A stretch of 33,625 nt of DNA from Mycobacteriales bacterium. Its GTDB lineage: Bacteria; Actinomycetota; Actinomycetes; JAFAQI01. Below are positions 1 through 33,625 of this stretch, in pieces (the first letter of the stretch is position 1; each line of letters begins with the position of its first letter). Location of the stretch: assembly GCA_035504215.1 (NCBI GenBank), contig DATJSI010000087.1, positions 1-33,625 on the forward strand. The letters run 5' to 3'. The position numbers and the translations under genes are program-made. The notes below the pieces were generated by a model. That model did not search any database. It was not told the origin of the DNA and worked only from the letters and a program-made list of their open reading frames with translations.

Positions 1-1216
1 GCACCGGCTGTGCGGCTGTCGGTATTTCGGACTCAAGCTCTTGCAGAGTGCTCGTGGCGAATGCGAGGCGACACATAGTGAGCAGATTTCGACTCGTCAG
101 CTTTTGCAGTGAATCCAAGACGGTGAATAGCAACACACGTCGCGCGTCGATGTCGCGATGTGCCTGGAGGATGGACCCGGTCCGACGGAACACCTGGTCG
201 ATCGTCAGCAGCGCATGCAGGTGCTTGTTGGGCACGTAGCGATCCCCGTCGTCGGTGAAGGTCGCCGGGTCCGACGTGACGCTGAGGAGTCTGTCGAGCC
301 GACGAGTCCACCACTGGAGGGCCGCTGAACAGGATGCACCCGTCAGATCAGGTCTCTCGATCTGCTCGGTCGTGCTTCGGCTAGGCATCAGTTGGAGCGG
401 TTCAGCGGCTTCGCCTCTGACTCCAGGTAGTGCACAACCGAGGGTGTAAATGATGGTGCCCGAGACACGGGTGGTCGGGACTGCCCAGACGAACGGCGTG
501 AGTGCTCGCATCAGCGGCGACAGATAGGCGTCGAGCAACATCACGCCCTCGTTCAGACCGCCAGAGCCTGCGAAGACCAACTCGCCGCCGGCGTTGATCG
601 CCGCGATCGAGCTGGTGTCAGCGGCGGCGAGCGTGGGGTCGTGCTCGATCCGTAACAGAACAGCCGGGAGGTGCGCGCGGCGCGTCAGCGCCGACTCGCG
701 CGTGATCAGATGGACGCCCACCTGCGGGAAGATCCGTTCGTTCGACTCCGCAAACCTCATGTCTCCAAGGTCGGTGTAGATCGTCTTGACCGCTCCGGCG
801 AGATCGGACGGCGCCACGGCGATGGTCTCGAGTTGGCGAAGCGCGAACAGTGGCGTTAGGTCGTCGGACGGACCTCGCTCCTCGAGACGTCGCGCCATGT
901 CCTGGATCGCGCTGCGAAGCCGATCGTGCCGCTGGACGTCAATCAGCGGACTCTGGTCCGTACTCCGCTCGGCGATCTCGATCAGATCGAATCGCTCGGC
1001 CGCCACACCCGGACCTGCTAACTCACGAGAGGCGACGAGCCCTGGGCGGCCCGTCGTGCTTCGCTCTCTCGTCTCCACCTTGTAGAGGTTCGAGCCGTCT
1101 TGCTGCCCTTCGCCGACGATGGCCAGCCCGGCCGCATCAAGAAAGGACTCGGCCGACCCTCCCCAGATCCATGCCGGAAGGGCCAGCCAGGCGCTTCGGG
1201 GAACTGCGGTGGCCAT
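1..1216 (-). CDS. Unknown protein, C-terminus cut by window edge
   Basis: An uninterrupted reading frame of 405 codons runs from ATG at 1216 to the left edge with no stop, so the C-terminus is missing. I do not recognise the family. It looks soluble: no signal peptide or membrane segment is visible. A Gly-rich stretch (FAGSGGLNEG, about residue 210) and a helical C-terminal part are the only landmarks. The ATG lies 5 nt after the stop of the small membrane-protein gene, and the only Shine-Dalgarno-like sequence (AAGGGG) overlaps that stop and sits very close to the ATG, so the two genes are probably translationally coupled. The codon use is unlike the rest of the window: TTA leucine codons (at 1019-1021 and 653-655), CTA, ATA and AAA occur and GC is visibly lower. 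That suggests an accessory, perhaps transferred, gene. The start is moderately certain; the function is unknown. Confidence 0.8.
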   Translation of the reverse strand, partial: MATAVPRSAWLALPAWIWGGSAESFLDAAGLAIVGEGQQDGSNLYKVETRERSTTGRPGLVASRELAGPGVAAERFDLIEIAERSTDQSPLIDVQRHDRLRSAIQDMARRLEERGPSDDLTPLFALRQLETIAVAPSDLAGAVKTIYTDLGDMRFAESNERIFPQVGVHLITRESALTRRAHLPAVLLRIEHDPTLAAADTSSIAAINAGGELVFAGSGGLNEGVMLLDAYLSPLMRALTPFVWAVPTTRVSGTIIYTLGCALPGVRGEAAEPLQLMPSRSTTEQIERPDLTGASCSAALQWWTRRLDRLLSVTSDPATFTDDGDRYVPNKHLHALLTIDQVFRRTGSILQAHRDIDARRVLLFTVLDSLQKLTSRNLLTMCRLAFATSTLQELESEIPTAAQPV

Positions 1217-1221
1217 GCCCC

Positions 1222-1386
1222 TTACGCGAGTTTGCGCGATGCGTAGGCGCCCGCTGCCATCGTCAGCAGTCCGAGCTCAATGGCGCTGAGGCCGAGCGCC
1301 GCGGCCTCCTTCTTTGCCATCGTGCCCGCTACGGCACCGACGACCAGAAAAAAGCCCAACACGACCCACATCTCAGATTTGTTCAT
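1222..1386 (-). CDS. Small two-helix membrane protein (54 aa)
   Basis: A short frame encodes 54 residues beginning MNKSEMWVVLGFFLVVGAVA. One clear hydrophobic helix covers about residues 7-22, a short charged turn follows (MAKKEAAA), a second hydrophobic helix spans about 34-48, and the tail is basic (SRKLA). A hairpin of two membrane helices is the likely fold. The start ATG has a good ribosome binding site (GAGGAAT, about 7 nt upstream). The gene sits 5 nt upstream of the unknown partial gene in the same orientation, so the two form a small operon. No family is recognised. Small membrane proteins paired with a larger soluble partner occur in many accessory systems, but nothing here identifies one. 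Confidence 0.7.
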   Translation of the reverse strand: MNKSEMWVVLGFFLVVGAVAGTMAKKEAAALGLSAIELGLLTMAAGAYASRKLA

Positions 1387-1627
1387 CCGTATTCCTCGCT
1401 TCGCTCACATGTTCGAGTACTACACCATTGTGAGTCCGGCGAGGGGCGAGCGCAAGCGGCCGGCGTCGCTACGCAAGGGTCGCCGACCGCTTCAACATCA
1501 AATCCTGGATGTTCTGTGGATGTTGGGAGCACCAGAAACAGCCGTTACCAGCCGGCAACCGTCGGAACCAAAACTGCAGGTCAGGGCCGGTTTTCGGCCA
1601 AAACGGCAGGTCGCCGAAACGCCCGAA
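1387..1627. other. Intergenic region 3' of glnA with short repeats
   Basis: This 241-bp gap lies between the 3' end of glnA and the start of the small membrane-protein gene, both on the minus strand. It holds two near-identical 13-mers (AAAACTGCAGGTC and AAAACGGCAGGTC, about 1569-1613) that flank a GGCCG/CGGCC mini-hairpin, and an imperfect palindrome GTTACCAGCCGGCAAC (about 1546-1561). These may end glnA transcription, but no U-tract is present. The promoter of the downstream pair must lie here; I see no convincing -35/-10 pair. Confidence 0.35.
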
Positions 1628-3052
1628 TCAGATGTCGTAATACAGGGCGAACTCGTACGGGTGGGGACGTAGCCGGATGGCGTCGACTTCGTGCTCTCGC
1701 TTGTAGTCGATCCAGGTCTCGACCACGTCGGGGGTGAAGACGCCGCCTTCGAGCAGGTACTCGTGCTCCTCCTCGAGGATGTCCAGCACGGCCTCGAGCG
1801 AGCCGGGCACCTGGGCGACCGCGGCGAGCTCGTCCGGCGGCAGCTCGTAGAGGTCCTTGTCGACCGGCTCCGGGGGCTCGATCTTGTTCCGGATCCCGTC
1901 CAGGCCGGCCATCAGCATCGCCGAGAACGCGAGGTACGGGTTGCACGACGGGTCCGGTACGCGGAACTCCAGCCGCTTCGCCTTCGGGTTCGACCCTGTG
2001 ATCGGGATCCGGCAGCAGGCCGAGCGGTTGCGCTGCGAGTAGACCAGGTTGACCGGCGCCTCGTAGCCGGGCACCAGCCGGCGGTAGGAGTTCGTCGTCG
2101 GGTTCGTGAACGCCAGCAGCGACGGCGCGTGCTTGAGCAGCCCGCCGATGTAGTAGCGCGCGGTGTCCGACAGCCCTGCATACCCGATCTCGTCGTAGAA
2201 CAGCGGCGCGCCGTCCTTCCACAGCGACTGGTGGCAGTGCATGCCCGAGCCGTTGTCCTGGAAGATCGGCTTCGGCATGAACGTCGCGGTCCGGCCGTGC
2301 TGGCGCGCGACGCTCTTCACGACGTACTTGAAGTTCATCAGGTTGTCGGCGGTCTTCAGCAGCGTGTCGAACCGGAAGTCGATCTCCGCCTGCCCCGCCG
2401 TACCGACCTCGTGGTGCTGCATCTCGACGTCGATCCCGATGTCGAGCAGGACCCGCACCATCTCCGAGCGCAGGTCGGTGAAGTGGTCGGTCGGCGGGAC
2501 GGGGAAGTAGCCGCCCTTGTAGCGCGGCTTGTAGCCCTTGTTGCCGCCCGGCTCCTCGCGCCCGGAGTTCCACGCGCCCTCGACCGAGTCCAGGAAGTGG
2601 TACGACGAGTGCGGCGTCTGGTCGTAGCGCACGTCGTCGAAGATGTAGAACTCCGCCTCCGGCCCGAAGTACGTCGTGTCCGCGATCCCCGAGCCGCGCA
2701 GGTAGTCCTCGGCCTTCTTCGCGATGTTGCGCGGGTCGCGGCTGTACGCCTCGCCGGTCAGCGGGTCGTGGATGAAGAAGTTCATGATCAGCGTCGGGTG
2801 CTGGCGGAACGGGTCCATGTACGCCGTCGTCGGGTCCGCCAGCAGCAGCATGTCCGACTCGTGGATCTGCTGGAACCCGCGGATCGACGACCCGTCGAAC
2901 ATCAGCCCGTCGTTGAACGCGCTCTCGCCGAAATTGCTCGCAGGGAAGGTGAAGTGCTGCATGATCCCCGGCAGGTCGCAGAACCGTACGTCGACGAACT
3001 GCACGTCGTTCTTCGAGATATAGGAGAGAACGTCATCGGAGCTTTCGAACAT
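1628..3052 (-). CDS. glnA: Glutamine synthetase type I (adenylylatable)
   Basis: Makes glutamine from glutamate, ammonia and ATP in the cytoplasm; the central ammonium-assimilation enzyme. At 474 residues it has the usual GSI length. Visible signatures are the N-terminal beta-grasp with FDGSSIRGF, the ATP/metal region [14 protein letters not shown], the glutamate-binding [10 protein letters not shown], and the C-terminal [11 protein letters not shown]. Tyr402 in [11 protein letters not shown] lines up with the tyrosine adenylylated by GlnE in GSI-beta enzymes, so post-translational control is expected. ATG 3052 is preceded by a GAGGAGG-type ribosome binding site. A GlnR-type operator lies about 118 bp upstream, fitting nitrogen control. 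The adjacent divergent RDD gene is the same neighbour that glnA1 has in mycobacteria and streptomycetes. Identification is essentially certain. Confidence 0.98.
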
Positions 3053-3169
3053 GCGGTCTGCCGCCTCCTCATGGCGCCTGCGCTGACTGGCCGGACCGGG
3101 GAAGTCGCCTCCTACCAGGCAACCTACTCCGGGCCGTGCTCGGGATGACGGCCACCGTAGGTCCCGGCG

Positions 3170-3207
3170 GTTGACCTCCGGTTACCGCCTTGTTTCGGCG
3201 GCGTTAC
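3170..3207 (-). promoter_or_regulatory. GlnR-type operator upstream of glnA
   Basis: On the glnA strand four pentamers are spaced by exactly 6 nt: GTAAC (3207-3203), GAAAC (3196-3192), GTAAC (3185-3181) and TCAAC (3174-3170). This matches the established actinobacterial GlnR box of alternating GTnAC and GAAAC half-sites with n6 spacing; the last half-site is degenerate. Two possible -10 hexamers follow: TACGGT (3159-3154) and TAGGTT (3126-3121). The first would place GlnR over the -35 region, the second further upstream, so I do not fix the start of transcription. Confidence 0.85.
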
Positions 3208-3234
3208 GCCGGGCCGGATCGGCTCAGGTCTCGG

Positions 3235-3353
3235 CCCCACGCATGGCCCATCGGTGGGGCTATCACCCCCGCATGGCCCATCGGTGGGGCTATCACCCCA
3301 CGCATGGGCCATCGGTGGGGCTGTGACCCCACGCATGGGCCATGCGAGGGGCG
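3235..3353. repeat. Palindromic tandem array A (4 units)
   Basis: Four copies of the 9-bp near-palindrome ATGGSCCAT start at 3243, 3273, 3304 and 3335 (periods 30, 31, 31 bp). Copies 1-3 are followed by CGGTGGGGCT and flanked by GCCCCAC-type arms that pair with GTGGGGC, so each unit can fold into a hairpin with the palindrome at its tip. The fourth copy is degenerate in its 3' arm and runs up to the promoter of the RDD gene. The array sits between the GlnR box of glnA and the RDD gene. The same repeat recurs at 4820-5160 and 9641-9735. Confidence 0.85.
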
Positions 3354-3361
3354 CTGCCCGC

Positions 3362-3367
3362 TAGCGT
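3362..3367 (+). promoter_or_regulatory. -10 hexamer of leaderless RDD gene
   Basis: TAGCGT is followed by exactly 7 nt and then GTG 3375. This is the usual layout of leaderless actinobacterial transcripts, in which the start codon is also the transcription start. It decides the start of the RDD gene over an in-frame ATG at 3342 and a GTG at 3366. Confidence 0.6.
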
Positions 3368-3374
3368 GGCCGCC

Positions 3375-3770
3375 GTGCCCGCTCCCGCCGATCCGCCGGC
3401 TTCCCGAGTCGGCGCGGTCGCCGGATTCGGGCCGCGGTTCCTGGCGTTCGTGGTCGACGGCATCATCGCGGACCTGCTGGCCGCGCTGATCAACGGCGGG
3501 TTCCACAACAGCTCGCGGCAGAGCCTGACGTCGTACCTCGTTTTCCTGGCGATCGAGCTGTTCTTCGTCACCTTCGCCGGCCAGACGCCCGGCATGCGCG
3601 TGGTCGGGATCGCCGTACTCCGCGCCGACCAGCAGGGTCGCGCCGCCTTCAAGTGGGTGCTGCTGCGGACCGCGCTGCTGGCGACCGTCGTACCGGCGCT
3701 GTTCAACGACTCCTCGGGCCGGGCGATGCACGACCGAGCCGCCGGCACCGTGATGATCCACACCCGCTGA
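3375..3770 (+). CDS. RDD family membrane protein
   Basis: A 131-residue RDD-domain integral membrane protein. The family signature is visible: an Arg early in the domain (PRFLAFVVDGIIADLLAA, the R-D arrangement of helix 1), a second hydrophobic helix (YLVFLAIELFFVTF), the GQTPGMRVVGIAVLR motif, a third helix (LLRTALLATVVPALF) and the C-terminal GRAMHDRAAGTVMI. The molecular role of this actinobacterial subfamily is unknown; some RDD proteins are linked to ion or solute exchange. An in-frame ATG at 3342 would add 11 residues but lies inside repeat array A and has no sensible ribosome binding site. GTG 3375 with its leaderless -10 box is preferred. The position next to glnA and convergent to the DUF4191 gene is conserved in actinobacteria. 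Confidence 0.88.
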   Translation: MPAPADPPASRVGAVAGFGPRFLAFVVDGIIADLLAALINGGFHNSSRQSLTSYLVFLAIELFFVTFAGQTPGMRVVGIAVLRADQQGRAAFKWVLLRTALLATVVPALFNDSSGRAMHDRAAGTVMIHTR

Positions 3771-3797
3771 CCGCTCGTCGGCTCCCGAACCCTGGGC

Positions 3798-3887
3798 GTT
3801 TCAGCACACAACGCGCCGGGATGTGGCGGTGATATCGGACGTAGAGCAACAGAACGGCGTCGACTCGCGAGCGTTGTGTGCTGAAAC
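3798..3887. repeat. 90-bp terminal-inverted-repeat element, copy 1
   Basis: Perfect 17-bp terminal inverted repeats, GTTTCAGCACACAACGC (3798-3814) and GCGTTGTGTGCTGAAAC (3871-3887), enclose 56 bp. The element lies in the gap between the convergent RDD and DUF4191 genes. A second copy of the same total size lies at 7931-8020. The interior has no coding potential. It could be a miniature mobile element or a long-range hairpin acting as a bidirectional terminator. Confidence 0.8.
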
Positions 3888-3928
3888 GAACCGAGAGGCG
3901 AGTACGGCGAGGGCGCTCGCGGGAAGTG

Positions 3929-4690
3929 TCAGCGCATCTTGCCGCGGGGCACCCTGGTCGGCACCGGACCCTTCGGCAGCGGCATGCTCGGGCCGCCGAG
4001 CGCGCGCATCCGCGCCTCGACCGCGCTGATCTCGGACTTGCGGAGGTTGCGCGGCAGTCGCATGACGTGGTTCTGCAGCTTGCGGACGGAGACCTGACCC
4101 TCGCCGTCGCCGACGATCACGTCGTACACCGGCGTCTCGGGCGCGACCCGGCCGATCCGCCGCTTCTGGTCGGTGATCAGCCCGCGGATCGCCGATGGCG
4201 ACGGGCCCTCGCCGACCAGCACGATCCCCGGCCGGCCGATCACGCGGTGCACGAGATCCTGGTTGCGGGTGAACGCGACCGCCGGCGTCACCCGCCAGTC
4301 GCCGCGCATGCCCTGCAGGATCGCGGCCGCCGCGCCGGTCTGGCCCTCGACCCGGTCGTACATCGTCTTGGTCGCCCGCCGGCCGAAGATCGCCGTACCG
4401 ACCACCAGCGCCACCAGCACTCCGGCGATCGACAGGATGATCGGCTGCCCGATCAGGATGCCGACGACGACCAGCACGACCAGTACGCCGAGCGCCGGGC
4501 CGAAGATCAGCGGGATCGCGCGCCGGTCCTGTGCGCGGACCATCTTCCAGACCTCGCGCATCTGCGCGACCCGGCCGGGAGGGGCGTTCGGGTCCGGCGC
4601 CGCCTTGCCCGACCCGCGCGCGGGCTTGCCGGAAGCCTTCGCCGGGGGCTTCTCGGACGGCTTCCTCAGCGAGCGGAGACTCGGGGCCAT
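3929..4690 (-). CDS. DUF4191-type integral membrane protein
   Basis: A 253-residue protein resembling the DUF4191 family found between glnA and lipA in mycobacteria and streptomycetes; its function is unknown. It starts with a basic, Lys/Pro/Ala-rich cytoplasmic segment (about residues 1-45), followed by the conserved amphipathic stretch QMREVWKMVRAQDRRAIPL, two hydrophobic helices in tandem (about 65-110, IFGPALGVLVVLVVVGILI and ILSIAGVLVALVVGTAIF), and then a soluble domain with GDWRVTPAVAFTRNQDLVHR and VLVGEGPS. An upstream in-frame ATG (4861) lies inside the repeat array and would add 57 non-conserved residues. ATG 4690 is chosen because TAGACT lies 7 nt upstream of it in the leaderless layout. 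Assignment is by motif recognition and synteny. Confidence 0.88.
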   Translation of the reverse strand: MAPSLRSLRKPSEKPPAKASGKPARGSGKAAPDPNAPPGRVAQMREVWKMVRAQDRRAIPLIFGPALGVLVVLVVVGILIGQPIILSIAGVLVALVVGTAIFGRRATKTMYDRVEGQTGAAAAILQGMRGDWRVTPAVAFTRNQDLVHRVIGRPGIVLVGEGPSPSAIRGLITDQKRRIGRVAPETPVYDVIVGDGEGQVSVRKLQNHVMRLPRNLRKSEISAVEARMRALGGPSMPLPKGPVPTRVPRGKMR

Positions 4691-4697
4691 GGCGGCG

Positions 4698-4703
4698 AGT
4701 CTA
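4698..4703 (-). promoter_or_regulatory. -10 hexamer of leaderless DUF4191 gene
   Basis: TAGACT on the minus strand, then 7 nt, then ATG 4690. Leaderless layout; it fixes the start of the DUF4191-type gene. Repeat array B lies about 117 bp upstream of it. Confidence 0.6.
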
Positions 4704-4819
4704 TGAGTCGGCGCGGCCGCGGTGGATGATCCGTCGGCGCTTGGGTGCGAGCGCTGGTGGTCGTCGTGGCCGCGGTGCGGTGCTCGTGGGCGCCGCCCGG
4801 TGCTCGTGGGCGCAGCGCA

Positions 4820-5160
4820 GCCCCACCGATGGGCCATGCGTGGGGCTATCGGCCCACCCATGGGCCATTGGTGCAGGCGTCAGCGACAGTTATGGGCCAT
4901 GCGCGTCGCTGCGGGTGGCACGGGTGGGCCATGCGTGTCGCGGCGGCCCGCACCGGTGGGCCATGCGTGTTGCCCTGGCGACAGCTATGGGCCATGCGTG
5001 TTGCCCTGGCGACAGCCGTGGGCCATGCGTGTCGCGGCGGGCTGCACCGGTGGGCCATGCGTGTTGCCCTGGCGACAGCTATGGGCCATGCGTGTCGCGG
5101 CGGGCTGCACCTATGGGCCATGCGTGTCGCGGCGGGCTGTACCTATGGGCCATGCGCGTC
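4820..5160. repeat. Palindromic tandem array B (11 units)
   Basis: Eleven copies of RTGGGCCAT start at 4829, 4860, 4892, 4924, 4956, 4987, 5018, 5050, 5081, 5113 and 5145. The period is 31 or 32 bp throughout, and most copies continue GCGTG. Two linker types alternate irregularly: one with GTTGCCCTGGCGACAGC, one with GTCGCGGCGGGCTGCACC. In several units the sequences flanking the palindrome are complementary (CAGCGAC/GTCGCTG around 4892, GGCGACA/TGTTGCC around 4987). The array fills most of the 489-bp gap between the small conserved gene (ends 5180) and the DUF4191 gene (starts 4690). The rest of that gap contains a 16-bp direct repeat at 4778 and 4798 and no gene. The long frames crossing the array encode only repeat-derived peptides. 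Confidence 0.9.
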
Positions 5161-5179
5161 GTTGCGCGAGGCGCGGGAG

Positions 5180-5416
5180 TTAGGAGCCGACCGCCGTGCG
5201 TTCCACGATGTCCAACTCGGAGCCGGCGGCCTGCGACGGTACCGGCCCCAGGGCCGCGACCGCCGACGCCATCGCCTCGGCAGCTTGGGCGCGCTCGCGC
5301 GCCCGGTGCGCATCGACGGACATCGCCGCCCACGCGTTGCGGCGGGCCCCCCGCTGGCCGCCGTCGGCCCACACGGCCCGAGCGACACTTCGCAACATGT
5401 CCTGCATGAGTTCCAT
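5180..5416 (-). CDS. Small conserved-position protein (78 aa)
   Basis: A 78-residue soluble, alanine- and arginine-rich protein starting MELMQDMLRSVARAVW and predicted to be mostly helical (AHRARERAQAAEAMASAVAAL is a likely amphipathic helix). No family name is recognised. It sits between lipA and the DUF4191 gene, a place where other actinomycetes also have a small hypothetical gene. The start ATG 5416 has no clear ribosome binding site. An in-frame TTG at 5437 would add 7 residues, and internal ATGs at codons 4 and 7 are also possible. The gene ends next to repeat array B. It is probably real, given codon use like its neighbours and position, but the evidence is modest. Confidence 0.55.
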   Translation of the reverse strand: MELMQDMLRSVARAVWADGGQRGARRNAWAAMSVDAHRARERAQAAEAMASAVAALGPVPSQAAGSELDIVERTAVGS

Positions 5417-5477
5417 GGTGCGCGTGCGGTGTAACAACCGAGTTGCCCCGCGGTGAACGTCTCTGGTCGAAATTCAC

Positions 5478-5515
5478 GGCCGGGGCGAGCGGCGTTCGCC
5501 AAGCCGACCCCGGCC
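5478..5515. terminator. Stem-loop between lipA and the small gene
   Basis: GGCCGGGG and CCCCGGCC form a perfect 8-bp stem (5478-5485 with 5508-5515). The 22-nt loop contains a nested GGCG/CGCC helix. It starts about 20 nt past the lipA stop on the minus strand. There is no U-tract, as is common for actinobacterial terminators. It could equally be an RNA processing site. Confidence 0.45.
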
Positions 5516-5534
5516 CAACCGGCAAGCGGACCAG

Positions 5535-6464
5535 TCAGGCGGTACGGGCCGCGATCGCCTGCTGGTAGAGCCGCCCGGCGCGGTACGACGACCGGACCAG
5601 CGGCCCGCTCATCACCCCGGCGAACCCAAGCTCCTCGGCGTACCCGGCCAGTTCGACGAACTCCTCCGGCGTCACCCAGCGCTCGACCGCGTGGTGGCGC
5701 GGCGACGGGCGGAGGTACTGCGTGATCGTCACCAGGTCACACCCCGCGTCCCGAAGGTCGACCAGCGCGGACTCCACCTCGGCTCGCGTCTCGCCGAGCC
5801 CGAGGATCAGGTTCGACTTCGTCACCATGCCGGCCGCGCGACCGGCGGTCAGCACCGACAGCGACCGGTCGTAGCGGAACGCCGGCCGGATCCGCTTGAA
5901 GATCCGCGGCACGGTCTCGAGGTTGTGCGCGAAGACCTCGGGCGCCGCCTCGAAGATCTGCCCGAGCAGTTCGGGTCGCGCGGAGAAGTCGGGCACCAGC
6001 AGCTCGACCCCGGTGCCCGGGTTGAGGCCATGGATCGCGCGGACGGTCTCGGCGTACAGCCAGGCGCCCTCGTCCTCGAGGTCGTCGCGCGCGACGCCGG
6101 TCACGGTCGCGTACCGCAGCCCCATCGCCTGAACGCTCTCCGCGACCCGCCGCGGCTCGTCGCGGTCCAGCGGCTCGGGCCGGCCGGTGTCGATCTGGCA
6201 GAAGTCGCAACGCCGCGTGCACTGGTCGCCGCCGATGAGGAACGTCGCCTCCCGGTCCTCCCAGCACTCGTAGATGTTCGGGCAGCCGGCCTCCTCGCAC
6301 ACGGTGTGCAGGCCCTCGCGCTTGACCAGCGCCTTCAGCTCGGTGAACTCCGGGCCCATCCGCGCCCGGGTCTTGATCCACGGCGGCTTCTTCTCGATCG
6401 GTACGGCGGCATTGCGGGCCTCGACCCGCAGCAACTTCCGCCCCTCGGGCGCCACCGCCGTCAC
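5535..6464 (-). CDS. lipA: Lipoyl synthase
   Basis: A radical-SAM enzyme that inserts two sulfurs at C6 and C8 of protein-bound octanoyl groups, finishing the lipoyl cofactor. At 309 residues the length is normal. Both iron-sulfur sites are complete: the auxiliary cluster [12 protein letters not shown] (Cys56, Cys61, Cys67) and the radical-SAM cluster CTRRCDFC (Cys82, Cys86, Cys89). The C-terminal RSS motif (LVRSSYRAG) that binds the auxiliary cluster is present. The gene lies 22 bp after the MOSC gene and downstream of lipB on the same strand. GTG 6464 is chosen because TAGGCT lies 7 nt upstream, so lipA also has its own leaderless promoter. Likely substrates encoded in this window are the E2 subunit (sucB); the glycine cleavage H protein is expected elsewhere. 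Confidence 0.98.
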
Positions 6465-6471
6465 CCGATCG

Positions 6472-6477
6472 AGCCTA
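6472..6477 (-). promoter_or_regulatory. -10 hexamer of leaderless lipA
   Basis: TAGGCT, 7 nt, GTG 6464 on the minus strand. It falls in the 22-bp gap after the MOSC gene, so lipA can be transcribed independently of lipB. Confidence 0.6.
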
Positions 6478-6486
6478 CGCGCCGGC

Positions 6487-7230
6487 TCACGGCAGGACGG
6501 TTACGGTGTCGCCCGCCGAGACCGTGCCCGGCTTCAGCACCCGGGCGTAGATGCGCGACCAACCCGGGTGCAGGTCGTGTGACATCCGGCGGAACTCGCC
6601 CGCGAGGAACCACGGCGCATTCTTGCTGCACGGCGTCGAGTACGGCGTGGTCTCGAGACGGGCGGTGCCGACCTGCAGCCGCTGTCCCGGGGTCACGGCC
6701 GCCCAGTCGAGCCCGCCCAGCGTGAGGTTCTCGCCGGCCCGTCCGGCCGCGATCGGGTGGCCCTCGTCGGCCAGCCGATCGATGACATCGGCCGACCAAA
6801 GGCAAATCGCCTGCCACGGCCGGCCGTGGTTGTCGCGGTCGTCCTGGCAGTCGATTTCGAGCCCGGCCCAGCCGATGGCGGCCGGACCGGAGACCGAGGA
6901 TTTCGGGACTCCACCCCTGCTTGCGTTGACCTGTATTACGTGACCTCGCTGGGAAGCGGTCCCGCGGTGGCGAACCCGCCCGGCTCGGGCGAGGGCATGC
7001 CAGGCCAGGTGCACCTCGCCGAGCGCCTCGTCGTACGTTGCCGGGTCCCGCCGAACCGCCGCGATCGTCTCGCGGTACGGTTGCAGGTCGCCGGCGATGT
7101 CGGCCGGCGCACCCTCGGCGAGCCACTCGAACCAGACGTGGACGATCCGAAGCGTCGATGCGGCGTCCGCCGGATTCCAATGCGCGGGGTCGAAACCGCA
7201 CTCGCCGCACGCTTCCATATTGCGGATCAT
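6487..7230 (-). CDS. MOSC domain protein with DinB-like N-terminus
   Basis: A 247-residue protein in two parts. Residues 1 to about 90 look like a shortened DinB/mycothiol-transferase-type helical domain: the CGECGFD motif (Cys8, Cys11) is typical of one actinobacterial DinB group, and His31 plus HLAWH (His74, His78) could supply a metal-binding triad. Residues from about 97 onward are a MOSC domain ([57 protein letters not shown]), the fold of the C-terminal domain of molybdenum-cofactor sulfurases. Cys201 is the conserved family cysteine. MOSC proteins handle sulfur or activated cofactors; the substrate here is unknown. It lies 31 bp after lipB and 22 bp before lipA, so a link to sulfur chemistry is tempting but unproven. 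The start could also be ATG 7218. Confidence 0.85.
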
Positions 7231-7261
7231 CGCCAGCGTCGCGAGCGGACTCGACGGGATT

Positions 7262-7900
7262 TCAGCGCGGTGAACCCACGGCGGCGCTGAGTGCCCGGCC
7301 CAAAGCGGCCTCGACGACCGGCAGCGCCTCGTCCACCGTGACCTCGCGGCCGAGCTCGGTTGTCAGGGAGGTCACTCCGGCATCCGTGATGCCGCAGGGC
7401 ACGATCCGGTCGAACGCGGTCAGCGCGCAGTTGCAGTTGAGAGCGAAGCCGTGCATGGTCACTCCGCGCGCAACCCGTACGCCGATCGCGGCCGCCTTGC
7501 GCGCCGGTCCGCGCGCGTCCGCAGGCACCCACGCGCCGCTGCGTCCGTCGATCCGCACGGTCTCGACGCCGAACGACCGGCAAGCCGCCATCATGGCGTC
7601 CTCGAGCCGGCGCACATGGCCGACCACGTCGACCGGATCCGGCAGCGCGACGATCGGGTACCCGGTCAGCTGCCCCGGTCCGTGCCAGGTGATCTTGCCG
7701 CCGCGGTCGACGTCGATGACCGGCGTACCGTCGGCGGGTCGCTCCCAGACCTCGGTGCGCTTGCCAGCGGTGTAGACGGGATCGTGCTCCAGCAGCAGGA
7801 CGGTGTCGTCGATCTCGCCCGCGACCCGGCGGGCATGCAGGTCGCGCTGCATCGCCCAGGCCTCGTCGTACCCGACCCGTCCCAGCCGCACGAACTCCAC
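7262..7900 (-). CDS. lipB: Octanoyl-ACP:protein N-octanoyltransferase
   Basis: Transfers octanoate from acyl carrier protein to the lipoyl lysine of E2 and H proteins, the first step of lipoate assembly; LipA then adds sulfur. At 212 residues the length fits the family. Visible motifs are the [18 protein letters not shown] substrate loop, the lysine of [18 protein letters not shown], and the catalytic cysteine in FDRIVPCGI. An in-frame GTG at 7930 would add 10 residues. GTG 7900 is preferred because TACGGT lies 7 nt upstream, the leaderless layout seen at neighbouring genes. It heads the run lipB - MOSC gene - lipA. Confidence 0.97.
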
Positions 7901-7907
7901 GCCATCC

Positions 7908-7913
7908 ACCGTA
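7908..7913 (-). promoter_or_regulatory. -10 hexamer of leaderless lipB
   Basis: TACGGT, 7 nt, GTG 7900 on the minus strand; fixes the lipB start. The 90-bp repeat element begins 18 bp further upstream (7931), so it lies across the -35 region or just beyond it. Confidence 0.6.
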
Positions 7914-7930
7914 CGTCGCCGGCACCGCAC

Positions 7931-8020
7931 GCTTCAGCACACAACGTCGCGCACGGGCGGCCGTTATGTCGACCGGTGTCGCAATTGGCGGCCACTCGGG
8001 ATCGGGTTGTGTGCTGAAAC
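7931..8020. repeat. 90-bp terminal-inverted-repeat element, copy 2
   Basis: TTCAGCACACAAC (7933-7945) and GTTGTGTGCTGAA (8006-8018) form perfect 13-bp inverted repeats; with one mismatch at the outer end they extend to 7931-8020. Total size (90 bp) and ends match the element at 3798-3887. The interiors differ, with only patches in common when one is reverse-complemented (GTGGC, AACGGC). This copy lies between the divergent lipB and kinase genes, so a pure terminator role is less natural here. Confidence 0.75.
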
Positions 8021-8115
8021 GGGATCGTGGCGCTCTCCGTCGGGAGCTCGTCGGCGGCGCGGGCCCCTGTGGACAACGCCGGCGCCGTACGGCGGTTCGC
8101 TGCTCCAATGTGCGC

Positions 8116-9612
8116 GTGCATCACGGGTTGACGATCGGCGAGTACGTCGCGGAGAGCCCGATCGGCATGGGCGGAAGCGGGGAGGTCTGGCGCGCCCGGG
8201 ACGTCACGACCGGTGAGGCGGTCGCGGTCAAGGCGCTGTTCGGCAAGGGGCAGCACGTCGTCGAGCGGCTGCGCCGCGAGGCGAACGTCCTCGCCTCGGT
8301 CGCCGGGCCGCACGTGGTCCGCCTGCGCGACCTGCTGGTCGAGGACGACCGTGCCTACCTAGTCATGGACCTCGCAGCGGGTGGGAGTCTCGAGGACCTC
8401 TTCGAGGAGCGCGATCGGATCCCCGCGCCCGAGGTCGTCACGATCCTCGCCCCGATCGCGTCCGCGCTCGCCGCTGCCCACGCGCGCGACCTCGTGCACG
8501 GTGACATCACGCCCGCCAACATCCTGTTCACGGCCGACGGCCGGCCGCTGCTCGCGGACTTCGGCGTCGTCCAGGCAGTCGGTGCGACCGAGCCGGTCGA
8601 GGGCACCTTCGGATACCTCGATCCCGCGGTGGCAAACGGTGAGCGACCGACGCCCGCGAGCGATGTCTTCGGCCTCGCCGCAGTGGGCTTCGCCGCCCTC
8701 ACCGGCAAGCTGGTCTGGGGGAGCGGTTCGCCCGAGCAGCTGGAGGGCCGGGCCCTGCTCGGCCTGCACGAGAGCCTGCCCGAGCTCGCGCCCGACGTGC
8801 CGCCGGCGCTCGCCGACGTCATCGAGTCCGCGCTCGCGCTCGACCCGTATGACCGGCCGGACGCGAGGACGTTTGCCAGCAAGGTCCTTCATGCTTGCGC
8901 GGCGGCGCCGGTCGACATCCCCGTCGTCGCGCACCTGGTCGCCGCCCCCGTGACCAGCGTCATCCGCCGGCGCGCCATCGACCACGACGACGTCGATGAC
9001 GTCGAAGCCGAGGCGCTGTCACGTGGCAAGGTGCGCTGGCCGTGGAAGCGGGCGATTGTCGTCGCGGTCTTCGGAGCGATCATGACCGCCGTGTCGCTCG
9101 CGCTCAGTGCCCTGCTCGGGCACGTACACCTCGGCGTGCCGCACGTGGTCGACGGGAAACCCCCCGTCGGGAACCACTCAGCCTTGACCCCAACAGCGGC
9201 GACGGTCAGGCCGGCGGCGGAGATCTCGCCGGCCGGCTGGCGCGCCGTGGTCGCGCGGCTCGATGCCGACCGGGCGGCCGCGTTCGCTTCCGCCGACCCC
9301 GACCGGCTGGCCGCCGTCTATGTCGCCGGTTCCCCGGCGTACGACACGGACCTCGCCACCATCAGCTCGTTGCAGAGCCGCGGCCTGCGCGCTCGCGGCT
9401 TCTCCGCGACCGTCGAGGCCGCCACACCGGTTTCGGGGTCCGGCGCGAACGAGCAGCTGCGCGTCGTCGACCGGCTGAGCGGCTACCGCCTCGTCGACCT
9501 CACTGGCCACGTCGTCGGGCACGGGGACCCCCGCCCGGCCCGGACGTTCACGATGTGGCTGCACTACGGCGCGGCTGGCTGGCAGGTCGCCAAGGTCTCC
9601 AGCCTTCCGTGA
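8116..9612 (+). CDS. Transmembrane Ser/Thr protein kinase (non-RD)
   Basis: A 498-residue actinobacterial PASTA-less STPK-like protein. The kinase domain spans about residues 5-262: Gly-loop IGMGGSGEV (17-24), ATP lysine Lys39 in VAVKAL, catalytic loop HGDITPANI with Asp130 and Asn135, Mg loop DFG (148-150), and the SDVFGLAAV helix. The usual HRD arginine is replaced by Gly129, so this is a non-RD kinase. A charged juxtamembrane stretch (DHDDVDDVEAEA) precedes one membrane helix (313-334). The extracytoplasmic part (about 335-498) resembles a SnoaL/NTF2-like domain (VVARLDADRAAAFASADPD, MWLHYGAAGWQVAKVSSLP), but that is a guess. GTG 8116 is chosen because the kinase fold begins right after it; upstream codons reach into the repeat element. 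No clear ribosome binding site is seen. The ligand and substrates are unknown. Confidence 0.9.
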   Translation: MHHGLTIGEYVAESPIGMGGSGEVWRARDVTTGEAVAVKALFGKGQHVVERLRREANVLASVAGPHVVRLRDLLVEDDRAYLVMDLAAGGSLEDLFEERDRIPAPEVVTILAPIASALAAAHARDLVHGDITPANILFTADGRPLLADFGVVQAVGATEPVEGTFGYLDPAVANGERPTPASDVFGLAAVGFAALTGKLVWGSGSPEQLEGRALLGLHESLPELAPDVPPALADVIESALALDPYDRPDARTFASKVLHACAAAPVDIPVVAHLVAAPVTSVIRRRAIDHDDVDDVEAEALSRGKVRWPWKRAIVVAVFGAIMTAVSLALSALLGHVHLGVPHVVDGKPPVGNHSALTPTAATVRPAAEISPAGWRAVVARLDADRAAAFASADPDRLAAVYVAGSPAYDTDLATISSLQSRGLRARGFSATVEAATPVSGSGANEQLRVVDRLSGYRLVDLTGHVVGHGDPRPARTFTMWLHYGAAGWQVAKVSSLP

Positions 9613-9640
9613 TCGAGGGTTCCGCGCCCCATAACGCGCC

Positions 9641-9735
9641 GTAGCCCCCCCGATGGCCCATCGGTGGGGCTACGGCCCCACTAATGGCCCATCGGTGTCG
9701 GTATAGCCCCACCTATGGGCCATGCGTGTCCGACA
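9641..9735. repeat. Palindromic tandem array C (3 units), possible terminator
   Basis: ATGGSCCAT cores start at 9653, 9684 and 9715, a 31-bp period. The first unit folds strongly: GTAGCCCC (9641-9648) pairs with GGGGCTAC (9666-9673), and inside it CCGATGG pairs with CCATCGG (9650-9664). The array starts 29 bp after the kinase stop and lies between convergent genes (the kinase and the TIGR01777 gene), where it could end transcription from both sides. It belongs to the same family as arrays A and B. Confidence 0.85.
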
Positions 9736-9767
9736 CGGAGGCGCGACGCGCGTCCGGGTCGGACCGC

Positions 9768-10658
9768 TCAGAGGATCGCGCGAAGGGCGGCGTCGACGTC
9801 GGCGTAGCCGAACTCGAAGCCGGCATCGAGCAGCCGGCGCGGCAGGACGCGCTGGCTGACCAGCGCCCCCTCATCGGCGAAACCGTCAAGGGCGATCCGC
9901 AGCGCGAACCCGGGCACCGTCAGGATCGTCGGGCGCCGAAGCGCGCGACCGATCGCCAGCGTGTAGTCGCGGTTGCGAACGGGATCGGGACCGACCACGT
10001 TGACCGGCCCGGACAGCTCGCCCGCCGTGAGCAGGAAGCGCACCGCGTTCAGGTAGTCCGACATCGCGATCCACGGCACCCACTGCCGCCCGGATCCGAG
10101 CCGCCCGCCGAGCCCGGCCTTGAACAGCGGCAGCACCGTGCCGAGCGCACCGCCGTCGGTGGAGAGCACGTGGCCGGTGCGGATGCACATGCACACCACG
10201 CGCGCGCCGGCCGCTGACGCTGCCGCGGTCGAGGCCTCCCACTGCTCGACCACGTCGGCGAGAAACCCCGCCCCGCGCGGGTCGGACTCGTCAAGCACCT
10301 CGTCGCCGCGGTCGCCGTACCAGCCGACCGCACTCGCCGACACGAGCACCGGTACGCCGCTGGCCGCGACCGCGGCCGCGATCGTCGTCGTGCCGTCGAC
10401 CCGGCTGGAAAGCACGGCTTCCTTGTGCGCCGCGGACCAGCGCTTCGACGCGACGCCGACCCCGGCGAGGTGCACGACCGCGTCGATGCCGTCAAGCGCG
10501 CCGGCATCGATCCGGTGCGCCTGCGGGTCCCATCGGCGCTGGTCAGGGCCGGTCGGGTCCTGGCGCACGATGCGCAGCACCTCGTGCCCGTCCGAGCGCA
10601 GCACGCTGACGAGAGCGGAGCCGAGCAGGCCGGACGAGCCGGTGATCGCGATCTTCAT
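9768..10658 (-). CDS. TIGR01777 family NAD(P)-binding epimerase-like protein
   Basis: A 296-residue extended short-chain dehydrogenase/reductase. It has the N-terminal Rossmann motif ITGSSGLLGSAL, VVHLAGVGVASKRWS (family-typical, in place of the sugar epimerase NNAG region), the SASAVGWYGDRGDEVLDE signature that carries the family's active-site Tyr, and the C-terminal DUF1731-type region (VPGFALRIALDGFADEGALVSQRVLP). The reaction of this family is not established; related proteins are annotated as epimerases or cell-division inhibitors (SulA-like). It follows sucB by 37 bp, and its mycobacterial counterpart also lies between lipB and the E2 gene. TACGAC 7 nt upstream of ATG 10658 suggests an extra leaderless promoter. 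Confidence 0.95.
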   Translation of the reverse strand: MKIAITGSSGLLGSALVSVLRSDGHEVLRIVRQDPTGPDQRRWDPQAHRIDAGALDGIDAVVHLAGVGVASKRWSAAHKEAVLSSRVDGTTTIAAAVAASGVPVLVSASAVGWYGDRGDEVLDESDPRGAGFLADVVEQWEASTAAASAAGARVVCMCIRTGHVLSTDGGALGTVLPLFKAGLGGRLGSGRQWVPWIAMSDYLNAVRFLLTAGELSGPVNVVGPDPVRNRDYTLAIGRALRRPTILTVPGFALRIALDGFADEGALVSQRVLPRRLLDAGFEFGYADVDAALRAIL

Positions 10659-10665
10659 GCGGACC

Positions 10666-10671
10666 GTCGTA
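10666..10671 (-). promoter_or_regulatory. Possible -10 hexamer of TIGR01777 gene
   Basis: TACGAC, 7 nt, ATG 10658 on the minus strand. It departs from TANNNT in the last base, so it is weaker than the other leaderless boxes in this window. Confidence 0.4.
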
Positions 10672-10695
10672 CCCGGGTGCGACCGCAGCTATCTC

Positions 10696-12291
10696 CTACA
10701 GCCCGAGCTCGGCCTCGAACTCGCCGCCCTCGAGCCGCTGCTTCACGGTGCTGAGGAAACGCGCTGCGTCGGCACCGTCGACCATCCGGTGGTCGTAGGT
10801 CAGTGCGAGATAGACGATGTCGCGCACCGCGATGACGTCACCTGCGATCGGATCGTCGACGACGACCGGACGCTTCACCACCGCGCCCGTGCCGAGGATG
10901 CCGACCTGTGGCTGGTTGAGGATCGGCGTGTCGAACAGCGCGCCGCGCGAGCCGGTGTTGGTCAGCGTGAACGTGCCGCCGCCGAGCTCGTCCGGGGTGA
11001 TGTGGTTGTCGCGCGTGCGGGCGGCGAGGTCATCGACCTTGCGCGCGATGCCGGCCAGGTTCAGGTCGTCCGCGTCGCGCAGCACCGGAACGAGCAGTCC
11101 GCGCGGCGTGTCGACCGCGATGCCGAGATGCACCTTGTCGTGGTAGGTGACCGTGCCCGCCTCGGTGTCGATCGAGGAGTTGAGCACCGGATGCTCGCGC
11201 AGCGCCTCGCAGGTGGCCAGGACGAAGAACGGCAGGAACGTCAGCTTCACGCCCTCGCGCGCGGCGAAGTCAACCTTCGCGCGGTCGCGCAGCCGCGCGA
11301 TCCGCGTCAGGTCCGCCTCCACGACCGTGGTCAGCTGCGCGCTGACCTGCAGTGACTCGACCATCCGCTCGGCGATCACTGCGCGCAGGCGGGACAGCTT
11401 CTCCGTGGTGCCCCGGGTCGGAGCGATCGCGGGCGCCGAAGGAGCGGCGGGAGCCGCCGCAGCCGGGGCGGACGGAGTAGCCGCGGCCGGCGCGCCAGGC
11501 GCGGGTGCGGATGAGGGTGCCGACGCAGCGGGCGCAGCCGGTTGGCTGCCGGTGCGGGCAGCGGCGTCGAGGACGTCCTGCTTGCGGATCCGGCCGCCGA
11601 CGCCGGTGCCGGCCAGGCTGGCGAGGTCGACCCCGTGCTCGGCGGCGAGCCGGCGGACCAGGGGAGTGACGTACGACGGCGCCTGCCCGCCGTCCTCGGC
11701 GGCGGCCGGAGCGGGCGCCTGCGGTGGGGCGGGTTGCGAGGTCTGCGCAGGCGGCACCGGAGCGGCCGGCTCGGCCGTCGCGACCGGAGCCGCCGGCGGC
11801 TGGAGGGCGGCCGCAGGCGCAGGCGTGGGTGCCGGCGCCGACGTGAACGGCGGTGCCTGTGCGGCGGCGGGCTGCGGGGCCGGCTCGGGCTCCGGCTCCG
11901 GAGCGGGTTCTTGCGCCTGCTCCGTGGCGGGAGCCTCCGCGGCCGGCTCCGGCGCCGCGGGACTCGCGCCGGACGCCTCGGTCGCGGTGTCGGCGGTTTC
12001 GGTGGTGTCGGTGGCCGCAGCACCGGCCGCCGAGCCGTCACCGGCCCCGGCCGCGCCGTCCTCGATCAGTGCGAGCTCGGTACCGACGTCGACCGTCTCG
12101 TCCTCGGCGACCTTGATGCTCGCGAGGGTGCCGCTGGCCGGCGACGGGATCTCGGTGTCGACCTTGTCGGTCGAGACCTCGAGCAGCGGCTCGTCGGCGT
12201 CGACGTGGTCGCCTTCGGCCTTCAGCCAACGGGTAACGGTGCCTTCGGAAACGCTCTCACCGAGACGCGGCATCGTGACGGACACGGTCAT
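10696..12291 (-). CDS. sucB: 2-oxoacid dehydrogenase E2 (dihydrolipoamide acyltransferase)
   Basis: The acyltransferase core of a 2-oxoacid dehydrogenase complex, most likely 2-oxoglutarate dehydrogenase by neighbourhood; in mycobacteria the orthologue also serves pyruvate dehydrogenase. Its 531 residues comprise one lipoyl domain (1-80) with lipoyl-lysine Lys43 in STDKVDTE, a very long Ala/Pro/Glu-rich linker (about 85-205), an E3-binding domain ([17 protein letters not shown] through [12 protein letters not shown]), a second Ala/Pro linker, and the catalytic domain from about 300, ending in [13 protein letters not shown] with the catalytic His and Asp. ATG 12291 lies 18 bp after the lpdA stop, so E3 and E2 are co-transcribed. 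Its lysine is a client of the LipB/LipA enzymes encoded nearby. The choice between sucB and a pyruvate-type E2 cannot be made from the sequence alone. Confidence 0.95.
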
Positions 12292-12309
12292 CGCTTCAGG
12301 GGCTCCTCG

Positions 12310-13689
12310 TCAGCCGTGGCTGTGCAGTGGTTTGCCGGCGAGCGCGAGATGCGCCTCGCCGACCGCTTCGGACAGGGTCGGGTGCGGGTGGATGAGCTGC
12401 GCGACCTCGATCGGCAGCGCTTCCCAGTTCGTGATCAGCTGGCCCTCGGCGATCAGGTCGCCGACCCGCGCGCCGACCATGTGGATGCCGAGCACCGGGC
12501 CGTCTTTCTCCGCGATCACCTTGACCGCGCCGGCGGTCTGCAGGATCTGCGCGCGGCCGTTGCCGGCCAGGTCGTACGTGGCCTCGACGGCTTGATACCC
12601 ACGCTCGGCGGCCTGCGCGCTGGTCAGCCCGACGCTCGCGACCTCGGGGTCGGAGTAGGTGACGCGCGGGACGCCGTCGTAGTCGATGGTCGGCGGGTTC
12701 AGCCCGGCGACCTCCTCGGCGACCATGATTCCCTCCGCGAAGCCGAGGTGCGCGAGCTGCAGGCCGGGTCGCAGGTCGCCGATCGCGTAGACGTTCGGGA
12801 GGCTCGTGCGGCAGTGGGCGTCGACGGTCACGAAGCCACGGTCCATCGCGATGCCGGCCTCGGCGTACCCGAGGTTGTCGGACACCGGTCCACGCCCCAC
12901 CGCGACCAGCAGCAGCTCGCCGTCGAAGGTCTTGCCGTCCTCGAGCGTCACCGTGACGCCCGCGTCGGAGGTCTTGGCCTCCTTGAACCGCTCGCCGAGG
13001 TTGAAGGCGATGCCACGCCGGCGGAACGCCCGCTCGAGCAGCTTCGAGCTGGACTCCTCCTCGGTCGGCAGCAGGTGCGGCAGCGCCTCGATGATCGTCA
13101 CGTCAGCGCCGAAGGAGCGCCAGACGCTCGCGAACTCCACGCCGATCACGCCGCCGCCGAGCACGATCACCGATGACGGCACCCGCTCGAGCGCGAGCGC
13201 GTGCTCGCTGGTGATGATCCGCTCGCCGTCGATCTCGAGCCCGGGCAGCGTCCGGGAGAACGAGCCGGTGGCCAGCACGACTGCTTTGGATGCGTTGTAC
13301 GTCGTACCGTCCACCTCGACCGTCGTCGGCGAGGTGAGCCGTCCTGATCCCTGGACGACAGTGATGCCGCGGCCCTTCACCAGGCCGGACAAGCCCTTAT
13401 AGAGCCGGTCGACGACGCCGCTCTTGTAGGAGTTGACGCCGGCCATGTCGATGCCGGCGACGCTGGACTGCACGCCGATCTTCTCGCCCTCGCGGGCGGC
13501 GTCGGCAACTTCGGCCGCGTGCAGGAGCGCCTTCGTCGGGATGCAGCCGCGGTGCAGGCACGTGCCGCCAACCTTGTCGCGCTCGATCATGATCACCGAG
13601 AGGCCGAGCTCCGCGGCGCGCAGCGCGCAGGCATAACCGCCGCTGCCGCCGCCGAGGATGACGAGATCGGCGCTTTGCGGGTCAGCCAC
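12310..13689 (-). CDS. lpdA: Dihydrolipoamide dehydrogenase (E3)
   Basis: An FAD flavoprotein that reoxidises dihydrolipoamide with NAD+ for the 2-oxoacid dehydrogenase and glycine cleavage systems. Its 459 residues carry the FAD motif GGGSGGYACALRAA, the redox disulfide GGTCLHRGC (Cys44, Cys49), the NAD-binding VIVLGGGVIGVEFA, the second FAD motif VYAIGDL, and the C-terminal dimer-interface catalytic pair His436/Glu441 in HPTLSEAVGEAH. GTG 13689 has a ribosome binding site (GGGAG, about 8 nt upstream). The 129-bp gap before it, after pepA, contains a CCGGC/GCCGG hairpin and a TAACCT hexamer that could be the -10 box of the lpdA-sucB-TIGR01777 operon. Confidence 0.97.
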   Translation of the reverse strand: MADPQSADLVILGGGSGGYACALRAAELGLSVIMIERDKVGGTCLHRGCIPTKALLHAAEVADAAREGEKIGVQSSVAGIDMAGVNSYKSGVVDRLYKGLSGLVKGRGITVVQGSGRLTSPTTVEVDGTTYNASKAVVLATGSFSRTLPGLEIDGERIITSEHALALERVPSSVIVLGGGVIGVEFASVWRSFGADVTIIEALPHLLPTEEESSSKLLERAFRRRGIAFNLGERFKEAKTSDAGVTVTLEDGKTFDGELLLVAVGRGPVSDNLGYAEAGIAMDRGFVTVDAHCRTSLPNVYAIGDLRPGLQLAHLGFAEGIMVAEEVAGLNPPTIDYDGVPRVTYSDPEVASVGLTSAQAAERGYQAVEATYDLAGNGRAQILQTAGAVKVIAEKDGPVLGIHMVGARVGDLIAEGQLITNWEALPIEVAQLIHPHPTLSEAVGEAHLALAGKPLHSHG

Positions 13690-13818
13690 GGCACATCTCC
13701 CAGGGTCGGGTCGAGGTTACGTCGGGAACCGGCTTGTGGCCGGAAGCCCATTCTTTCATCAGTGCAACCACGGCGGACCCGGGGTTAGTTCGCGACCCGT
13801 CGCCTCGAATCCCGGCCC

Positions 13819-15339
13819 CTACCCGGCGCGCGACTCCAGCCACTCCACCAGGGTGCGGATCGGCACGCCGGTGCCGCCCTTGGGGGTGTAGTCGTGGACA
13901 TCGCCCTGGTTCCAGGCCGGGCCGGCAACGTCGAGGTGCGCCCACGGGGTGCCGTCCGGCACGAACTCGCGGAGGAACAGGCCCGCAACCAGCATGCCGC
14001 CGTTGCGGTCGCCGGTGTTGGACAGGTCCGCCGCGTCGGAGTCGAGCGACTTGCGCAGCTCGTCCGGCAGCGGCATCGGCCAGGCCTGCTCGCCGGCGGC
14101 ATCTGCCGCGGCCACCATCTCCTCGCGCAGGTCGTCGTCGTTCGACATCACCGCGTAGACGCGCGAGCCGAGCGCGACCAGCGCGGCACCGGTCAGGGTC
14201 GCGATGTCGACGATCGTGGTCGCGCCTTCTTCGCTGGCCCGCACGATCGCGTCGGCCATGACCAGCCGGCCCTCGGCGTCGGTGTTCATCACCTCGACGG
14301 TCTTGCCGCCGCGCATCGTGAGGATGTCCGACGGCCGGATCGCCGTACCGCTCGGCATGTTCTCGGCGCTCGCGACCCAGCCGACCACGTTGATCGGCAG
14401 CTTGAGCCGGGCGATCGCCTGCATGGTGCCGATGACCGCGGCCGCGCCGCCCATGTCGGCCTTCATCCACTCCATCGCGGTGGGCGGCTTGAGCGAAAGG
14501 CCGCCGGTGTCGAACGTGATGCCCTTGCCGACCAGGTGGATCGCCTTGCCACCGGCCGGGCCGCCGTTCCATGTGATCCGCACGAGCCGCGGCGGGTTGG
14601 CCGCGCCCTGGCCGACGCCGAGAATCCCGCCGTGACCGCCCTCGGCCAGCGCGACCTCGTCGAAGACCTCGACCTCACAGCCGGCCGGCCCGCACGCCTC
14701 GACCGCGGCCTCCGCGAGGTCCGCGGGGTGCAGGTCGGCGGCAGGGGTGTTGACCAGGTCGCGGCAGAGCGTCACCGCGTCGCCGATCGCGGTCGCGCGG
14801 TCGACCGCGTCCTTGGCCGCCTTGTCGCGAGGGTCGGGTACGACGATCGCCGCGCTCCCGACCGCGCGCTTGTGGTCCTTCTTGGAGGCGCGGCTGCGGT
14901 ACCTGGTGAACGCGTAGCCGCCGAGCACGGCGCCCTCGGCGACCGGGCGGACGCCGTCGCCGTTCAGTGACCCGTTCACCGCGGCCAGCCCGGTCGCGAT
15001 TCGGCGGGCGCCGGCCAGCGTGCGGACGGCGGTGCCGACCGCGCGGCGTACCGCCTCCTCCGAGTACTGACCGTCGCGCTTCGGGGCGTCGCCGAGGCCG
15101 ACCGCGACCAGCAGCGGCGCCTTCGTCGCGCCCAGGGTCGGGACCTTGGTGATCTCGCCGGCCTTGCCGGTGGCGCCGAGCTCGGTCAACGCGGCCGTGA
15201 GGCGCTTCTTCATCGCCTTGTCGACGTCTCCGGCGCCCGGTGCGACGACCAGCGTGCCGTTGCGGTTCGCCACCCCGATCACGATCGCGTCGACGTTCGA
15301 TTCGGCCAAGGAGGTGTTCGAAAGGGTGATTCGGGTCAT
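13819..15339 (-). CDS. pepA: Leucyl aminopeptidase (M17)
   Basis: A cytoplasmic di-metal aminopeptidase that releases N-terminal residues from peptides. At 506 residues the length is normal, with an N-terminal macro-like domain and a C-terminal catalytic domain. The metal ligands and catalytic residues of M17 are all visible: Lys272 and Asp277 in GKGITFDTGG, Lys284, Asp295 in MKADMGG, and Asp354/Glu356 in NTDAEGRL. ATG 15339 is preceded by TAGCAT with an 8-nt spacer, so the transcript is probably leaderless. It is divergent from gcvT with only 40 bp between the start codons, an arrangement reminiscent of the pepB/gcvT neighbourhood in mycobacteria. Confidence 0.97.
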   Translation of the reverse strand: MTRITLSNTSLAESNVDAIVIGVANRNGTLVVAPGAGDVDKAMKKRLTAALTELGATGKAGEITKVPTLGATKAPLLVAVGLGDAPKRDGQYSEEAVRRAVGTAVRTLAGARRIATGLAAVNGSLNGDGVRPVAEGAVLGGYAFTRYRSRASKKDHKRAVGSAAIVVPDPRDKAAKDAVDRATAIGDAVTLCRDLVNTPAADLHPADLAEAAVEACGPAGCEVEVFDEVALAEGGHGGILGVGQGAANPPRLVRITWNGGPAGGKAIHLVGKGITFDTGGLSLKPPTAMEWMKADMGGAAAVIGTMQAIARLKLPINVVGWVASAENMPSGTAIRPSDILTMRGGKTVEVMNTDAEGRLVMADAIVRASEEGATTIVDIATLTGAALVALGSRVYAVMSNDDDLREEMVAAADAAGEQAWPMPLPDELRKSLDSDAADLSNTGDRNGGMLVAGLFLREFVPDGTPWAHLDVAGPAWNQGDVHDYTPKGGTGVPIRTLVEWLESRAG

Positions 15340-15347
15340 GGGGGCGA

Positions 15348-15371
15348 ATGCTAGCCCGCAACCGGTAGCGT
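15348..15371. promoter_or_regulatory. Back-to-back leaderless promoters for pepA and gcvT
   Basis: Within the 40 bp between the two start codons lie TAGCAT on the minus strand (15353-15348), 8 nt before pepA ATG 15339, and TAGCGT on the plus strand (15366-15371), 8 nt before gcvT GTG 15380. Each promoter's -35 region must overlap the other's start region, so the two genes may compete for polymerase. Confidence 0.55.
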
Positions 15372-15379
15372 CGCGGCTC

Positions 15380-16489
15380 GTGAGCGATGTCGCGGCACAA
15401 TCTTCCCCGGTTCAGGGTCCGCTGGCCGATCGGCACGCTGCGCTCGGCGCGAAGATGGCCGAGTTCGGCGGCTGGTCGATGCCGCTGTCCTACGCGGGTG
15501 TGGTCGAGGAGCATCTGGCGACGCGTTCGGCGGTCGGTGTCTTCGACGTGAGCCACCTCGGCAAGCTGCTCGTCACGGGCCCTGATGCCGTCGGGTTCGT
15601 GAACTCGTGCTTCACGAACGACCTCGACCGGATCAGCGCGGGCCAGGCGCAGTACACGCTGTGCTGCGACGAGGAGACCGGCGGCGTCGTCGACGACCTG
15701 ATCGTGTACCGCGGCGAGGAGGACGTCTTCGTCGTACCGAACGCGGGGAACAACGAGCGGGTGGCGGGGATGCTGCGCGAGGCCGCGCCGGCGGGCATCG
15801 AGGTCGCCGACCGGCACCGGGCGATCGCGACGATCGCGGTGCAGGGCCCGCGGTCGGCCGAGGTGCTCGACACCGTCGGGCTGCCGAGCGGCATGGACTA
15901 CATGGCCTTCGAGCGGGTCGAGTGGCGCGGGCTGCCGGTGACCGTGTGCCGGACCGGCTACACGGGGGAGCACGGCTACGAGCTGCTGCCGCCGGCCGAG
16001 TCGGCCGGTGTCCTGTGGGACGCGGTGCTCGATGCTGCTCGCCCGATGGGCGGGATGCCGTGCGGGCTCGGCGCGCGCGACACCCTACGGACCGAGATGG
16101 GCTACCCGCTGCACGGGTCGGACCTCACGATCGCGGTCACGCCGGTCGAGGCCCGGCTCGGCTGGGCGGTCGGCTGGGACAAGCCGGCGTTCTGGGGGCG
16201 CGAGGTGCTGGCACGCGAGCGCGAGGTCGGTGCTCCCCGGCTGCTCTGGGGGCTGAAGAGCGAGGACCGCGGCATCCCGCGCCCGCACATGGCGGTGCGC
16301 TCGGCGGACGACGTCGACCTCGGCGAAGTCACGAGCGGGACGTTCTCGCCCACCCTGAAGGTGGGTATCGGGCTGGCCCTGCTCGCGCGATCCGTGAGCG
16401 ACGGCGACGAGGTGCGGGTCGACGTACGCGGCAAGCCGTCCGCGATGCGCGTGGTCAAGCCGCCGTTCGTCACGCCGTCGGTGCGCTAG
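15380..16489 (+). CDS. gcvT: Glycine cleavage system T protein (aminomethyltransferase)
   Basis: The tetrahydrofolate-dependent T protein, which takes the aminomethyl group from the lipoyl arm of H protein, forming 5,10-methylene-THF and ammonia. At 369 residues the length fits. Signatures include HAALGAKMAEFGGWSMPL, the FDVSHLGK motif, the folate-site region NAGNNER, RTGYTGEHGYELL, and GARDTLRTEMGYPLHG. The adjacent protein region WGLKSEDRGIPR and SGTFSPTLKVGIGLAL completes the C-terminal barrel. GTG 15380 is set by the TAGCGT box 8 nt upstream. The H protein is not in the window, but the enzymes that make its lipoyl group are. The TAG stop overlaps the next gene's GTG by one base. Confidence 0.96.
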   Translation: MSDVAAQSSPVQGPLADRHAALGAKMAEFGGWSMPLSYAGVVEEHLATRSAVGVFDVSHLGKLLVTGPDAVGFVNSCFTNDLDRISAGQAQYTLCCDEETGGVVDDLIVYRGEEDVFVVPNAGNNERVAGMLREAAPAGIEVADRHRAIATIAVQGPRSAEVLDTVGLPSGMDYMAFERVEWRGLPVTVCRTGYTGEHGYELLPPAESAGVLWDAVLDAARPMGGMPCGLGARDTLRTEMGYPLHGSDLTIAVTPVEARLGWAVGWDKPAFWGREVLAREREVGAPRLLWGLKSEDRGIPRPHMAVRSADDVDLGEVTSGTFSPTLKVGIGLALLARSVSDGDEVRVDVRGKPSAMRVVKPPFVTPSVR

Positions 16490-17046
16490 TGCCGATGCCT
16501 GCGCCGCGGCGGTACGACCGCATCCTCCTGATCGGGATGATGGGCGCGGGGAAGACCACGATCGGGCGCGCGCTGTCGAACCTGCTCGGGTGGCCGTACT
16601 TCGACAACGACGAGCTGCTGGCGCGCGCGGTGGGCAAGGACACCCGACGCGTGCAGGAGGAGGACGGCGTCTACGCCCTGCGCCGCGCCGAGTCGGCGGC
16701 GCTCGACGTCGCGCTGAACGAGGGCGGCCCGCTGATCGCCGGCGTGGCGGGAGGTGTCGTCACCGACCCGCTCGACCTGCAGCGGCTCACGACCGGCGGG
16801 TTCGTCGTGTGGCTACGGGCCGACGTCACGGTCCTCGCGAAGCGGGTGGCCGGCACCGACCGGCCGTGGCTCGGCTCCACGCCGGCGGTCGCGATGGCGC
16901 ATCTGTACGCCGGGCGCGAGGCGCTCTACACGTCGGCGTCGACCTTCGTCGTCGACGAGGCGGACAACCCGCCCGAGCAGATCGCGCTGGAGATCGTGCA
17001 GGCGATGCAGGCAGCCGGCGTACCCAGCCCGCCGATGACCCGCTGA
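16489..17046 (+). CDS. Shikimate-kinase-family P-loop kinase
   Basis: A 185-residue P-loop kinase. The Walker A motif is GMMGAGKTT (16-24), the FDNDELL motif (Asp39, Asp41) matches the DxD site that binds metal and shikimate, ALRRAE carries the substrate-binding arginine, AGGVV stands at the GGG substrate loop, and RPWL (125-128) matches the lid motif RPLL of shikimate kinases. It could phosphorylate shikimate, but no other aro gene is nearby. True aroK normally sits with aroB, so a related small-molecule kinase such as a gluconate-kinase-like enzyme is possible. Translation is probably coupled to gcvT (TAGTG overlap); ATG 16495 is an alternative start. It is followed by a strong hairpin element at 17087. 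Confidence 0.8.
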   Translation: MPMPAPRRYDRILLIGMMGAGKTTIGRALSNLLGWPYFDNDELLARAVGKDTRRVQEEDGVYALRRAESAALDVALNEGGPLIAGVAGGVVTDPLDLQRLTTGGFVVWLRADVTVLAKRVAGTDRPWLGSTPAVAMAHLYAGREALYTSASTFVVDEADNPPEQIALEIVQAMQAAGVPSPPMTR

Positions 17047-17086
17047 TCCGTCGCGCTTGCCGCAGCGGCCGCCGCCCACACCCGCG

Positions 17087-17145
17087 GTGATCTTGACGTT
17101 GGTGGCGCACAAACGCGATTTGTGCGCCTCCAACGTCAAGATCAC
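17087..17145. repeat. Perfect-hairpin repeat element, copy 1 (59 bp)
   Basis: Two 27-nt arms (17087-17113 and 17119-17145) are complementary except for one T:T mismatch, around the loop CGCGA. The outer 16 nt, GTGATCTTGACGTTGG, are identical to those of the element at 20681-20740. The inner stem GCGCACAAA/TTTGTGCGC differs from that copy by paired changes. It lies between convergent genes and is a good bidirectional terminator candidate. Confidence 0.9.
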
Positions 17146-17159
17146 GGAGCAGGTTGGGG

Positions 17160-18224
17160 TTAGTTCAGGAGCACCTTGGGTGTGGCGGTCGCGCTGGTCA
17201 GCGTGAGCAGCTCGCGCTCGTCCTTGGTGGTCACGATGATCTTGCCGAGCGCGACGGTCATGTCGTAGCGCTCGTAAGTACGGGTCGAGAAGGTCACGTG
17301 TCCTGTCTTCGACAACTCACCGAGCCGGCCCTCGTCACATCCGTCCCGGGGCAACCACACCGCGTTCGACTTGTAGACGTACGGGATGTCCTCGCAGGTT
17401 CTCGTCGTCACCGGCTTCGCGCCAGACAGCGGCAGCAAGGTCATCTTGTCGCTGTCGAGATTGCATGCCGCGTATGTGGACGAGAGCCCGTTGCACTCCT
17501 CACCGGGGCTGGTCTTCGGGATCAGCGTTACCGGTCGATCGGGATGCGCGTACGGCGTGTAGATCGCCGCGCCGTCGCCGAAGTCGTCGGGATCCTCGGC
17601 GATCGCCAGATAACCGTCCGGGCCGGGGAGTACTCCGAACGGCACGCCGTTGGGGAACGGCTCGCCGAGTTCGGTTCGGGTGCCGTCGAAGGACACGGCG
17701 ACCAGATGACCGACGCCGCCGTCGGACCGCTCGTACATCCAGCCGCCGGGAGTTGCGCCGGCGAAGTCCTCTCTCGTGACCAGATGCCCATGGGCGCCGG
17801 TCGAAAGGTTCCACCAGCGCAGCAGGTCGCCGGTCGCGGTCGGGTCGCCGTTGTCGAGCGGCGGCGGATTGACGACGACGACGGTCGACCCGGCGAGCGA
17901 GATCGAGGCATCCGTGCCGAGCTCGCCGAGCTGCTCCCGTTTACCGCTCGCGGTGAGTGCGCGGAGGACCGATGAGGAATACCTCGTGTATCTCGTCTGC
18001 AGCTTCGCGCTGGTCAGCTTCTCGTAGAGCAGCACCTTCGCCGAGCCCTCGAGCGGCACGTACCTCGTGTGCGCTCGCGGCGTGGAGGTAGAGGTCGTGG
18101 CTGCGGCCGCCGGGAAAGGTCCGGTCGCCATCGCGGCGGGCAAGGCCAGCATCGCTGCCGAAGCGAGCAGGGCGACAGCCCGTGCCGCGGACCATGTCAG
18201 CGGGAAGTGACGAGGACGAGCCAT
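17160..18224 (-). CDS. Secreted protein, short paralogue of its divergent neighbour
   Basis: A 354-residue exported protein of unknown function. A basic N-terminus (MARPRHFPLTW) and a hydrophobic segment (about 17-43, ending FPAAAA) make a Sec-type signal peptide. The mature part has beta-rich stretches such as LLRWWNLSTG (134-143), GGWMYERSDGG, GPDGYLAI, and a Cys pair CNGLSSTYAAC (244-254), followed by LLPLSG and a third Cys. The same features occur in the same order and spacing in the N-terminal third of the protein encoded divergently at 18334. This suggests a beta-propeller-type extracellular domain. ATG 18224 is chosen because GGGAGGG lies just upstream; GTG 18245 would add 7 residues. 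The gene ends 15 bp from hairpin copy 1. Confidence 0.8.
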   Translation of the reverse strand: MARPRHFPLTWSAARAVALLASAAMLALPAAMATGPFPAAAATTSTSTPRAHTRYVPLEGSAKVLLYEKLTSAKLQTRYTRYSSSVLRALTASGKREQLGELGTDASISLAGSTVVVVNPPPLDNGDPTATGDLLRWWNLSTGAHGHLVTREDFAGATPGGWMYERSDGGVGHLVAVSFDGTRTELGEPFPNGVPFGVLPGPDGYLAIAEDPDDFGDGAAIYTPYAHPDRPVTLIPKTSPGEECNGLSSTYAACNLDSDKMTLLPLSGAKPVTTRTCEDIPYVYKSNAVWLPRDGCDEGRLGELSKTGHVTFSTRTYERYDMTVALGKIIVTTKDERELLTLTSATATPKVLLN

Positions 18225-18333
18225 GTCCCTCCCACGTCCGGCCACCCTGCAAGGTTGACACCGAAGCCGAGCGGACGGAAGGTCGTCTTGTTGCGGCCGT
18301 CAACGAAGCGGCGGCCTGGCACGTTGGGCAGGC

Positions 18334-20649
18334 ATGAAGCTCCGCACCACCATGTGGGCCGCTGCCGTGATCGGGGTTGCCTCGGCGGCAATCGGCCTCG
18401 CGCCATCGGCAGCGCTGGCCGACACACCCGCAGGGACCGCGATCAGCCCGGTCTCGACCCCGAGCGGGATCTCGCAGTTCCTCACCCCGCTCGCCGGCGA
18501 GCCGGGCCGCGTGATCTACGCGCAGACCCAGGTGCTCGGCAACGAGGTGCTGGGGAGCACCGAGCTCGAGGAGTACGACGGCTCCGGCCCGACGGTCGAT
18601 CTCGGTCCCGGTTCAGTCGAGTACGCCGGGTACGGTGCGTCCTACTCGCTGGTCGGCCCGATCCTGAGCACTGGCCAGGAGGACTACCCCAGCACCGCCG
18701 TCCAGTGGTGGAACCTCGACGCGGACACGAGCGGCAGCGCGACCGTTCCGGGCAACTACCTCGGCTCGTCGTCGGACGGTTGGTACTACTACGCCGGCGG
18801 CCTGGTGTACGACGAGACGACGGCGGGCGTTTCCACTCTGGTCGGCCAGCCGTTCTCCTCGCTGAGCGCGGTCCTGTACACCGCCGACGTCGGACCGGAT
18901 GGCATCGTGCTGGGCGACGGTGCCGGCGATCTCGTCTACATGACGGACGCCGGCGCGGTGACCACATTGCAGTCGCAGTGGAGCACCTACGCGCCGAAGG
19001 ACCCCGCCAACGGTGTCTCGTGCAACGGCACCAACGGGACCTACACCGTGTGCACGGTCAGCCTCGATGGTGGCGACAGCGACAACACCGGAATCGTCGC
19101 TCAGCTGATCCCGTTGGACGGCTCGGCACCGCGCAAGGTCTCCGACGTCTGCATGGGCCAGGGCGCCTACCGACCGTCCGTGGCACTGACTGCGACGAAC
19201 CTCGTCTGTGCGGACGTGGTGGTGAACAGCGAGCCGGTCGGTGGCGGCGCGACGTCGGTCTCGACGTACGAGGTGGGCGCGGGCATCGGCTATGAAGCGG
19301 CCCAAACCGTGGCGGCTTTCGGCAAGGCAGTCGTCGCCGATCCGTCGGACGACGCCCTGGAGACGGTGACCGATGCCGCCAGCAAGCCGACTACGTTGCT
19401 CACCGCCCCCAAGTCGGACGTGACCGTCGGCAGAATCGCCCTCACCTCCGGCGCAATCAGCTGGACGAGCGACCAGGTGCCGTCGGGGAGCAGCTCGAGC
19501 AGCTCCTCGGTCCGCACGCGGAACCTGTCACAAACATCAGGCTCGCTCACCGTAGGTTCGGCTTCCGTCACCTCGCCCCGATCTGCCTGGGACGGCATTG
19601 CGCGCTCCGGGCGGACGATCGCTGACGAGGTTCCTTCGGTGCACGACGGCCTCACGACGTACGCACTGCGGGTGACCACGCCGCACCGTACGACGACGGT
19701 GAACCACGTCGTGCACGACGCAACCCTCGTGTCCGGCAACGAGGTGCTGTACCAGAACGCCGAGTCGGCTCGCTCTCCCAAGCGGCACTACTTCCTGTTG
19801 AACGCAGTGACCGGCAAGTCGAGAGAGCTTCCACAGCTGGACGCGGTCGCGCAACAGACCTCGCAAGGCGCCGGTCACCCGGGCCTGCTCTGGGGCGACA
19901 AGGTTGTCTACCGCACGGCGAAGGGCGCGATCCACCTGCTCGACACGAAGACCGGCAAGGTCACGGTGGTTGCCAAGCCGGGTGACAACGAGGATCCGCA
20001 GATCTACGGCTCCTACGTTGCGTGGACCGCGGGTTCCGAGACGGGCACGGGCCACGGCGAGTTTCGCAATGTCGCGACCATGGCCAAGCCGATCGCGCTG
20101 CCGACCGGGACCCTCGTGCAGCAGCTGACCAACAGCGGCATCGTCACCAGTCACGCGAGCGACCCGATCGGCGGGTACTACGAAGACGAGCTCGTGCCGA
20201 CGAAGTACTACCTGCGCGGATACGGATCGACGAACGACGAGACCGAGATCCTCGACGTACCGCACGCGCCGGTGCCGGCCGAGGTGAGCGACTCTGTGAT
20301 CGCATGGATTGACGGCTCGTACGTTGCTCGTGCCGCAGCCATCTCACCGAAGGTGCTGCCGACGCCGCGCTATCTCGGTACGCCGTACGCGCCGGCCTCC
20401 ATCACTCGGCACCGGACCTGGAAGACCAACCTGCCGTTCTCCGCAGTGCTCAAGACCTGCTCGGTCGCGATCGCGCACGAGGGCCACGTCATGGCGACGC
20501 TGTCGTGCGAGGCCGGCCCGATGCGGTACGGCGATGCCGTTGTCGCGTGGTCCGGCAAGCATGCGACTGGCAAGTACGTCTGGACCGCCCGCGTGACCGG
20601 CGCGAGCGGAACGACGACGAAGGCGACCGGCGCGATCACGGTGACGTGA
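18334..20649 (+). CDS. Large secreted beta-propeller-like protein
   Basis: A 771-residue exported protein. The N-terminus has a clear signal peptide (MKLRTTMWAAAVIGVASAAI, cleavage near ALA-DT). The mature chain is rich in short beta repeats with alternating Gly/Asp turns (VQWWNLDAD, DGWYYYAGGLVYD, GPDGIVLGDGAGDLVYMTD, LLWGDKVVYRTAKGAIHLLD, QIYGSYVAWTAG), typical of TolB- or WD40-like propellers. A Ser-rich stretch (about 395-405) separates the two halves. The C-terminal about 90 residues (CSVAIAHEGHVMATLSCE through YVWTARVTGASGTTTKATG) resemble an Ig-like/fibronectin-like adhesion domain. The N-terminal third parallels the divergent 17160 protein. No function is assigned; a cell-surface or binding role is likely. 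It is followed by hairpin copy 2. Confidence 0.8.
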   Translation: MKLRTTMWAAAVIGVASAAIGLAPSAALADTPAGTAISPVSTPSGISQFLTPLAGEPGRVIYAQTQVLGNEVLGSTELEEYDGSGPTVDLGPGSVEYAGYGASYSLVGPILSTGQEDYPSTAVQWWNLDADTSGSATVPGNYLGSSSDGWYYYAGGLVYDETTAGVSTLVGQPFSSLSAVLYTADVGPDGIVLGDGAGDLVYMTDAGAVTTLQSQWSTYAPKDPANGVSCNGTNGTYTVCTVSLDGGDSDNTGIVAQLIPLDGSAPRKVSDVCMGQGAYRPSVALTATNLVCADVVVNSEPVGGGATSVSTYEVGAGIGYEAAQTVAAFGKAVVADPSDDALETVTDAASKPTTLLTAPKSDVTVGRIALTSGAISWTSDQVPSGSSSSSSSVRTRNLSQTSGSLTVGSASVTSPRSAWDGIARSGRTIADEVPSVHDGLTTYALRVTTPHRTTTVNHVVHDATLVSGNEVLYQNAESARSPKRHYFLLNAVTGKSRELPQLDAVAQQTSQGAGHPGLLWGDKVVYRTAKGAIHLLDTKTGKVTVVAKPGDNEDPQIYGSYVAWTAGSETGTGHGEFRNVATMAKPIALPTGTLVQQLTNSGIVTSHASDPIGGYYEDELVPTKYYLRGYGSTNDETEILDVPHAPVPAEVSDSVIAWIDGSYVARAAAISPKVLPTPRYLGTPYAPASITRHRTWKTNLPFSAVLKTCSVAIAHEGHVMATLSCEAGPMRYGDAVVAWSGKHATGKYVWTARVTGASGTTTKATGAITVT

Positions 20650-20680
20650 CCGGCTCCCGGCCACCTCGCTCAGCTTTTCG

Positions 20681-20740
20681 GTGATCTTGACGTTGGAGGC
20701 GCATAACCCATGAGTTATGCGCCTCCAACGTCAAGATCAC
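20681..20740. repeat. Perfect-hairpin repeat element, copy 2 (60 bp)
   Basis: Two fully complementary 27-nt arms (20681-20707, 20714-20740) surround the loop CCATGA. The outer 16 nt equal those of copy 1 at 17087-17145. It lies between the convergent secreted-protein gene and the ECF S-component gene. The TGA stop of the S-component gene (20739-20737) is inside the arm, so the element supplies the end of that gene. Confidence 0.9.
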
Positions 20741-21570
20741 GAACGGCTTGGGGTGTCGAAGGCGACCGGGGCGTCGAAGGCGGCGCGGCGGGCGACCCGT
20801 CGCAGCGCGGCGAGCACCGGGCCGCCGAGGGCGAGCACGAGTACGGCGTTACCCACGGCACGCGGGATGTCGAAGCCGAGCGAGCTGGTGAGGTCGAACC
20901 GGATCCAGCGGATCAGGTTGTCGCCGATCGGTGCACCCGGCTCGAACGCGACCTGGCTCGGCAGGTAGCGCGCGAACGGCCAGAACGACAGGTTGAGCAC
21001 CAGCCCGTAGAGCAGGCCCGAGACCGCGCCGTACGCCGCGAGGATCGCCAGCTCGACCCGGCCGCGCGCCGCCGGCAGGCAGCCGGCGCCGAATCCGGTC
21101 CACGCGCAGCCGAGCATCTCGAACGGCAGCCAGGGCCCGACCTGGCCGGTCAGGAGCGCCGAGGCGAGCAGGGTGATCGCTCCGAGCACGAACCCGAATG
21201 ACCGCCCGAACACCCGCCCGGCAGGGATCAGCAGGAAGAACACGAAGCTGAAGCCGGTCGCGCCGCCGGACAGCGGCCGTAACGCCGCGCCGCAGCCGGC
21301 GAGCACGCCGAGAACGGCGACCGCCTTCGCATCGATGCCGTGCTCGCTGACCTCCGCGAGCACGACCGCGAGCAGCAACGCGAGCAGCGCGATGAACAGC
21401 CACGGCGCATCGCCGGCGTGCGCGTCGGCCGAGCTCTGACCGGCGAGCCGCGAGTCGAGCAACGGCCAGCCGAAGCCCAGGAGGCCGACCACCGACGCGG
21501 CAACCAGTGCCAGTGCCGACCGCGGCCGGATTCGGACCGCAGCGACCGCCCGGGCAGGCACCGTGCTCAC
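20737..21570 (-). CDS. ECF transporter S component (predicted cobalamin)
   Basis: A 277-residue membrane protein, the last gene of the operon. About six hydrophobic helices are visible (LALVAASVVGLLGFGW, PWLFIALLALLLAVVLAEV, AVAVLGVLAGCGAAL, FSFVFFLLIPAGRVF, LGAITLLASALLTG, LILAAYGAVSGLLYGLVL-type, AVGNAVLVLALGGPVLAAL), with the C-terminal AVGNAVLV helix followed by a basic tail. S components bind the vitamin and sit on the EcfT/EcfA module. The substrate is inferred as cobalamin from the riboswitch and the two extracellular proteins of the operon, not from the S sequence itself. GTG 21570 overlaps the EcfA stop (GTGA), so translation is coupled. Its stop codon lies in the hairpin repeat, and the last few residues may have been altered by that insertion. 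Confidence 0.88.
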   Translation of the reverse strand: MSTVPARAVAAVRIRPRSALALVAASVVGLLGFGWPLLDSRLAGQSSADAHAGDAPWLFIALLALLLAVVLAEVSEHGIDAKAVAVLGVLAGCGAALRPLSGGATGFSFVFFLLIPAGRVFGRSFGFVLGAITLLASALLTGQVGPWLPFEMLGCAWTGFGAGCLPAARGRVELAILAAYGAVSGLLYGLVLNLSFWPFARYLPSQVAFEPGAPIGDNLIRWIRFDLTSSLGFDIPRAVGNAVLVLALGGPVLAALRRVARRAAFDAPVAFDTPSRS

Positions 21571-23132
21571 TGCGCGGCCGCCATCGCGAGCTGGACGTCG
21601 CCGATGGTGAGCAGTGGCAACGGCGCGAGCACCTTGGACACCTGCGGCGCGAACACCGGTGACGCCACCGCCACCTCGCGGGCGGGTCCGTCGCTCACGA
21701 TCTCGCCGTCCGCGAGCACGACCATCCGGTCGGCGACTTCGGCGACCAGCTCGACATCGTGCGTCGCCACGACGACCGCGTGCCCGCTGCCCGCGAGCCG
21801 TCGCAGGATCGCGATCAGCCGGCGCTTGGTTGCGTAGTCCAGCCCGCGGGTGGGCTCGTCGAGCGCCAGGACCGCGGGTTCGGCAGCGAGTACGACGGCG
21901 AGGACCAGCGCGAGGCGCTGCCCCTCGGACAGGTCGCGCGGGTGCTGCCCGCCCTCGACGCCGGGGGCGAGGTCGTCGAGTAGGGCACGCGTTGTGCCCG
22001 CGCTGCTGCCCGCGTCCCGGTCGGCGTCCGCGCACTCGGCATCGACGCTCTGGGCCCACAGCAGATCGGCCGGCTCCTGCGGGACGAGTCCGACCCGTCC
22101 GCTGACCGTGACCGATCCCGCCGCCGGCCGGCGGATGCCAGCCATCGTCGCGAGCAGCGTGGACTTGCCCGCGCCGTTGCGGCCCATCACCGCGAGCACC
22201 TCGCCCGGGTGCAGGTCCAGGTCGATCGCGCGGAGCACGGGAACGCCGTCGTACGACGTGACCAGCCCGTGGGCGCGCGCCACCGGCTCGGTCGCGGTGC
22301 GGGAGAGGGGAGCGCCGACGTGCCGCTCGAGGGTTTCGCGTAGGGGGGCAGCGGCGCGCCGCGCGTCGCGGATGGACAGCGGCAGCGGCGACCAGCCGAC
22401 CAGCCGGCCGAGGTCGACGATCGGTGGCGCCACCGGGCTGTCGCGAAGGATGTCGGCGGGCGGCCCGGTGCGGATGCCTTCCGGGCCGAGCAGGGCGATC
22501 CGGTCGGCGTACTGCACCACACGCTCGAGCCGGTGCTCGCAGATCAGCACCGTCATCCCGAGGTCGTGAACCAGCCGGGTCATCGCGGCGAGCACGTCCT
22601 CCGCGGCGGCGGGGTCGAGGGCCGAGGTCGGCTCGTCGAGGACCAGCACGGCGGGATGTACGGCGAGCACCGACCCGATCGCCACCCGCTGCTGCTCGCC
22701 GGCCGACAGTGACAGCAACGTGCGGTCCCGCAGCTCGAACAGGCCGAGCAGGTCCAGCGTCTCCTCCACGCGCCGCCGCATCACCGCGGGGTCGATGCCG
22801 AGCGACTCCATGCCGTATGCCAGCTCGTCCTCGACGACATCGGTGACGAACCCGGCGAGCGGATCCTGCCCGACGTACCCGACCACGTCGGCCAGCTCGC
22901 GCGGAGGTGACGTCCGGGTGTCCCGACCCGCGACCAGCACTCGGCCGGCCAGCCGACCGCCGGTGAAGTGCGGCACCAGGCCGTTGACGCACTTGAGCAG
23001 CGTCGACTTGCCGGCGCCGGTCGGGCCGATCACGAGGACCAGCTCGCCCTCGGTCACGTCGAAGGAGATGTGCTCGAGCGCGGGCCAGGCGGCGTCGGGA
23101 TAGGTGACGGTGACGTCCTCGAAGCTGATCAT
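21567..23132 (-). CDS. ECF transporter ATPase with two fused ABC domains
   Basis: A 521-residue EcfA-type ATPase with both nucleotide-binding domains in one chain, equivalent to EcfA and EcfA' of split systems. Domain 1: Walker A GPTGAGKST, Q-loop VGQDPLAGF, signature LSAGEQQR, Walker B VLVLDEPTSALD, switch His in ICEHR. Domain 2: Walker A GRNGAGKST, Q-loop VPQEPADLL, signature LSEGQRLA (degenerate), Walker B VLALDEPTRGLD, switch His in ATHDVE. It powers vitamin uptake with EcfT. ATG 23132 overlaps the EcfT stop (ATGA) and the stop overlaps the S-component GTG, showing a tightly coupled operon. Upstream codons in the same frame run through ecfT and are not part of this protein. Confidence 0.96.
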   Translation of the reverse strand: MISFEDVTVTYPDAAWPALEHISFDVTEGELVLVIGPTGAGKSTLLKCVNGLVPHFTGGRLAGRVLVAGRDTRTSPPRELADVVGYVGQDPLAGFVTDVVEDELAYGMESLGIDPAVMRRRVEETLDLLGLFELRDRTLLSLSAGEQQRVAIGSVLAVHPAVLVLDEPTSALDPAAAEDVLAAMTRLVHDLGMTVLICEHRLERVVQYADRIALLGPEGIRTGPPADILRDSPVAPPIVDLGRLVGWSPLPLSIRDARRAAAPLRETLERHVGAPLSRTATEPVARAHGLVTSYDGVPVLRAIDLDLHPGEVLAVMGRNGAGKSTLLATMAGIRRPAAGSVTVSGRVGLVPQEPADLLWAQSVDAECADADRDAGSSAGTTRALLDDLAPGVEGGQHPRDLSEGQRLALVLAVVLAAEPAVLALDEPTRGLDYATKRRLIAILRRLAGSGHAVVVATHDVELVAEVADRMVVLADGEIVSDGPAREVAVASPVFAPQVSKVLAPLPLLTIGDVQLAMAAAQ

Positions 23133-24259
23133 CCGACCCCCACCACGCTGGGTTGAGCGGCTGGCGCCGGCCGGCTTGGGCGGATCGGGCGCGGGCGAGG
23201 CAGCGGCGGTGCAACCCACGCCGGTAGCAGCGCGAGCAGCAGGCCGAGCGCGGGCAGCAGCGGAAGTCCGGGCGCAACCAACGGGGACGTGGACGGCGCG
23301 AGTGCGGACGCCGGCCCGAGACACAGTGCAACCGCGGCGGCGAGCCCGGTCCCCGCGACCAGCCACTCGGGCCAGCGCCACGGGTCGGGTCGGTAGCGGG
23401 TCCGGCCGCCGCGGCGGGCGCCGAGGGCGAAGCCGGCCGCGGTCAGCGCAGCGCCGACGACGAGCAGCGGTACGCCGAGCCCGCTCGGAGCCGACCGCTC
23501 GACCAGCCCGTAGCTGCTCGCGACCATTGCCAGCAACCCGATGAGCGTGAGCCCTGCCGTGGCCCGCCGGACTGCCGCCGGCGTCGCGCCTCGCCGGCCG
23601 AAACCGCGGGCGTCCAACGCCGCCGCTAGGTCCACCGAGCGTTCGAGGGCGCCCTCGAGCACCGGGATCGCGATGCCGCGGATCCGGCGCAGACCGCGGT
23701 CGGAGCGGCCGCGGATCCGCCGCGCGGTGCGCAGCCGGCCGACCGCGGCCACCGCTTGCGGGGCGACTGCGAGGGCGACCGTGATCGCGACGCCGGCCTC
23801 GTAGAGCGCGCCGGGCAGCGACTTCAGCAGCCGGCGCGGGCTGGTCAGCGCGTTGGCAGCGCCGATGCAGCAGAAGATGACGCCGAGCCGCAGGCCGTCG
23901 TACGACGAGGCGAGCACGCCCTCCAGCGTGATCGGCCCGCCGATCCGCACTCCTGCCATCCAGGACGGCAACGGGAGCACGGGCAGCCGGACGATGACGT
24001 GCGCGCCCGGCTGGCTGCCCAGCAGCGCGTAGAGCGCGACCCGGATGACGATCGCGAGCAATCCGACCTTCAGGAACATCGCGTACGACGCGCTCCACGG
24101 CGTCGCCGGTCGCCGCGCCGCGACGACGTACCCCGTGATCGCGACGATCGCCACCAGCAGGATCGGGTTGGTCGTGCGGCTGGCCGCGACCGCGAGGGCG
24201 GCCGCCCAGAGCCACCAGGCACCGGGGTGCAGCATCCGCGGCAGCCGGTGCCCGGTCAC
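23129..24259 (-). CDS. ecfT: ECF transporter transmembrane protein EcfT (CbiQ family)
   Basis: The membrane scaffold of the ECF transporter: 376 residues with about eight hydrophobic helices. After the N-terminal helices (WWLWAAALAVAAS, PILLVAIVAITGYVVAA, LKVGLLAIVIRVALYALLG) come the cytoplasmic coupling helices with ALYEAGVAITVALAVAPQAV and the conserved ARG motif LAAALDARGFGRRG, which contacts the ATPase. The C-terminal third contains additional helices (LTLIGLLAMVASSYGL, LLVVGAALTAAGFAL, WLVAGTGLAAAVALCL, LLPALGLLLALLPAW), so it is longer than a minimal CbiQ. GTG 24259 overlaps the stop of the DUF4430 gene (GTGA); ATG 24235 is an alternative start. It is co-transcribed with the upstream extracellular proteins and the downstream ATPase. 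Confidence 0.94.
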   Translation of the reverse strand: MTGHRLPRMLHPGAWWLWAAALAVAASRTTNPILLVAIVAITGYVVAARRPATPWSASYAMFLKVGLLAIVIRVALYALLGSQPGAHVIVRLPVLPLPSWMAGVRIGGPITLEGVLASSYDGLRLGVIFCCIGAANALTSPRRLLKSLPGALYEAGVAITVALAVAPQAVAAVGRLRTARRIRGRSDRGLRRIRGIAIPVLEGALERSVDLAAALDARGFGRRGATPAAVRRATAGLTLIGLLAMVASSYGLVERSAPSGLGVPLLVVGAALTAAGFALGARRGGRTRYRPDPWRWPEWLVAGTGLAAAVALCLGPASALAPSTSPLVAPGLPLLPALGLLLALLPAWVAPPLPRPRPIRPSRPAPAAQPSVVGVG

Positions 24260-25098
24260 GGCAGCCGTCCCGAACGCCGGAACCGCCGGACTGCGAGCCC
24301 GCCGATCACGGCGATGGCGACCAGGCCGATGACGATCGGAATCCAGTCGGTGTGGCCGGCGGCGCGGACCGTCCCGGACAGCACGACGCTCGAAGGGCTC
24401 GCGCTCGGTGCCGAGCCGGCCGGCGTTGCGTGCATCCGCGGTTTCGAACGGTGATCGGAACCTCGACCCTTGCTCCTGTGCTTGGTCGGCGGCGACGCGG
24501 ACGGCGCGGCGGTCCGGCTCGAGACGGCAGCGCTCGGCGACGAGCTCGGTTGCGAGTGATGGGCCGATGGATGCGGGGACGGCGACGCAGTCGGGGACGC
24601 GCTCGCTGCCGGCTTGCAGATCTCGGCGTACGGCACGTTGTCCGGTGTGCGCGGCGTGCCGTCGTCGTACACCCACCCTTCGGTGGACTTGTTCACCGGT
24701 TGGTACGTCGACGGGCCCTCGCTGCTGTAGACCCACTTCGTCGAGCCGGGGGCGCGGTGGAAGTACGCCCAGTAGTGGGTGTCGTCGATGTCCGCGCAGC
24801 CGGACTTCGGCAACCCGTCGATCGTGCAGAGCAGCCCGTCGCTGCGGAAGCCGACGCTGTGACCCGCGGCCTGCAGCACGTCGACTCCGGTCGCGCCCTT
24901 ATGGACCTTCGCACAGCTCGTGCTGACGTCGCTGCCGAGCGAGCGGGCGTCGACGACGAGTGCGACGCAGATCGTCGTTGCTTTACCGGCCGCGTGCGGC
25001 GCGGTCGAGCGGTCCGCGGCCACGGCCGCGCCGGGCATGACGGTCGCTACTGCAGCGACTGCCAGGCCGAGCGCGAGCCGATGGCGCGAACCGGTCAT
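24256..25098 (-). CDS. Membrane-anchored DUF4430-like (transcobalamin beta-like) protein
   Basis: A 280-residue exported protein. A signal peptide spans about 1-28 (LALGLAVAAVATVMPGAAVA-AD). Residues 40-160 form a small beta domain like DUF4430, with GVDVLQAAGHSVGF, LLCTIDGLPKSGC and THYWAYFHRAPGSTKWVYSS, and five or more cysteines that may form disulfides. A Ser/Pro/Lys-rich spacer (about 163-240) leads to a C-terminal membrane helix (252-270) and a basic stop-transfer RRFRR, so the domain is tethered to the outer face of the membrane. DUF4430 is the fold of the C-terminal beta domain of eukaryotic transcobalamin and intrinsic factor. ATG 25098 follows an AAGGAG site that overlaps the preceding stop, 7 bp upstream. 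A role presenting cobalamin to the ECF transporter is inferred. Confidence 0.87.
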   Translation of the reverse strand: MTGSRHRLALGLAVAAVATVMPGAAVAADRSTAPHAAGKATTICVALVVDARSLGSDVSTSCAKVHKGATGVDVLQAAGHSVGFRSDGLLCTIDGLPKSGCADIDDTHYWAYFHRAPGSTKWVYSSEGPSTYQPVNKSTEGWVYDDGTPRTPDNVPYAEICKPAASASPTASPSPHPSAHHSQPSSSPSAAVSSRTAAPSASPPTKHRSKGRGSDHRSKPRMHATPAGSAPSASPSSVVLSGTVRAAGHTDWIPIVIGLVAIAVIGGLAVRRFRRSGRLP

Positions 25099-25105
25099 GG
25101 ACTCC

Positions 25106-26224
25106 TTACTTCCGCTTCGCCGTGCAGGCCAGCACCGGAGCGGCCTTGGCGGCTCCGGTCTTGGTGATCCGTGCAAGCGGCTTGCCGGCCAGGGCCTGCG
25201 CCGCCTGGCTGGTGGCGAGTAAGGCGGCGGCGTCGTAGCTGCCCTGGTACCTCACCGCGCCGCGCCGGGCGACCCGGCCCGTGCACCCCACCTGGTGCTT
25301 CTCGAGCCACTTCTGCGGCTTGGTCGCGCTCTTGCCGCCCGCGATCAGCGCTTGCACCGCGAGTGCGGTCGAGTTGGCGTTCGCCGGCGTGCCGAACCCG
25401 CCGCCGCTGTGCTCGGCCCGCTTCAGCCAGGTGAGCCCGAGCGTCGCTGCTGTGTGGTCGCGCGCAGCGAGCAGCGCCTGGACGGCGTACCCGGTCGAGT
25501 CGACGTCCTTGACCGCCTTGCAGGCGGTGGCCGGGTCGGACTCCAGCTCGGTCGGGTAGCCGCCGTCGCCGCACTGCTGGGCGGCAAGGAAGCTGACCGC
25601 GGCGGCGTCGGGAGCGTCGGCAGCGTGCGGGCTGTTCGCCAGGCCGAGGACGGCGAGCGCCTGCCCGACCGTCGAGAAGTAATCGAAGCTCGGCTTGGTG
25701 CCCTTCTGGTTCTGCTGGAACTCGCCCGGCGCTGCGCCGCGAACGCCTTCCGTCGCCTTGACCGCGTTGACCAGGTTCAGCCCGCCGAAGGAGTGCACGT
25801 CGACCCGCTGCGCCTCGGCAACCAGCAGCAGCTTGCCGAATGCTCCGGGGTCGTAGGTCGCAACGGAATGGCCGGCGTAGGCCTTGACGTGTGCTTCGAG
25901 GTAGCGAGTCGCTCGCGCGGCTGCGGCCTGCGCGACGTGCGCCGCATCCATCGACAAGATCGCGTCGGCCGTCTCGCCGTAGTTGACATAGACGATGGTC
26001 TTCTTGCCGGAGACGTAGCTGCCGTCGAGATGGTCGTGGTGCTTGCCGATCAGCGACCGGGCAAGGAAGCCGGCGGCCGCGGCGGCCGGGCGCTTCGTCT
26101 TCGTCGCGTGGTGTGCGGCGGCGGGGGCCTTCGGTCGGGCAATGGCCGAGCCGGTGGCGCCGAGCGAGGCGACCGCGACCCCGCTCAGGGCCGCCAGCAC
26201 GGCGGTACGTCGGATCAGGTTCAC
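25106..26224 (-). CDS. Secreted alpha/alpha-barrel repeat protein (transcobalamin alpha-like)
   Basis: A 372-residue exported protein and the first gene of the ECF operon. The signal sequence covers about 1-30 (TAVLAALSGVAVASLG), followed by an Ala/Lys/His-rich spacer. The mature part has prenyltransferase/squalene-cyclase-type repeats, which build an alpha6/alpha6 barrel: AVSFLAAQQCGDGGYP with DVDSTGYAVQALLAA (209-253), LTWLKRAEHSGGGFGTP with ANSTALAVQALIAGG (264-297), and WLEKHQ with YDAAALLATSQAAQALAG (306-347). No terpene-cyclase DxDD motif is seen, so a binding rather than catalytic barrel is likely. This is the fold of the alpha domain of transcobalamin/intrinsic factor. GTG 26224 is fixed by AGGAGG five nt upstream; an ATG at 26374 lies in the riboswitch leader and is rejected. 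Expression is probably governed by the riboswitch. Confidence 0.88.
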   Translation of the reverse strand: MNLIRRTAVLAALSGVAVASLGATGSAIARPKAPAAAHHATKTKRPAAAAAGFLARSLIGKHHDHLDGSYVSGKKTIVYVNYGETADAILSMDAAHVAQAAAARATRYLEAHVKAYAGHSVATYDPGAFGKLLLVAEAQRVDVHSFGGLNLVNAVKATEGVRGAAPGEFQQNQKGTKPSFDYFSTVGQALAVLGLANSPHAADAPDAAAVSFLAAQQCGDGGYPTELESDPATACKAVKDVDSTGYAVQALLAARDHTAATLGLTWLKRAEHSGGGFGTPANANSTALAVQALIAGGKSATKPQKWLEKHQVGCTGRVARRGAVRYQGSYDAAALLATSQAAQALAGKPLARITKTGAAKAAPVLACTAKRK

Positions 26225-26249
26225 GCGTCCTCCTGGTGGGCGAGGACGC
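26225..26249 (-). promoter_or_regulatory. SD-sequestering hairpin of the cobalamin operon
   Basis: On the minus strand GCGTCCT (26249-26243) pairs perfectly with AGGACGC (26231-26225), which directly precedes the GTG 26224 start. The Shine-Dalgarno AGGAGG (26234-26229) is half inside the stem and half in the 11-nt loop. This looks like the expression platform of a translation-controlling riboswitch. Confidence 0.6.
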
Positions 26250-26382
26250 GGGGTCGGCTCCGAGCCACCTCCGGCACGCGAACGCCCTCGCGGCGCAGCC
26301 GATCGGCTACGACGAGAGGGCGGTTGACGGGCGGTGTCGCCCGGGCTCCGCCCGCGTTCCTCGACGGTTGTCATGGAGCCCT

Positions 26383-26508
26383 CGCCGAACGCGGGTATCC
26401 CGGCTCGCCTCAGGATCGAGGCCTACGGTTGCGGGTCAGCGCCGGACTTCGACCGGCTTCCCCCGCCCACGGCGATTGCCTCCCGATCGGATCACACCCG
26501 TGTCGGCG
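26383..26508 (-). promoter_or_regulatory. Cobalamin riboswitch
   Basis: A minus-strand leader 134 bp before the export/ECF operon's SD hairpin. The core is unmistakable for the B12-element family: GGGGGAA, then the stem-loop GCCGGTCGAAGTCCGGC (26457-26441), then the B12-box region GCTGACCCGCAACCGTA (26440-26424), a GGCCTC/GAGGC helix, and GAGCCGGGATACC near the 3' end. The outer P1 helix closes well: CGCCGACACGGGT (26508-26496) pairs with ACCCGCGTTCGGCG (26396-26383) with small interruptions. Control of the downstream genes by cobalamin is established for the family. The effector for this copy is inferred from the core sequence. The ligand subclass is not determined. Confidence 0.9.
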
Positions 26509-26542
26509 GCGTCAACGCGGGGGTGGCGTGCGCGGATGCCAC

Positions 26543-26548
26543 TACCGT
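26543..26548 (+). promoter_or_regulatory. -10 hexamer of leaderless 69-aa gene
   Basis: TACCGT, 6 nt, GTG 26555 on the plus strand. It lies only 35 bp from the 5' end of the riboswitch on the other strand, so the divergent promoters must nearly overlap. Confidence 0.45.
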
Positions 26549-26554
26549 GGCGCG

Positions 26555-26764
26555 GTGGGCTGGACCTGGCGGTATGAGAACGAGGCCGGCGACGTCCTCG
26601 ATCCGGATGACGCGCCGATGACCGAGAACTTCCCGACCCAGGGCGACGCGGAGACCTGGCTGGGCGAGAGCTGGCGCCAGCTGCTCGCGGCGGGCGTCGA
26701 CGCCGTTGTACTCCTCGAGGACGGCCGCGAGGTCTACGGCCCGATGAGCCTGCACGCGGAGTAA
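26555..26764 (+). CDS. Small conserved actinobacterial protein (69 aa)
   Basis: A 69-residue soluble protein starting MGWTWRYENEAGDVLDPDD (GTG start) and ending DGREVYGPMSLHAE. The opening WTWRYE, the middle QGDAETWLGESWRQLL and the final YGPMSLHAE are hallmarks I recall from a widespread small actinobacterial hypothetical protein of the same length. It is acidic and probably a single mixed alpha/beta domain; its function is unknown. The GTG start has a leaderless-type TACCGT box. It is divergent from the riboswitch operon and separated from the pyrimidine operon by two hairpins, so it is likely a single-gene unit. Confidence 0.82.
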   Translation: MGWTWRYENEAGDVLDPDDAPMTENFPTQGDAETWLGESWRQLLAAGVDAVVLLEDGREVYGPMSLHAE

Positions 26765-26769
26765 GCCGC

Positions 26770-26819
26770 GCGGCTCGAAGAGCCGCCGCCCAAACCCTCG
26801 CTCACGGAAGAGCGTGGGT
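26770..26819 (+). terminator. Two consecutive hairpins after the 69-aa gene
   Basis: Six bases after the stop, GCGGCTC and GAGCCGC (26770-26776, 26780-26786) form a 7-bp stem with a GAA loop. A second hairpin follows: ACCC-CGCTC with GAGCG-GGGT (26794-26819), with one T:T mismatch. There is no U-tract. Together they probably separate the small gene from the amidohydrolase operon. Confidence 0.5.
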
Positions 26820-26867
26820 GGGTCGCCGGGTTTGAAGCCGGGCGGGTGGTGAGGGGAAGATGCGCGG

Positions 26868-27716
26868 ATGAGTGTTGTCAAAGCTGCCATTACCCAGGTC
26901 GCCTGGACCGGTGACAAGGACACGATGATCAAGCGTCACGAAGCGCTGGCTCGCGACGCTGCCGCCGCCGGCGCACAGATCATCGGGTTCCAGGAGCTGT
27001 TCTACGGGCCGTACTTCGGGATCGTCCAGGACCAGAAGTACTACTCCTACGTCGAGCCGATCCCCGGGCCGACGACCGAGCGCTTCCAGGCCCTCGCCAA
27101 GGAGCTCGGCCTGGTCATCGTGCTGCCGATCTACGAGGTCGCCAACGAGGGGGAGTACTACAACACCGCGGCGGTGATCGACGCCGACGGCAGCCTGCTC
27201 GGCCGCTACCGCAAGCACCACATCCCGCACCTGCCGCAGTTCTGGGAGAAGTTCTACTTCCGGCCCGGCAATCTCGGTTATCCGGTGTTCGACACCGCGG
27301 TCGGCCGGGTCGGCGTTTACATCTGCTACGACCGGCACTTCCCCGAGGGCTGGCGCGAGCTCGGGCTGAACAACGCCCAGATCGTGTTCAACCCGTCCGC
27401 GACCAAGCCCGGACTGTCGAACCGGCTGTGGGAGATCGAGCAGCCGGCCGCGGCCGCGGCCAACCAGTACTTCATCGCCGCCAACAACCGGATCGGGATC
27501 GAGTCGGAGGAGTTCGGCGACGAAGCGGTGAAGTTCTACGGGTCGAGCTACTTCGTCGGCCCGCGCGGCACCTACGTCGGTGACGTCGCGTCGACCGACC
27601 AGGAGGAGCTGGTGATCCGGGACCTCGACCTCGACGAGATCCTGCACGCGCGCAACGACTGGCAGTTCTACCGCGACCGGCGCCCCGACTCCTACACGAA
27701 GACGAGCGCACCGTGA
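26868..27716 (+). CDS. Carbon-nitrogen hydrolase, beta-ureidopropionase-like
   Basis: A nitrilase-superfamily enzyme of 282 residues. The Glu-Lys-Cys triad is visible: Glu43 in FQELFYGPYF, Lys116 in RYRKHHIP, Cys153 in ICYDRHFPEGWRELG. The sequence context (PQFWEKFYFRPGN) is that of N-carbamoyl-beta-alanine/N-carbamoylputrescine amidohydrolases. The next gene is a dihydropyrimidinase, which would supply N-carbamoyl-beta-alanine. The likely reaction is therefore the last step of reductive pyrimidine breakdown, giving beta-alanine, CO2 and ammonia. ATG 26868 has a GAGGGG site upstream. The stop overlaps the next start by 4 nt. Confidence 0.92.
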   Translation: MSVVKAAITQVAWTGDKDTMIKRHEALARDAAAAGAQIIGFQELFYGPYFGIVQDQKYYSYVEPIPGPTTERFQALAKELGLVIVLPIYEVANEGEYYNTAAVIDADGSLLGRYRKHHIPHLPQFWEKFYFRPGNLGYPVFDTAVGRVGVYICYDRHFPEGWRELGLNNAQIVFNPSATKPGLSNRLWEIEQPAAAAANQYFIAANNRIGIESEEFGDEAVKFYGSSYFVGPRGTYVGDVASTDQEELVIRDLDLDEILHARNDWQFYRDRRPDSYTKTSAP

Positions 27717-29134
27717 CCGTTCTCATCAAGGGCGGCACGGTGGTCAGCTCGACCGGCTCGGCCGAGCAGGACGTCCTCGTCGACGGCGAGCGGATCGCCG
27801 CGGTCCTCGCGCCGGGGTCGGGCGCGCTCGGCGACCTGGCCGCCTCCGCGGAGCGGGTGATCGACGCGTCCGGGAAGTACGTCATCCCGGGCGGCGTCGA
27901 CGGTCACACGCACATGGAGATGCCGTTCGGCGGGACCTACGCCTCGGACACCTTCGAGACCGGCACTCGCGCCGCGGCATGGGGTGGTACGACGACGATC
28001 GTCGACTTCGTCGTGCAGGCGCACGGTCAGAGAGTGCTGGACCAGCTCGCGCTCTGGCACGACAAGGCCGGCGGCAACTGCGCGATCGACTACGCGTTCC
28101 ACCAGATCATCGGCGAGGTCGACGACGACTCGCTGAAGGCGATGGACGCCCTGATCGACGAAGGTGTCACCAGCTTCAAGCTCTTCATGGCGTATCCCGG
28201 CGTGTTCCTCTCCAGCGACGGCCAGATCGTCCAGGCGATGCAGGCCGCGGCCGGCAACGGCGGGCTGATCATGATGCACGCCGAGAACGGTTCGGCGATC
28301 GACGTACTCGTGCAGCAGGCGCTGGCCCGCGGCGAGACCGCGCCGTACTACCACGGCGTGACGCGGCCCTGGCAGACCGAGCAGGAGGCGACCCACCGTG
28401 CGGTGATGCTCGCCGACATGACCGGGGCTCCGCTGTACGTCGTTCACGTCTCGGCGAAGCAGGCGCTCGAGCGGATCGCCGAGGCGCGCAACGCCGGGCA
28501 GAACGTCTTCGGCGAGACCTGCCCGCAGTACCTCTACCTCTCGCTCGAGGAGAACCTCGGTGCGCCGGGCTTCGAGGGTGCGAAGTGGGTGTGCTCGACG
28601 CCGCTGCGGTCGCGCGCCGAGGGCCACCAGGACGAGCTGTGGCGCTACCTCCGCACCGGCGACGTCACCACCGTGTCGACCGACCACTGCCCGTTCTGCA
28701 TGAAGGACCAGAAGGAGATGGGGATCGGCAACTTCGCGAAGATCCCCAACGGCATCGGCTCGGTCGAGCACCGGATCGACCTGCTCTACCAAGGTGTCGT
28801 CGACGGCCGGATCTCGCTGGAGCGCTGGGTCGACGTCTGCTGTGCGTCGCCGGCGCGGATGTTCGGGTTGTACGGCCGCAAGGGCGTGATCGCCCCGGGC
28901 GCCGACGCCGACATCGTTGTCTACGACCCGAACGGCCACACCAGCATCGGCATCGGCGAGGGCCGCACCCACCACATGAACATGGACTACTCCGCGTGGG
29001 AGGGCTACGAGATCGACGGGCACGTCGACGTCGTGATGTCGCGCGGTCGCGTCATCGTCGACGACGGCAACTACACGGGCGACAAGTCGCACGGCCAGTT
29101 CGTGAAGCGCGGCCTGTCCCAGAACCTCATCTAG
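27713..29134 (+). CDS. hydA: Dihydropyrimidinase / D-hydantoinase
   Basis: A 473-residue amidohydrolase-fold enzyme that opens 5,6-dihydrouracil or hydantoin rings to N-carbamoyl amino acids. The binuclear metal site is complete: His65 and His67 in GHTHMEMPFGG, carboxylated Lys156 in VTSFKLFMAYPG, His189 in MMHAENG, His245 in LYVVHVS, and Asp324 in STDHCPF. GTG 27713 overlaps the stop of the upstream hydrolase, so the two are translationally coupled and act in sequence. The F420-type oxidoreductase gene follows after 19 bp. Substrate preference (dihydrouracil versus hydantoins) cannot be read from the sequence, but the ureidopropionase partner favours dihydropyrimidines. Confidence 0.96.
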   Translation: MTVLIKGGTVVSSTGSAEQDVLVDGERIAAVLAPGSGALGDLAASAERVIDASGKYVIPGGVDGHTHMEMPFGGTYASDTFETGTRAAAWGGTTTIVDFVVQAHGQRVLDQLALWHDKAGGNCAIDYAFHQIIGEVDDDSLKAMDALIDEGVTSFKLFMAYPGVFLSSDGQIVQAMQAAAGNGGLIMMHAENGSAIDVLVQQALARGETAPYYHGVTRPWQTEQEATHRAVMLADMTGAPLYVVHVSAKQALERIAEARNAGQNVFGETCPQYLYLSLEENLGAPGFEGAKWVCSTPLRSRAEGHQDELWRYLRTGDVTTVSTDHCPFCMKDQKEMGIGNFAKIPNGIGSVEHRIDLLYQGVVDGRISLERWVDVCCASPARMFGLYGRKGVIAPGADADIVVYDPNGHTSIGIGEGRTHHMNMDYSAWEGYEIDGHVDVVMSRGRVIVDDGNYTGDKSHGQFVKRGLSQNLI

Positions 29135-29153
29135 AGACGGGACACCAAAGCTC

Positions 29154-30185
29154 ATGGACTTCGGCGTCGTACTGCAGACCGACCCGCCCGCGTGGCGGGT
29201 GGTCGACCTTGCTCGTGAGGCCGAGCAGTACGGCTTCACGCACATGTGGACCTTCGACTCGCACCTGCTGTGGCAGGAGCCGTTCGTCATCTACAGCCAG
29301 GTGCTCTCCGCGACCCATCGGATGAAGGTCGGCCCGATGGTCACGAACCCCGCCACGCGGGACTGGACCGTCACCGCGTCGTTGTTCGCGACCCTCAACG
29401 ACATGTTCGGCAACCGGACCGTGTGCGGGATCGGCCGGGGCGACTCGGCGGTTCGCGTCATCAACGGCGCACCGGTGTCGCTCAAGACGCTGCGCGAGGC
29501 GATCGAGGTGATCCGGCCGCTGGCCAACGGCGGGCAGGCGGACTACAAGGGCAGCCGGCTGCAGTTCCCCTGGGGCGCCGGCTCGCAGCTTCCGATCTGG
29601 GTCGCTGCCTACGGGCCGATGGCGCTCGCGCTCGCCGGCGAGGTCGGCGACGGTTTCATCCTGCAGCTCGCCGACCCCGACATCACGGCCTGGTCGATCC
29701 AGGCAGTGCGGACCGCTGCAGAGGCGGCCGGCCGCAACCCCGACGACCTGACGATCTGCGTCGCCGCCCCGGCGTACGTCACGGATGGTTCGGACACCGG
29801 CCTGGACCACGCCCGCAACCAGTGCCGATGGTTCGGGGGAATGGTCGGCAACCACGTCGCGGACATCGTCGCGAGGTACGGCGCCGACGGCGCGGCCGTG
29901 CCGAAGGCGCTGTCCGACTACATCGCCGGCCGGCAGGGCTACGACTACAACCAGCACGGCAAGGCCGGCAGCGAGCACACCGACTTCGTACCGGACGAGG
30001 TGATCGACCGGTTCTGCCTGCTCGGCCCGGTCGACGCGCAGATCGCGCAGCTCGAGCAGCTGCGGTCGCTCGGCGTCGACCAGTTCGCGCTGTACCTCCA
30101 GCACGACGCGAAGGGCGCAACCCTCGCGGCGTACGGCGATCAGGTGATCCCGGCCGTCAACGCGCGGGCCAGCACCAAGACCTGA
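29154..30185 (+). CDS. LLM-class F420-dependent oxidoreductase (TIGR03842-like)
   Basis: A 343-residue luciferase-like TIM-barrel protein. Features are the opening MDFGVVLQTDPPAWRVVDLA, HMWTFDSHLLWQEPFV, VGPMVTNPATRDWTVTAS, FGNRTVCGIGRGDSAVR (the phosphate-binding region of F420/FMN), and IWVAAYGPMALALAGEVGDGFIL. It resembles the TIGR03842 group, which I recall next to hydantoinase genes in actinobacteria. It closes the operon after the ureidopropionase and dihydropyrimidinase. No classical dihydropyrimidine dehydrogenase is present, so this enzyme might reduce the pyrimidine ring with reduced F420. That is an inference; an oxygenase role as in the Rut pathway is the main alternative. No strong ribosome binding site precedes ATG 29154. 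Confidence 0.92.
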   Translation: MDFGVVLQTDPPAWRVVDLAREAEQYGFTHMWTFDSHLLWQEPFVIYSQVLSATHRMKVGPMVTNPATRDWTVTASLFATLNDMFGNRTVCGIGRGDSAVRVINGAPVSLKTLREAIEVIRPLANGGQADYKGSRLQFPWGAGSQLPIWVAAYGPMALALAGEVGDGFILQLADPDITAWSIQAVRTAAEAAGRNPDDLTICVAAPAYVTDGSDTGLDHARNQCRWFGGMVGNHVADIVARYGADGAAVPKALSDYIAGRQGYDYNQHGKAGSEHTDFVPDEVIDRFCLLGPVDAQIAQLEQLRSLGVDQFALYLQHDAKGATLAAYGDQVIPAVNARASTKT

Positions 30186-30194
30186 GCGGAGGCC

Positions 30195-30221
30195 GACTCG
30201 CCGCCGCCGAGAGGCGGAGTC
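30195..30221. terminator. Possible bidirectional terminator
   Basis: GACT-CCGCC and GGCGG-AGTC arms with a 2-nt bulge (30195-30221) lie between the convergent F420-oxidoreductase and phosphohexomutase genes and overlap the stop codon of the latter. No U-tract. Confidence 0.4.
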
Positions 30222-31905
30222 AGGAGCAGCGCGTGGCGACGTCGGCGCGCAGCGCCTCGAGGCGTACTGCCGCCTCTGCCCGAGCCGCCGCGAGCCCGGC
30301 CATGCCGGTCGGCTCGGTGCTGACCTCCAGGTAGGCCTTGAGCTTCGGCTCCGTGCCGCTCGGCCGCAGCACGACCCTGCCGTGCGGCCCGAGCCGCACG
30401 ACCAGCCCGTCGGTCGGCGGCAGGCCACGGTCACCCTTTGCGAGATCGATCACTTCTGTGACCGCGTGCCCGCCGAGCTCGGTCGGTGGCTCGCGCCGCC
30501 ATGAGTCCACCACCGCGGCCAGCGTCTGGATGCCGTCCGGGCCTTCAGCGCGCCGGGACCACTGGCTGGTCAGGTGGACGCCGAGCCGCGCGGACAGCTC
30601 GTCCAACCGGTCGAGCAGGCTGCCGCCCCGCGCGCGGGCGATCGCGGCCATCTCCGCGACCACGAGCGCGGCGCTCATCCCGTCCTTGTCCGCGACGACA
30701 TCGCCGATCGTGTAACCGAGCGCTTCTTCGTAGCCGAAGACCAGGTGATACCCCGGGCGGTTGCGAGCAGCGCGTGCGATCCACTTGAAGCCGGTCAGGG
30801 TCTCCTCGTAGGCGACGCCCGTGTCGGCGGCGAGCTTCGAGAGCATCGAGGACGACACCACCGTCGTCGCGACCAGCCGGCCGGGCCCTTCGGTCACCTC
30901 GATCCGCCGGTCCGCGAGCAGGATGCCGAGCTCGTCACCGGTCAAGGCCCGCCACCGACCGTCGCGCCCCGGCACCGCCACCGCCAGCCGGTCGGCATCA
31001 GGGTCGTTGGCGATGACGATGTCAGCGCCCGCTGACTCGGCGAGGGCGATCGCCAGGTCCAGCGCGCCCGGCTCCTCAGGGTTCGGGAACGGCACGGTCG
31101 GAAAGTCCGGATCGGGCTCGGCTTGCTCGGCAACGACCCGAGGCGGCTCGAACCCGGCCTCGACCAGCAGGCCGGGCGTCACCTTGCCGCCGACCCCGTG
31201 CAGGGGCGTGTAGGCGATCCGCAGCTCTCGTGGCGCCGCCGGGTCGAGCATTCCGAGCACCGCTGCCCGGTACGCCGGCAGGATCTGCCCGGCGATCCCG
31301 GGCACCGCGGCCGCGGCTTCCGGGTCCGGAGCCGGTACGTCGGCAGCGGCCGCCGCCTCGGCGATCAGCCGGTCGTCGGGCGGGATGATCTGCGAGCCGT
31401 CGCCGGCGTAGACCTTGTACCCGTTGTCGGCGGCCGGGTTGTGGCTCGCGGTGACGACGATGCCGGCGGCCGCGCCCAGGTGGCGCACCGCGAAGGCGGT
31501 GATCGGCGTCGGCAGTGCCTCCTCGATCACGTGCGGCGTGACGCCGAGCGCCACGAGGACATCGACCGTGTCGGCGGCGAACGTCGCCGAGCCGTGCCGC
31601 GCGTCCCGCCCCACGACGACGCCCGCGGCCGCCGCATCAGCCCCGCGGTCGCTCACCCACCGGGCGACCCCCGCGGTCGTGCGCCGGACCACGAGGCGGT
31701 TCATCCGGGCCGGTCCGCCGCCGAGCTCGCCGCGCAGGCCCGCCGTACCGAACGCGAGCGGGTGGGCGAACCGGGCCTCGATGGCGTCGGTGTCCCCGGC
31801 CTCGAGCAAGCCGGTCAGCTCGATGCGGGTCTGCGGGTCGGGATCGCTTCCGACCCACGCCTCGACCTCGGCACGCAGGCCGGCCGGGACGTCGGCCGGC
31901 GTCAC
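30220..31905 (-). CDS. Phospho-sugar mutase (phosphomannomutase/phosphoglucomutase family)
   Basis: A 561-residue alpha-D-phosphohexomutase. The phosphoserine loop TASHNP (Ser154), the Mg-binding loop DPDADR (301-306), the sugar-binding GYEEALG (392-398) and the phosphate-binding RPSGTEPK near the C-terminus are all present, and FGTAGLRGE near residue 55 is typical of the PGM2/PmmB-like group that includes phosphopentomutases. The gene lies immediately downstream of a purine nucleoside phosphorylase, with GTG 31905 overlapping the latter's stop by 4 nt. Ribose-1-phosphate or deoxyribose-1-phosphate made by that enzyme would be a natural substrate, so a phosphopentomutase role is plausible; the family name alone does not settle it. 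Confidence 0.94.
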
Positions 31906-32732
31906 AGCCGGGTGATCACGTCGGAGATCAGCCGGGCGAGCCCGGGGGCGGCCGCCGCGCCCGCCTCGAGCACCTCCCCGTGCGCGAGCGGTTCTCCGGT
32001 CACCCCTGCCGCCGCGTTGGTGACGAGCGAGAGCCCGAGAACCTCGGCGGACAGATGCCGAGCCGCGATCGCCTCGAGCACCGTGGACATCCCGACCAGG
32101 TCGGCCCCGGCGGTCCGCAGCATCGAGATCTCGGCCGGCGTCTCGTAGTGCGGGCCGTTCAGCGCTGCGTAGACGCCGTCGACCAGCCCCGGGTCGACCG
32201 CTCGAGCGAGCGCACGCAGGCGCGGCGACCAGCAGTCGGTCAGGTCGACGAACCGCGGGCCGTAGCGCACCGGAGGCGGCGGCCCGCCCAGCGGCGAACG
32301 ACCGGTGAGGTTGAGGTGATCGCGGATGAGGACGGTCTGCCCGACCCGGTACGCCGGGTCGATGCCGCCCGCGGCGTTGGTGAGGATCACCACGCCAGCA
32401 CCGGCGAGCACCGCCATCCGCACCGGGTGCACGACCTCGGCCGGTGAGCGGCCCTCGTAGAGGTGCACGCGCCCGACGAGGACCAGCACCGGCGTACCGG
32501 AGATCTCGACCGACCGGGCGCGACCCTGGTGACCCGCCACGGTCGGCGGGACGAAACCGGGCAGATCGGTGGTGACCACCTCGGATCGGAGCTCGCCGAG
32601 GGTGTCCGCCGCGTCCTGCCAGCCCGATCCCAGCACGACGGCGACCTGGTGGCGGTCGACGCCGGTCCGCTCGGCGAGCTCGGACGCGGCCGCCTCAGCC
32701 GCCGCAAAAGTGTCGAGGTCGGTCGCCGTCAC
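31902..32732 (-). CDS. Purine nucleoside phosphorylase (trimeric type)
   Basis: A 276-residue enzyme that splits inosine/guanosine nucleosides with phosphate into base and (deoxy)ribose-1-phosphate. Motifs of the trimeric class are visible: the phosphate loop VVLGSGW (33-38), His90 in HLYEG, TNAAGGI (118-124), [10 protein letters not shown] with Glu201, GMSTVLEA and Asn239 in VTNAAAG; the Glu/Asn pair gives 6-oxopurine specificity. GTG 32732 has TAGCGT 8 nt upstream (leaderless). It is co-transcribed and translationally coupled with the phosphohexomutase, and divergent from a BMP-family lipoprotein that could import nucleosides: a small salvage group. Confidence 0.96.
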
Positions 32733-32740
32733 GCTGCGCG

Positions 32741-32746
32741 ACGCTA
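32741..32746 (-). promoter_or_regulatory. -10 hexamer of leaderless nucleoside phosphorylase gene
   Basis: TAGCGT, 8 nt, GTG 32732 on the minus strand. The rest of the 250-bp divergent gap (32733-32982) holds a TATGGT hexamer (about 32868-32873) that may be the -10 of the BMP gene, but no convincing -35 partner. Confidence 0.5.
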
Positions 32747-32982
32747 CCGCAGTCGGCCGGCGTCATCGGGTGATCGGACGGCAGCATCCGGGCAATCGGG
32801 ACCGACCCGGCGACGCGGCGGTGTGTTCATTCAACTGTGACCTGTCTCTGTCCACCGGCGGGGTGTATGGTCACCGACCAACCACGGGACGTGGCCGCTG
32901 GTGTTGGTGCGCCCAAACCGAGCCAGAACCGCGTGCGGTCGAGGGGACTGCACTACCGGATGGGCCCTCGAAGGAGGAATTG

Positions 32983-33625
32983 GTGAGGTCTCAGGACAAC
33001 GACGTTCGCGGGCGAACCCGCTGGTTCGCACTCACTGGTCTGTTTGCCGTGGTCGCCGTCATCGCGGCGGCATGTGGCGGTACGTCGACCGGCAGCGGCG
33101 GCGGCTCGTCGAGCTCGCCCGCGGCCAGCAGCCCGGCGGCGGCGGCGTCCTCGCCGTCTTCGAGCAAGTTCCTCGCCTGCGAGGTCACGGACACCGGCGG
33201 CATCAACGACCGCTCGTTCAACGCCTCGGCGTACGCCGGGCTCAAGGTCGCGGCGCAGAAGGTGCCCGGCCTGACCTACACCTACCTGCAGTCGAACTCG
33301 ACGAGTGACTACACGCCGAACATCAACACGCTGATGGGCCGGCACTGCGGCATCATCATCACGGTCGGCTTCGACATGGCGAACGCGACCGAGAAGGCGG
33401 CGAAGAAGAACCCGTCGCAGAAGTTCGCGATCGTCGACTTCAGCTACTCGCCGAACATCAGCAACATCCTGGGCCTGACCTACGAGACCAACCAGGACGC
33501 GTTCCTCGGTGGCTACCTCGCGGCTGCGATGAGCAAGTCCGGCAAGGTCGGAACGTTCGGTGGCCAGGACATCCCGCCGGTCACGATCTACATGGACGGC
33601 TGGGTTGCGGGCGTCCGCTACTACA
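32983..33625 (+). CDS. BMP-family nucleoside-binding lipoprotein, C-terminus cut
   Basis: The first 214 codons of a basic membrane protein (BMP/PnrA family) substrate-binding lipoprotein; it runs off the right edge. The signal peptide has a lipobox IAAAC with Cys31 as the lipidated residue, then a Ser/Ala/Gly-rich tether (32-62). The binding domain begins CEVTDTGGINDRSFN, the family's purine-contacting start, and continues with IITVGFDMANATEKAAKKNP, FAIVDFSYSP, ETNQDAFLGGYLAAAMSKSG and VGTFGGQDIPPV. BMP proteins feed nucleosides to ABC transporters, whose genes would be expected beyond the window. GTG 32983 follows AAGGAGGAA by about 5 nt; an in-frame TTG at 32980 is the alternative. Divergent from the nucleoside phosphorylase, which fits purine nucleoside salvage. 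Confidence 0.94.
   Translation, partial: MRSQDNDVRGRTRWFALTGLFAVVAVIAAACGGTSTGSGGGSSSSPAASSPAAAASSPSSSKFLACEVTDTGGINDRSFNASAYAGLKVAAQKVPGLTYTYLQSNSTSDYTPNINTLMGRHCGIIITVGFDMANATEKAAKKNPSQKFAIVDFSYSPNISNILGLTYETNQDAFLGGYLAAAMSKSGKVGTFGGQDIPPVTIYMDGWVAGVRYY

Follow-up and report, generated by a model that had tools for sequence, protein, structure and literature searches.

The REP elements, with their REPIN and BIME forms, are short, high-copy intergenic palindromes that occur as inverted doublets and in tandem arrays behind genes; their partner gene, a RAYT, is bracketed by cognate repeats, the repeat families follow the partner, and the system is defined by its Y1 enzyme and by the GTRG head (PMC3686654). 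So far, REP elements are known chiefly with this one enzyme family. In the type IV toxin-antitoxin system AbiE, the AbiEi proteins are DNA-binding autoregulators, and the binding sites of AbiEi and Rv2827c consist of several 23-bp inverted repeats in tandem (PMC7319586). Two more distant points of comparison are the DUF559/Vsr-like endonucleases (PDB 3hrl), which have a conserved E, D, E, H pattern, and the MITEs, which are small elements with terminal inverted repeats and gene-less copies.

The arrays that we describe here have in common with REP/RAYT the dispersed palindromes, the doublets and arrays behind genes, the bracketed partner gene and the repeat families that follow it. The partner differs, since it is predicted to be an AbiEi-like winged helix fused to a DUF559/Vsr-like PD-(D/E)XK nuclease domain, whereas a RAYT is a Y1 HUH enzyme, and the arrays have no GTRG head, a dyad site with a fixed phasing of about 30-32 bp, and a hairpin that is dispensable (in family 1 of the genome G002). 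The AbiEi-like N-terminal half is shared with AbiE, but the partner has an extra nuclease domain, an AbiEii partner is absent from the single-gene cassettes examined (contig C50 of G000 and C47 of G004, with a single gene between the arrays), and the repeats flank the gene on either side and are dispersed in the genome. The cassettes are not a standard type IV toxin-antitoxin pair, because they hold one gene. The C-terminal domain shares the residue pattern of the DUF559/Vsr-like endonucleases, but here it is fused to a DNA-binding domain and tied to a repeat family, and MITEs differ from the arrays in that we saw no target-site duplication by eye, and found an internal phased site array and no classical transposase parent. 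We give a probability of about two in three to the arrays being REP-like elements with a non-RAYT partner nuclease, and the best reading of the units in the window is that they belong to an actinobacterial family of REP-like repeats, as non-coding copies scattered through the genome.

The window, which is the whole stretch of DNA that was analysed, is the 33,625-nt contig DATJSI010000087.1 of assembly GCA_035504215.1, and its source genome is labelled G000. With one mismatch allowed it contains 35 cores, against 3.4 expected, and the features are as follows.

3238 to 3348, no strand: array A, four cores at 3243 (-), 3273 (-), 3304 (+) and 3335 (+), spacing 30/31/31 bp, between a divergent pair of genes, glutamine synthetase (-) and RDD-like (+).
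4824 to 5158, no strand: array B, the stretch under study, 11 cores, all +, at 4829, 4860, 4892, 4924, 4956, 4987, 5018, 5050, 5081, 5113 and 5145, spacing 31 or 32 bp, with the 5' end of a DUF4191 gene on one side and the 3' end of a small reverse-strand ORF (stop 21 nt away) on the other.
4824 to 4842, + strand: example of a unit, the 19-bp near-palindromic site CACCG-ATGGGCCAT-GCGTG.
4838 to 4859, no strand: example of a spacer, 22 nt, with halves that pair imperfectly (GTGGGGC/GGCCCAC).
9648 to 9728, no strand: array C, three cores at 9653 (-), 9684 (-) and 9715 (+), spacing 31/31 bp, between convergent protein-kinase (+) and epimerase (-) genes.

The 3.47-Mb genome contains 133 exact copies of the core ATGGGCCAT, counted on both strands, compared with 9 of the reversed pattern, and the cores are grouped in about 40 arrays of 2-14 sites. 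The constant unit is a DNA site of about 19 bp with dyad symmetry, CACSS-ATGGSCCAT-SSGTG, with a 9-bp core, and it repeats every 31-32 bp (31 in 77 and 32 in 31 of the 117 spacers), a phasing of about 31.5 bp that corresponds to three helical turns and places the sites on the same face of the helix. Most terminal cores are oriented outward (65/76), and outward from them ATGGGCCAT-GCGTG is conserved, ends 5 nt past the core and has reached background by +9. A CRISPR array was considered and rejected, as the spacers are related and common to different arrays and the core stands in both orientations.

The assemblies used are drafts and metagenome assemblies, and among them the array cores vary by genome, being ATGGSCCAT, ATGTSACAT or hybrids. 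G002, from another genus, has two families; the first has the same core as G000 with a period of 31 in 43 of 49 cases, and the second has ATGTSACAT at a spacing of 30 bp, while in G008 the core ATGTSACAT is repeated at exactly 32 bp in 56/56. The core swap between genera had zero control matches, and at one further locus G000 and G008 have arrays in the same intergenic gap, built on the respective core of each genome. Array stretches of G002 match loci of the MAG 'Frankiaceae bacterium CP_BM_RX_R9_1' with 100% identity. When ATGNSNCAT pairs at exactly 31 bp were counted in 394 genomes of the class, a count that misses 30-bp forms such as those in Rhodococcus, numbers above 1 were found only in the family of the window. 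Across all bacteria, many of the ATGGSCCAT pairs among the matches listed were ordinary hairpins or coding repeats, and multi-copy families among the same matches came from Rhodococcus, Labedaea, a Streptosporangiales MAG and others; R. triatomae and R. spelaei have paired ATGGSCCAT elements with similar CCCGA/TCGGG arms. The multi-copy paired-core palindromes have a spacing of 30 bp both in Labedaea and similar records (CCCTGAATGGCCCATTC...; L088, L104, L130, L146, L155, L170) and in the Streptosporangiales MAG (TGAATGGCCCATTCA...; L086, L139, L147). On contig C51 of G002 (L212:2300-2880), three arrays repeat as a higher-order unit of about 150 bp with the flanks ...TCGATCGCCGAGCCGCGCGAAGCGGGCGC, and this flank is also present at L207 and L208, so that family 1 may belong to a larger element.

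The genes that are sandwiched singly by two arrays in G000 (C50 and C95) and G004 (C47) are mutual homologues according to a flank comparison. A homologue on C75 of G002 is likewise sandwiched, by the second array family of that genome, and those on C14 and C72 of G001 are bracketed by arrays with G001 cores, so that together with Rhodococcus ruber the array-bracketed gene is known in five genomes (G000, G004, G001, G002 and R. ruber). A profile search found homologues in 195 of the 394 class genomes, and none of the other 197 predicted genes in the array loci of G000 is bracketed. Many of the other homologues have different palindromic repeats around them, for instance CCAGCGGTGTGCCACTGCTGG at a 31-bp period in G007, CCCCAGCAACGCAGCGTTGCTGG on C22 of G004, and GCCGTCAGCGCGAC...GTCGCGCTGACGGC in G006. 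Elaborate flanking repeats of their own were also seen at the distant homologues of G244 (L383), G182 (L384), G030 (L352) and G039 (L362), in G182 with a 62-bp tandem unit, TGTCACCAGGGCAACAACAAGGAGGCTTACTGCACCC. In G008, 77 cores of the ATGTSACAT type were present in the arrays fetched and none of its three homologues has such flanks, and for family 1 of G002 the bracketed gene was not found; in both cases the gene may have been lost, may lie in an assembly gap or may act in trans. The copy on C95 is truncated and ends in an array, and the copy on C75 of G002 is frameshifted, both of which fit the decay of a selfish gene. In the viral contigs there was no relative of the partner protein. The bracketing repeats could partly be operators for self-regulation.

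The C50 protein of G000 by itself has no Pfam or NCBIfam match. Among 37 homologues, AbiEi_4 (PF13338) was found in 15, DUF559 in nine and REase_MTES_1575 in seven, and the AbiEi profiles of PADLOC match all of them. The best PDB match of the protein profile is the endonuclease-like 3hrl, and it is weak (E 0.0099). E196, D229, E240 and H247 are invariant in the 37 sequences, and they follow the residue pattern known from PD-(D/E)XK/Vsr-like sites, in what we regard as a putative nuclease domain. In the maximum-likelihood tree, the homologues with ATG-N-S-N-CAT cores form two well-supported clades and a distant R. ruber copy, which takes 3 changes on the tree against 7.5 in shuffles, and 0 of 500 shuffles were as low. 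The protein clades match the repeat subtypes, as one clade has AAGC..GCTT arms (G008C26, G001C72, G002C75) and the other CACG..CGTG arms (G004C47, G001C14, G000C50, C95).

Solo copies of the bracketing repeat are present in the same genome in five lineages beyond that of the window (G006, G039, G182, G001 and R. ruber). When the flanks were compared by BLAST with stretches from six genomes, there were same-genome matches in G006, G039, G182 and G001 and sporadic ones elsewhere. The flanking hairpin of G006 has three further copies in about 130 kb of other sequence from that genome, and its flank 12-mer had no match among the remaining genomes examined; the flank repeat on C22 of G004 is not dispersed within the 158 kb examined. 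In Rhodococcus ruber MSA14, the homologue WP_029540190.1, annotated as 'hypothetical protein' and with an acyl-CoA carboxylase and a hypothetical protein as annotated neighbours, is placed between CCGAATGTCACAT-21 nt-ATGTGACATTCGG elements. There are three solo copies of this element within the 74-kb record, all at convergent annotated gene pairs and closely 3' of a stop codon, one of them overlapping the gene end, and the element is absent from all other of 72,556 plasmid records. The record itself, the 'plasmid' pmega_4 (NZ_CP145323.1; L407/L408), has serS, pks13, fadD32 and arabinosyltransferase genes and so resembles a piece of the chromosome that was deposited under the name of a plasmid.

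The association of the repeats with the partner gene can be read directly from the genomes, and we infer binding and mobilisation. The winged-helix domain would bind the palindromes, with several molecules aligned on one face of the helix, and the nuclease domain would nick or cut at or near them. The cassette of repeat, gene and repeat would thereby be moved or copied, and gene-less repeats could be served in trans; the copying would most simply take place by cut-and-repair or gene conversion, and the arrays may be lengthened by later tandem duplication. Insertions would persist mainly between convergent genes, because no promoter is hit there and the harm is least, and the hairpins would be a dispensable by-product of paired inverted sites. 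The wider hypothesis, that a fused winged-helix/PD-(D/E)XK nuclease mobilises palindromic elements, both its own cassette and gene-less arrays, without a known transposase fold and with enzyme lineages and palindromes co-diverging, would make this a mobile genetic system of a new class; it is more tentative, and we put it a little short of an even chance. If the repeats of Actinobacteria are indeed maintained by a nuclease unrelated to the RAYTs, partnerships between repeats and enzymes have arisen more than once. This would give many proteins now labelled hypothetical or AbiEi/DUF559 a function that can be tested, and it would mean that many of the palindromes between genes in GC-rich genomes, which are generally interpreted as terminators, originated in another way. 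R. ruber and its relatives can be cultivated and would serve for such tests. In the literature, with subscription papers mostly outside the scope of the search, nothing relevant was found on DUF559 with palindromic or transposable repeats, on AbiEi with DUF559 or on RAYT with Actinobacteria, and among the matches listed there was nothing relevant on the 9-mer core.

The placement of the arrays bears on the question of whether they are instead operator or nucleoid-protein sites kept by selection, bound by an AbiEi-like or other protein without any mobility. With gene positions from a simple codon-based gene caller, most arrays lie at most about 35 nt from a stop codon, and convergent gaps hold 13/36 arrays in G000, 10/13 in family 1 of G002 and 12/19 in G008, against 7/73, 0/16 and 2/35 for the array-free gaps. 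Such a fixed position at the 3' ends of genes would suit a binding site, as would dyads phased at about 31.5 bp, at least two to an array, a core that has changed together throughout the genome, and the autoregulation by AbiEi proteins (PMC7319586). Against such binding sites, divergent, promoter-containing gaps are avoided by the arrays (3/36 in G000, array A being one of them). The ATGGSCCAT core is also absent from the orthologous DUF4191-lipA interval, the site of array B, in 11 relatives, and the conserved nuclease residues, the solo dispersal and the truncated and frameshifted gene copies look selfish. We consider sites without mobility unlikely, although they are the strongest rival to the REP-like reading. 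By eye, no target-site duplication was seen in the listed flanks at the array ends, and no clean pair of pre- and post-insertion sites at base level was obtained among relatives that are about 75-85% identical.

The sequence-only reading of array B had taken its units for folded hairpins, on the ground that the arms flanking the palindromes differ between units and stay complementary. The arm pairs are all present, GCCCCAC/GTGGGGC at 4829, CAGCGAC/GTCGCTG at 4892, GGCGACA/TGTTGCC at 4987, GCGACA/TGTCGC at 5018 and 5081, and GTAGCCCC/GGGGCTAC in array C. In a set of 39 arrays with 156 cores and 117 spacers, taken from the fetched array-bearing stretches of G000, we compared two axes, the arms around each core and the two halves of each inter-core spacer, with shuffles in which the arms were re-dealt among all units or within arrays only. 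Around the cores, the arms of these 156 genomic units do not pair in excess of the re-dealt arms (z 1.3 for all arrays, -1.6 within arrays), and the proposed covariation was thus not borne out. On the spacer axis pairing exceeds the shuffles, in a repeat with other settings as well; the z values, 5.6 for all arrays and 2.1 within arrays, ignore relatedness and are upper bounds. In a background-corrected test of column covariation, the 6th base from each core takes first place among 231 pairs on the spacer axis, and the 6th-base positions come third to fourth among 190 on the core axis; the remaining column pairs are nearly invariant or low-ranked, and in essence a single pair of columns carries the spacer signal. 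The arms are of two types, TGGGGC and TGTCGC, each extending along entire arrays, and the impression that the arms covary around the core arises because each arm in a tandem array has two possible mates. What remains of the folded units is a palindromic family that is foldable in G000, with the pairing placed on the wrong axis and by the wrong argument.

It follows from the arrays of G002 that structure in RNA or cruciform DNA, to which the retained pairing had been taken to point, is not the common constraint. Compared with shuffles, the mean folding z of the arrays is -4.2 in G000, -4.9 in G008 and -6.9 in family 2 of G002, and +0.28 in the 15 arrays of family 1, of which none falls below -2 and where the spacers are unpaired (2.0 of 8 positions), yet core, period and position 3' of genes are retained. 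Positions 4 and 6 of the core differ palindromically between genomes, from G..C in ATGGSCCAT to T..A in ATGTSACAT. In a hairpin centred on the core these positions belong to the 3-nt loop, and the hairpin can therefore not select for the swap. The swap is explained by a dimeric protein that reads DNA, but by neither a hairpin nor a cruciform centred on the core; pairing from core to core could also account for it, but the arrays of G002 speak against this. The same arrays weigh against transcription terminators or mRNA 3'-end hairpins, whose tandem copies would work in both directions between convergent genes. The strong folding in G000, G008 and family 2 of G002 and the convergent position 3' of genes would agree with terminators, but a stable hairpin is not found in every copy, the arrays have no Rfam match, and the shared 9-bp core, the 31-bp phasing and the bracketed gene would be left unexplained. 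We regard terminators as improbable.

It is still less probable that the bracketing is a coincidence, with frequent arrays and with AbiEi-type genes as islands that were acquired recently and landed in repeat-rich places. The gene scores low in the codon-based gene caller, as acquired genes may, but exact repeats of at least 14 nt from flank to flank were found at 20 of 42 homologues, against 0 of 100 control genes, which came from the family of the window and are only partly matched in composition to the distant homologues, and 0 of 235 shifted windows, which were taken at the loci of the homologues. The enrichment is significant (Fisher p about 5e-13, with homologues that are not all mutually independent), and about half of the distant homologues are without exact 14-nt flank repeats. 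The homologues moreover have repeats of their own that are dispersed in their own genome, and the protein clade tracks the repeat subtype.

Both defining features of REP/RAYT were looked for here and neither was found, as Y1_Tnp (PF01797) has no match in 13 genomes of the order, with a control search positive in 5/14, and the GT[AG]G head is not constant before the palindromes of G006 and R. ruber or in the TGTCGC arm type of G000. A RAYT partner is rejected for the order, unless a RAYT is hidden in the few percent of sequence that each assembly lacks. That the arrays are RAYT-type REP/BIME elements of the known family is thus very unlikely, even if dispersed intergenic palindromes in arrays behind genes and a bracketed gene are what such elements would show, since the partner comes from an unrelated family.

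Some other features of the genome and the window can be mentioned. Arrays of 14 and 10 cores stand at contig ends of G000, at the start of C37 (L055:1-450) and the end of C146 (L075:2864-3169), and their spacers are closely similar, so that the two contigs may join there and arrays break the assembly. On C14 of G000 (L050:3389-5023), two arrays surround about 1.5 kb in which the longest ORF looks like the gene of a secreted protein unrelated to the nuclease family. The sole Rfam match in the window is a cobalamin riboswitch (RF00174) at 26373-26514 on the - strand, with 44.3 bits.
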